Below the pieces are notes generated by a model. The model ran no database searches. It saw only the letters and a program-made list of their open reading frames with translations, and was not told the origin of the DNA. The translations under genes were made by a program, and so were the position numbers. This document shows, piece by piece, positions 1 to 64,000 of a DNA stretch of 64,000 nucleotides. The DNA comes from Mariannaea sp. PMI_226 (lineage: Eukaryota > Ascomycota > Sordariomycetes > Hypocreales > Nectriaceae), in contig JANFOG010000004.1 of the NCBI GenBank assembly GCA_024336345.1, positions 3,782,001-3,846,000 on the forward strand, read 5' to 3'. Numbering within the stretch: the stretch's first letter is position 1; each line of letters opens with the position of its first letter.

Positions 1-658
1 TCCGGGTTTGACAATCAATATCTTGGCACCTTTCCATGACCAGAATCACTCCCTTCCCAGGCAAGATAGGCCATAGAAGGAAGAACAGGTCTGCAGTAGA
101 AGCATCGTTTATTTAAATCGCTTAAGCGGAGCACAGAAGCATGTCACCACCCAGTATGCGATGGGGGTCGCCCAAGGATTCTCACGCCGTGTCCAGCAGC
201 GGGAATAAGGAACAGGGATCAAACAGTACATCCAAAACTCACTCAAATTGTAGAAACATGACGCTAAACAAGTGCAAAACATTGAGTTGAATTTTTCTCC
301 TTTTACTCGATTTCGATCTGGCCATTTGCTGAAACGCGCTGCCAGTGTAGCCAGCAATTAGTGACGGGCGAAAAGACAGACAAGAAAGAATAGCTTCACC
401 AGCAGCGACGGATTGATGTAATGATTGAAAACCTGTTTCTTTAATGTTTTCTGTAAAATAGGGATAATTCCTTCAAAAAATTTGTACATTCTGTGCTCAG
501 TCATGTACTTGCTAGTATATCTTTCAGATTCTCCAAACTATAACTTCTACTCGCTGCCTTGGCTGCTTCGTTGTATTCCCATTTGCACTCGCGTATCATT
601 CTCGTCAGTGCTCAAGTAAGGAAGATATAGTCTTGAGTTCTGAACTCAGCTTTTCTGC
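1..658. other. Gene-free left edge
   Basis: I see no supportable gene here. Short open frames exist on both strands (for example 109-357 on the minus strand), but they have no start context, splice signals or recognisable motifs. The segment covers the 3' flank of the coiled-coil gene that ends at 659. Confidence 0.5.
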
Positions 659-2961
659 CTAACTGGGGACTTGGAATGTACTCTCAGAGATCGTTCCTGA
701 AGAGGTGTCAATAACTACCTGGACACCAGGAAGAGCCTTCTGCTGGTTGTGGGACCACATCTGAGCGCCTAGACGATGTTAACTCTTGGGTGCTGAAATT
801 TAGAAACTACATTGGACACTTACTGTCAGGGCCCTGCGCTCCAATAGTGCAGGCACCGCCCTTATCCAGAGCCTCGAAGTACTTGTACACTGCAATGTTT
901 GGTCGCGCCTCCTCAAGTGTCACGTTGAAGTGGTAATATTGGTTTGGATCCCTATAGCGAGAGACATACCACTCGACACAGAGAGTGCGTGTCGGAGCTT
1001 GGCCAGAGATCTCGTAGTAGATACCTTGGGGGGTATCCTTGTAGATGTAGAGATCACACCAGAATGGGAGAAGGGTGTACTGCGGGAGACTGCCGTTTCG
1101 GAACGGCAAGGGCTGATAACCGTAGCTGGCATCACCTACGTCGAGAGTGAGGGTACCATTAATGTTCACGAAAACTTGAGTGGAAGAATGACCGTAGATG
1201 GTAACAGGGAACGAGCACACGATCGGGTAAAATTTGTCATCGTAGTTGTCCGCAGCGCCGCCCAGGCTTCCAATGATTGGAATGGGGTCTGCCAGGGTCT
1301 AAAGACAGTTAGAAAACCACTTGCTTCAGTAAGTCTCACATTTGTACAGGTTTACATACCACCTTGTTGGGAAGTTTCGGCTTCTTGGCCTCCTCGAGCT
1401 GGATTTTGACTCTCTCGAGCTCAGCATCTGCCAACCGCTTCGCCTCCTCCTCAGCCGCCAAGCGCGCCTGGGTCTCGGCATCATGGGCGTTGGCAGCCTC
1501 GACTCTGGCTTGCAATTCCCGAACAGACTCCTCAGATAGTCTCTTGGCCTCCTCAGCTGCCTGAAGACGCTGGTGGTCCTCGAGATCGTGAGCGCTCAAT
1601 TCGTCAATCTTAGCCTGGAGTGCTGTTTGGGTCTCCTCATTAGACTTCTGGAGATCCTCTAGCAGCTTAGACTTTTGATCCCGATCTTCGTTGACAGTTG
1701 CCAAGTTGGCCTCAAGAGTGCTGATGGCGGTGTCCTTCTGCGTGATCTTCTCGTTGGCCTCGGTCAGCTGTTGTGTTGCATCGCTGAGGGCCTTGTTCAC
1801 ATCCCCTAGAGTCGTGTTGGCATCCGCCAACTCCTGCTCCTTGGCGGCCAATTGAGCGTTGGCGGTATCGAGGCTTCCAGAAAGCTCAGTGTTGGTCCTA
1901 TTGGCTGTAGCAAGTTGCTCAGTTAGAGCTCTGATTTCGGCCTCCTTGCTCTGGCAGTTCTCCTTGCATGCGACCAATTGCTCCCTGGCTACCTCAAGTT
2001 CATGCTTGGTAGAGATGAGCTCCTGGCTCTTGCTATCCAACTCGGCCTGCAGGGCGGCCTTCTCCTGGAGAGCACGCTCGAGAGCATCGTGAGCTGCGTC
2101 AATCGAAGCATGATCCTCCTTCTCATGTTGAACCTCCTGGAGCCATCTCTCATGTTCTTCAAGCAGTGTCTTGTCAAGCTTGTTCTTGAGGCGCTTCTCG
2201 GCTGCCTTTGACTGGCTAAGAGCCTTCTCCGTGATACGAAGTTTCTGCGCCAGCTCCTGCTCTGTCTTGAGTGCAGCAGCTCGGCTCTCTTCCAATCGCT
2301 GCTCCAGGTCCTGGTTGACCTTCTCTGCGCCAGCCACAGCGGCTTCAAGTTGTGCAACCTTGTGAGACTGGGCGTGCAGTTGCTGGCGAAGCAACGTCAT
2401 CTCAATGGCATCGTTGCCAATGGTATCAATTGCTGCATGCAGTCGCTTCTCTAGAATCTCATAGTCCTATGTACCCATTGGCGATCGTCCTTTATATGTA
2501 TCACTTGTTTATCTGCTTACCTGTGTGAGATGACCGGCTCGGTCAATGAAAGCCGCCGCCCAAGCCAAGTTCTCGGTAATATTTTTTGAGAATGGCAATG
2601 GCTTTGTGAGCCGCTCAAGAGCGGGCACCTCGGTAGGGAGTGAACATTCAAAGGTGATATCTTCAACCTGAGGTTCAGATGAGGGGGTAATAACCCTGCC
2701 GCTTATAAGCAAAGTGTAAACTCAAGAGCAAGCGAATATAAACGTACCGCGACCCAGCCTTGGACTTTCGACGATGAACCATGTTGAACCTGTGATTCTC
2801 GGATCGCGCTGGACTCTGCTTATGTATTCTCGGTTTGATGCTAGGCAGTCTTGTTTGAATCTCTGGTAGTCTGATCTGTTGAGATTATCTTGAGCCACGG
2901 GAACATTGCCATATTTATATTCACTACCTTGAGCAAGCGAGCAAAGCTCATGGCTCTTCAT
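659..2961 (-). CDS. Coiled-coil protein with C-terminal nidogen-like domain
   Basis: Five exons close in phase: 2961-2748, 2660-2521, 2466-1360, 1298-824 and 768-659, about 681 residues. The first splice is the least certain, because only the acceptor at 2661 keeps the frame. Residues ~120-485 form a long charged heptad region rich in Glu, Gln, Ala and Lys (runs such as EEAKRLADAELERVKIQ). After residue ~490 comes a beta-rich segment with DNYDDKFYPI, VFVNINGTLTL and PFWCDLYIY, which resembles the NIDO (nidogen-like) domain. There is no signal peptide, so a cytosolic or peripheral location is likely. Fungal proteins joining an N-terminal coiled coil to a NIDO-like domain have no settled role. 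The coiled coil suggests self-assembly; the function is unknown to me. Confidence 0.75.
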
Positions 2962-5352
2962 AACCCCATTTCGTTACCCTTGTACACTCCAGTCTCTCCG
3001 AATTGGGCTCGGAACAACAATCGTTATGCGCGGTTACGGATGTGTTGTTTGCAGTCGTCGTGAATTCCATATTCACCATAGCCTTCTGAACACAGGGCCA
3101 ATACAACTGCAGGCATCATACGAGGATAGGATTCGTCATTTTTCTTGGTGTGGATATTTCAGCTCTGTGATGGTAAATTCAGAAAAGGCTTGATATTGCA
3201 ATGAATGGTTTTTGCTGGGGTACATTCTTCTGTTTACAACCCTGTTCATTCAATTTCAGCTAGCGTTGGCGGCACGGAACGCCAGCTGGAGCTGCAAGTA
3301 ATCAATAAACCCGTCTGCTACTGCATACCTGGGGAGTCAGCTATCAGCACCACTGTGATCTTTTCCTCTATTAGACTACCCTTTGCGTCTTGTCTATTGT
3401 CCCTGGCATCAATTGGTCCGCTGAATTATGGCGATTACGTCGGTGCCCTTCTGGCAAACCCAGCCACATGACCCCGCATAGGTCCACTGAAAGCCGGTGA
3501 AACCGATGTTAGGGTGCAGATTTCGATCCCTTTCCTCTAGTATATAACGGCTTTTGTTGATTTTTGACCGCAATTAGGAATAATGGTCACTGTTTTCGTC
3601 TAGCTCTCGTCTACTAGCCTAGGCTTGGCTCACCGTTGAGTCTGCATTCGAATGCATGTCGTGCTGCAAGTAGAAGCAGGTCGTGTAGCGCAGAGTTGAT
3701 TCCTAGCTCACAGCAGCCGGAGCCGCAGTAACTTGTGAAATTGCCATGTATGTAGTCGTTACCTAAGTCAAAATCGTTACGGAAAATTTCCGCTAAAGAA
3801 TTCTACACTTGGAGGTGATTGACAGCCTTGAAATACATGGATACATTCAAATGGCGAGTTGGGTCTCTTTTTGTCACCGTCCCTCCAGAGTCTTCCACTT
3901 TGAGATGCGCAGAAACGAGCTCAGCCTCGGTACAGTACCATCAGTCCAGTCATGGTCGGTGCAAAGCCCTAGCAGATCAAAAACGGATCAGTTAAATCTA
4001 TAGAATACCACAACGGGGCGGCTTTGAAATGGACCCGCCATTTGCCGAGACATACACATCAGGACGTCTGCTTCCCCATTCGGGCTCGGTCGCAGCATCA
4101 GAAGCCTAGCTATCAATTAGAGGGTACATCAATAAGTCCGATGGTAAAAATGCTGCACAATTAGTCCTGGTTGATCATAGCTTTTCCTGGACCACTTTTC
4201 TTTCTGCCTTCCAACCCTTCCACAACCAATCAATTAAGTATCGCAGACCGTTCAAGGAAAAACCAACAACGGACATCCTTGCGAGAGTATCACGGACCAA
4301 GTACCGTGTAGGTCGTATTCTGCCGGGAAATGGAAATTAATCGCACCGTCCACCAGAAGCGCGCGGCACGGGTTGATCGAAGTCCGTGCTAACACACGTG
4401 CAGCGAGTACAGTAGGGTAGGCAGTCTTTCAGCGGAGCACGCTCAGCGCGAAAATAAGCCCACGTTGACGCCACTGACTATGTGCTGTATTGGGCCACAC
4501 CTAGGCTATGTTACAATATTGAAAACTAATTCAACCTGTCAGTTCGCAGCTCTCGGTACACACCGTCTCGGGGCGTACTCAAGGAGACTCTTTGGGCTAA
4601 ATACTGCAAATTGAGTCACTACCCGAGACATGCATACCAGCCACAGAAAAGGCTGGAAATTGAGCACCAGATTGAGTTAGGATTTACTGGTAAGCCCTCC
4701 GCCAATTTTCATCACTTGGTTGGCGAGAGCGTTACAAGAGTTGGAGAGCACAGAAGATTTTAGAAGCCAAACAGAGAGAAAAAGTCGGTGCTCTCCCGTG
4801 GAATGGGTGTATGTTTAAAAACAAACACGGACTTGCTGCCTTACAGCCAGAGACGGCCACTTTTGGCTGCAACAATCAAGAGTAAGTGCTACCATCCAAT
4901 GACTTCATATTTCTCGCACTTGAACTCACTATTGATAATACTGTTAGATGGGCGGAATTGAGAGTCATCACGGCTCAATTCGAAAGTTTATGTTAGCTTC
5001 GTTCGAATCATTCATAAGTGAGTAGTATCAGGAGGTAGACTCGCCTTGTCGCATAGCAAACCGAGCTATGCTTTTGGGGATGTTCTTATAAGTCACCAGA
5101 GAGGGAAAATTGAAATATAGAAAAGCCGTGATGGCGATAATTCTTCTGTTCCCACTCTGATATTGGGTGAGTTATTTCTCGACGGAACGGTTTAAATGGC
5201 TCACCGCCTTGAATCCTCGCAGTATGGAGCACCCATGCGAAGCAACACACCTGATACATAATCATTTCGTCTGTATCATAGTAGTAATACTATTTATGCC
5301 ATGACGCATTCAAATTTTGATGTATTTATCTATGAATTCCCCCCAAAAATGT
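2962..5352. other. Intergenic, no gene seen
   Basis: About 2.4 kb with only short unsupported frames (such as 3205-3471 and 3809-4003, plus strand) and no protein motif, RNA gene or repeat that I could recognise. It separates two minus-strand genes and so contains the promoter of the coiled-coil gene near its left end. Confidence 0.5.
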
Positions 5353-6591
5353 TCAGAAAAGTTCCATTTTGCCGTATATCTCCCTCAGTTGTTCCCAAGT
5401 CACCGTCTTTCCATATATAAGCTTTGCTACCTTCTTGCCTGCCCAAAGGCTGCCTCTTGGTGAAGCCATGTACAAGCGATGGGTAATCTCGGCACTCTTG
5501 GAGGCCATATAAGTGGACAGGCGCGTAAGATGCTGCGTTTCTGTCATGTCTATGTCGGGACTATCCAGAGGCGGTCTTCGCTCTTGGCGTTGCTCAATCT
5601 CCCGAATGGATTCTACAACGAGACTTTTCAATTCGATAATAGGCTGATTCTCCTCATCAGAAAGCCCTGGGAAGGTGACAAACTCCGGGCAAACTGACAA
5701 CTGCTGGAGAGGAGCAGCCTGAGCGTTACTCCAATCAAGAATTCCCGTTAGATTATACTCCTCGTCGAAAAGCATATTGCCGAAATGGAGGTCGAGATGG
5801 CAGAGAGGAAAGGGACCTCGAACTCTGTCCTCAACAATCATTTGGGTTAAAGCCGTTTTCAGCACCCAACATGCTGTCCGCCAATCTGGATCATCTAGAT
5901 GCATAGCGATGATCCCCCGATTTTCGCCCTGCCTCTGGTTGTAGAAATATTCAAATGACGTTTCCAAAGGGCCAGGAGAAACGTGCCAAGCCATGAAAAT
6001 GACCTCGGCGGGCTGATCAGCTGTTTCTCCACACCAAAGGCGCCCAATCCGGCTGAAGGTCAGGTTTTGTAGTTCCGCGAAAGTATTTGCAAGTTGGACC
6101 GCCACCTTGGCATGGTATTGGCGTGGGATGGCGGTCGCCAACCCGGTAGGAAGTGTGTGGCCACCCAGGCACTCCATGAAAATATATGGATATCCAAATG
6201 GCTCGCCTGCAGACAATTCGAAATCGAAAATCCGAGGTATCGGAATAGTAGTATGCTTATGGATTATCCTCATAGTAGCGATCTCGCTGAGCATCGAGAT
6301 GCGGTCGCTATCTTCAAAAGTTTGATATGGAATTCGAGCGATCCAGTAGATGTTATCCGAAAATGCAAGCTCCAAGACTAGATTATTGAAACCAGATGTG
6401 AATTGCGTTAGATTTACGCGACATTCGATGTGCGGGGATACTTCTGGTTGGTATCTTCTCCGCGAATGTATTGCGTGTATCTTCAGATAATTGAAATCAG
6501 CTGGAGAGAAAATGAGCTGGATTCGCTTGTATCTATCCCCTCCTGAATCCAGGCTGTCAAGACCTGACCAGTGGCTGCTTGGTCTTTGCAT
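5353..6591 (-). CDS. APH-fold phosphotransferase (aminoglycoside/choline kinase-like)
   Basis: Single exon of 412 residues. I start at the first real ATG (6591); the frame is open slightly upstream but only through non-ATG codons. The kinase-like core is clear: residues ~75-145 hold the N-lobe (NIYWIARIPYQ, then IPIPRIFDF and the hinge YPYIFMECLGG). The Brenner-type catalytic loop is CHLDLHFGNMLFDEE, followed by the metal-binding LTGILDWSNAQ. This matches the phosphotransferase enzyme family (PF01636) that is much expanded in filamentous fungi, where most members have unknown small-molecule or protein substrates. Antibiotic resistance should not be inferred. It stands alone in orientation between gene-poor flanks. 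Confidence 0.88.
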   Translation of the reverse strand: MQRPSSHWSGLDSLDSGGDRYKRIQLIFSPADFNYLKIHAIHSRRRYQPEVSPHIECRVNLTQFTSGFNNLVLELAFSDNIYWIARIPYQTFEDSDRISMLSEIATMRIIHKHTTIPIPRIFDFELSAGEPFGYPYIFMECLGGHTLPTGLATAIPRQYHAKVAVQLANTFAELQNLTFSRIGRLWCGETADQPAEVIFMAWHVSPGPLETSFEYFYNQRQGENRGIIAMHLDDPDWRTACWVLKTALTQMIVEDRVRGPFPLCHLDLHFGNMLFDEEYNLTGILDWSNAQAAPLQQLSVCPEFVTFPGLSDEENQPIIELKSLVVESIREIEQRQERRPPLDSPDIDMTETQHLTRLSTYMASKSAEITHRLYMASPRGSLWAGKKVAKLIYGKTVTWEQLREIYGKMELF

Positions 6592-6775
6592 TTTGTCAGC
6601 AGTCTGGACCAACACAAACCTTAGAAATGGTTACAGAAGGGCCTCGCGGCGCTTATTTTATATGAATAGAATAGAAAAGTAACGAGACCTGAAAGATGCG
6701 ATATGCAAAAAGAGCAAGGGAATGGGGGCAGCCTGTCAAGCAAATGCTTGGTCTCAATATTTTGAGAGGATGTGA

Positions 6776-7717
6776 CCACGTGACTGCGAAACGGGGTTCG
6801 CCAACCAGCTAAGTGTATCTCACCTTCTCAGGAAGGGCTACGAGCTTTACCGTCTGGAGATTCTGGATCGTTTTTTCCACGGGGAGAAAGTCTGGAAACT
6901 TTGGAAATTGCTTTGCTGGGATATCAAAGCTGGACTGCTACGCGTATTCTTCAAGATTTTCCACAGGAGTCAAATACCTCGGTGGCATCCGCCCAAGATG
7001 ATGCTTGTACAAGCTATCAACGTGAGACTTAGACCAAAATTCTCAATCAACAAGCTTGCCAGTATAGCCAAACGATTTTACAAGCTACATATTCTTTGCG
7101 TACATGCTCGCCACTCTTCCTCGCCCGAGCCCCTCGACATTCCCTACGATTACCTCTCGCTGCCCACAATACAATCGTTGCTTCTGACGGGAAATTTGAT
7201 CGTCCTGGTACTAGATATGCTTGTCAAGTTTTTAGTTTCGTCAAGAACGCAAGAACGCATACGTCACCCCTGCCTAGCTTTTGACCCCCTTCTTTATTCT
7301 CCCGTAACGCTATGCCTCCAATGTGCAGCATCTGTCCTGATGCATTGACCCCCAGAATTCTAACGATAGTCTACATTTGAGCGAGTTGATCATAAATTTG
7401 AGCTTGTTCGAGAACCTGCCAAGGATAAGGTCAGGGGCTCACTTTGTACGGTGCGGTCCCTCAGACACACGATAGATTCAATTACAAAAGGATATCTGCA
7501 AACAAACAGAAGTGATCGCAGACTGGATGAAAGCTCCTAAAATTTTGAGGATATTGACCCATTCACTATCCCGGTTTGAAATACGGTCACTATATGTTTT
7601 GACTGTGAAGATAACGATATGGACTGGAACGAAGATGGGAAAGTTGTCGAGGACTTGGAGCACGAATCCGAGTTTTCTGATAGCGAATTCTCTTCATTTT
7701 CAGATGAACGCCTTTGA
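6776..7717 (+). pseudogene. Decayed protein-coding frame
   Basis: One plus-strand frame stays protein-like for about 940 bp but is broken by five stops: TGA 7346, TAA 7361, TAG 7367, TAA 7538 and TGA 7577. The first part (6776-7345) is open for 190 codons. The last part ends in an acidic tail (CFDCEDNDMDWNEDG, then FSDSEFSSFSDERL) that looks coding and closes at TGA 7715-7717. Three of the stops (TAA 7361 and 7538, TGA 7577) could arise from CAA or CGA by C-to-T change, the signature of repeat-induced point mutation, but that is inference. I do not recognise the family. Undetected introns could explain some stops, but I found no good splice pairs. Confidence 0.4.
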
Positions 7718-8231
7718 GGAGTATAACCCAGTTTTCTAATTGAAGTCGGTTGACGCAATGAGACACAGATGTACCTCAGATAAGTGTTGATATATATATA
7801 TACTACCAGCTATATACAGCACAGTTTGTATGGTTACCAAGGGAGATTATATGAAGGACATCAATCCGCGGTTCCCAAGCTCTGCTTTGAAGAGTCCAAC
7901 CTTGACCTGCCATATCTCTTGTTATTGCAACATTTCTAAGGTATTTAACTGCAGAGAAATGTTTTCGTCCAGATCAGCGCCTCCCAACATGGTTCGAACA
8001 AAGCAGACTGTATAAGTCACTGATCACAATGTGATCCCTTGATTGGGGATTTTACATGCAGCACAATTTTTTTTTTTTGTTTTGATGAGCGTACGATACA
8101 GAATTGGTGAAACTTGAAATCAATTGAATGGGAAGACTCCGTCCTCGCAAGGTCTAGTATCACTACTGTACTTATAATCAAGACATAAGAATAGGCGGTA
8201 TAAATGAACTAATTTCCATCTTTATACTTGC
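7718..8231. other. Intergenic, 3' flank of subtilisin gene
   Basis: About 500 bp with a short (TA)n run near 7791-7804 and a T-run near 8068-8078, lying downstream of the protease stop. No gene seen. Confidence 0.5.
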
Positions 8232-9533
8232 TTAAAGGCCAGCGGCGTTATAAGCAACACGGTTACCGCTGCCCTCTGGGTCAATAACAACTCCAGGAAT
8301 GGCAGCATTAAGGATTCGGTTAGTGACAGCAACCGATCCAGAAAGACCCTCCTTGGCAATGAAATAGGCAGCGAGGCCAGCAACGTGGGGAGAGGCCATG
8401 CTGGTACCGGCAAGATATCTGCTTCCAGAGTCGCTGACGAACCAGGAGCTCAGGATGCTAACACCGGGAGCGAAGATGTCAACAAGGCTACCATAGTTGG
8501 AGAACCAAGCGCGATAGTTTGTACCCTCAACAGCACCAACGGTGATGGCGGAGGGAGCAGAGGAGGGAGAGTACAAGGAGGCGTCATCATTCGAGTTACC
8601 AGCGGCAACAACGACGGTGAGACCGGCATCAGTAGCAGCCTTAACAGCTGCATTGACAGAGGCAGTAAAGGAACCACCGAGTGACATATTAACAACTGAC
8701 TTGGAGGCAGCACTTCGTGACTTGGCGTTGTTGACCGCCCAGTTCAAGCCCGAGATGGCACCAGACATGGTACCAGAACCGTTCTTATCCAGGACCTTAA
8801 CGGCCACTACAGTCGCTTTCTTGGCCACACCGTAGGTCTTGCCAGCAATGGTACCAGACACGTGGGTGCCATGGCCATTTTCATCAGTGTTGGGAGAACC
8901 AGTGATGAAGTTGGCACCCCAGATGGCTCGGCCCTCAAATTCCTGATGCGTGAGGCGGATGCCGGTGTCGATGACATACACGCGCACGCCAGAACCAGCA
9001 GAGTTATCATAGTAGTAACCGGAGCCGAACGAGCCAGTGTTGCCACCATCCTTATGGGAGATGCGAGCAAGACCCCAAGGGGCATGGAGCTGGTTGGTGC
9101 TGGCACGTCTGTGGAATGAATGGGGGCTGGCAGCTACAAAACTGGTGTTGACAACACTATCCTTCTCGATATATGCAATCTAATAAATAAGGTTAGTGAA
9201 TTAATTGATTAATGTGAAATACTTCCATTGGCTCACCAAATTAGAGTCCGCAACATCCTTGAGCTCTGTGGGAGGGATCTCGACGACATAACCCTTGTAC
9301 TCGCCGAGGTTGAGCGAGTCGACGACACCCTTCTTGTTCTTCTTCTTGGCTTTCTTGGTGATGTCTTCCTCGTGCTTCTTTCTCTGGCTAGAGTCAATGC
9401 CGGACTTGTACGTGACGATGTACTTGTCTGGGACAACAAGGTCGCTCGAGAGATCATTGTTTTTGATGGGCGCCTCGGCCAGGGCCAGGCCGAGAAGGCC
9501 AGCGAGGCCAAAAAGAGTGGCAGTGAACTTCAT
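8232..9533 (-). CDS. Secreted subtilisin-like serine protease (S8, proteinase K type)
   Basis: Two exons (9533-9237 and 9179-8232; intron 57 bp) give 414 residues, a normal length for fungal S8A proteases. It begins with a classic signal peptide (MKFTATLFGLAGLLGLALA), then an I9-type inhibitory propeptide (PDKYIVTYKSG) rich in lysine. The mature domain has the full triad: Asp170 in VYVIDTG, His202 in DENGHGTHVSG and Ser359 in GTSMASPHVAG. The oxyanion Asn294 is in AAGNSN. It is expected to be secreted, self-activated by propeptide removal, and to digest proteins for nutrition or host/substrate attack. No break or missing residue was found. A TATA box lies about 120 bp upstream on the same strand. 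Confidence 0.96.
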
Positions 9534-9651
9534 AGTTCAAATAGTAGATCAAAAGAGAGACTGAAGAGAGTGCAAGATAAAGAGTGAATTGCTGATTGTC
9601 GAGCTTGTTGTTCTTCAGAAAGAATTCGAACATATAAAGGCAGGTTGATGG

Positions 9652-9663
9652 CACTTTATATAG
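9652..9663 (-). promoter_or_regulatory. Probable TATA box of the subtilisin gene
   Basis: Read on the minus strand the sequence is CTATATAAAGTG, about 120 bp upstream of the protease ATG at 9533. The position suits a fungal core promoter with a leader of roughly 80-90 nt. Confidence 0.55.
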
Positions 9664-11718
9664 TCCAATTCCCACCACTACTTACTACTGCTCTCTCTTG
9701 TAGTCGCTCACTTTAGCTTCAATACGTTCTAAAAACGGTCAACTGCGCGAGGACTTACATCGCCGTCATTACGGCAAGGAGGCCGAAATGAGAATACGCC
9801 GTGTGGCGCTGAGGTGTCCAAGGAGGGGCCCTGTCGCCATTCCGATGCCCGTGACCGATATGGTTAAAATCTAGGTTGTTAGTTGTGCCTAAACTTAGCC
9901 TAGATTGCACTAGTTCAAGGACGCTAGCGAGTTCCGAAAGACTCTATTGCCAGTTACACCTCGCTTGAACAACTCAGCTTTGCTGCAAGGAGTGATCCTG
10001 CGCGCTCCCCAGCTCCCAATAGCGCTGTGTCCTCTTCATCGATTGTAACAAAGCATTAAGAGCATGTCCAGGTGAAAAAAGAAAGGATGAAAAATGGAAA
10101 GAAAAACCTCAGCAGAAGCCTGGCTGTGCCACTCAGGTTACTGTATCACCAGAACATATGGTGATAGGATAGTCTAGAGACAGCCAGCTTTGCTCATGAG
10201 CGAAAATTCTCAAGACCTACAACAATCATCATTCGCACGTTTTGTCGCCGTGGCGCTGTGTCCAGAACTCCATAGTTTGCCGTAGGCTACAGCCCTACGT
10301 CGAGCTGAAAAACAGAGAATGAGCGTTTACTGTGATTGGTTTCCCGGGAACAGGGCGCGTTCTAGCTAATCTCCACATCTTCTCCAGCCCCAAGCACGGG
10401 GCCCAGACATGCTGACTCGGAGGTTCACGTCTCCCACTATTGGGGCCACATGTGCCCGTAGTGTCAGGGGCGCACCCGAAGATACCGACGTAGGTTATTT
10501 TAGAGTGTAGCGAGGGATCTTTACCGCCTGGAACTTATCCTTCGCTTCAATCGCCGCTTGAAGCGCAGCCGCAAAATTACTGTTCGACATTAAGTCAAAG
10601 GATTGCGATTGCAGCATCTAAACGGCTGGCGAACTTCATTGATTCTAATCATTGCCATCAATAGCCACAAGCCTGGGCTGCGGGGGAATGGTCAAGCGCC
10701 TTGTTCAAGACATGCCAAACGTAGGTTAAGGTGCTCAGCACGTCGTCCGCCATTTTGAAAGACGCTTTTGGAGTTGTTGCAAAAACATTGGACGCTATGG
10801 CACACCTACGCACAAAGTATCAAGATGCCCCTGACAATTCGCTTACCCCTGAAGCCAGTTCATCCAGAATGAGGCATTTCCACAAAGCTGCCTTGGTCTA
10901 GACTGCTGATGGGCACCCATAGTCTCTCTTCTTCGTGCAACCTTAGTGTGATACTTTCAGGGGGGAGGCAATTCAGGGTCCATGCCAAGGCAGATAGGGA
11001 CACCGACCCCAAAAAAAAAAAAAAACCGAGCGTGAGGCAGACAGGGGGGATAAGGAACTTGCCGAAAAGACAAGGATGTCGCGATCCCGGTGCCTTTCTG
11101 GGCGGCAGGCGAAGCAATCATTAACCTTCAACTCAGCACCCCCACGACATCTCGAGAGCAGGTCATGGTCAGCATGCCTGGTGCCTAATAAGCTACCCTA
11201 CAGTAAAAGACCAAGCATCGCGATTCCTAGGCACAGGCGGGCAGCAGATCCCTCTGAGCTGGAAGACTGTAGCTATTAATAATTTATGTCGAGTTTAACC
11301 CAGGTACCTACCTAGGGGTCATGTTTTGATGGGGAAAAAAAAACGATTTGGCGGCACCACTCCAAACTAGTGCATCGACAATATGAACTTGTGCACTTGA
11401 TCAGACTTCTAGATCTGCTCTTTTGTACAGCGGCTTCGATGATTGTCTCAGTGATCCCCTACCATAAGCCTGGTACTCGAAGAAAGGGAGCTTGAACTGA
11501 TGCTTGGCCGGCTGCTGCGGCCAACAATTGTTGGAAAACATAATTTTCACTCCAAGGGAAATGAACTACAATGGGATGGGAGACATTGCTATGTTTATCA
11601 TTTGATGTTTCAGATTTATTTCTGTACGCGCTGATGTACCCAACTACTCTGTGAAATTATTATGCAATTGATATCCTTCGTCTAGCATACCTTTTTTCCA
11701 GACCTGGAAGTTTACAGT
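9664..11718. other. Intergenic, no gene seen
   Basis: About 2 kb between the protease promoter and the 3' end of the next regulator. It contains an A-run near 11010-11024 and scattered short frames with no motif. I see no RNA gene, transposon end or conserved protein. Confidence 0.5.
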
Positions 11719-14079
11719 CTAGACAGTCGTATTGAACGACATTGTTTGCATGAAGTCGTTGAACAAATCATCGATGTACATTTGCTCTAGTTCCTCTGGT
11801 ACATTCAAGGTGGCTTGGTCAACATCCACATCGGCATCGTAAAAGGTTGCAGCATCTTGCGATTCTGCTAACGGATGAGTGAGATGAGTTGTGATCTGGA
11901 TCCTCGCATCTGGTGCTTGTTCCACCACCGGTTCGTCAGTTGGAGAAGGCTTTTGTGAATTCATCTGACAAATGTGGGGATCTAGCAGCTCCCAAAGCAA
12001 CGAAGGAGGAAACTTTATGGCCCTCCCGTTATTGGATAGATCACGCCGGTGATATTCTGCAGTAATTTGGAGTCTTTCAAGAATCTCCAACTAAGGTAAT
12101 TGTTAGCAAAGGGGACACGAATTTAACTGGAGGATATATGGGAAGGAAAACCGACTCACCTTTTGAGAGATGTGAGGCCAGAGCGATGAGAGTCGCTTCA
12201 GGAAGCTTTTGCAGAGAATGAGGTCTTGAGAAGCCTTCAGCGAAATCTTTTCATCTTCTACAAATTGTAGCAACCATGGAATAGTTGCAACTGTCGCGAT
12301 TAAGTGACCGAGAAATGGATCGCATAGATCGAGCTGATGACCCTCACACAGCTGGAGAAAGCGAAAGACCCATCCTGAATTGAAGAGCGCTGAGTCTAAT
12401 GTCTGTTGTAGGAACATACCAGATTGGGAACCCTTTGAGCAATTACGAACTGCAACCAGATGAATAAAGGGATGATTTAGGATAGCTAGGTACGCATGGC
12501 ATTGCAGCTGCATCAGAACCCAAGGAACCCAGTATTCGTGCTGCTCTGAGACCTCAATCGGAGATCGATTTGAGAAAGAGACGTTTCTTAGAAGGTGTTT
12601 GGCTGGAAGTTGGGAATCGCGCTCGTATACCTTTGCAACAAGTTTGGCGTATCCCGACTCTGGTAGCCACGGAGCTTCCTCCTTTCCGAGTCGGATGTGA
12701 TTCAACCAGATTGACAGATGCCGCCATATTGAGACCATCTTGGTATAGTAGGTAATGATTCCAAAGTCGTTCTTTGAGTCGTACGCGTTGTAAAGATCGG
12801 ATGGGTAGTTCTCATTCCGAGTAGGATGGAGTGCTGGAGGTACCGGTGAACTGATTGGGAAATTGAACCCGGAAACATGCAGCTCTTCGGCGGCACAAAG
12901 CCGTGGACTAAAAATGCTTTCTAAAATATAAACACTCCATCGGCATCTGAGACTCAAATCTCTGTCTAGTCCGTCCAGCGATACAGTCGCAGACTGGGTA
13001 CGACACGCTTCTAGGCGAGAAGCGGTACCAATAGTCATTTGTGCTTGGTACGGTTGGCATACTGATCATATTCATCAAATTAGCCTCAAAGAGATCGACA
13101 ATCTTCATGTAAGGAGTCAGCGATTACCAAGAATGTCTCTTAAAGACAAAAGGCAAAGCGATTGGATAACTTCAATTGTTGATGCTCCTTTAGCAGCCAG
13201 TTTCCTGACAGCCTCTTCAGCTGATTCGGTATAAAGCTGAATTCGTTCTGAAAATGGATCACAGTATAGCCCGGGACGTTTGAGAGTAAGCACGAGCGCT
13301 AGGAAACTGTGAAGGAGAAATTGAGGAGCTACAGTCAGGTAATGTACCAAATCCGACGTTCTGAATATCGGTAGAGGCTGAAGATGTATCATTGCCCTGT
13401 AGACATCAACAGCCTGGGCAAGTATATCTGAGGTTGGATCGAGGCTTGAAAAAGGTCGAATATTAATTAGTTTCGTCTCGGGAGGTCTTGAGCTCAACTG
13501 CAAAGAAGCACTCACTTTCTGGCATCAAATGCATGATGAGTTGAATGAATTGAATCAGGCGCGCTTGTGTCCGTCTGTGGCGATGTGTTGAGCCGTGTGT
13601 CATGGTCTGTGCTGGATGTAGGACTCTGAAATAGAGCAGCTGGGCCATCGGTCGGAGGTCTCCACAATTAGCTGATGATGGTCATCAAGGAAGATACATA
13701 TCACCCACTTCAATAAACCATATATGTCTTGCACTTGTGACTCTAGCCTTTGAAATCGATCTCTCAGGGTCGAAGCTCGCCTCACGCTTCGGCTCGATTA
13801 GTAAGAGCTGAAATGCGATATTTGATGTGTGACTCACGCTTTTCGGGTTGGTGTTGGGCGTGCAGTTCTTGTGCGGTATGTGCATGCTTGTCTAAGTCGT
13901 GTGCAACACGAACATGCTGGTCTTTCAGCAGGGCATTTGATCTTTTTTCGGCTAGGTATATTTGTTGGCCTTGGAACTTTTCTTAATGTTCGACTCTGTT
14001 TGAGGGTGACTTACCGACAAGGCTCGCAGGCGTGGCGGCTAGGTGGCTCGATGTCGTGGGGCGCCGACGGCTCAGTCAT
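11719..14079 (-). CDS. Zn2Cys6 fungal-specific transcription factor
   Basis: Seven exons close in frame: 14079-14015, 13951-13838, ~13787-13705, 13625-13516, 13444-13128, 13043-12160 and 12090-11719. The start of exon 3 is certain only to a few bases. The binuclear zinc cluster spans the first intron: HACEPCRRKKIKCP, then RPACSCCTRLRQACTY, with all six cysteines in CX2CX6C..CX2CX6C spacing. A basic linker and short coiled coil (STLRDRFQRLESQVQDIYGL) follow, then the middle homology region (ILAQAVDVYRAMIHLQPLP, LRDILAQMTIGTASRLEA) typical of fungal transcription factors. It is the nearest regulator to the M24/permease pair that starts 0.65 kb away, so it may control it; this is inference. The acidic C-terminus could be an activation region. 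Confidence 0.9.
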
Positions 14080-14725
14080 CCTGCCGGTCGTAGGGAGAAA
14101 CGGCACGATCAGCTTGGAGAGAGAAGTGGCCTAACAAGATGCGGATTGCTGGAGACACGGAGCGAGAAACGGACGCTCCGTGGCCTTGTCAATCTTATGA
14201 GCAGAGTGCGATAGCATACTGGACTCTCACGTGATCGGACATGTTCTCATTGACCCGAAAACCTGGAATATCTTGCTTCCTGAACTAGTACGGAAATGGG
14301 AATCAAGAAAACCCGTCTAAAGCTTGTTATTTTTCATTCTTTAATCTGTATTTTGGACCGAGTCGGGTCCGGGGGTACACTGGCGAAATTAATAGTGTTG
14401 CAGCCATGCACCGGCTGCCAATAGTAAGTAGGGCTTTCGTTGCGCCGCTGGTTAAGAATGTCCGATCCTCCAGTTCCAGCGCCCACAGCTATATGAATAA
14501 GTGATGTTTTAGGTCTGGAACATCCGCGTACGGAAATTTGCAGCGGTGCGCATCCTGGTATCTTACTAAGAGATCATACAGTCTCTGTAATTTACACATT
14601 GGATCCTGCCATTAGATACAAAACTATACAAGCGGATGGGTGAATTCCCATAGTAAAACATCTATTCATTTAATTGTTTCTTCTGAGTCATCTAATAGTT
14701 ATATACATCGAAACATCCCACTTAC
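14080..14725. other. Promoter of the Zn2Cys6 gene and 3' flank of the M24 gene
   Basis: About 650 bp. It holds the upstream region of the regulator starting at 14079 and the downstream region of the M24 gene ending at 14726. No separate gene seen. Confidence 0.5.
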
Positions 14726-15988
14726 TCATTCGTGCAGTAAAGTCTCTTCAAATGGAAATTCAGATAAGATTTCAATGCCTGTTTCGGTTATCAACACCTG
14801 CTGCTCAAGTTTCACACCCTGACTCCCGCCCTCTTCGCCAATGTAACTCTCAACGCAGATGACCATTCCAGGTTCAATTACTCCATCGTATCCAGCATCG
14901 GGAAAATCACCTCGGTGATATAAATATGGGTATTCACCAGTCATCCCACAGCCGTGAGCTGAGAGATAGTAGCGGTTTGCATAATACTTGGCTGGAATAT
15001 CCCATGCTTGATCAGCATATTCGCGGAAAGTCATGCCTGGTTTGAGGATATTCATATTGTGATGGACCTGCTCGTAAGCAACCCTGTAGAGTACTTTTTG
15101 TTCCTGGGTGGGTGTCGCAGGGCCGGAGTGGAAAGTCCGTGAAAAATCGGAGTAATACCCATGACAGCCAACCACGTCGGTGTCAAGAGCGACGAGCTCA
15201 TTCTCCTTGATCTTATAGCTCGCGGTTTCTTGGAACCATGGATTCGTCCGTTGACCAGCACTGAGGAGACGAGTCTCGCAGTAATCTCCATTTTGTTCAA
15301 TGACTGATTTGTGTAATACCGACCAGAGTTCGTTTTCAGTGAGTCCAGGGCGAACTGCATCTCGAAGTTTTCCAACAGCGATCTCCGTTGCCCTCAACGA
15401 CGCGATAATGCATTTGACCTCTTCTGGTGATTTAATTGCTCGCGCCATTTCGACTGGTCTTTGAGCATCGACCACGTTGAGACCGAGCTCTTTGAGCGCG
15501 ATGGCAGTGCCTGCATTTAACCGCTCTAAGCCCACGGTAGCACCGGGCCTGCCGATGAGCTCGCTGATGAGTTTATTCATCCCTTCTGCCCATCGTCTCT
15601 CCCGAGTCTCAATTTCAGGACCAGCAGCTACGAAGCTAGCCGTTTCTGCTTGGCGTACCTCATCAATAGTTTCGTAGCCCTCGGCCAAATGTAAACAGCC
15701 AGTAAATTCGAACAGAATGGAACGACTTGCCGTGAGAAGCAAATATCGGGATGGTGCGTTTCGCATACTGAAGACTTGCATGTTTCGTGTTCCAGTTGCA
15801 TAACGAATGTTGATTGGATCAGAGAGGATGACAGCATCGATGTCGTATTTGAGCATTTCTTTTCTGACTTGTGCCTGTCGATAAAGCCGAACTGATTTTA
15901 AATTGATCCCTTCGCTCTCGGGAGCCCGATCCAGGAGAGTGAGGCCAGAGAGGTCTGTCCTCTCGGCGTGCCAATCGAAATTAGCCAT
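14726..15988 (-). CDS. dddP-like: M24-family metalloprotein, probable DddP-type DMSP lyase
   Basis: Single exon of 420 residues from the ATG at 15988. The N-terminal creatinase-type domain has DPINIRYATGTRNMQVF. The C-terminal pita-bread domain carries all expected M24 metal ligands: ALDTDVVG (two Asp), YYSDFSRT (Asp), SAHGCGMTGEYP (His), CVESYIGEEGG (Glu) and VKLEQQVLI (Glu). RTNPWFQE and the overall C-terminal pattern match my memory of DddP, the M24 member that cleaves dimethylsulfoniopropionate to dimethyl sulfide plus a C3 product. DddP genes are known from marine alphaproteobacteria and, probably by transfer, from Aspergillus and Fusarium. A prolidase or creatinase-type hydrolase is the alternative. 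It is divergently paired with a permease, fitting uptake plus catabolism of a small zwitterionic solute. Confidence 0.8.
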   Translation of the reverse strand: MANFDWHAERTDLSGLTLLDRAPESEGINLKSVRLYRQAQVRKEMLKYDIDAVILSDPINIRYATGTRNMQVFSMRNAPSRYLLLTASRSILFEFTGCLHLAEGYETIDEVRQAETASFVAAGPEIETRERRWAEGMNKLISELIGRPGATVGLERLNAGTAIALKELGLNVVDAQRPVEMARAIKSPEEVKCIIASLRATEIAVGKLRDAVRPGLTENELWSVLHKSVIEQNGDYCETRLLSAGQRTNPWFQETASYKIKENELVALDTDVVGCHGYYSDFSRTFHSGPATPTQEQKVLYRVAYEQVHHNMNILKPGMTFREYADQAWDIPAKYYANRYYLSAHGCGMTGEYPYLYHRGDFPDAGYDGVIEPGMVICVESYIGEEGGSQGVKLEQQVLITETGIEILSEFPFEETLLHE

Positions 15989-16260
15989 TATGTTCTTGGG
16001 AGCATAAATCAAGAGTGGGTACAGTATCTATCACAGGGATTAAACCTGGTCTGAAAATGTGGCTTGAAGCCGATTTATAGATTTTACTTGTAACTCCACA
16101 GCAGTTCGAATACGTTTGCCGGAATAGGAATCTTGCAATGAAAGTTCTCATATCCCTTGCCAATGGCCCATGAAGCTCGTAACGATATCCGTCCAAAGAG
16201 AGGCTAATGTTGACTAGGGGGTGGATGCACGGTGACGGAACTCAGTAAAATTCACAGGCT

Positions 16261-16276
16261 CCGCTCACGTGAGTGG
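16261..16276. promoter_or_regulatory. Inverted repeat CCGCTCA-CG-TGAGTGG (candidate operator)
   Basis: Seven-base arms with one mismatch around a CG centre, also creating a CACGTG E-box. It sits inside an imperfect direct repeat of about 65 bp shared with the site at 16427. Confidence 0.45.
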
Positions 16277-16426
16277 ATGTAAGAAAGCTGAGGAGCTCTG
16301 GCACACTCCGGTTCCTCTCCACCCACCTTTCACAGCCGTCCTCGGTAATCCATTGTCAAGGTTGACCTAGGCCAACCAGCGTAAAAATAATGGTGGCGGC
16401 GGGTTTCTCCAAGGAAAAGCGAACCT

Positions 16427-16442
16427 CCGCTCACATGAGCGG
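16427..16442. promoter_or_regulatory. Inverted repeat CCGCTCA-CA-TGAGCGG (candidate Zn2Cys6 site)
   Basis: Perfect seven-base arms around a two-base centre, giving an everted CCG-N10-CGG pair as bound by many Zn2Cys6 dimers. The flanks (CTCCG upstream, ACTCCGTTCCTC about 35 bp downstream) repeat those of the site at 16261. Confidence 0.5.
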
Positions 16443-16592
16443 GTGTTGAAAGTTGGGAAAATGTCCTAAACTCCGTTCCTCATGACCTATCAAGATATGG
16501 AGGTGTGAACGGAGGACAATCCCCTCTGCACCTGAAGCTCGTGTGACACTGTTTGGACTGCGGTTTATTTTGCAAGGACACACACTCCAAAC

Positions 16593-16608
16593 TGATTCGC
16601 ACGAATCA
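16593..16608. promoter_or_regulatory. Inverted repeat TGATTCG-CA-CGAATCA
   Basis: Perfect seven-base arms around CA, the same 7+2+7 architecture as the two upstream sites but with different arms. It could be a second factor's site in the same divergent promoter. Confidence 0.4.
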
Positions 16609-17058
16609 TGCATCAAATAGCAACTGATAAACTGGCAGTACCTACTAGTGAAGTTACAGGGTTATCATGATTGGAGAACCGCTGAGGCAGAGTCTAGCCT
16701 TCAGGCAAACCGGTACACGGACGGACTCAGCTGGTTCTCTGTCTCAATTTCTTCCGAATCAATCTTCGACTGATGACTGGATGGTGTGACTAGGCTAGGA
16801 GGAGGCAAATCGCCCGACAATGACGAAGGCAACCCCCCTTGTATCTCTGAAATCCGGGGTTAGGTTTTTAAAGCTCTGTCACACTAGACGACAAAATCTG
16901 GGGTCGTATTATAATCTGCCTGCCTATTTAATCTTGCATCAATCTTACGTCTTATTCTTTTCTTTTTCCTTTCTGTTTTGTTATTAGTGTTGTGTTATAT
17001 CATTACCCCATTTCCTCATACAAAACCCTTCGACTGCACAAGGCCTTCATCAGCCATC

Positions 17059-18859
17059 ATGATTGTTGAAGAGGAAAAATGTGCCAAGGTTGACTCTGCT
17101 TGCAATGCTAGCATGGACCATGGTGACATTCGGCAACAAACTAACAACAGCCAGTTGCATCGTCAACTTGGTAACCGCCAGATACAGCTTATTGCTGCCG
17201 GCGGCTCTATTGGTACTGCTCTGTTCATCAATATTGGCAGTGCCCTGGCCAAAGGGGGCCCCGGTAGCCTTCTCATTTCATTCACTGTTTATTCCTTGGT
17301 GCTTGCGTTGGTCAACAACTCGGTCGCAGAGATGGGCACTTACATGCCTGTCGCTGGTGGCTTTATCCGCCATGCAGGCTACTGGGTAGATGATGCCTTG
17401 GGTTTCGTAGCGGGTTGGAATTTTTTCTTTTATGAAGCCTTCCTTATTCCCTACGAGATTACTGCCCTGACGTTTGTGGTTTCTTTCTGGGACGAAAATG
17501 CAACAAACCCGGGCCCTACAGTTGGCATCTGCATTGCAGTCATTGTTATTTATGCGTAAGGAAACCCTTCCTTTTCCCACCATAAACTCCCCGCTCCTAT
17601 ATACCATGTGCTGCAGCTGTTCATACAATTGCCATTTACACCGGTGGGCATATGCTGACCGGGGCTACATATCCAGACTATTGAACGTCGCCGCCGTTAG
17701 ATTCTACGGCGAGGCTGAGTTTTGGCTCTCTGGAGGCAAGCTACTCCTGATCTTCATCCTTTTCGCCTTCACCTTCATCACCATGGTGGGCGGCAATCCA
17801 AAGCACGACGCTTTCGGCTTTCGTTACTTCTCAAGCCCCGGGGCTTTTACGACATACCTTTCTACTGGTCCACTCGGTCGATTCGAAGGTTTCCTGGCTT
17901 GTTTCTGGAATGCCGCTCTTACCATCGTCGGCCCTGAGTATATTTCTCTGGTATCTGCCGAAGCAAAGCGCCCCAGCGTTTATATCAAATCCGCCTTCAA
18001 AACGGTTTACTACCGATTTTGCATCTTTTTCATCTTTGGTGCTTTATGCGTGGGGATTATTCTCCCATACAATGATGTCAAGCTTCGCGATGTCTGGTTT
18101 GGAGGCAACGCCACTGGGAATGCCGCATCCTCTCCATACGTCATTGCCATGGGAAACCTCGGCATTAACGTTCTGCCTCATATTGTGAACGCGCTTATCT
18201 TCACCTCGATATTCTCCGCCGGAAATACCTACATCTACTGCGCAACTCGAGCTCTTTATTCTCTCTCTCTCGAAGGTCGGGCGCCCCGGTTCCTGCGTTA
18301 TTGCACCAAAAGCGGCGTTCCTCTTTTCTGCTTTTTGGTAGTATTACTCTTCCCTTTCCTCTCCTTGCTCCAGGTGGCAAATAGCTCTGCTGTGGTCCTG
18401 CTCTGGCTGGCTAGTATTATTACAGCTGGCATTCTGATCAACTTTATCATAATGTCCGTCACGTTCCTCAACTACTATTGGGCCTGTCAAGCTCAAGGAG
18501 TCGACCGAAGAACCAGGCCTTATTTTGGATACTTTCAGCCTTATTGCGCCTACATTGCCATCTTCGTACACACTCTCGTCCTTTTTGGCTTTGGATACTA
18601 CGCTTTCAGGCCAAAGTGGGATATTCAAACTTTCTTCCAAAGCTATAGTATTCATATATTGGCTGTTGTTCTTTTTATTGGATGGAAGGTCACAAAGAAG
18701 ACGACCTATATCCGACCAGCAGATGTGGACCTTGTTTGGGAACGACCGCAAATTGACGCATATGAAAATTCTATTACAGAACCAGCAAGGGGGTTTTGGG
18801 CTGAGATGATGGACCTAGTAGCCTTTTGGAGAAGGGGGAAACTGCATGACGGTGTTTGA
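17059..18859 (+). CDS. APC-superfamily amino-acid permease (AAT family)
   Basis: Two exons (17059-17555 and 17677-18859; intron 121 bp with a GCTGACC branch site) give 559 residues. I start at ATG 17059, which precedes the hydrophilic N-terminus; an upstream in-frame extension is leader-like and hydrophobic. The first membrane segments show the family pattern: RQLGNRQIQLIAAGGSIGTA, then MGTYMPVAGGFIRHAGYW. Across the splice comes IYALLNVAAVRFYGEAEFW, the usual YGEAEFW block. About twelve transmembrane helices are expected. The gene is divergent from the DddP-like gene, so its substrate may be the osmolyte used by that enzyme, but family assignment alone only supports an amino acid or related zwitterion at the plasma membrane. 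Confidence 0.93.
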
Positions 18860-20046
18860 TAGATTGAAAGTAGACGACTAGCCATTCGTATACTCCTATC
18901 TGATGCGCTTTATGTATTGACAAGTTTTTCTGTGGTCCGTTTGTGTTCTTTCGAAGTTCACTCTCAATGAAAAGCTGACTCCAAGTAAAAGCGATACCCC
19001 TTATAGGGCCAAGAAGGCCTGCTTGTTGCTCGCGCTGTCGTGGTGAACAGTGGCCAGGTTCAGGTTGTAACCTCTTTGGAAAACCGCCGGGGCTGCCCAA
19101 GAACGATCATTCACTGGCATTATAGACCTCATTAGGCGAGTGCCACACAGTTCATCCATTGACGCATAAGATTCTCACAAATTTTGGCTACCATAGCTAT
19201 AATGTGGTTCCACCCAACCGACAAGGCTGCTTCTGGTCATGTTCCCTGCATCACGAACGGGAAGGGAGGAGGAGGAGGGATTGCAAGGACATTCTCATTT
19301 GATGACTGGTAGACCTAGCGTGTCATGGCTAGGATCTGCCTATTACCTTTGGTTGATTGCAAGTGGTTAGGCCCCGTTACATAGGAATCACACAGCCAGC
19401 AAATTGGGGACGGGGAGAAACCGATTTCCTAGGCTATTCAGCGGGAAGTCGCTATAGAATAGTGGAAGCATGGGGCGCAATACGCTACTTAAGTTGCTAG
19501 GCTAGGCAACAGCTACGCTAAGCGGGGTATTATTTTCTAACTTACAGCACTGGAATAGCGAAACTTTGCAAGGTCAATAGTTTGGGAGAGCCTTTTGGCT
19601 ACCGGGTTGAGGGAGGGACAAAATGAGAATAATGCCACATTCGCGCCGGGAGCAATACAAATTATTGTAGTTAAATATTGACGTCTGCCGCCCCTTCCTG
19701 ACCTACATTTTACCTTGGTTCGATTAATAATACTGATTAAATTTGAGGATGGGCCAACCATACCCTTGTCAATGTGGCCTGACGCTCTCATGCACAGATG
19801 ATAAGCACACTGGAATGAAAAACGCCCCTCTCCGCCCATGGCTGTCATCCTCCGTCTCGTGACTTCAATTACGATAATACGTCCCACCTTTCCAGCCTCT
19901 ACAATAGGAAACCTTCGCTCCGACCCTCTTGTTATCGCAACTCTGAGATTGAGGCACGCACTCTGCTACGTGTCAGACCCGAGCTGAGAAATTTTCCCTC
20001 AGACTCTCCTCCACGAATCGTGATACCTATTTAGGGCAGCAGAGGA
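18860..20046. other. Intergenic, promoter of next regulator
   Basis: About 1.2 kb between two plus-strand genes. Only short unsupported frames on the minus strand (19537-19887, 18774-19100). No motif recognised. Confidence 0.5.
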
Positions 20047-21641
20047 ATGGTGGGGGTACCGAAGAGCAAGGGGTGCACATTATGTCTAAAACGAGGTGTC
20101 AAGGTCTGCACAGCCTTCTCTTCATTGCTACCACGGACTGACATGCCAGGAAAAAGTGCGATGAGGCACGCCCCAGCTGTTCTCAGTGCCGGAGAGGTGG
20201 GCGTGTCTGCCCCGGGTACATACGGGGCATGAAGTTTGTAGATGAAGGGCCCAAATTGCAGCGCTCCCATCGGGCACCATCCTGTTCCAAGTCGAGGCCA
20301 TCCCAGGGCACAACCATACGTACCTCAATTCCAGCAACTAAAGGCAGTGATTTATTGGGCAGCGGTACTGCCGCAATTCATTCAACCAAGGATCTTAGCC
20401 GACAAGACATTAGGTTGTATCGATTGAGTTCCTGGAAGCCGGAGCGTGACCAGTTACTTTCTTCTTTCGTGTCTGCCATGTTTCCACTTGGCGTCGCCTC
20501 AGCGCAGGCCTCGTTTCTTGGGAGTTGGTTGTGGCATGTGCCTCCACGTTTGGGGAAATATGCTGTCCTTGACCTTGCCGCCTTATCCTTGGCCTCGGCA
20601 TACTTCGCTCGAACATCTGGCGATGAGCGTATTCTTCAGAGAGCGGAGGTAGCGTATACTCTTGCTCTGAGAAGCTTGTCAAAAGCTATCTCCGATACCA
20701 GCATGCGGTTCAGCTCAGAGGTTCTCTGCGCAGCGTTACTGCTCGGACACTATGAGGTTTGTCTCACTCCTTCACCGTCTGTATATGAAGATGTGCTTAC
20801 ATAGTATTATACCTTTTCCAACGTCAACCACACCTGGATCCAGCACGCAGGCGGCGTTGCCCTAATGCTACAGCTACGGGGGGCCCAACAATGCTATGAG
20901 TCGGCATTCGAGTACTCAATGTTCCTTGCATGTCGTGGAGCAATTGTGAGGCTTCCTCCGTTGTCCAAGATTAGATTCTCGTTACTAAAACTGTCTTAGA
21001 TCTCGAGAGCTTTTTTTTCCAAAGAGCCTTGCTTCTTGGAGGCCAAGGAATGGCGGTCCATTCCGGATGGAATAATTGAGTTCCCATTATTACCCAAATC
21101 ACCCCAACTGTACCATGCAATCTTTAGTTATTTTGCCGCAATTCCGGGCCTCTTGAGCAAAGCAAAGCAGCTCACAAATACCAGTCCAAAGAGCATTCGC
21201 ACGGCCTTGCTTTTGAGCGCAATGGAATTACGCCAAAGCTTTAGACGTTGGTATGGCGAGTATATCGCATGCGATGAGGGTCAAAAGAATCCCACTCTCA
21301 GAAAAGTATCTCATTCGGTTAGCTACCCATTTGATGCTATCTACGTCTATAGGGACGTTCTTTCGGCGAGCGTACTTACGACCTACTATGCATACCTTAT
21401 CGTTCTTAACACTGAGATAGACTGCTTACAATCCGACGGCACTCACCATAAAGAGAATTTTGAGCTGGCGCGGGCGATCTGCATGTCTGTGGAGTTTTGC
21501 TCTCACGCGGGCTACTGCGGGACGCAGACAATGCGGTTCTCCTTGCCCATAGCGTATCGGGCACTACCTGACAAGTACCATGTTTGGATTGAAGGGTGGA
21601 TAGATAATTTCTCCGGCATTTCGGAATCAACAATAATTTGA
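20047..21641 (+). CDS. Zn2Cys6 transcription factor with short N-terminus
   Basis: Four exons: 20047-20103, 20157-20756, 20805-20945 and 21000-21641, giving 479 residues with all phases closing. The zinc cluster lies at the extreme N-terminus and is split by intron 1: SKGCTLCLKRGVK joined to CDEARPSCSQCRRGGRVCPGY, six cysteines in correct spacing. The remainder resembles the fungal DUF3468/transcription-factor-like architecture (LLSSFVSAMFP, ARTSGDERILQRAEVAYTLA, HTWIQHAGGVALMLQLRG), as seen in many pathway regulators. It converges tail-to-tail with the aldo-keto reductase gene, leaving only 36 bp between stops. It is the likely regulator of the adjacent AKR, hydrolase and oxidoreductase genes; this is inference from position. 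Confidence 0.9.
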
Positions 21642-21677
21642 ACTAATTCTTCAATCGCAAATGGCTATACGCGCGTG

Positions 21678-22940
21678 CTAATATCCGATCACGGCCTTGG
21701 GTTGATATGCCGACTCAAGCTTGATCATTTCCTCCTCAGTCAAAACAATATTCGCCGCTGTTACTGCCTCATCGATACGTTCTTTGCTGTTCAAACCGAC
21801 GATTGGATTCACACCCTTGCTCAAACACCAAGCGGTGGAAATTACAGCCATGGGTAGGCATCTTGCCCTGGCAACCTCCTCAACGATGCCTACAATTTCT
21901 CTGTCGGTTTGATTTTCCCGATCGTAGAGGCGCGGAAGTGCGGCATCGTGTTGAGACCTCAATGAAGTGGCTTTGTCTATGTCATTCCAAGGCCGAGCCA
22001 GGATTCCGCGCGCGTTGGGAGACCACTACAATAATTACTTAGCATATTTGAAATACTGTCTGTTCATATTGGCCTGGGACATACTGGGATACAGCCGATA
22101 CCGGCATCTCGGCAGTAGGGTATCATCTCCCGCTCCTCCTCTCGGTATAGGAGGTTGTAGTAATTTTGCATAGAGATGAATTGGTGCCAGCCATGACTCT
22201 GTGCAACATTTTGGAGGGCTTGGAATTCCCACGCTGGCATCTTTTTGTTTTTCCGTGAGATAAGCAAATACTGATAGCATAAAAAAAAGATTATATATGA
22301 GAACTTACGGAGCTGGCACCAAGGTATCGTACCCATCCCATCTCTACCACGTCGTTTAATGCCTTCATTATTTCCTCTCGTGGAACGTCTGGGTCCATGC
22401 GCTGGATCTGTAGCACATCGATGTATGTGCCCAATCTCTTGACGCTTGCCTGCACTGCATCAAAGATATGTTTGCGCGACAGTCCGACTCGGTTTACAAG
22501 CCGACCATCGTTGACTGTCGCCGCGAAGACTGAGAGCTGGGGCTCATCTGGCGCACTCGTAGCAAAGCGACACTTGGTCATGATGACGACACCTTCTCGG
22601 GGTATCTTGTACGTGGATAAGGCTTTAGCAATGATTTCTTCCGAGACACCGTTTGAGTACAAATCCGACTGGAGAGGTCCTTAGCATATTCCGTTCCCCC
22701 TTGTCAAAAAGCAGAACCTACGGTGTCCCAGGCGTTGATACCAACTTGGTAAGCATACGCAAGAAGCGGAAGGGCATCAACTTCTTCTAATACCCATTCT
22801 TGCCATTTTTTGCTTCCATATGACATTGCGCCTAGGATGATTTTGGAGACCTTCAGCCCGGACCGCCCCAACCTGTTATAACCCATGCGGGTGGGAGGTG
22901 GGCTAGTGAGAAGCTCGCTGACGTAGGCGTGCTGAGGCAT
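21678..22940 (-). CDS. Aldo-keto reductase
   Basis: Four exons: 22940-22722, 22668-22309, 22240-22085 and 22025-21678, giving 360 residues in phase. Residues ~20-70 hold the AKR start (RLGRSGLKVSKIILGAMSYG) and GINAWDTSDLYSNGVSEEI, with the catalytic Asp and Tyr. Later come the substrate-pocket and NADPH-binding blocks: RYLGASSM, NYYNLLYREEEREMIPYC, then WSPNARGILAR spanning intron 3 and VNPIVGLNSKERIDEA. Fungal AKRs of this type reduce aldehydes or ketones with NADPH in the cytosol. Reading exon 3 without splicing gives a false stop after IPVCPRPI; splicing removes it, so the gene is intact. It probably works with the neighbouring hydrolase and Gfo/Idh enzymes. Confidence 0.93.
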
Positions 22941-23557
22941 GGTCTGGTGAAGGTAGAATAGAAGTCAAGGGTGATATTACTGTGTATGATTTATATGTTG
23001 AAGAAGCTTCGACTACGTCTAATTGACAGCCTTGGCGTATTATATACCACATCCATGAACGGCCTTTACGACAAGAACCTCATCGCGGCTGTTGAGCCCA
23101 TGATGGTCCTTTCCTGACGTTGTCCAAACTCGTCTAGCCGAATATGGTTCCATGTCACGAATTTTAGCGTCAATGAATCGGTACGTGCAAATCCCGGAAG
23201 GCCGACCAGACATTCAGTCATCATGCCTCGCCAGATTTGGTTGGATGCCACGAGTTGCGCCATCCTCTCACGCGAGGCCACCTCCATGCACACGCGAGCT
23301 AGTCCCATTTAGGTTCCAAGCTACGAGCATCAAGTTCGCTTCATGGGCCGGGCCTTGCAAGGGGGCTATGATATTGATGACAATTTATCATTACAGGTGA
23401 CGTATTCAGCACCCTGAAAGATCATCTCAGGACTGCTTCACAAAACCGCAAGTTCATATGCTTCATTATAAAAAGCGGGAATGAAGTCTCAATTTATTTT
23501 CCATCGTCTCAATGCCAGTACTCAAATCACCATTGTCTATCTATTGACTTCTTTCAA
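22941..23557. promoter_or_regulatory. Divergent promoter between AKR and hydrolase
   Basis: About 620 bp between divergent starts. A TATA-like TTATAAAAAG lies near 23464-23473, roughly 90 bp before the hydrolase ATG, and TATTATATACC near 23039-23049 could serve the AKR gene. No other gene seen. Confidence 0.45.
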
Positions 23558-24538
23558 ATGGTTTCTCTCACTGATGGCCAAAAGGCCACCCTTAGTCCAG
23601 AAGCAATCAAGTTTCTAAGCAACATTCGGCATATACCATTTGCAAAAACTCTTTCACCCTTTCTTACTTCCTCCAGCCGTGTTCCAGGCCTCCGTCAGAG
23701 CCTCAGTGAGAAAATGGCGCCCGGAGAAGCAGAGTTGCTAGCCAAATACGATCTTCGCGTCAAGGAAATCCGGATCGCCGACATTCCTGTCGTCGTAATT
23801 GAGCCTCCAGTGATCCAACCAGAGAAGAAGACGAAGATCCTATTCAATGTTTTCGGGGGCGCATTTATCATGGGCAGCCCCAGAGATCGTGCCGCGCTCA
23901 CCATGGCTGCTGAGCTTGGCGTTCGTGTTTACTCAATCGACTATACCAAATCGCCCGAGGCGAAGTATCCGGTGGCGCGAGACCAGTGCCTTTCTGTATT
24001 TCGCGAGCTCATACGCAACGGGCCTCCCGACTCCTCGCCCATCGATCCGGCGAATATTTACGCAATGGGATGCTCCTCTGGCGCACAGTTGCTCGTTTCT
24101 ATGCTCCTAGTCGCCCGCCGTGAGGGCCTTCCCATGCCAACCGCTGGGCTATACCTATGTACGCCTGCCCTTGACTTCACCGGTGCAGGAGACTCAATGG
24201 TCACGAATGCCAACGACCGTGATATTATGCCAATCTGTCTCCTGAGCAGCATGGTTTCACAAAACTATGCTACGGAAGGGATCAACCCGGTGGACCCTCT
24301 CTTCTCCCCTTTGTATGCCGACTATGATGCATCGTTCCCACGAACGGTAATTACGGTCGGTACTCGGGATTTGGCTCTCAGCAATGGCATTCGCTTCTTC
24401 TGGAAGTTGAAAGAAGCTGGCGTGAAGGTGGAGCTCTTGGTGTCGGAGGGCATGTGGCATGGATTCAACTGGGATCCCGTCGTGCCCGAGGCACTCCAAG
24501 CTCGTGATGCTGTGATAAGGTTTCTTAATCAGATATAG
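23558..24538 (+). CDS. Alpha/beta-hydrolase (hormone-sensitive-lipase-like)
   Basis: Single exon of 326 residues. The oxyanion region reads LFNVFGGAFIMGS where HSL-type enzymes usually have HGGG, so the first His is replaced. YSIDYTKSPEAKYPVARDQ is the typical strand-loop that follows. The nucleophile elbow is MGCSSGAQLL (GxSxG form), the acid is likely the Asp in VGTRDLALS, and the His lies in GMWHGFNWDP. The protein has no signal peptide and should be a cytosolic ester or lactone hydrolase. It is divergently transcribed from the AKR gene, suggesting co-regulation. The unusual oxyanion motif may alter substrate preference. Confidence 0.9.
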   Translation: MVSLTDGQKATLSPEAIKFLSNIRHIPFAKTLSPFLTSSSRVPGLRQSLSEKMAPGEAELLAKYDLRVKEIRIADIPVVVIEPPVIQPEKKTKILFNVFGGAFIMGSPRDRAALTMAAELGVRVYSIDYTKSPEAKYPVARDQCLSVFRELIRNGPPDSSPIDPANIYAMGCSSGAQLLVSMLLVARREGLPMPTAGLYLCTPALDFTGAGDSMVTNANDRDIMPICLLSSMVSQNYATEGINPVDPLFSPLYADYDASFPRTVITVGTRDLALSNGIRFFWKLKEAGVKVELLVSEGMWHGFNWDPVVPEALQARDAVIRFLNQI

Positions 24539-25925
24539 GCGATCTAGGGTATTACTATGAGTACGGTTGACATGTGGGTAGACTGAGACTTGCTGGATTT
24601 GTGATTGCTGGAAACTTCAATGTATAGAATAGCCACGAGCGGCTAGATACCATTTCTCAACCTACGCTTCGTCCTGTGTGGTGTTTCTTCCTGCAATGTG
24701 TCGAAAAATGATGAAAGATGCTATTTCAAACTCTTCGGGACTGTATTTCAACAATGAACGAAATTAGAACAAAAGTCCTTCGTCCGATTTCTATCTAGCA
24801 AGAAGTGGAACTCCAGATTGAGGGCCAGCTGAGAAAATTTCCAGATGGTACCTAGCGAGCGCAAAGCGTATCTATCCACATTGGGAAGAGAGTCGTGATG
24901 GCGGGGTCTGTGCGAAGGTCCCATCTGCTGCACTTAACCATCGACTTAGCTGAGCCCTCCATTGCATCTTTCAATCAACGAGAATATTTCCCAAGTAAAG
25001 TTTTTCGATATGTGGTCCTGTCGGCATCTTGTTACAATGCCGACAAGAGCAACTTTTTGTCCGGTGCTGGATCTTTCGGTGTCACCTTCACCGGCCTTTC
25101 AGACTTTCACGGAGACTGGTAGACTAAATGTTCCGTCTCAGCTTAGGAGTATCTTCAGGGCGTAGAACAGATCCAGGTCGAGATGTACGGGACTGTATGG
25201 CTAGTATCCTGCCTTTGCTTTACGCGTCTTTAAGATTTCGAGGAAAATTCGACAAACAATAATCAAAACTTAGTCAAGTACAGTACTCAAAATCCAACTG
25301 AAAGGAGATAATTTAAGACCTAATCTACTGAATCTTTACTGAAAAAATTAGTTCAGGACAACAATTAATAGCAACAGCCAGATACCCCACCCATTTTCCG
25401 ATGACTAGGCAGAATTATGTCTACATTGAAAAGAAAATAGAAAATTGCAAGAATTAATCAGATTCTAGCAGCTAAATTGCCGTTGAACGCACATGTGTCG
25501 GGCGGAGCCCACCCTAGAGGAAAAGCCCGTTGCCCGTTCAACGGAAAGGAGACTGGGGGAACGCTTGGGAATAACAACTAGTAAATTAGCTGTACGGATA
25601 CTCTTGTGTTCTCTATCAATACTTTCTCACTGTATCTCTATGCGTCAGGCGCCCCGTGACACCACTGCTTACAACTGCATCTACAAATCCTAATAACCAC
25701 CATCACCGAGAAAGTGTATCCCAGGGAGAGAGATTTCCCACAAGAGAACAAGCCATAAAGTGGAGCAAGTATATTTTACCTGCTCACGCAGATTCTTTGC
25801 TAATGTCGAGCCTGCTGAAAGAGGTACTTCTAAATCTCCACCTAATAGATACAAACTAAAGAGTAGGAACCACCTTAACGTGAGCCCTGATTTTACTAAG
25901 TTTTAACACCTTCATGGTGCTGGAA
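24539..25925. other. Intergenic between two convergent genes
   Basis: About 1.4 kb separating the 3' ends of the hydrolase and the first Gfo/Idh gene. It is AT-rich near 25250-25470. No gene or repeat recognised. Confidence 0.5.
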
Positions 25926-27250
25926 TCAAGAGTAGGCAACCTGCATAATCAGCTTAATAAAGTCCAAGTCTTCCCGAGCATCCGCGGCCGAAGTTTTTGG
26001 GTGTTTCTTCTTCGTCGCACAATCATAAAACTCCAGAAATTCCAGTGTGAAGGGGTCCTCGTAGGTTCTCCTAATCGTGCGCTCCTGGTAACTGTCGCAC
26101 TTGGTACCATCAATCTTCTCCCTGATGGTCATAGTGACGGGAAGACCCTTCACATACGGAGTATCGTAGTCGACGCGCACGATCTTTCCACGAGAGTAAA
26201 TCTCAATATGGCAATCGAACTTTGGCACATCAATGATGCCTGATTCGTACATGACAGGAAAGCCAGGATACTGGAACAGCACGTTCCAAATTGGCAACCC
26301 AAGAGATGCACCGATAACTTGTGTGGGCATACCAATCATCTCCCGCAAGGCAGAGAAATCGTGAACGCCAAGTCTAGGAGGTGAGCCTCAAAGATTAGCG
26401 ATACATATTCATAAATAATAGACTGGGCTGCGCCAATAACGCAACGTACCCTGTGAATAGACGATATAATGTCATGGACTCAGTCGTTGCTTCAACTCCT
26501 ATTTCGTCAATGAGCGCTTCCTTGACCATCCCTTCCTCGGTTGCGCGCATTTTTGCAGCCGCCTCCTTTGGGAAGTCTGTATGTTTCTTAGGAAATGTGC
26601 CAGACTGATTGACGAACGAGCTGTTTTGCCCGATAATATCTTTTTGGCGTTAGGTGCGTATTTCGGACCATATACATAAGCTGTGAGCGTACCTCTGACC
26701 CGCACATACTCTATTTTTTCCATACTTCCGACTTCGTCTAAGGCATCTAGAAACGCTTTGGCATATCGCCTCTGGTATCCGACGAAGACCCTCGCCTCTG
26801 AGGCATGCTCGGCGGCGATAATGGCATCCAATTCGCGATAGGTCAATGCGAGCGGTTTCTCTACAAACACGTACTTGTTGTGCTGAAGGGCCAGGATCGC
26901 CTGTGCAGGATGAAACGCGTTAACATTACATATGACAATAACGTCAGTATCGGGAGAAGCAATGAGTTCTTCAGGGTTCGAGGTTGTCTTAGGAAATCCT
27001 CCAGCGACTTTCTTGCTGCAGTGCTCAAGGGCTTGCTGAGACACATCGCAGATATAAGTGATACGGTAAAAGCTGGAGAGATTGTTCAACACAAGAATGT
27101 GAGATACCTGAGATGAGAAGCCATCAATATTCTGTATAGAGAAAATCATGCGAAATAGGACTCAGTACGAACCTGTGCAATCTCTCCCAAACCAATGATT
27201 CCGACTTTGAGGAGCTGTTGAGGTCTGTTACAGTTAGATTCATCAGCCAT
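25926..27250 (-). CDS. Gfo/Idh/MocA-family oxidoreductase 1
   Basis: Four exons: 27250-27173, 27107-26693, 26639-26450 and 26373-25926, giving 376 residues in phase. The Rossmann start is LLKVGIIGLGEIAQ, then YICDVSQQALEHCSKKV. The cofactor/substrate signature is FVEKPLALTYRELDAII, close to the family EKPla motif. YVRVRDIIGQNSSFVNQSG crosses the second splice junction. NAD(P)-dependent sugar, inositol or related cyclitol oxidation is the usual activity. It is divergent from a second family member 760 bp away, which suggests that the two act on the same pathway. Long unspliced frames in the window misread the region around exon 3; the spliced model is complete. Confidence 0.92.
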
Positions 27251-28009
27251 GTTAAATGAGTGGTTGTAGCACCGAATATAGTGTTTTTTTTCAAACTATC
27301 TGGTTAAAGTTGGATTGCCCTTTGAATAACCAGCCTCGAATAGATGCAGATGCCACAGTTTCCAACAGCATATAAAGGACTTGCTAAATCGTCATCAAGC
27401 ATTCATCTGTCTCAACGTTCGTCTATGATCTAGAACCTTGACGCTAATGTCTGATGATTTGTTTCGAGTAAGGTCCTGTCCTCATTTCCCAAAAGATCTG
27501 GTAATCCAATTTCAATGCAACGCAACGCTAAACGAGCGGCAGAGCGGACCGTATTATGCTGTTGTAAGGATTTTCTAAGGAAGTAATCGCTGCAGGGATA
27601 AATCTACGCAACTTCACTTACAAGTGTATATGATTATGGTCAGGTGTTTAGGAATGCATAGGCCTTCAAACATACGCTTACCTGACCCTCGATGTTGAGT
27701 CTATAGCTAGGGGCCTGCGTATCGAAAACAACACCCGACGGCCCGCTGTCTTCGGCCCTTGCGGCGCAGTGAAGCAGCGACTGCGAACCGGGAAGGATCG
27801 CGAAGGGTAAATTCAGATTTATGAAATAGCCTCAATTTACTTTGGAGTATTCGACTAGAGGGATTGAGTGGGCTTGTATTCAACCCAAACTTTCCATGCC
27901 CGGTACCGGCGCTAGTTTTCGCACAAGATGACCGGCAAAAGATCGAGTGTTCTCGCACTTTGAGGTCAAGAAACTTCTCCGTTGTGTTATTATTATACTA
28001 TTCTTCAAG
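27251..28009. promoter_or_regulatory. Divergent promoter of two Gfo/Idh genes
   Basis: 760 bp between the start codons of two related oxidoreductases. A TATA-like CATATAAAGGAC lies near 27369-27380. No gene is needed to explain the stretch. Confidence 0.45.
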
Positions 28010-29149
28010 ATGACTGATGCAAATGAAACAACTGCGCCATGGCGGATCTACTTGTACGGCGCTGGTTCAATCGCCTGGCGACATGGTGCTGCGGCAGAAC
28101 GCCTAGGGCATGATGTTGAGCTGTTTGCCGCCGACCCTTCGATAAAGGCTAGGCAAGCGTTTCTCGAAAAGTTCCCCAGAGCTACCGTCTATGATGATGC
28201 AGAGGTCATGCTCGCGAGTTCTGCAGGACAGCAGCGGGACATAGTCGTGATAGCCGTGCCTCCGTGTTTGCACCACGCTGCGACGCTCCTCGCCTTTCAA
28301 TCCAACCGCCACGTGCTCTGCGAAAAGCCTCTGGCAACATCCGAGCTCGAGATGACCCAGATGCTAGCTGCTAGCGAGAACTCTGGTAGAATGCTTGGAG
28401 AATGCAGCTTTCGCTATCTAGGAAACGGAGCTTTGGACAGAGCCCGTCAATTAATCAACACGGGAGCTATCGGGTCCGTTTACCACGTCCGCTTCATAAA
28501 CCGCCAACCGCGATCTCGCGCTGGCATCGAATATCAACCTTCGAGCCGATGGTTTCTGGAGAAAGATAAGTCAGGCGGGGGGGTCGTCTTTGACTGGGGT
28601 GTCTATGACCTTACCATGCTCTTCGACGTCCTCCGTCCCATTGCTGCCACAGTCAATCACGCCTGGTTGGCCACGCCGAAGACCGGCGCCGATCCATCAA
28701 GTCCTGTCATTTCCGTCGAGACACACGCTGGGGCGACCCTGACATTGACCCTAGAGGATGGTACTGTCGTCCCATTTGATTGGGAGCGAGCGAGCGGTTT
28801 CCACGGAGACCCTCAAGTTGCTCTCAATGTCGACGGCACAGCTGGAGCTCTAACTTGGGAATGGGTTCCGACTTTCGATTACAAAGACGAAGTCGATGAA
28901 ACGCAGGAGGGTTTTAGGCTCGTACACTACGTGGATGTCGGTGGCAAGGTCGAAGCCAGGGAGGAGAAGTTCACAGCTTTCGGATGGGAGGATGCGAATC
29001 AACGTCCTTTGCTCGCCTTTGTTGACTTAATCGAGGGCCGCGATAGCGTGGCTCTCTCTAAGAACAGACTCAAGTTCAACTTTGGTGTGGCATCGGCCAT
29101 TTACGAGTGTGTCACTGAGGGCAAGCCCGTTCATATTCAGTTAAAGTAG
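28010..29149 (+). CDS. Gfo/Idh/MocA-family oxidoreductase 2
   Basis: Single exon of 379 residues from ATG 28010; the frame is open further upstream, but the family's N-terminus begins here. IYLYGAGSIAWRHGAAAERLG replaces the standard GxGxxG with GAGSIA. Next come LCEKPLATSELEMTQML (EKP motif) and the C-terminal alpha/beta domain with FDWGVYDLTMLFDVL (family GxHxxDL region, here GVYDLT). It lacks the usual His of that motif, so catalysis or substrate geometry may differ. It is expected to be a cytosolic NAD(P)-dependent dehydrogenase paired with the divergent relative at 25926-27250. Confidence 0.92.
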   Translation: MTDANETTAPWRIYLYGAGSIAWRHGAAAERLGHDVELFAADPSIKARQAFLEKFPRATVYDDAEVMLASSAGQQRDIVVIAVPPCLHHAATLLAFQSNRHVLCEKPLATSELEMTQMLAASENSGRMLGECSFRYLGNGALDRARQLINTGAIGSVYHVRFINRQPRSRAGIEYQPSSRWFLEKDKSGGGVVFDWGVYDLTMLFDVLRPIAATVNHAWLATPKTGADPSSPVISVETHAGATLTLTLEDGTVVPFDWERASGFHGDPQVALNVDGTAGALTWEWVPTFDYKDEVDETQEGFRLVHYVDVGGKVEAREEKFTAFGWEDANQRPLLAFVDLIEGRDSVALSKNRLKFNFGVASAIYECVTEGKPVHIQLK

Positions 29150-29670
29150 TGGCATATCAAGATGGATGAAAGCATAGAAGCATGTGTCTTGGGAGGAGAT
29201 TATCCAGTGAATAACTTAAATACGTATTCAAGTAAAATGCTGCCTCCACTTTAGACCTGTGGGATAGCGAAGATCTACGGAAATCTAAGAAGCTGACGAA
29301 GCGTCTTTTTACACTACTTCGCATCGCAAATGTGTAAATGCAGTGATTGGACCTCAGGCGTCGCTTCGACTATGCCGGTCTAGCGATAGCGATGTCTTAT
29401 GGGATGATAAAGATACACATCACCCAACCTGGAGGAGCTTACGGCTTCTAATTGAATTGTAGTACCGTAATTTCGACATTTAATACTGTTAGCCATTACA
29501 GAGAATTAATTCAGTTATGAAGAATATTCGCGGACATGTGGCTAACTCCCGTACGCATCCCCTCATCAGTGCATCCCCATTCCTTGCCTCTTCCACAAGG
29601 CACGATCGAATCGTTTTTACCTCTTCTTTGATCTGTCGTAAAATGGCTAGTGGCTGTAATAGTCGCGAGA
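29150..29670. other. Intergenic between convergent genes
   Basis: About 520 bp between the stop of Gfo/Idh 2 and the stop of the RTA1-like gene. No gene seen. Confidence 0.5.
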
Positions 29671-30788
29671 TCAAAGTCTCTCTGCAGACGTTTCCGGCTC
29701 CACCTTCTCACTGCCGCCAGGAGTGACTGTCTGAGAGACTTCTTCATGATCGCCCTTGGTCTTAGAGGTCCGGAATCGGAACTTAGCTTCGTTCCACCGT
29801 TTGCCAAAGCCATATCCCGGATGACAGATAGTCAAGGACAGAGATGCCAGTATAACCATGACTCCATCTAGTATCATAAACTCAACTTCTTTGTTGGCTA
29901 ATTTTCCTCCGAAACCCTCGCTCAACTCGACGGACCGGAAGACGGTTCGCACAAACAAGCATCCCGTTGCGCCAAAAAGAGCTTTGCCAGCTGTCAGCTT
30001 CCTGTCAGGACAAACGATGTTGCATCTCTGATACATACCAACCAGGAACATCTTGAATCTTTTACTTCTAACAAGATCAGTGAACTCGGGATTGCGCAGG
30101 CCAGGGTTCTTTCTGACACGCCAAAAAAACTCCAGGCTGCAGACTGAGAATGCAAACAGACAAGCGACCTGAATTGAGAGGCCGGCGACAAGAATATTTG
30201 TTCCCACGTCAATCTACGAATACGAAATTGTCAGCGAAGCGTTCTGAGAGCAATGGCATTGCAGCATTGGCCTAGGAGCTGTGTGAGCAGTACCATGTGT
30301 TGATTGGTGAGAGGCGTAGACGCAGCGATGCCTCCGCCGACAGCTTGAACAACAAGACTGACAATGTCGCATCCCAGGAAAAAGGTCATGTATGACCGAG
30401 GCTTAATTCTACTGATGGACTCCCCGTGGACCACCACAATGTGCCCGAGAGTCAAGTAGATTCCGGCTGCGATGAAGACAGGGCCGATTGTAAGAGTGAT
30501 GAGGTACCACAAGAAATAGTCTCTGCTGAACGGGTTCCCATTCATCAGTATACGGGAGATGTAGCCAACGATTTCCGTTAATAGACCAAGACATATGGTT
30601 ATCATGAAGCCCGTCGTCTTGTGCCTTATGCCCAAATAGAGTTGGCAAATTGCTAGGATGGCCATTACGGCCAGGAAGATGGCATTCCCGGCAACAGTCG
30701 GCCGATAGCGAATGTAGCCCCATTGTTCTACGGAGCATGTGGCCAGGGTGCAAACGAAGCCCTTGATGTAGCCGTCAGGGGCCGACAT
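29671..30788 (-). CDS. RTA1-family seven-transmembrane protein
   Basis: Three exons: 30788-30294, 30213-30039 and 29990-29671, giving 329 residues in phase. Seven membrane spans are visible, beginning with AGNAIFLAVMAILAICQLYLG. Family landmarks include MTFFLGCDIVSLVVQAVGGG, VRTVFRSVELSEGF (RxxFRxxE) and the DGVMVILASL..CHPGYGF end. RTA1-like proteins, typified by yeast Rta1 and Rsb1, act at the plasma membrane in lipid flipping or resistance to toxic small molecules; none is a proven pump. It is divergent from the PKS gene 1.3 kb away and could provide self-protection, but its position outside the PKS-MFS block makes this uncertain. Confidence 0.93.
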
Positions 30789-32085
30789 TTTGAACCGAGT
30801 CTCTCAAAATTGGGGTTTGTTGGACAAAGAGGAGAAGTTGGTTGGAGTGAAGAAAAAGATGTCTTAGTTGTCCGTATTTAAAGTCATGGACATATCGATA
30901 ATCAAGTAATTTGAGAAAGGAACGATTCGGTGGATTGGAAATTGGCGCCAGACTTTGTTGACCTCGCTGTTTGCTTCTCTGTTGGCTCCGATGCTGGTCA
31001 TGTTGTTGGGTCGCAGTCGAATTCCTGACATAAGTAAGCTCCTTTCTTCGGCTGGCTCCCCTTAGTTCCGGCCCTTCAACCCGGGCCTACATATGTATGC
31101 ATTTTGGCTGGAAGCATCTCCTGGGTAATTAACAGGGACGTTGATGAGTGTTAGTGATTCAGCCGCTCCTAGTGGCGCGGAGTATCTGGCTAAATTAGAG
31201 TAGCCCACTTCGCCCCCAGATCGAATCATATCCCCATGTCAGCCCGCCAAGAGCGCGGATCGAGGAGCCGTAACTCCAGGTTGGGGGTGGATACCTCAGC
31301 ATGTGCCGTAGACCAAGCTCGACGGCTCCTTGACCTTAGTTTGAGCGCTACAACGACAAACGACCCCAGCATTCTGGGCTGCGTTGATGCGGCGTCCGTA
31401 TATTCGCGCACGAACAAACACCAAAAGAGATGGAACTTCACACGTTGTCGACATTGCCTAGGCATACACTGTACACACCCGCTATACGACAAAGGCCAGA
31501 TATCAAGAGATTCAGGGCATGGCATGGTTCGGAATTGTCGGGATCATCTTGCGGAAATGATGCTATCAGTCGCTCTGAAGGATTCACGACATGCTTCACA
31601 TCATGGATACACCGTCCGACTACTGCTTATTGCCGCATATGCTCTGCAAGACACAGTAGGAATGTAAAGTCGCGGATCATTTGCCCGCATCCCGTCAACT
31701 CTAACTCTTCTAATGCTGACGTTCTTGATCATGAAACCTTCCTACCATGATGGCATGAATACCTATCGAACAGGAAACGTCGGTTCTTGTTCCAACTGGC
31801 GCTCGCTTACTGTTATTCTTTCCTGTGGAGTCGAGGACGATTTCAACGTGGATATTGAGGGGGATGCTAAAAACTATTTGCTAGTGATGATTGAACTGAA
31901 TTCAAAGCTAGATAGCCGTCGTTTTGTATTAAATAGGCGTTTCCCCACGCGTAGCTCTATCTGTGGCATTGCTTTTGGCTTAAGAAATAGAAGTGCAATC
32001 AATCAATCCTTGCCTGCTGTCGTCTTCAATTATTAGATTTGTCTTTTGATACACCCCCTTTGTTACTGTTTTCTTGATAGCAAGC
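30789..32085. other. Divergent intergenic region upstream of PKS
   Basis: 1.3 kb. A plus-strand frame at 31236-31667 (144 codons) lacks family motifs and splice support, so I do not call it. The region carries the promoters of the RTA1-like gene and of the PKS. Confidence 0.5.
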
Positions 32086-35000
32086 ATGACTGAGCTAAGC
32101 TTAAGCCCAATTGCTATTATCGGCATGGCATGCCGTCTACCAGGAGGTTCAGACAACCCAGACAAACTTTGGGATATGCTCTCAGAGGGACGAAGTGGCT
32201 GGCGTGAGATTCCTGCAGACCGATGGAACAAAGATTCGTTTTACCACCCCGACCCTGAGGCTAAGGAGGCCGTCAACTTCAAGGGACTGTACTTCCTGGA
32301 CCAAGATATCACTGCTTTTGATGCACGCTTTTTCAATGTTCACCCTCACGAAGCTCACTGTCTCGATCCGCAACAGAGGATCCTGATGGAGACGACATAT
32401 GAGGCTCTCGAGAACGCTGGACAGACGATTGAAGGAATTAAAGGCTCTGATACCTCTGTACACGTAGGAGCTTATGCTACCGAGTGAGTACTTTGTTGTG
32501 CCTTGCAAGAGAAAGCAACATGACTAAGATGTCTAATCCACCCATCCCGAGCTGTGAATTTGGGCTAACGTAGGCATTGCTAGCTTCGAACGTATGGGCT
32601 ACAAGGACACGGCAAAAACCCCGAAGGCCCATATGATTGGCACAGGAATTGCAATCCTTTCCAACAGGATATCCTACGTCTTTGATCTCAAGGGCGCGTC
32701 TAGCACAGTGGACACTGGGTGTTCAGGGAGCATGGTGGCCTTGCATGAGGCATGTCATGGACTTCGAGCGAGAGAATCAAAAATGGCCATTGTTGCCGGC
32801 ACCCAGTTGGTTCTCACTCCTGATCAGATTATCCCCATGGCCAGTGTCGGGTAAGCAAACCCATTATTTGTACTTGGTATATAAGCTGACTACATTGACC
32901 CAGAATGACAAACCCGGATGGAAAATGCTATGTTTTTGATAGCCGAGGCGCTGGATATGCAAGAGGGGAAGGTGTTGTAAGTTTAATTCTTAAGCGTCTT
33001 GACGACGCTGTTAGAGACGGCGACAAAGTACACGCAATCATTAGGAGCTCTGGCTTGAACCAAGATGGCAAGACAGTTGGCCTCACCCTCCCCAACTCGG
33101 TCTCTCAGGCGAATCTTATGAGACAGGTTTATGAAAATGCCGGTCTGGACCCAATGGATACTTGTTATGTTGAAGCTCATGGGACGGGCACTAAGGCCGG
33201 TATGTACATTTTCCCCCCTGTTTCGCCCTTGGCTTTGTTTGTTGAATGTCCACGAACAATCTCTAAACTATTCCTAGGCGACAGCGCAGAAATATCATCT
33301 ATCGCTGAGGTCTTCTGCCCTGAAGGCGCACGCAAGGATGGCCTCTATGTTGGATCTATAAAGTCAAATATTGGACATCTTGAAGCTTCAAGTGGTGTTG
33401 CAGGATTGCTCAAAGCAATCCTGATCTTGAAGCACGGAGCAATTCCACCCAATGTTGATTTCATCGAGCCCAAGCCTACCTTGCACCTTGAGGAGCGAAA
33501 TATCAAAGTACGTATCTCGCGAGAAATGTCTCATTGTGCTGCGACTGACTATTCGCTACTAAGATTGCAACTGAGCTGGTCACTCTTCCCAGAACAAGTG
33601 GTCCCCGGCGAGTCTCTGTCAATTCTTTTGGCTACGGCGGTACCAACGCCCATGTGATCTTGGAGGCTCCATATACCGATACCGATGAGAAACAGGGAAA
33701 GGTCCCTGTCTCAACAGTATCAAATGACACCAATGGACATTCAAATAACACCAATGGACATTCAATTGACACCAATGGACATTCAATTGAAACCAATGGA
33801 CATTCGAATGACACCAATGAACATTCAATTGAAATCAATGGCGCCAACGGTCATGGTAGAGATACGACCGAGGCTATGCAAGATAAAACTCATGACAAAC
33901 CCAGACATAATGGGGCAAGCGGAATCAATGAAAATGAAGCAGAAGATGAAATTGCCGACGCGAAGGCTGCACAAATCTCTCAGCTCTTCGTCTTGTCGGC
34001 TAGATCTGAGACATCTCTGCAAACTATGGTTTCCAATTTGCAAAAATGGGTCTCTTCTCACAACGATACTTCTTCCTTGGCAGACCTTGCTTACACTCTC
34101 TCAACACGCCGGTCCGAGATGCACTTTCGCTTTAGTACGGTAGCGGCTAGCCATGACGATCTCATCGCTCTGCTTGATAAGAAACCCCGTATCACTAGAG
34201 CCACGACCAGCTTCCGCTCTGTGTTTCTCTTCACGGGCCAAGGAGCTCAATGGCATGCCATGGGTCGAGAGCTTACTATGAGCCAGCCGGTGTTCAGAGA
34301 CTCAATGCTCAAGTCTGACAGTATCTTGAAACAACTCGGCGCAGAATGGAGTTTGATAGACGAACTCTCTAGAGAAGAGAATAGCTCGCGAGTTGGGCAG
34401 GCTGAAATTTCTCAGCCATCTACCACAGCGATCCAAATCGCACTGGTGGATCTCCTCAAAAGCTTCAACGTCTTTCCCAATTTGGTTCTTGGCCACAGCA
34501 GCGGCGAGATAGCAGCCGGCTATGCTGCGGAGGCCTTGGACCACGAGGCAGCGCTCGAGATATCCTATAGGCGTGGTTTTATGTCAAAAGCATGTGCACG
34601 TGTCATCTCAACCAGAGGTGCTATGATGGCTGTGGGGTTAGGTGAAGACGAAGTGAAGAAATACATTGAACAAACCCGGAAGGGGATGATCTGCGTTGCG
34701 TGTGTCAACTCTCCTGAAAGCACGACAATCTCTGGGGATGGGACTGCCATTGATGAATTGAAGCAGTTGCTTGACGAAGAGTCCATATTCAACCGCAAGT
34801 TGAAGGTGGACACGGCGTATCACTCTCATCACATGAAGAAAGTCGCAGGCGAGTATCTCAGCTCCATTGCACATATTAAAGCACGTATCCCAAACCCTGC
34901 TATTAAGTTTTACTCTTCTGTCCTTGTTGCACAGAAGACGGGTGGTTTCGATGCCCAGTATTGGGTCGACAACCTCGTGTCTCCAGTTCGCTTCGGAAAC

Positions 35001-38000
35001 GCTTTGGACCTTCTCTGCCGCACGGAACTCATAGGTCTCGAGCCGGTACCACTCAATCTGTTCATGGAAATTGGCCCACATGGTGCACTGGCCGGTCCTG
35101 TAAGGCAAGTTATCAACAGTCTCGACTCGGCTGGCTTCAAATTTAATTACCTCCCTACGCTGGTTCGGGGCCGAGACGCTGTGGTCAGCCTTCTGGAAAC
35201 AGCGGGTAAGCTGTTTGAGTTTGGATATCCAATTTCGCTTCAAGCAACACTGAGTCGACAAGATGGATCAAAGCCAGCCAAGTTGGTTGACGATCTTGCG
35301 CCGTATCCTTGGGATCACTCCACGAGCTATATCTATGAATCAAACCTCAGCAAGCAGCACCGTTTTCGTGCACACCCACCCCATGATCTCCTGGGTTTGC
35401 GGGTTCCCGGAACCACGATCCACGAGCCTACTTGGCGTAACCTTCTCGGAATCGACAGTCTTCCATGGTTGAAGGATCACGTTGTCGATGGCTTTGCCAT
35501 CTATCCTGCCGCGGCCTATCTCTGTATGGCTATAGAGGCAGTGCGCCAAATCAGTATTGATAGAGGGATTCAAGGTGTTATCTCTCAAATCCATCTAAAA
35601 AATATAACATTCTCCAAGTCAATCATGATTCCCGAACGACGAACAGATGGTCTGCTATCCGACGTCGAAGTTCTCCTAACATTGAGGCCTGCAAAGCACA
35701 TGAACGATCGCACATGGGAGACTTTTCGTATCACAGCCCTATCCCCGGAGGACGACTGGCACCAACATTGTTGCGGAGATATCATGGTCGAATGGGCGTC
35801 CAAAGAGGACGAAGTCGAGGGCGGGCGTGAAGAGAACATGAGGACCGCGGATCGCCTCAAGCACCTTCAAGATATCATAGATGCATGCGACACCAAGTAT
35901 AGCAAACAGGATCTTTACAAGAACTTCACTGATAACGGAAATGTGTATGGACCTACCTTCACAGGTATCCAGTCAGCCCAGGTTGGTTCGGATGGAGGCA
36001 TCGCTGAGATCAGCATTCCCGACGTGGCAAGTGTTATGCCTCGGAGACACCAACAGCCGCATGTTATCCACCCAGCCACATTTGATGCCGTCTTTCAACT
36101 GGGAATTCCCTTGTATAGGAGAAATATTGGAAACGGCCCCGTGATGCCAACAAGCATGGACGAATTGGTCATAAACTGTAACCTCAGTAGCAAACCTGGT
36201 ACTAAATGGATCGCGGCCACCACTATAAAGGAAAAGGGATTTCGATTTGCAAGTGTTGAGATCTCTGTATTCGAAGAAGTGGCCGAAGGTGGTCCTCTGG
36301 TGCCGATCATCAACATTCGCGGAGGATCTCTTCGGGGGATTGGCGAAGCGCCAGTTGACGAGAGTACGCTTCCGTTTCATCGCCAGGCGAGCTACGCCCT
36401 CGAATGGAAGCCCGATATTGACCTCCTCCCACTCAAGAAAGGGAGTCAACAACCACAAATGTTAGATTATCTTCAACTTCTGGCTTTCAAGCAACCACAT
36501 ATGAAGATTTTGGAAGTGGGAGCTGGAAGCGGATGCGGCGTGGCACTACCCTTGATCCAAGCACTTGATCGTCCGGAAGGGCTAATGCTTGAGCGATACT
36601 GCTACACTAACTCCCACGACGATGCCTTGGCTGACGGGAAGGCTGCGCTTCAGAAGTGGGGGGATTTTGTTGATCACAAGATTTTGGATATGTCTAAGGA
36701 TCCTATCCAGCAAGGTTTTGAAGAGGGTGCTTACGACCTTGTCCTTGCTTCAGACGGATTCCTTGGAACGGACTCTATAGATAAGAGTCTGGCCAACTCG
36801 CGGAAGCTCTTGAAACCTCACGGGCGACTGATACTCGGTGCACTACCAATAAATGGAAAGCTTGACAACAATTTTCCCTCGTCTGAAAGAGATTGGAATG
36901 CATGCCTAGAGAAACATGGGTTCCAGAGCGCCATATTTGATCACACTGACCCTTCTTCTGCGGAATCCCCTATGATTGCTGCCACAGCGATGGAGACAGT
37001 GCCCGCTGCGCCAGCAGACTTCCCTCCGATCCAAATTATTTGTCAGTCTCAGTCAGATGATGAGTTTGCGTCTTTCACAGATTCAATAAAAGCACACCTG
37101 ACAAGCCACGGATTTCCCTGCTGCTCAGGTGGTTGGCAACCTGAGCCAGTCAGTGCCGAACCAATTTACATCGTTCTCGATAATTCTGCGGACCCTATTC
37201 TTACTTCGCCCACCGCGGAAAGGTTTAGTCAAATTGTCTCATTAGTTACTGAAGCAAAGAGCGTACTCTGGATTAGCTGCCAGGTAAGTGGTGAGGATGC
37301 TCAAAATCCGACAAAGGGCATGATTAGTGGCCTTGCCAGGGTAGTACGACGAGAAAACGCAGGTATGCGATTCGTCACTATCGATATACAAGACGATGTC
37401 ATTTCCAGCCCAGAAATAATGATTCCTTGGCTCTGGGATATTATTTTAAGGTCATTCGCTACTCCGATTAGTGTGACACGATCTGATGAAGATGAGTACA
37501 CTTTCAGAGAAGGCCAGATCCTCATCCCGAGGGTCCATGCTAATTCCCAGTTCAATAACTGGGTGAAAAGGACCGCGTATGCCCAAGAAGTGGAAACTGG
37601 CCCTTTCCATCAAGAAGATCGACCGCTCAAGCTCGAGGTTGAGACACCGGGACTCTTGAGCAGTCTTCGGTTTGTGGACGATGAAACACCTGCCAAGCCC
37701 CTTGGGCCGTTCGAGCTGGAGCTTGAAGCCAAAGCGTATGGTGTCAACTTCAAGGACGTATTCATCGCGATGGGACAGATGGTACCGGGTGTCACTATGG
37801 CGGGTGAATGTGCGGGAACGGTTACCAAGGTGGGCTCCGCTATCATGGACAAGTTCAGTGTTGGGGATCGGGTATGTGGTATCTTTGCCGAGCCGTTTTC
37901 GAGTCGCCCCCGGATTGACGGAGCCTTCAGCTCCCGTCTTCCAAAAGCAATACCGTACTCTGTCGGCGCGTCCATCCCTGTCATTTTCTGCACGGCTTAC

Positions 38001-41000
38001 TACTGCCTCATCGAAGTTGCTCGTCTTCAGCGTGGACAGACCGTCCTGATTCATGCTGCGTCAGGTGGTGTCGGTCAGGCAGCCATCCAACTTTGCCAGA
38101 ATATCGGGGCCGAAATATTCTGCACTGTGGGTAGCAGTGCAAAGCGTCAGCTCCTGATGGATGAGTTCAACATTCCTTCGAGTCATATCTTCTCATCCCG
38201 GCTTCGGACATTCAAGCAGGGTATTCTGCGGCTCACCAATAACAAGGGTGTCGATTGCGTTCTGAACTCGTTGTCAGGTGAATCACTTCATGACTCGTTT
38301 TCCGTTCTTGCACCATTGGGAACCTTCGTTGAGATCGGAAAGTCTGATATCTATCGCAAAAACGAAATCAGCATGGTTCCATTTGACAGCAGCGTCACCT
38401 TCGCTGCGGTGGACCTAACGGTCTTGGCCCGACTCAAACCAGTGAAGATGAGAGAAACACTCGACAAAGTACTATCCATGTTTGGAAACGGTACCCTGAA
38501 GGCTGTGGCTCCTATAACATCAATTCCCGTGGCTAATATAGAAGATGCTTTCCGTCTCATCCAGTCCAGAAAGCATACCGGGAAAGTGGTTCTCGTTTGT
38601 GACAACGAGCCCCCAGTCAAGTTGACCGTAGCACGCCCTCCATCCCTCCGCCTACAAAGGAATGGCACCTATGTCATCTCTGGGGGTCTGGGCGACCTCG
38701 GACGAAGAATTGCGAGGTTTTTAGCCGTTAATGGCGCAGGACATGTCGTGACGTTGTCTCGACGGAAGCTAGAAGAAGAAGAACGACTAGCCTTCCAAAA
38801 AGAACTGGCTTCTCTGGGATCAGATTTACACATTATTAGTTGTGATATCACCGATGAAGAGTCAGTGCGATCAGCTGTCGCAGAATGTTCGAAAAACTGT
38901 CCCGAAGTAAGAGGTGTCATCCATGCAGGAATGGTCATAAGGGTATGTGTCCTTCGTAACTTCTGGTCTGTTGCAGTCTAACTTATCTTCTCATCAGGAT
39001 CATCCTTTCGAGCTCATGTCTCTCGATGACTACATGGCAGCCATTAAACCCAAAGTTCAAGGAACCTTGAATCTTGATAAGGCATTTGGTGCCTCTAATT
39101 CCCTAGACTTCTTCATTATGCTGTCATCTATTACCGCGATTCTCGGAAAATCTGGGCAATCCAACTATTCAGTCGGCAACGCGTACCAGGATGCCTTCGC
39201 TCATAAGAAAACGAAATCAAGCTGTAGATATATATCTCTGAACCTTGCTGCAGTTGACGGTTCATTGGCTATCACATCGCTTCCTGACGCACAACAAGAG
39301 GTTATGCGACGGGGATCAGTTCTTATGTCGTTTGAAGAAGTCTTCACCGTATTGGCCTACGCGATGAGCCCACAGGCGGACAAGGATGACCTTCATCAGT
39401 TGATTCTTGGATTTGACAGAAAGTCCATGGAGGCAGTCCACGATGAGGCTGCGCTTGCCAATCCCTTGTTCAGCCAGGTCCCTTATCTGGAGCAGAAAGT
39501 GGAAACATCAAAGGAGGACGCTACCGACATTGCCATGCTAATTCGACAAGCAACTAACCCCGGGGAGGCTGAAAGCATTGTAGTTCGTGGTATTTGCGAG
39601 AGATTTGCTATGTTTACTGCTCGCCCAGTTGAAGACGTCAGTCCGGATGTTTCGATGGACAATTTTGGTCTTGATTCTCTTGTTGCGATTGAGTTAAAGA
39701 ACTTCCTTGTGCGAACTTTCCAGACAACACTTCAAACCTCGGAGGTTCTAGATGCGTCCAACATCACGAGCTTAGCCAAGACTATCATCCTCAGATCCAA
39801 GCTTGTGTCTCAAGATGGTGAAGCAGTCGTTAGTGGAAAAGAAGATATTAACGGCAACAACAAAGAGGAAGACGACAAAGCTAGCGACAAAGAAACAGCA
39901 GGTGTCATTGAGAACGCCTTGAAGCCAGCTGTTGAAGCTACGAGTTCCGAGGCAAATCACAACTTCCAGTGCTGTCGAGAATCCAAGATCCTCAACAAAA
40001 TGCCTATTGTCGATTTTGATATCATGCTCGATGAATATCTCAAAAATTCAAGAATGTTTTTCTCTCCCGAGGAATTCCAGACTCTGGAGAGGGATGTGAC
40101 AGAATTCAGAAAGTCAGGAGGTCTGGGTCGAAAATACTACGAAACCCTCTATGAGCAAGCCCACGATCCCAATATCGAGAATTGGCAAGAAAATTACTTC
40201 CTGCAGAGCATGTACCTACAGAGGCGCATGCCTCTTGCACCATTTAATAACTTCATGGCGTTCCATCCTCTTGGGGAGATGGGTCATACTCAAGCAGAAC
40301 GCGCTGCGTTGATTGCCAACATCGCTTTCAAATCCAAGCAGGATCTCGAGGCAGGTCGATGGAAGCCCATGACGTTCCTTTTCAGGCCCAATTGTACAGA
40401 TCTTTGGCAGTACATATTCAACACGGCCCGGTTGCCTGGTGTTCCCTTCGATAGGATGGCAAAATTTCCTGGTCATGACTATATGGCGGTGCTCCACCGC
40501 GGACACATCTTCAAAGTTATGCTCAAGGACGGAGAAGAGAATTTGTCTATCGAAGCGCTGACTATCATCTTCAATTCCCTCTTAACTCGTGAAGACACCA
40601 CCGAGAGTTGGGCAAGTATTCTTAGTACCGACGATCGAACTTCCTGGGCGGAGGTAAGTTTAGCCCTCTATATGCGCCATTATGAGTGCTTGTGCCCTTA
40701 CTGACTGTTTGACACGCAACAGAGCCGGCAAGCTTTAATAGAACTTGACGCGACTAATGGCGAAACCATCGACATGGTAGAAGCCGCTGCTTTCCTTGTA
40801 TGTCTTGACGATACAGAGCCTACTTCTGCAGAAGCCCGAATCAGGGATATGATGATGCTCAATGGTTTCAACCGGTGGGTTGACAAGTCTATTGCGTTTG
40901 TGGTGTGCAAAAATGCGACTTCTGGCACATATGTCGAGCACACGTCGATTGATGTTAGTTTTGCTATTCCCTTTTACCCACCCTCAGGAGGCTAGAAAAC

Positions 41001-41895
41001 TGATCTGTCATAGGCAATGACTCTGGTCCGGATGCAGACTGCCATCGTCCAGGGCATAATGACCCACAAGCCAACGAAGCAGGTCAATGGCCATACAAAC
41101 GGAGTTATTGGAATGCCCAGAGAGTTCATGCTTAAGACAACATCGGCCTTGGATGAACGCATCTGCCACGTGCGGCAGCGATTCGAGGACGACATCACAA
41201 AATTTGGGTATAGAGACGTCATACTCTCTGAGTTTGGCAAAGACATCCTACTTGATCGTCATCTTCCCATCAAAGGCATCTATGACCTCATGGGTCTTCT
41301 CACCAACTACTACTATTACGGCTACAATGCTCAGTCCTGGGAAGCTATCTCCATGTCTCACTATCACAAAGGCCGGCCAGATATCGTACAAGTTAACACG
41401 CCCATAACTGCGCACTTCTGCACAGTTGCAGATGACGAGAATCTTCCCGCGAGCGAGCGATTTAAATTGATGCTTGAGGCCGCCAACGCCCGGAACCAGA
41501 CCATCAAAGATTCGTTCATGGGTCGCTCTTACCAGCGTACCCTCCGGGCCCTCGAGATTTGTGCAGAAGAGGCCGGAGAAGTACCGACTCTCTTCAAAAA
41601 CCCACTTTACGAGAAGACCGTGGAGCCAGATCAAATGTTCTCAAATACGGACGGCCTCTCTCCCGAGTCTTGTTTCATCATGCAGGACCCTAAGAAATTC
41701 TGGATGACATATTATGTGACTGATACAGGGTAAGTCAAACCTTTCCCGACCATATGCTCCATAGAAAGCTAACAGTTCTATCTTCTTTTCAGCTCACATT
41801 TCTCAATTGTTGCTGGGAAAAAAGAGGCAATCAAGTGGGCAGACTGTTTGAAACGAGCTTCGCTGGCAATGAAGAAGTTGATAGATGCAGTATAA
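32086..41895 (+). CDS. Highly reducing polyketide synthase with C-terminal carnitine acyltransferase domain
   Basis: Nine exons (32086-32483, 32584-32850, 32904-33199, 33278-33507, 33564-38942, 38998-40653, 40723-40953, 41014-41729 and 41793-41895) close in phase to about 3,091 residues. Order: KS ~1-430 (VDTGCSGS with Cys179, EAHGTGTKAGD, KSNIGHLE); a Thr-Asn-Gly-His-Ser linker repeat; AT ~615-930 (GHSSGE); DH ~1000-1290 (HVVDGFAIYP, HPATFDAVFQ); a short methyltransferase remnant ~1350-1490 (ILEVGAGSGCGVA); ER ~1755-2070 (HAASGGVGQAA); KR ~2097-2280 (SGGLGDLGRR, GQSNYSVGN); ACP (FGLDSLVAIEL, Ser near 2417); cAT ~2525-3091 with catalytic His ~2815 in YVEHTSIDAM. HR-PKSs of this layout (for example Tv6-931 of Trichoderma virens) release and recapture chains onto polyols instead of hydrolysing them. 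Product unknown. Confidence 0.96.
33726..33842 (+). repeat. 21-bp in-frame tandem repeat in PKS KS-AT linker
   Basis: About five and a half copies of a 21-bp unit, each encoding a seven-residue D/N-T-N-G-H-S-I/N motif. It lies inside the PKS coding sequence between the KS and AT domains and probably forms a flexible hydrophilic spacer. Copies differ by one to three bases. Confidence 0.9.
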
Positions 41896-42385
41896 GACAA
41901 CACTATGCTTGTTCCCAGGTTGAGCACTGACACTACAGTTACCGCTCTACGACGGCGTTGTTCATCTTTTGCCAGTCAAATTCTTTAGTATTTTGAGTAC
42001 TCTATAAGCAATAAAATATCTTGACAGACGCGAGAAGGTCTATGTTGAGAGGTATAATCATTAAATTTACAGAGCCAGCCATATTCCCTCTTTTAGTCTT
42101 CTTCATCGAATTGATCCTTGGCGTACCAACTGTCAAATAGCGGTCAACACCAAGCCTGCTGAGCGGTGAAAGGATCGCCAGCTCTGACTGCGTAAGTTAA
42201 ACACGACCTATAACAACAGAAACAATGAGACCTTATAGGGAACAAAGCCCCTATAGACAGCCCTTTCTATAGAAGATAAATAGCCTGCTGTAGGACCTTT
42301 CTATAATCCTTGATTTGACGGGCGGCATGAAAGGCCCGGGCTATCGCAGTACCTCTCGCTGCTCGTAAGGGCTCTACGTCTTGCC
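41896..42385. other. Intergenic between convergent PKS and MFS genes
   Basis: About 490 bp between two 3' ends. It contains a local CTATAG-rich patch near 42222-42304 with repeated CCTATAG/TTTCTATA words. No gene seen. Confidence 0.5.
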
Positions 42386-44494
42386 TCACAGAGTTTGCTC
42401 GGCCCTTCCACGATCTAATGCCATAGTTCTAGGCATATCGAGGGTCATTGCCACCTCAGCATCTTGAGCTGGCTGCACCCGGTCGTCTGGAATCCAGCGC
42501 CTCTGCATCCCGAAGCTCAGAATTAAAGACATACCGGCCACGACAATGGGTAGGACAAATGCCCTAGATACAGCATCCGCAAAGGCACTCTGGACTAACG
42601 GCAACGCAGCCGCCGGTACCGTATTTGCCAGATCCGACGCGCCAGCATCCTGTATCGCTTTGAGATCGACTCCTCCTGGCGCTCCCGCAAGCTGCCGGAA
42701 GAGCTCTCCGGAGAAGAGATTAGATGCAATGCTGAGGCCCACCGCGCCACCGAATAAGCGAAAGAAAACGACCAGGGCACACGCGGTCGGCATGGCATCG
42801 TCGGGGAGAACCACCTGTACCGCGATAAAGGGGACCTGTTCTGCGAGCCCGATGCCGGCGCCGCTGATGATCTGAAAGCCTAACCATTCTCCTGTTGAGG
42901 AATCCCTGTCTAATTCATGTAGTAGCACACAACCGGCAATGAAGATGCTGGTCCCCAGCCACATGAAGGGGACGTAGTAACCTTTAGAACTGATACATGC
43001 GCCCGTAATGATGATGGCGATGCTCATTGGAATTCCGTAAGCGAGACTGCGGACCCCTGACGTCACAGCATTTGTCCCCAGCACTGCCTGGAAGTAAAAG
43101 GCTAGATAATACATGTGTGTGTTATGTGCCATGGACATGAGCATGTTGAAGACACAACTGACCGCCACTGTGCGCTGGGAGAGAATCAATATTGGGATGG
43201 TAGCTCTGTTTTTTTTTTCGTCCAGTCAGCCCTTGGATGTAATCATTCACATTCGTTAGGGGCTTTCTTACTCTTCTCTCTTGGATGCCTGCAGCCACAC
43301 AAATACTGGCATGAATATTCCAAACACCACAAGGCATGCGTAGACCTTAGGGTTGGACCATGGGTATTTGGTCCCTCCCCATTGCAGTGCGAAGAAGAGT
43401 GCCACCAAACCTGCTATGAGTAGGGAACCGCCGAGGAGATCAAGTTTCTTTAATTTCTCTCGCAGCGACAGTCTCGCATAGAATGGTGTTTTCGTTTTCA
43501 GAATTTTGTATGCAATCGCAAATGTCACAGCCCCAAACGCTACGCATATGATTAAACAAGCCGGTCTTGGATGTTGGCATTCAGTGACTTACGCAGATTG
43601 ATCCTATGGCGCGTTAGAGTCCTGATGCCATGTCAAAAAAAATTGTCATCAAGGGATACCATACCAGAAGCAAAACCTCCAGGTTAGTCGAGGAGTATCT
43701 GTGATAAGCCCGCCGAGGGTCGGTCCCAACACTCCTGCGATGCCGTACATGCTCGTAACAAGAGCCATACCGAACGGCCTAGCTCTTAGAGGAACTGACC
43801 TCCCATATATTGCCAGACTTCCGCAGAGTAGCCCAGCAGCTCCTATCCCAGATATGACTCTTCCAGTGATCAATGCTGCCGAGCTAGGCGAGGCAGCGCA
43901 AAGAATCGACCCCCCCTCGACTGTATAGAAAAGAGGTCAGACAAGCATACGGAAATCGTATAATATGGTTGAAAGACACCCACACAAAATAATGGAAAAT
44001 AAATACAGTAATCTTGCATCGAACAAACTGTATAAACGACCGAACGTCGGCTGGAATGCCATTTCTGTCAGGAGATATGCGCTTCCGTACCATGGTACAT
44101 CAGCGAGTCGACCAAAATCACTAGTTATCTTGGGAATCGCGGTTGCTAGAGCTGATGAGCTATGATTTTTCTCTTTATTTTCCTTCTAATGCGGCAAGTT
44201 TTGAGTGTTCTTACCAAGGATACTGCCGTCTATCGCTATCATGAAAGTGGCGATGGTGAATACTGTTGACAACGAGGCAAGTTCTCGTGGTGTCGCGTAC
44301 TGCTCAGCTACAGGCTCATCGCCAGTCGCGGTCCGGGGAGTAGTTGTGCTGCTCTCGGGGTCTACCGAAGAATCCCCAGCCCTCTCCTTGAGCTGATGTT
44401 CGGGATCATTATCATTGTTCTTTGTCGTCTTGGTATCAATATTCGGTTCAGGCCCAGTATCAAGCTCTCGATTTTCTCCACTCCTCGACTCCAT
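42386..44494 (-). CDS. MFS drug/metabolite exporter (DHA2, 14-TM type)
   Basis: Six exons: 44494-44215, 44145-43984, 43920-43665, a micro-exon 43603-43593 (11 nt), 43539-43272 and 43205-42386, giving 598 residues in phase. I start at the ATG opening MESRSGEN. A hydrophilic acidic tail of ~75 residues leads into ATFMIAIDGSIL. Motif C-like GRVISGIGAAGL, VLGPTLGGLITD and the spliced FCFWINLPFGAVTF are standard for the TOXA/aflatoxin-efflux class. GGTKYPWSNPKVYA and the later spans complete about 14 helices. It lies 490 bp tail-to-tail from the PKS and is the likely exporter of its product. Reading without the micro-exon would wrongly suggest a broken gene. Confidence 0.94.
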
Positions 44495-46387
44495 GTTGAT
44501 TAAAGAGTGGATTTTGTAAGAGACCGCTGATGAAAATTCATTGTACAAGGCTTTGGTAAAGGGTACTTCTTCAACGTTGTTGATGCAAATTGATTGTTAT
44601 ACTTTACGCAGATATTAAAACCAAGATATTTGAGATCTTTCTTGGAAAGTTGAAGATGTACCAAATTTTCTGAATTTCACACGGAGAAACGGCGGTGTGT
44701 GTTCTTGATAAAGAGAGGGAGTGACTGCGACGCGGCTGAAACTTCCTACGATCACAATCCAATGGAGATTTCTACTGTATGGCCTTCAGGGTTGTTCTCA
44801 GCTAAAGGCCATTCTATCCCCATTCATATCACACGATATACGTACTAGTGCGGCACGCATGTAAGACTGAGAACCTGCAGGCTGCGGCGCAGCAATCCTA
44901 CGGGAACAGCGCCGTCGGCCCATGCGGCGTTGTTGATACACATAGCCTAAAGTCATACACTTAATAAGATGCAATATGACGCCTGACAGGAGAGTCAGGC
45001 GAGAAGCTAAGATTGGATTCTTGCTCACTGCAGCTCGTGCGTACGAGTCGAGGTGGCCCGACAACCGAGCGAGCACGATGGCGCAAGGAGCAGAGATGAG
45101 TCTAGACGGCTCTCCCCGCAACTTCTCGGCCTCATATACTTTCCAATAAGATATGGTGGATCTCTCAATTCATCACCATAATCCCATCCAAGATTCTCCT
45201 TGTGCTTTACGATTCAACTTTACAAAAGCAGCAGCTCTGTTAAACAATGATAAGACGTTGCTAGACGGGTCACGGCTCGGGAAGCCTGTTGACCATAGGT
45301 CCACGAGCTATGGCCGCCTCATGGTGTCTTATTTGTAAACGGCAACGGAATTGCTGCAGCACCGACTCAACAGCTACTTGCAGTGTCGTCAGTAGTACAG
45401 TTTAGTGGCTTTTAGAATGCATTCTCCCGCTCCACCACCCTTCTCGTACAGTCTGAGTACCAACATGCCCTCCATCCTGTCCATTATAGATCTCGGAAAG
45501 CACGGTTTATGTGGAGTATTGTATGTGCAGTGGAACTTTCATCATAACTTGCGCTTACTCATGTCGTATTAGATTCGTGGATGATAATTTGCGACCGATA
45601 GATCTACCTCTACGCAATGACATTATTGCAGGTGGCGGAAGCAAGATTGCGTCGCTGGGTGACTTGGTGATGGGAGGTGGCAACTTGCCTGCGCTCTGAG
45701 TGTGTAGCCCAGCGTGTTTACCAATGGTGAGGAGACATTGACAGATGCTATATCCCATAGCAATGGCCTTCGAGATATACGATAACAAAAATATAGGATA
45801 ACACTCAAGGCTCAGCTCTATTATCATCAATAATTACATCAAGGAATGAGTATACATAGAGGCCTAAAGAATTATCTTGCCAGCTCTCAGCAATATTGTG
45901 AGCAGTTTTGAACCGAAGGATAGAGAAAGATGGAAATTGCTATTTTTATTCTCAACGAAGTAGCCAAATACGAACAAAAAACGGAACTACGAAATTGGAA
46001 CGTTGACCCAGGACCTAGGAGGCTACCCCTTTATTGTTATAACTAGAATATCTATCGGTACGCAAGCAGCCATTCGTTGACTGCCACCAGTGCAGTGATA
46101 TACGCCAAGGACAGACATAAGTAACCACTTATTCTTGGTAGAGAGCCTTAGATTAGAGGGGCTATCGAACCTGATCTTCTCAGTCTCGTTAATTGAGCAG
46201 GGTAGACCGCCAAGAACATTGCCAGTGATGGGAATAACGATTAACTCTCAATAGTGCACGGGTTTTACGGTTGAGTTTTGAGTATAAAGGCTGTTGATGC
46301 CTCTTGGAAATGCAGAATAGGTGCTGTATCAGCTGGGTTACGTTGTAGGTGCATTTGGAGAGTAAAAGATTCCTTTGGTCGTGTCCT
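44495..46387. other. Intergenic, no gene seen
   Basis: About 1.9 kb containing the MFS promoter. Short frames (44798-45121, 45153-45338, 45511-45699) lack motifs, starts or splice support. Confidence 0.5.
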
Positions 46388-47519
46388 TTAGGACTTTTTG
46401 AGAAGCCGGATGGCATTTCCGTTATAGATAGCCTCTTGGGAAGAGCGTTGCTCGAACACCTGAGGGAGCTCTATATTCATTGACTCGGCCAGTCCAAGAA
46501 CGCTGGCTTCGGGCGTATACGGGTAATCGCTCCCGTAGAGGAGACGGTCTGCGCCGACATATGGTATCAATCCATGTATCTGCTCCGGGAAAACAAAACC
46601 TGCGAGGTCGAAGTAAAACTGACTCCGGAATGCCTTTTCAACAGTCTTTGTGGATATTTGAATCGGGACGCCGAGAATCAAAGTAGCAAACTGCGTAAAG
46701 CGGGCCACGAGTGGAGTAATAGCTCCTCCAGCATGGGACAGAATAATGGTAATGTGAGGGTTATTGTTAATAGTTCCCGAGACGAATAAATTTATAGCAG
46801 CCCGTGTAGTATCGAAAAAGAATTCGAACATCGGGTTTGGATACTGAGGAAGTGGAGAAACGGGTTCGCTGGCATTGCCGTGTCGCAAGCACGGGCTGGT
46901 TGGATGAATAAAAATAGTGGCCTTCCTCTTGTTCAGGGCTTTGAAAATAGGGTCGAGTATTGCGTCACCGAGATACACGCCATGTGCGTTCGTCATGACT
47001 CCAACACCGTCCGCTTTCAGGACGTCGAGCGCATAGTCGATTTCCGCAAGGCTACCTTCAACATCTGGGAGGGGTAACGAAGCCCAAAAACCGAACTTGG
47101 TTGGGTTTCGACGCTTGAGGTCGGCCGCAAACTCATTACATCGCCTTGAAAGATTTCTTGCGAGACTATCGTCGCCGGGAACAAGGTGCGTGCCTGGCGA
47201 GGTAATGCTAAGAATAGATTTGGTGATGTTTGCCTTGCGCATCATTTCCAAGTGAGCCTCCTCAGTCCATGGCTTCATTATGCGTCAGTCAATGGTGTAG
47301 TGGGATGGATGATAGCACTAAACTCACAGGAATTCCAGGCATGCCGTCGGGCTTACCATAGCCATACTTTATAGACTCTTCCCTCCAAAACGGTGGTACG
47401 AAATGGGAGTGTGTGTCGATTCGATCAAAGCGGTTCATGACTGGTGGAGAGTGATGTCCTGCCCAAACAAGAGTAAATTGCCACAGCAGCAGGGTAGTAA
47501 TCGTGCTAAACAGGGTCAT
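46388..47519 (-). CDS. Secreted amidohydrolase/decarboxylase (ACMSD-like, PF04909)
   Basis: Two exons (47519-47328 and 47272-46388; 55-bp intron) give 358 residues. A hydrophobic N-terminus (TLFSTITTLLLWQFTLVWAG) looks like a signal peptide, unusual for this mostly cytosolic family. Metal ligands of the TIM barrel are visible: RIDTHSHFVPP (HxH), TIFIHPTSP (His), IILSHAGGAI (His) and LLYGSDYPYT (Asp). These match amidohydrolase-2 enzymes such as ACMSD and aromatic-acid decarboxylases. It lies upstream of the MFS exporter on the same strand, so it may tailor or detoxify the polyketide product outside the cytosol; that role is inference. Confidence 0.9.
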
Positions 47520-49499
47520 GCTAATGTCTGTTTATCAGCTGATCAAGATATTTTCCTCCCCCCCCGAGATCTGGATGGAGACATGCAAGTATTTATAATC
47601 TTTCTAGAGAGCCAAATCCACAGAATTTGGCTATACCAGCGACTCTCCTCTCCCTGCATTAGAGATGCGGGACTACACTGAACGGTGGGGACTTGCGCCG
47701 AATGGGGAGCGGAGAACGTGTACTGGAGCGGCAAGCAAGAGAAGAGGGACAGCTTGATCGAGCTCCAGCATGCGATCATGGCCTAAGCATCAGGGTTCCG
47801 TAGATCTCGAAATAACATTACATCCCCGACGATTTTTATGCTAAAGACGACGCTGGCAGACATTGCGAAGAAATGGAAACGAGTTGACAATCCTCGAGGG
47901 GCGGCATCATTTGGGAGGGTAACAAACCAGAAAACCGAAGCAACTGATTTGAGTGAACTTCCCCACAAACTAGTGCTTCAGGTATTTCAACGCCGCAGCT
48001 GTGGAAATGGCGTCCTCCGTGTGTATGGCGGGCCCTTTTTCAACCCAGGTTCACATTGATGTGAACTTCCCCGCAAAACCCCACACAATCAATATGTGGG
48101 GATATAATAAGCAAGCAAGTTTTGTTCCAATTTGAGATGTGCTTGATAGACCCGTCTATCATTCATGATCAAGAATATACAAAAGAAAGGAGGTGAATAT
48201 GATTGCCCGGGGAGATCCCAGCTGGAGGGCCTGGGTCCCACAACATTTATTATGGCCAGTGTCACGCTCCAACACGACCAGCAGCTGGACCAAACCAATA
48301 TCGTGCATCAGCTATTGACAGCTTAGCCTACTTCCGAGTAGGAGTAAAGGGCGCTCACTCTGGTTAATTTCCGTAGTAGAAGTTGCAGGTACTAGTCGAA
48401 GCGCCTTTGCACCCAACCTTCCACCGTATTGTACTTTACGCAATAGAGCATCGTGCCAGCGCACGGGCAGAGAAAGAAGCCAATCGACCGTCGGACCTCG
48501 ATCCCAGGAACTACGAACCAATACTCTCTACCTCAGGAAACTCCAGGAGCATTTGAAAAATGTAGACGGTAGTAGGCTGGCCTAAGCATTCTTGGCAACC
48601 GCAACCCCTTGACCTTAGGTCTTTGATGGCCTGCGACTTTCCACTTCGCTCAACATTAGTAATAATAGAGTATATATTATATAGACCTTCGTAAACAGCG
48701 TAGGGGAGGTAATTAGATGTGGCCACTTCTATTTGATAAACCTGTGGTATAACTAGAAGGTCCACGACATCGAATAACAGGATCCAGTTGTTACATTTAT
48801 GCGTGCAGTTGTTTTCTGAACTCTCAGGAAACAACACAAAACCCCTCCCTTCGCTGAGTCGAGTGGTCGAACAGCTCTGTCGAAAGTAGAGTCCTACTCC
48901 CACCACAATCTTCTCGAACACTTGCAGTTTTACAGGTTAAGAAAGGTTGATCAACTACGACAACATTCAGGGCATGCTTACTACCTATACACTGACTGCA
49001 CCGTCCAGCCGGCCCACGCTGGCAGGGGTTGCAACACGGACATGGTCTATCATGAAGATCTTATGGGGGGCTAATACATAATCATTTATTTTCGCAAATG
49101 GTTGGGTTTCAAACTGCTGACTGCCTTTTGGAGCTTGAGAGGTACATGAGTAAGTCTCATGTGGTTCGGATATGTCCCATATATGGGCCATTTAACGTAA
49201 ACCTCATTGCCTCTGTTGGTGGGGTTTCTGTCCAAGCGGAACGAATACATGAGCCCAGTTGGCTAAGGAACTTACCCCTAAATAGTTTCTCAATGGTATT
49301 CGCTGAGAAAAAGCCGTACGCTGCCTTTGCCCTGAGCTTATACACATTGGAAAGGGTGATATTGGTGTGGTTTATTTGTTGGGTCAGCTCAAATGGGGGC
49401 AGATTTGATAAGACTCTTCAAATGCAAGGTGGTAAAGTCTGGAATAAGAAGAAAAAGAGCCCATATTCCGCCTTGATTATAAGAAGTTGACTTGAGCAA
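47520..49499. other. Gene-poor region with short direct repeats
   Basis: About 2 kb without a supportable gene. The words GTGAACTTCCCCACAAA (47955 area) and GTGAACTTCCCCGCAAA (48061 area) are near-identical and about 105 bp apart, and could be remnants of a small repeat element. A 137-codon minus-strand frame at 48511-48921 has no ATG start or motif. Confidence 0.4.
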
Positions 49500-50850
49500 G
49501 CTATTAATATAATAACATATGCCCGTATGCCTGCGCCGAGGCCCTCGCAGCAAACGGCAAGGGCGTGCAGGTCTTGTGCTGTTTAGCACAAGCAGCACAC
49601 CCACCAGCCGCCGCATCTCCAACCCATCAGCAATACAAACCCGACATAACGCCGAAATAGAAACTCACTGAACTGGTCCCGGCAGAGACCAGCCGCCCCG
49701 TCACGGCACATCCGCGTGATACACGCAGAATAAGGGAGGGCCCGCACCTGACCCGCATAGGCGGCGGGCGAGTCCTCCGCAGGGGTGACGCCCTCAGCGT
49801 CCACTCTTCTCCTCTTCTGCAGATAGATTAGTAACACATTAACCAAGGGAAGAGAACCATATACACGAGGAGTCTCTGGCATCGCGGCCCTCGTCATCGT
49901 CCGGGGGGATGGAATCGGGCTCGCGGCGGGGGTCATCTCGGAATGTCAGCAGGCCCACGGCGAGTAGGAAAAGACAAGACATACATTCGTCATCGTCGTC
50001 GTCATCGTCACCACTGTCCTCATTGTCATCCCGGTAGACGGAATCGGATTAGTGGGAGGGGGGAGCTAATAGGCGAGGTCAGAGGCATAGCAACAAACCC
50101 GTGGCGGAAGCACAGTGAAAATATACCGCTACTAGAAGTTAAGCTGGGCTATTGCTCTTTTCGTCGCTGTTGGCGGCGGAAAATCGGTCGGTCGGACTGC
50201 AGATGTGTGAGCAAGTCAGGCCCGCCCTGGGAACAAGGCACGCACAGTCGAAGATCGGTTAGCTATAGCAAGTTAGCAATAGTAAGGAGATATAAGGCAT
50301 GGAGACTTACTCGAAAAGATGTCCTATGAAGCAGCCAAGTTAGCGCAGCGAACCCAAATAGAAGGCGAGGCAATTAACATACAGAACCCAATGAAAAAGA
50401 AAGGAAAGAAGAGAAGAAAAGGAAAAATAAAGAAATGTTGATTAATATTCCGGACGACAACAAACCAGCGCAGCTGGCAATGCCGGCTATCGACCCACAC
50501 ATCGCCGGGCACGACCGTCAAACGAATAGAGCCCGCGCCGGGCCCACTTACGGGAAATTAGGAGAATATGGAGTAAATAAGGGGATGAAGAAATAACATA
50601 GGAGGCACCGAACCCAACACGAACGCGCGGCGAGCGCATGGCGCTGCCGCATAGAGGGAGCAGCGAACCCTCATTAGCCTGCTGGCTATAAAATAGTATG
50701 TAATTCCAGCTCTGGTCATAGAGCAAAACTTGAACCCGTAGAGCCAGCATATGGGGCCCGCACCGGGCCCGCCTAGGAAGGATAGAGGTTTTCCTTTAGC
50801 TTTAGTTAGTATGGTTTTTCCACTATCTATATAGTATAGAAGCACTATCT
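49500..50850 (-). other. Unassigned intron-rich stretch (possible multi-intron gene or relic)
   Basis: Read on the minus strand this stretch shows several convincing fungal intron signatures. One runs from GTAAGTCTCC (about 50310) to GCTAACTTGCTATAG (about 50263). Another runs from GTATGTTAATTG (about 50384) to GCTAACTTGGCTGCTTCATAG (about 50325). A third ends with GTTACTAATCTATCTGCAG near 49820. Between them are short GC-rich pieces with repeated words: GGGCCCGG(T/C)GCGGGC twice, GGGTTCGCTGC twice, and a duplicated Pro-rich/Thr-Met segment. I could not assemble a protein of known family. It may be a fast-evolving gene, a non-coding spliced RNA or a transposon relic. Confidence 0.3.
49984..50031. 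repeat. GTC/CAT-type trinucleotide tract
   Basis: Imperfect (GTC)n run that reads as an acidic Asp-rich stretch or a Thr/Met stretch, depending on the minus-strand frame. It lies inside the unassigned intron-rich stretch. Confidence 0.7.
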
Positions 50851-51263
50851 ACCTATATAGGTCTATAGAGTATTATTAAATAAATAAATAAACATATGCC
50901 CGTAAACTATAATAGCTTGATTTCCGTACTCTTCTGATGTTTTATAGCCGTGGCTTGACAAAGCTTTTCATCAGTGTGCTTCACAATCATTACTATTGAT
51001 ATTAATACTACATTACGGCTATGTTCCCCATCCCGCCCAGTGTGCTCCGCGCAGCATATGACCCATGTTATCCTTTCTGCACTATTTCTCTCAGTATATT
51101 TCAGTGGATGGGGGAACAAACATTTCATTCCTGTACATATTGTTGATTTCAAGTTGATTTAAATAGGGTGTTTTAGATTAAAATGGTATCCATACGACCG
51201 CTAAGGCAGCTGTAGCTTCAATGTACGGACCTATGTGCCCGCCAACCCTAATGCCCTATCACT
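50851..51263. other. Intergenic, no gene seen
   Basis: AT-rich flank between the intron-rich stretch and the minisatellite. The word ACATATGCCCGTA occurs at about 50891 and also at about 49513, bracketing the intron-rich stretch as a direct repeat. Confidence 0.4.
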
Positions 51264-51452
51264 TCCAGTCAGGAGCATTGACATCTCGTTTCCAATCAGG
51301 GGCATTGACATCTCTCTTCCAGTCAGGGGCATTGACATCTCTCTTCCAATCAGGGGCATTGACATCTCTCTTCCAATCAGGGGCATTGACATCTCTCTTC
51401 CAATCAGGGGCATTGACATCTCTCTTCCAGTCAGGAGCATTGACATCACGCT
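51264..51452. repeat. 27-bp minisatellite, seven units
   Basis: ATTGACATC recurs exactly every 27 bp at 51277, 51304, 51331, 51358, 51385, 51412 and 51439. Units share CARTCAGGRGCATTGACATC plus a short variable link. Because 27 is divisible by three, every frame gives a nine-residue repeat on both strands, so the open frames over it are not evidence for a gene. Confidence 0.95.
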
Positions 51453-53122
51453 GGATGATTCCGTTTTTCTACGCAGTCAGAAAAGTTGTGATCCAGGGAT
51501 AGTAGTGGGAAGAAAAGTGGGAGCACATACCATGGGAGATGGTGCACCGCTCACAGCGGACAAGAAAGCAACTAGTGGGACAAGGCCTCTCATTTTCACT
51601 GAAATGATCTGTGCCTGGGGATGAATTTGAATTTGAATTGGCAAATCTTGGCTCTGATTTCAGTATACCAAATGTTTTCGGAGGTCGAACCCTTAGTAAA
51701 CCGCGAGCAATGAACTGCAATATATAGACTTCCATCCTTTCAATATCCATTCTTGACGTGGAGTGTAACGTACTTGCGCGAAATTGTCGGACGTGGATAA
51801 CGAAACTACAACCCCTCACTTTGAAAACGATTTAACTTCATCTGGGCTAAGTTGAGATATCACAAACTTTGACGCAATAATCTATCGCGCTATGTTTCCT
51901 AGACCCTTCTAATCTACCTTCGTAATTCGATTTTTATACCTCTTAACCTAACTTCCTTGGCACGCCTAGGCTCGCAGCATGCTGTTACCTATTGATAGCG
52001 TAACTACTGTTTTTGGTGAGGGGCGGTTTAGCACAGTCGTCATAGAGTAGCAATCGGACATACGACTATTTATCACCGTAGAACATTCAATCTTCATACG
52101 TAGTGCGTAGACTTTTGTTTCCCATCACAAGAGATGATGACTTGCTAGGAGCGTTACCTCTACACTGCATCGGGTAATTAATATATTATAAATCATTGAC
52201 TTGATCAAATTAGACGGAAATTTCTCTTGTGCCATTGGCCACTTCTCATGCAACTGGGTAACATTCGCGAAGGGACTTTGGTCTGTAAAACTAGGCATCT
52301 GACATGTTTTGATGAAGCGAGGATCACGAATTAAAGGAGCTTGCTATTGGTTCCATACCCGCACGATAAACCGGTGAACGTTAATCGATCACTAAACATA
52401 CTTATTGACTTTCCTATCTCGTAAAAGCAAAATTTACTAGAATAGGCAACTGTTCAACTTCAGGTTGAGACTACATGCCTGCCCAATGGGTCGACAAGCC
52501 AGCAGTCAAGACAGGTCGTAAGTATTAAGACGATATTGACACGTGAGTGCTTGATTAAATATTCTTTTATTGACTACCGAAGAGATAAAGATGTCAAGAT
52601 CTTGCGGGATGCAGTCGTTACATCCATGAAAACATACTCAAGGTATTGATGAGAGTTAAATATTCATTCTCATAGTAGACTTCACTCCGCGCTGAAACTT
52701 GCTTTTCTATATCCGCATTATTCTAGCAGATTTTTCCTGTATGCCACAAGAGTCTAGAAGAGTGTACAATAGGTCTCCTAATGATAACAGTCTAGTGGTA
52801 GTCTTCGCATGTTCCAAGTCCACCATCCTACACCAGCGAAAGAACTAATATTAGTGTTGCAAATCTTGTCTATCGCAGGCATAGTCATTAAATGTAACGC
52901 TGACACCTGACTGTATTCAAAATTATAGACGCATTTTTAGCTGCCCGACTGGGAGCCACTATTCATTATCCTTTTTGAGTTAGCACACTATCTTGGGAAT
53001 TACCTCACCAGACAATCCGTTGTCATTAATACCAGTTGAGCATTAGAATTCCTATGCCAAAGATTTGTTTAAGTTGGAGTTGGGGAAATTCAAGTCCTGT
53101 AATTCTAGCCCCACGACGAGCA
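51453..53122. other. Intergenic, AT-rich, no gene seen
   Basis: About 1.7 kb, AT-rich from 52100 on, including the promoter of the UstYa-like gene that starts at 53123. No motif-bearing frame recognised. Confidence 0.5.
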
Positions 53123-54025
53123 ATGGATGAGATCGAGACCCAACCGTTCCTCGAGCACCCTGAGAAAGGCGCCAGCAAGAGAGAATCTACTTCGCCCCGA
53201 TTCATATTTTGGACTTTGCTTCCGTCAGCAATTTCCATTACGCTTTTCTTCGCGCTGTTGTTTGTTCTCTTGCGAGATCAGCCAGCGGTGGGAGCTCGCA
53301 CTGGCTATGGTAGTGGATTTGTCACAGACTTTGGTAAGGCTTAGCGCCAACACCATATTTTACACATGTGTCATTCGTGGTTTTGTATTCGTTAGAGGAA
53401 ACCTGGCTAATACACTACAGCTCCTATCACACCTTCAATAAAAATCGAGCAGCGACGCTTCACCGGGAGCATAGAATTTAACGAAATAACTGGCGAACCT
53501 TATCTCTCGGAGAATTCTGCTTTTCAAGTGTTTGTTGGCCAACCTCGGCCAGAAATTGACGCAGCCTGGCATTCTGTCCTTGACGGATACCATATATACG
53601 CAACTCCTGCAGAACAGGCTACAATCGACGATGGCGATTTCGATGGTACCAAAAAGTCATGGCACCAAGAATCTAATGGGCTTTATCAGGATGGTATTGC
53701 AATGTTTCATACACTTCATTGCGTTAATATGATCCGAATGTACATAGACTACGAGTACTATAAGGACATATTCGAGAAGAAAGAGATGTTAGATATGAGG
53801 GTACATATTGAGCATTGTTTGGACTACATCAGACAATCTATCATGTGCTGTGGGGATTTAACACCTGTTCCTGTACGGTGGCATAATGCGAGCAAACACT
53901 CCAGGGTTTATTCGGACACTGGACTCACGCATACTTGTCGGGCTTTTGCACCAATTAGGGAACTAGTCACAGGGAGACATAATGGGAGCAAAGCTGTATT
54001 TATCGAAGAAACCAACGATTTTTAG
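53123..54025 (+). CDS. UstYa-like (DUF3328) oxidase 1
   Basis: Two exons (53123-53333 and 53421-54025) give 271 residues in phase. A short cytosolic tail (MDEIETQPFLEHPEKG) precedes one membrane anchor (residues ~28-50, LPSAISITLFFALLFVLL). The lumenal part has RRFTGSIEFNE, the DUF3328 block PEIDAAWHSVLDG, and the two diagnostic HxxHC motifs at 167-171 (HTLHC) and 199-203 (HIEHC), plus SIMCCGDLTPVP. UstYa/UstYb-type proteins are copper-dependent oxidases that cross-link Tyr and aliphatic side chains of secreted core peptides to make cyclic dikaritin RiPPs. Both the second paralogue and a repeat precursor are within 9 kb. Confidence 0.93.
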
Positions 54026-54803
54026 TATTCACCGACAACTAACAATGACCCGATAGCACCTACTGTGAAATACACCCAAGTGAGTAGCAAATAGGATTCG
54101 TCAGCTGGGACGATCACGCTCTGAAGTCAAAGCAAAGGTTGAAAGGATCGGTTTCGTCCTGCCAGATAGCCGGAGGGTGAGGTTGAGCTCGGTCAAATTC
54201 GGTCGCACCAAGACCCGTGAGCTTGTAGTTTGGGGGTATATACATCTTATGTTTCATTAAGATCCATCTCATGGCAATGAATAGTCGACAGTCTTTACGA
54301 TATTATAATATCGGAATGACGGGCGCACTAGCAACTCGTCCCTATAATTAACGAAATCTCTTGACGCCTACCAGTATGCTTTCATAAATTGATCGCATAT
54401 CCTTGAAGAATTTGTGAAATGATCACCTAAAAATGGCATATATAGCAGCCACTAATTTGCTCGGAATTGGACTGAGCTAGAATCGGTCTCTTGCGGGGTG
54501 AACTGTAAAATATTGACTCCTTCCCAAGCTTAGACACTATTCATTCTGAGGGGAGGAGAGGTCCCAATTTCGAGGTTTCAACGCCATAGCAAGTAAAAAT
54601 TAAAAAAAATGGATCTGGTGCAACTAGGTCTTTCACCTCTACTCACTTCTAGCTATGTACTCCATTGCGTCAATAGCAAAAGTATCCTGGGGCCGTATCG
54701 ATTACACCACACGTCCCGGAGCAACAAGCTCCAGGATTCTGGATATCGCAAGGTTCTGTTGAATTTCTGTGTCAGAGTTATTCAAGTGCGAAATGGAGCG
54801 GAT
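54026..54803. other. Intergenic between convergent genes
   Basis: About 780 bp between the 3' ends of the UstYa-like gene and the cysteine-rich gene. No gene seen. Confidence 0.5.
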
Positions 54804-55376
54804 TCATTTACGGTTCTTAGCAAGGCAGTCGCTGCTGCATGACCCATTGACGCATTTCGAGGTGCACTTACAGAGATGACTGGCATTAGCGTTTGACGAT
54901 TAAAGAAAAATGCAAAAGGAGAGTCGGTATCGTGAAGCGGGAGCAAAAGAAGAGAACCTTTGTTCCACGAACTGAGAAAGGTGGAAAAGATCATCGCAAA
55001 TCTACTTACCTTCGTGCCACATGTTCCACAATTGTTTTTATCGGTCTTCGTATTAACGCATTTACCACCACACAGTTGCTTGGTATGGTGGGAACCGCAC
55101 TTTGGGCCACATTCCCAGCATGGCCCTCTCCCCCGTGCACCGTGAGATGCACAGGCCAGTCCAGCCTTTAGCGGGAAGTTGGCCAAACACCATTTTTCGC
55201 AACTGTTCTTGTGGTGGAAACCCCTCGGCTCTTCCTGGGCCAGGGTAGCAGTGGCTTTTGGTCGTAAAAAGGGACTGAATTAGCACCGCCTTGAAATTCC
55301 AATGAGAGGTGTATTGATAGTTATCTTCTCAAAACTCACCAAGAACAAACACCACAGAGGTAAGTAGACAGCGCAT
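54804..55376 (-). CDS. Small secreted cysteine-rich protein
   Basis: Three exons (55376-55340, 55254-55010 and 54866-54804) give 114 residues; none appears as a whole in any unspliced frame. The first splice joins a clean signal peptide (MRCLLTSVVFVLATATLAQ). The mature part has 14 cysteines: NSCEKWC, LAC, PCWECGPKC, QLCGGKCVNTKTDKNNCGTC, then CTSKCVNGSCSSDC. The CVNTxTDxNNCGxCG pattern occurs in small secreted fungal proteins with EGF/Stig1-like disulfide modules. An effector, antimicrobial or cell-wall role is possible but unproven. It sits within the RiPP locus, yet its sequence gives no direct link to peptide maturation. Confidence 0.82.
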
Positions 55377-56805
55377 ATTGAATTGAGGTCTAATAAATAT
55401 AGGTATTATTTTTGTTTTTAATCTGGGTGACACGTCGTTCAATTGAAGTCTTCTAGGATGCTAACGTGACGGATTTTATATCTCAATGGTAGTCGGTAAC
55501 TTCGACTATAAAGCCTCGAACCTCTGTGGCGGCTGATGATCGTAGCTCTTTCAGTGAGGATGGTTCTAGCTGAGCAGCACGGCTTTCCCGTAGCGCTTAA
55601 TTTAACCTTATCTTTCTTTTTTTTTCATCCACTATTGAAGCTAAAACGCCAATGCCCGAAAATACTTCTCTATTCTCCGCTCTGGATTAAGCCCTGATGT
55701 GGCGTAGCACAGGCGGTGCATTGCATCCAGCGGTCTAGATTTTGTTTGTCTTGGTATCAACCAGCTGTTTTGAACCTTTACCATAGAGGCTGAGCTGAGA
55801 CACCCGCACTAGTCGCCACGTAGCACAGTAGTGCCAATATGAGAGCATGATCTCGTGGACAGATCTTTCAAAAATGGTCAGCCACCAAACTTCGACTGGA
55901 GAAACACTGGTTCTTACGGTACTGTATTCTACTTCTAATTTGGTTTAAGTCTTGTTCGAATTATCTGTTCCTCACACAGATAGAGCGCTCAAGTCGGTGG
56001 ATTGCGGGACGGTTATAGACGCGACAGGTTGTGCTGAGAACCTAGCACAATAAATGGCAAACTCCTGGGTTCTATGATATGCCAGCGGGTTGCGCCTGTT
56101 GGATGATGGGGAACGTACAGATATAGCTGTCTCAATGGCAAAGGATTTTTGGAACTCTTGCAATGCGAGTAGTTACGTCGCAAGAACAGTTGAAGTGTGT
56201 TTGGAGCTGATTGGACTAGGATTCGATGACTTTGCTACTTTAGCTGCCACTGGTGTTCTAGAATCGGCGCCATGACCGGCTGAGCGACCATCCGGAGGCA
56301 TCTCAGTGGCCGGAGCCAATCAAGCACCATTACATTCCTGGGTCCTGTAGGGTGTTAAATACTCATTATGTTTCCAATGGCAGGTATGTGGCGCTAAATT
56401 AGTTTGCCCTTTTCCCATCCTCTTGGTAGGTTAAGCCCTGAGTAATCTGGAAGCTTATTCCACCTAAGAATATACTGGAACGTTGGCCTACCTCTAGTCA
56501 GTCTGGCACGAAGAGGAGTGAAGCTCCAACCCAGTGAACACCGACAAGCAGGACACGAATAGTTTTGCTACACGATCAATAACCTTACCCGGGAGAAAAG
56601 TTCAACGGCCTTGATAATCTCGCAACTATGGCCAGTCTAAGAAGAAACATTTCATGTGGACAGTACTACGGATACAGCGCCACGTCCTGAATGACTCGGC
56701 TGATCAATTACGTGGCAATCCTATCAACAGTCTTCCTTCTTGCTACCTCCTGCATATTAACAAAAACGAAAATCATTATCGTGCATACCGTCACTATTGG
56801 CGTCA
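55377..56805. other. Intergenic, no gene seen
   Basis: About 1.4 kb. A frame ending at 56275 (plus strand, ~60 codons) has no ATG context or motif. Contains a poly-T tract near 55615-55625. Confidence 0.4.
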
Positions 56806-57009
56806 ATGGATGAAGACATGTCATCTCGCTTGTCCCAGATTTTGGGCATATTACTTTTGCCTCTTCTGCTCATTACGTATGTATTCTATTATGCTTAACC
56901 CAAAAGTTCTTTACACCTTGGATGGCTTTCGTGACGCAGAATGTTTGTCACGGTAACCTATTTGGGTAACCTATCTTTGCAATCTGCTCGCGAAAGTTAC
57001 CAGACCTAA
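56806..57009 (+). CDS. Possible small membrane protein (46 aa)
   Basis: A weak candidate. ATG 56806 opens MDEDMSSRLSQILGILLLP, a short tail then a hydrophobic segment. A GTATGT donor at 56877, a GCTTAACC branch site and GACGCAG at 56939 close in phase, and the second exon ends at 57009. This would be a single-span 46-residue protein. It could equally be the N-terminus of a decayed larger gene, such as another membrane oxidase of the RiPP locus. Confidence 0.25.
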
Positions 57010-60000
57010 AATTTAGTCTAGAGATTGGAAAGATGAGGCGGTGGATGAAATGTGACTGAACAGCAGAAAATCTTGCGTGGCATGGCGATACTGTAATTAC
57101 CAAGTACTTGGTGACCCGACTCTCCCTCTGTCAAGCGACAGTTGCGGCGCGGCCATTGGGAAATCTCGACCAAGGGAGGTTGGATTCAGTCGGCTGGAGA
57201 GGAGTGAGTGAGATCATACTAAAAGCGTATCCAAAATTGGAAGCAAGAACGGCATGTATGGCATGCATGGGTTTGTTTTGAAACGCCAGGCCAAGTGGAG
57301 TGCTCCGTAATCGTTTGTCACGCAAATAGTATGTCCGCACCGCTTGAACAGAGTCTTGACCAAGATGGCTTTGATATATAGAGCAGCATCATGCCCAAGT
57401 TTGGCGACTTCATTAGTACTGATGCCAACCTCTCTTCTGTTCTCCGTTCTGGGATTTAATAGCTCCAGATCGTGGAAATGAAGCAACGCGCCTCCTTCCC
57501 GTTTGTCTAATAAATTTGTCATTCTACCAGATTGTTCTGAAAATTAACGTTAACTCTCCAAGGGGTTGAGGGAGTAGGCTAAAATTCTCTGTTTCGATGT
57601 TTCAGCTAGACATTGCAGAGGTGCTCTACAAACAGAAACTGTGCTGTTGGTAGTTGTATGGTGGCTAATACAAGAGCCTCCGCGATTTGATTACCATCTC
57701 GACTCAGTGCAGTTATATCATGCCGGGAAATCCTGTCGAGGCGTTCTGTCAAGTTGTCTGTCTCGGTTTTAAGTGCTTACCGCTCACTTACTCAATGTGT
57801 CCAGGCTCCTTTGACAGCTGCCTTTCATTTTCTCGTCAGATTTATGCTCATCCATGCCAATCTGCAGCGCAAGAAAGAAATATCCCAATGGTGTGTCTTG
57901 GAAGCAATCTGTAAGCGAAAGTCATTTCCTATCAATACCACCGAGACAAAAGCTTGACTTATAATGCGATACTAGCTGCTTCCAATTTCTCGACACGATA
58001 AGCGACCAAGTACATGGTCATGATATCTTGCTCCGGAACGAGCGATTAAGAGGTATGTTGATGATCACCTTTGCAACTGCCTCCCCCGGTGGGAGGGAGG
58101 TGGCCATTACTGGCTCAGACTCTAGATTACAGTTGAGGAGAGTGGTAGTACCTGAAACTGTCTTTTCTCAAGCATTTATGGTAACATGGTTGGTTTCAGG
58201 GTCTGAATAAAATTGAGGAAGGGGAGTTCTATAGAAGCTGCCCGGCGGAGCGTTTCAATCTCTAGGGAGAATGGATTTCCGCGCCGGTGTGGTGTCGACA
58301 TGGCAAGTCTCTGAATACTGTTCTGGAAATACTATTGAGGATATATAAAAAACGAGATGATTTCGTGGAAGTTTTCTAGAAGCATAAAAGAGTAAACACG
58401 TCGCCATTTCAAGGAGCGCGTGCTTGAGCTTGGCTGCTGACCTCGCCTATTTGTGCCATTTGAGTTATGAAGACCTGAACGGGGATGATAGCAGCCAGTT
58501 AAGTGTTCAAATTTTCGTCATATTCCAGCCAAAGACTTGACTTTTCCCAAATTTGACCTCTTAGGGGACCTGCCTCATGGGAGTTGAGAGCTACTGTATA
58601 TATACGGTGATTAGCCAATGCCGAAATAAATGGCTGGAAACTTTTGTTCTATAGATGATCCAGTAGTGTTAGAACAGATGGAATTCTCTTAAAATGTATG
58701 GCTTAGCCTTAACCAGCCGGGTATTACCCAAGTCAACGACGTCGACGATCACTTCCTTCAGTTCTTCGGCCAAGAGTCACCGTCTACCCCCGACCCTCAC
58801 CGATAATTCCAAATGAAACAAATAATCACGATCACGATCAGATTAGGCCTCGTACAAGGAGCGTGAGGAGTGTGAAAGAACGACTATTTCCATTTGTCAC
58901 TATCCTTCTGACACATTCCATTTCCTGAGTTTTTAGCCAGCAGCCTTACCCAGCTTGGTCAAGGGAGAGAGCAATGTAAAGGCATAATCATCAACTACCA
59001 CTTCAATGATTTATTAGCCAGAGAAATAGCTGTAGTAGTGTGCTGGCTACCGATCGAATAAATGATATCATGCGATTTGTTGTCGCTCCAAAGCTTATTA
59101 CGTTGTAACGCAATTAGAATCTCGTTTCTCAACTTTATCCCTGATTGTGCCACAGCGCCACTAGCGGGTCCGCGAAATATTACTCTTACGACCGAAGCCT
59201 ATGTCCCTATCCGTTCTGGGCTCCGGAGCTTGGTATACACGGTGGAGGGGGTAAAGATCTGGAAGCGGGTTAAACATACCTAACAGAGAATAGACGAGCA
59301 AGTGCTTGGAAAGACAGAACAGTAACTGCTCTTGCTTCTCAAGTAAATAAAAGCGACAACAAACTGATTTATTAAGATTGTTATGATGTAATGTGGCTTA
59401 TCCACTATATTACGAGGAATTCATCATACTATTGTAATCCTAACCGTGAGAAACCGCGTCTACTTGACAATTGTTACCACGACTTCTATTTCTCTGGGAC
59501 ATAAGCTATGGATATCCTGTCGCCAGGCATTCCGATTGAATAAAGGACCATTATTTAGCAAACCATATATTCATGATTAACTAGGACTTCTCAGATTATG
59601 GAAATAATATAACAAGGTATTTATATAGGAAAATGCAGATCGCAGCTGCGCATGCTGCTTTATTACCACAGTTTCTCAGAAGAAGTGAAGTTGGATCTAG
59701 TGATTTGGCTTAGGACATCAATGAAACCGCCCCTCCTTTACGCTTACCTGCGGCAGGGCTGGCCTCTCTAACCATAGAAACGATGGAGGCGGCAGATTTA
59801 AAGAGGGAAATTTGGAAATAAAATCCTATGAGCGGATGGTTTTGATTTGGAATTAGAAATTAATCAAATCTTAGTGGCCTGGGGTTTATTTGGCGGGAGG
59901 TGTTTCGTGTCTGCACGGTTTAGGACTTGTGTTCCGGAAGCCATAACCTCTATACTACGTAACGTCTATTAGTATTAGTAATAATGTTATAATATTCCAA

Positions 60001-60113
60001 AATTCATTACAGTTAATGTAAAAGAACCATGTTTTTGCGACATGTGAACGAATTTTCATGTTTTGACGTAATTTTTGACTTTGTTATCTCCTATCTCTTC
60101 CCTTGGAGTCGCA
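57010..60113. other. Long gene-poor AT-rich region inside the RiPP locus
   Basis: About 3.1 kb. Two open frames deserve a note but no call: minus 57131-57522 (102 codons) and plus 57754-57957, the latter with LTAAFHFLVRFMLIHANLQR and a GTAAGC donor after it, which resembles an exon of a membrane protein. Neither has a recognisable family or a complete model. 59300-60060 is very AT-rich. Confidence 0.4.
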
Positions 60114-61149
60114 CTATGCGGCCTCTCCATCGACGACCCCATCGTCGGGATGGTTATCGTACCAGTGTAATGCTTCTTTGAACTCGTGGCTCATAATATG
60201 GACTTTGTAGTCTTCAGGAGCCCTTACTTCGGCGAACTTCTCGACAGGAACAGCATGTTCTTCTTGCCATGCTAGTATTGCATCAAAATCCCGACACTTA
60301 TGGTCGATGTTGAAGTCAGGGAATGCGTGAATCTGAGCGTCTATCCAACGGTGTGTATACAAATCGACGTTTCCACTACACATCAGATTCTGTAGTATAG
60401 CACTGATGCAGTGACTGACGTGGAGATCAGTGAAACGGTCCGTGGGAGTGTCCCCAGGGAACTGGTCGCCAAAATAGTACGCAAAGTTATTACGAAGATT
60501 CTTCCGGAGGGTGTTCAAACAGTGGATCTGGTGAAATACGTCAACCTTGCCGATATACGCTTCCTTGCCATAGCCGAATGATTCAGGAAATTTGGCTACG
60601 TCGTTCGGATCTTTCCCCAAACGAATGACATCTTCTCGACTGATGGGGATGGGATCTCTGGTCTGTATTCTCTCCCATGCGGCATCAACCTCTGGTGAAG
60701 GCGACTGCCTATAAATATCTTTCGGCTCGATGTCTAGTAAACTGCCGTTCATCCGCTTATTAATAAGAGGAATGTTGATTTGATCCAAGAGTGGCGCTAT
60801 CCATGATGTTAGCAGAAGTTGAAGTCATTCGCATGAGAATCATACATGGATTCGAAGTTGCCTTCAGTAGCCAATTCATGCCGTAGGCTTCCCTTACTTC
60901 AGACAACATGAAAGCAGAGACGGCAAAGACCAGGAGAGAAAGGACGAATATCGACAAATTTGCAACCAAAACCCATTTTGGGAAGCTGTGGCGAGGTGAC
61001 GTTGAAGAGAGTTCCAAGTTGGAATCCGAACTGAGCGAGTAACCATTTAAAAGGCGGTCTTCACTCGTCGACTTATCATCATGCAATCTGTCATCGTCCC
61101 CTAAAACAGATTGTGAGCAGTTGAACTGCCTCTCTGTTGTCTCTCTCAT
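60114..61149 (-). CDS. UstYa-like (DUF3328) oxidase 2
   Basis: Two exons (61149-60846 and 60796-60114; 49-bp intron) give 328 residues in phase. A hydrophilic acidic tail of ~58 residues precedes one membrane anchor (LVANLSIFVLSLLVFAVSAF). The lumenal domain has SPEVDAAWERIQ and both HxxHC motifs: 190-194 (HQIHC) and 227-231 (HVSHC), followed by the LMCSGNVDLYTHRW block that closes the family signature. The C-terminus is longer than that of the paralogue at 53123. Pairs of UstYa and UstYb are needed for cyclisation in ustiloxin-type pathways, so this is likely the partner enzyme. It lies 1.07 kb from, and divergent to, the repeat precursor gene. Confidence 0.93.
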
Positions 61150-62216
61150 GATGAGTCTAAAATTGTGAACTTGATAATTCTAATGAAACGGAAAGAGCCT
61201 CGAAGAAAAGGCGAAGAGTCTTCTTGGTCAGACAGACCCCTCTGAATGTTAGTCTTTTCGATTTGTGACAAGATCGTCTTTTTTTGAATCCGAGGAACTT
61301 TTGCGACCCCCGTATGGAGGATTCGGGTTAATCAAATTTGAGTTCGGCACGGTGACATTATCTATGCAGAGTAAGCGGCACATGAAGCCCACTCAGATGC
61401 ATCCTCAGGCGCAACGCTCGCAGAGGGATTGTGCCAACAGAGGAAGGTTGTCGTTCATCCGATGCAGTATGACGATAGTAAAATACACAACGCAACAGGG
61501 AAGGCTTCAACTATACAGATTCTCATAGGGCAGAGGAGGATTGGGGGCTTGCCCGACAATATTGAACCCAGATTTGAACATGTCAAAAAGTTCCCGTCGC
61601 TTACTAAAGCTATGAGGAGTTGCCACACAGACCGCACCTTCTAAATGAACCGCTAGCTCCTTCTCTAATGGTGAGACGGGAGATCGAATAAGGAAGGTCA
61701 TGTCTAAACATTTTATCGTACCTATCCGACTATGTGGCTTTACCGATATTTACCGAGGGTACGAAGTTTGGATTCACTTCCGCATCACACATTGAGGAGA
61801 CCACTGCTGGATACCTTTGCTGTATTGTGACCTCCCTGCTTCGTATCTTGTCAGACAATATTGCTGCAGCGGATCATCAAGTCGCATGACCACTTATGGC
61901 TCCGTGTGGTTCTGATCCAAGGTCGGATATTTCGGCACGTTCAGGAATCGGATTGACGAGTTACGGTGGAGCAAAAACGAGCTTGATAGAGGAACTTCTG
62001 TGCGTTTGCGATGTGTGTGTAGGCAGCCCCTCATCTCCTGCGATGCAGTGGGTGGTTGATGGCCTTGGACTGAACAGCGCTGTCGTCTTGACGAGGCAAA
62101 TACAAGTGACAGATTTTGTATAAGAATGCCACGGTGGCCATGATTTGTTATCTTTTGGCTTCGTATCATATTACTAGGCTAATTCGAAAACAACTTGAAC
62201 TTGACTTACCTGAAAA
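61150..62216. promoter_or_regulatory. Divergent region between UstYa-like 2 and RiPP precursor
   Basis: 1.07 kb between divergent starts, consistent with co-regulation of oxidase and precursor. Short frames (61265-61528, 61896-62123 plus; 61894-62169 minus) have no motif. No regulator gene is visible in or near this locus. Confidence 0.4.
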
Positions 62217-62753
62217 ATGCGTTCTTCTATTCTCCTTACTCTGGCCCTAACGGCTTTGCCCGTCTTAGGAGGTCCTATTCCAAGCAGTGGGTTGGCCGAA
62301 CTTCATGACAGTATAGTACTAACGTTCAATTTAGATGAGAAGCGTGTCGCCGAGGTCGACTACGTTCGTGAGGGTCGCGATGTCGATTACATCCGCGAAG
62401 GTCGTGATGTCAAAGCTCGCGATGTCGACTACATTCGGGAGGGTCGTGACGTTGACTATATTCGTGAGGGCCGAGATGTTGAGGCTCGCGATGTCGACTA
62501 CATTCGTGAAGGTCGTGATGTTAAGGCTCGCGATGTCGACTACATTCGTGAAGGTCGTGATGTTGAGGCTCGCGATGTCGACTATATCCGCGAAGGTCGT
62601 GATGTTAAAGCTCGCGATGTCGACTATATCCGCGAAGGTCGTGATGTTAAAGCTCGCGATGTCGACTACATTCGGGAGGGTCGTGACGTTGACTATATTC
62701 GTGAGGGTCGTGATGCCAAGGGAGGCGAAGTCGACTATGTTCGCGAGGGTTAA
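62217..62753 (+). CDS. Dikaritin-type RiPP precursor with eleven core repeats
   Basis: Intronless, 178 residues. A signal peptide (MRSSILLTLALTALPVLG) and a ~25-residue leader end at a dibasic Lys-Arg (DEKR), the usual Kex2/KexB site. After it come eleven copies of Asp/Glu-Val-Asp-Tyr-(Ile/Val)-Arg-Glu-Gly: nine with Ile, with the first and last having Val. Units are separated by single arginines, either directly (EGR-DV) or through linkers DVKAR/DVEAR. Architecture (signal, leader, repeats, UstYa partners) matches UstA/PhomA-class precursors, whose Tyr-containing cores are oxidatively cyclised. Tyr next to Ile/Val supplies the residue types UstYa enzymes use, but Y-I-R-E-G is not a core I know. 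The internal monobasic sites are atypical for Kex2. The mature product is unknown. Confidence 0.88.
   Translation: MRSSILLTLALTALPVLGGPIPSSGLAELHDSIVLTFNLDEKRVAEVDYVREGRDVDYIREGRDVKARDVDYIREGRDVDYIREGRDVEARDVDYIREGRDVKARDVDYIREGRDVEARDVDYIREGRDVKARDVDYIREGRDVKARDVDYIREGRDVDYIREGRDAKGGEVDYVREG
62341..62750 (+). repeat. Coding tandem repeats of the RiPP precursor
   Basis: Mixed units of 27 bp (core alone) and 42 bp (core plus DVKAR/DVEAR linker) built on GATGTCGACTA(C/T)AT(T/C)CG. Synonymous changes between units show they have been kept at the protein level while DNA diverged. A +1 shadow frame through the array is open only because of the periodicity. Confidence 0.9.
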
Positions 62754-64000
62754 AAATGCGAAGCGAAATCATCGAAGTCCTCGCCTTCAATATAATCATA
62801 AATTTCATCATAAGTTCGTGAAGTCAAATTAGAAACAAGAACTTGAGATGTGTGCTTTCGACAACCCTATTGCAGGAGGTTAGTCGACAAGTCGAAACCT
62901 TAATCCACATTGCCGTTGAGTTTCTCAATAGTAGCGTGGTGCCATTGGTTGGACTAGTTAGTCCCCTAGCACAAAATATTTCGTTATGTTGCTCAATATA
63001 CTAGCCTCAGCCGAAAAGTTCGATAAACCGGTTCTTTGGTGGCTTGTTGTGGAGCTTCTGCATTTAGTAGTTCATAATACATGGTTTGAATACAACTGGG
63101 CTGTGTGCTGGCTCCCGTTGGTGATCGTATAGCTTATGGCTTATGGTGACCTTCGCATGTAAATCCAGGCAGTTTTTTGGGCACTTGAGTAAACCGATGA
63201 CAAAACGGTCTGTTATACGCTTTCTAATGCCCCTACACATAACGAACCAATCCGCCTCAGCAATAATTTCTTTAAGAAAGACGGCTGGTTTCAGGTTCTA
63301 CAGAGTACGGCTATTATTCGCTTCTTTAACGGGATTTTAAAGTACGTTTTAGTTTGAGCGTTATACCTATACAATGTTTTTGTTCAATAAAACAGGCCAA
63401 TGTAGCGTAGTGGCGAAGTCGATTCCAGGGGCTATGTTCCGAGTTGGGGCAACCCAGGGTATGGAAATGAGTACAGGTTGCGTGTTTTATGTACAAGTGA
63501 GTCTATAGTGAAGACCTCATTTTGTATGGTCGAGGGAGACTGAGAACAGCCAACAGAGCCACAGGCCCACAACATGAATGTTCCGTCGTTAGGAAATCGC
63601 CAGCATCTAAGCATTTACAGCAGAAAATTCCGTACATCAATGAGAAAAAATAGACATGAACGAGAATAGTTGCATGATCTTATTAAAAGCACCTTTAGAA
63701 TAAGAACTAGTATGGAATTGACCGAGAAGTTCAGTCTTTCAGTCTTCAAGTTCCTTGCTGCTACCTATATCGCCATAGACGAGCTGCAGAGAACCCACTT
63801 GATGTTTGTATTCCTTGTTGTTCTTACTTCCAGTTTGTGAGTTGGAGCGATGTACTGTATGCATTGTCGATCGCAGTCATATGGGCTTTTTTTCTTGATC
63901 TTGGCCTCATTGAGGCAACCCTAAGGCACCTAGGCTGGCTCTTTTGTTGCGCAGCCTGTTTGATAATCGAGCTGATCGCGATGTGCCAAGCCAACCCCAC
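62754..64000. other. Right edge, no gene seen
   Basis: About 1.25 kb downstream of the precursor. Short frames (63143-63340, 63432-63614) lack motifs. Any tyrosinase, peptidase or transporter of the RiPP locus must lie beyond 64000. Confidence 0.5.

Follow-up and report, generated by a model that had tools for sequence, protein, structure and literature searches.

A locus of Mariannaea sp. PMI_226 with two repeat precursors and two UstYa oxidases, the probable source of a new ring-shaped fungal peptide

Introduction

In ustiloxin, which has the core YAIG, the tyrosine is linked to the isoleucine two positions on. The UstA/PhomA dikaritins have a signal peptide, tandem cores separated by KR and neighbouring UstYa-family genes; in the cores, an acidic residue precedes the tyrosine and an aliphatic one follows it (EDYXI in a published survey), with an aliphatic residue at Tyr+2. 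The newer definition of the dikaritins takes UstYa/DUF3328 as the class-defining enzyme, while the older one relied on a tyrosinase, methyltransferase, peptidase or transporter (PMC12048977); the cores are described with KR, RR or KK separators (PMC9769878). UstYa-family enzymes also catalyse hydroxylation and halogenation and occur in non-RiPP clusters as well (PMC12048977, PMC12435403).

Two further systems are close. Asperipin-2a (aprA/aprY) combines a precursor with a UstYa-family enzyme, without a tyrosinase among the four genes given for it (PMC6514808, PMC12048977); its core, FYYTGY, contains several tyrosines and its cluster has a transporter and a reductase (PMC6514808). The epichloecyclins are nonapeptides from the multi-core secretory precursor GigA, with KR in the repeats (PMC6514808) and a cross-link from an aliphatic residue amino-terminal to an internal tyrosine (PMC9233826). 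The KEPs are defined by a rule of at least three tandem repeats, of at least 8 amino acids, between KR, KK, RK or RR; DUF3328 neighbours were counted for 1,758 of 7,878 KEP genes, with the count peaking at the adjacent position (PMC7329392).

Here we describe a locus on contig C20 of the Mariannaea sp. PMI_226 assembly (42.2 Mb, 25 contigs). The window, which is the whole stretch of DNA analysed, comprises the 64,000 nucleotides C20:3782001-3846000; its numbering is used throughout, extended beyond its ends where needed. A first-pass annotation of the window had proposed a secreted, dikaritin-type precursor with tyrosine-containing cores, here called the Y-type precursor.

Results

The Y-type precursor

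The proposed open reading frame (Table 1) is present as described, on the plus strand, and encodes 178 residues unspliced or 162 after predicted splicing. It contains, in frame, an intron candidate with a GTGGGT donor, a TACTAAC branch-point-like sequence and a TTTAG acceptor; these signals suggest a 48-bp intron, which the gene probably carries, and the leader would then end in ...GGPIPSNEKR. The amino-terminus is hydrophobic (the 11-residue Kyte-Doolittle mean peaks at 2.26, from residue 4), in keeping with the proposed signal peptide, and the precursor looks secretory. Exactly one dibasic site is present, as had been claimed, a KR located upstream of the first core. There are no cysteines, and all Pfam domains are below the cut-off (best E 0.091).

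All eleven of the near-identical Tyr-(Ile/Val)-Arg-Glu-Gly cores reported earlier were counted, as [DE]VDY[IV]REG units, nine with isoleucine and two with valine. Among them, 9 of 24 nucleotides are variable, eight of these nine at third codon positions. Compared with the consensus core, 29 nucleotide differences produce 4 amino-acid changes, against 20.5 expected from random mutation and a minimum of 11 in 20,000 simulated trials. Copies that descend from one another lack independence; with only the 8 distinct copies, 4 changes were observed versus 16.2 expected. The third-position bias and the few amino-acid changes therefore place the peptide under selection: the array is a coding repeat, selected as a peptide at the protein level, beyond chance.

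A degenerate-codon pattern for DVDY(I/V)REG, which misses the two EVDYVREG copies, has nine matches in the assembly, all inside the Y-type gene, and its reversed-pattern control has none. The codon pattern TATATCCGTGAGGG, whose codon choice did not fit the gene, has no matches in the assembly. A search of the genome with the Y-type precursor also returned a weak match on contig C21 (E 0.003).

The second precursor and the two UstYa genes

A second precursor, with tryptophan-containing cores (W-type, 90 residues), and both UstYa genes do not figure in the first-pass annotation of the Y-type gene and were found in the present analysis; the two precursors and two UstYa genes span one 11.5-kb locus. 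The layout of signal-peptide exon, intron and repeat exon is also read in the W-type precursor, on predicted splicing, with the first exon encoding MRGLVPLVAFLSAVSGAPSPM. Its seven DVNAPDW cores have KR separators (6 dibasic sites) and vary at three nucleotide sites, all third-position and synonymous. With seven repeats and six dibasic sites, this precursor falls within the KEP rule, and it has the dibasic-separated cores of a dikaritin. Weak matches to it on contig C3 were rejected, lying inside a long low-complexity repeat protein. Calculated [M+H]+ values are 637.330 for YIREG, 966.453 for DVDYIREG, 816.352 for DVNAPDW, 1691.882 for DVDYIREGRDVKAR and 1692.830 for DVDYIREGRDVEAR, with a calculated loss of 2.016 per cross-link bond.

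Each precursor is arranged divergently, head-to-head, with a UstYa gene: 1,068 bp separate the start of UstYa-B from the Y-type ATG, and 1,530 bp the start of UstYa-A from that of the W-type precursor. The first-pass annotation was to be abandoned if homologues proved to be structural wall or adhesion repeat proteins without UstYa neighbours; UstYa-B is located at 60.1-61.15 kb (PF11807, E 2.3e-50) and UstYa-A, about 6 kb beyond it, at 53.1-54.0 kb (E 1.5e-34). UstYa-B is the strongest of the 10 UstYa (PF11807) exon matches in the assembly. Both proteins carry HxxHC(x)nHxxHC, and the six motif residues are invariant when UstYa-B is aligned with 33 relatives, chosen among 120 of 205 matches. 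In the related hydroxylase CctR, the two HxxHC motifs form a binuclear copper site at the dimer interface that is needed for activity (PMC12435403).

In the AlphaFold2 monomer model of UstYa-B (mean pLDDT 80.9, pTM 0.69), an N-terminal helix is formed by residues 58-89, and the HxxHC motifs are located on helices 187-200 and 222-242. The motif helices and N-terminal helix of CctR are described alike (PMC12435403); a monomer model bears on the fold and not on copper binding. When the model was searched by fold against the PDB, 21 matches with E <= 10 were returned and none with E <= 0.001; by sequence, the exon alone gave one irrelevant match (E 0.92) and the alignment none. Among the listed protein matches to UstYa-B, relatives with 67-77% identity over the query exon belong to Phialemonium thermophilum, Apodospora peruviana, Pseudogymnoascus and Talaromyces atroroseus.

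Table 1. Positions of the features discussed, in window numbering unless a contig is named
Feature	Position	Strand	Label	Basis
Y-type precursor gene	62217..62753	+		ORF, repeats, own-genome searches
Y-type predicted intron, 48 bp, GTGGGT..TACTAAC..TTTAG	62287..62334	+		splice signals
Y-type repeat exon, 11 cores, 10 REGR-D and 6 V(K/E)AR-D junctions	62335..62750	+		sequence
Starts of the eleven Y-type units	62352, 62379, 62421, 62448, 62490, 62532, 62574, 62616, 62658, 62685, 62727	+		sequence
UstYa-B (BGZ63DRAFT_506579, 328 aa), HQIHC...HVSHC	60114..61149	-		PF11807 E 2.3e-50, motifs, model
UstYa-A, HTLHC...HIEHC	53123..54025	+		PF11807 E 1.5e-34, motifs
UstYa-A hydrophobic N-terminal exon	53123 to ~53332	+		ATG read by eye; boundaries approximate
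UstYa-A catalytic exon	~53411 to 54025	+		boundaries approximate
W-type precursor gene, 90 aa	51259..51593	-		sequence
W-type signal-peptide exon	51593-51531	-		sequence
W-type predicted intron, 62 bp, GTATGT..TAG	51530-51469	-		splice signals
W-type repeat exon, seven DVNAPDW cores	51468-51259	-		sequence
Highly reducing polyketide synthase, terminal carnitine-acyltransferase domain	32050-41733	+
Precursor, GN(H/Y)LWK(N/D)SAPE repeats, no dibasic site at all	C2:1661178-1661711	-	L017
Precursor, ten TDGVANWQW cores, KKEAR spacers	C2:1245811-1246350	-	L021
Precursor, three NTNIYCFIDKR cores with Cys, EAR/KR spacers	C19:3956559-3956849	-	L020
Fragmentary UstYa match	C7:52776-53433	-	L023, L024	one fragment with in-frame stops

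Surroundings of the locus

A Pfam scan of 26 ORF translations, picked by length between 43 and 81 kb in extended coordinates (two overlap the same stretch), revealed no tyrosinase, methyltransferase, S41 peptidase or P450. The genome's four tyrosinase exon matches are on contigs C24 and C1, none of them near the locus. Nor is any of its three S41 peptidase matches, the one on C20 being at 160 kb versus 3.83-3.84 Mb for the locus. Between the two precursor/UstYa pairs, only a fragment with a weak STIG1-like match was seen: it is Cys-rich, located at 54785-55279 on the minus strand (E 1e-5), and a longer reading of it is below the cut-off. Across the surrounding 94 kb, one further repeat frame was seen, within the polyketide synthase. 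A 21-bp tandem repeat (33720-33841) is located in the linker of the synthase ahead of its acyltransferase domain. The Pfam scan also showed a 2OG oxygenase (67-68 kb), which lies downstream of the Y-type precursor by about 4.5 kb, genes of the alcohol-dehydrogenase type (72-75 kb) and a transporter-like exon (43.3 kb; TRI12, below cut-off) at a distance of 8 kb from the W-type precursor; none of these was assigned to the locus.

UstYa loci elsewhere in the genome

The UstYa exon matches in the assembly correspond to 7 genes at 5 loci, and at four of these five a tandem-repeat precursor-like ORF is located within about 3 kb of UstYa. This pairing agrees with the adjacency of DUF3328 genes in the KEP survey (PMC7329392). 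In a small control of four 10-kb stretches, the same repeat rule gave one match, a Ser/Thr-rich frame of 1,264 residues of another kind, and comparable precursors in none of the four; out-of-frame shadows of the same arrays are excluded from these counts. Of the five precursors, two of them at the present locus, four are divergent from the nearest UstYa gene, the exception being the secretory precursor at C2:1661 kb, which is near both an A-type and a B-type UstYa. The repeats of the C2:1246 kb precursor are TDGVANWQWKKEAR, and its sequence and that of the C19 precursor make a signal-peptide exon, intron and repeat exon likely there too. At the UstYa locus on contig C7, no repeat frame is present in the surrounding 20 kb, and this locus has perhaps decayed. 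An acidic low-complexity frame was seen at C2:1256 kb.

Among six UstYa exon translations, a comparison that left out the C7 fragments, UstYa-A is closest to the gene at C2:1664 kb (38% over 103 residues) and the one closest to UstYa-B lies at C2:1666 kb (39% over 177 residues). Since the latter two adjoin, an A-type and B-type pair occurs twice in the genome. By sequence, UstYa-A and UstYa-B look like a recurring pair, reminiscent of ustYa/ustYb.

Junctions between the cores

The earlier description of the Y-type precursor as Kex-processed is not supported if taken in its usual meaning: its one KR precedes the first core, and between cores there is no dibasic site at all, the junctions being REGR-D (ten) and V(K/E)AR-D (six). 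Each V(K/E)AR site stands after one or two cores, and all six aliphatic-x-x-R motifs of the spliced precursor coincide with these junctions. Comparable sequences are IEAR/VEAR ahead of the NTNIYCFIDKR cores on C19 and IIQR ahead of the first DVNAPDW core. In place of such a site, the C2:1246 kb precursor has KKEAR, and in the C2:1661 kb precursor both dibasic sites and single-Arg sites of this kind are missing. Kex2 needs arginine at P1, prefers an aliphatic residue at P4 and tolerates variation at P2, with alanine outside the top five P2 alternatives given (PMC8528282). The six V(K/E)AR sites would thus be compatible with relaxed Kex2 specificity only. The genome has one match to the Kex2-type P-domain, on contig C25. 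Products cut after a single arginine are reported for heterologously expressed KEPs (PMC9769878), and the Kex2 products deduced in the ustiloxin pathway are 13 to 14 residues long (PMC6514808).

Homologues and literature

Protein searches with the whole Y-type precursor (7,994 candidates scored, none with E <= 0.001) and with its residues 44-110 (2,440 scored, none with E <= 10) yielded no homologues. Neither recovered the Y-type gene itself, which may therefore not be annotated there, and missing homologues among protein records are weak evidence. The core string DYIREG was not found in the literature searched, and the listed matches to 'yireg', in a search outside supplements, include by title none on fungal peptides; nor does any listed paper join Mariannaea with dikaritin or UstYa. 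The Mariannaea elegans genome paper, in which PMI_226 served as reference and other peptide precursors were screened, makes no mention of dikaritin, ustiloxin or DUF3328 in its main text (PMC9258550). KEP genes near other KEP genes are described among those without DUF3328 neighbours, as is a Trp-type KEP family partly with such neighbours (PMC7329392); a two-precursor locus and a Trp core are therefore not wholly unprecedented.

Discussion

Comparison with dikaritins and KEPs

With the UstA/PhomA dikaritins, the Y-type precursor shares an N-terminal secretion signal, judged by sequence and hydropathy, multiple near-identical cores (11 units), UstYa/DUF3328 enzymes in the cluster and an acidic residue before the tyrosine with an aliphatic one after it. 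However, its cores are separated by single arginines and not by KR, and in Y-(I/V)-R-E-G the aliphatic residue is at Tyr+1, with an arginine at Tyr+2, the cross-link position of ustiloxin. Unlike in those systems, tyrosinase, S41 peptidase and methyltransferase genes are missing from the locus (the methyltransferase judged from the 26 ORFs), and the accessory genes of the older definition with them. The locus resembles that of asperipin-2a in joining a precursor to a UstYa-family enzyme but differs in having two of each. As in the epichloecyclins, the precursor is secretory and multi-core, and V-D-Y would allow the same kind of cross-link; KR within the repeats and the nonapeptide length are not shared. 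Both precursors of the locus are secreted-type repeat proteins like the KEPs; the W-type conforms to the published rule, whereas the Y-type, with its one dibasic site, does not. We conclude with fair confidence that the Y-type locus works like a dikaritin locus. It stops short of a certified member because dibasic separators and accessory genes are missing and the protein searches gave no counterpart from other species for comparison.

Proposed pathway

The protein-level selection on the repeat, the signal-like amino-terminus, the adjacent UstYa genes with their copper motif and the second precursor, all read from sequence, make it likely that the locus, in which two precursors accompany two UstYa oxidases, makes RiPPs by a dikaritin-like logic. 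Its Y-type gene is probably the source of a new ring-shaped fungal peptide. Cyclisation, the exact Y-I-R-E-G core, the cleavage sites, the cross-link, the product and the pairing of enzymes we infer as follows. The Y-type precursor would enter the secretory pathway, lose its signal peptide and be cleaved by Kex2, or by a different arginine-directed protease of that pathway, at the KR and at the V(K/E)AR sites. These cuts are proposed because of the Kex2 preferences at P4, P1 and P2, the coincidence of six motifs out of six, the similar sites in other precursors and the single-Arg cleavage of KEPs. They would release four single-core 14-mers, DVDYIREGRDV(K/E)AR, a 23-mer and a 25-mer that both carry two cores, and a carboxy-terminal piece of 31 residues that carries three; if the protease cut at every R-D bond instead, the same core would result. 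UstYa-B, possibly with UstYa-A, would oxidise the tyrosine-containing core, most likely linking the tyrosine oxygen to an aliphatic beta-carbon, that of Val at Tyr-2 or of Ile/Val at Tyr+1, and the product left after trimming would be a small, charged ring peptide built around Y-(I/V)-R-E-G. The W-type precursor may supply DVNAPDW, its Trp core, either to the same UstYa enzyme or to the partner enzyme.

Other readings of the locus

The repeats might instead yield linear, unmodified peptides of a pheromone-like or signalling kind, with the UstYa neighbours serving the other precursor or another substrate. Of the 7,878 KEP genes, 6,120 have no DUF3328 neighbour (PMC7329392), and many KEP peptides are seemingly linear (PMC9769878). 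Nevertheless, the gene right next to the Y-type precursor, and divergent from it, is UstYa-B, all but three of the known mating-factor and pheromone KEPs lack accompanying DUF3328 genes, and tyrosine, present in the Y-type cores, is overrepresented in repeats associated with DUF3328 (65.6%, compared with 38.2%; PMC7329392). We regard linear peptides as unlikely. Still less probable is a charged wall or matrix protein, secreted uncut: single arginines join the cores without dibasic sites and the array is regular and highly charged, as such a protein might be, but it is small (162 residues), free of cysteine and of Pfam domains above the cut-off, and it has a UstYa partner in a genome with four further UstYa-linked multi-core precursors, one of them at the same locus.

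The remaining alternative, in which the UstYa enzymes belong to the highly reducing polyketide cluster located at 32-41.7 kb and the repeat genes merely happen to lie nearby, appears the most remote of the three, even though the synthase is inside the same window and DUF3328 enzymes are known from polyketide and nonribosomal peptide pathways (PMC12048977). The end of the synthase is 11 kb from UstYa-A and 18 kb from UstYa-B, while a divergent precursor stands 1.1-1.5 kb from each UstYa gene, and a repeat-precursor neighbour recurs at three other UstYa loci. The preferred reading therefore remains a RiPP locus of dikaritin-like logic.

Significance

Another UstYa-linked repeat precursor is ordinary by itself, more than 1,700 having been counted in 2020 (PMC7329392). 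Less ordinary are the single-Arg architecture and the presence of Tyr-core and Trp-core precursors with two oxidases within 11.5 kb. The published dibasic rule (PMC7329392) would skip the Y-type gene. From what is excerpted of them, two large fungal repeat-precursor surveys both demand dibasic-separated repeats; the Y-type gene and the dibasic-free precursor at C2:1661 kb therefore suggest that such surveys undercount. Tentatively, and as a possibility we would not yet favour, there may be a class of UstYa-linked precursors released at single arginines (aliphatic-x-A-R) and escaping dibasic survey rules, represented here by a two-precursor, two-oxidase locus that would give Tyr (Y-I-R-E-G) and Trp (DVNAPDW) macrocycles. 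If the Trp core is modified too, the locus would offer a direct test of two questions: whether a UstYa enzyme takes an aromatic residue that is neither Tyr nor Phe, and whether a single UstYa pair is able to handle two precursors.
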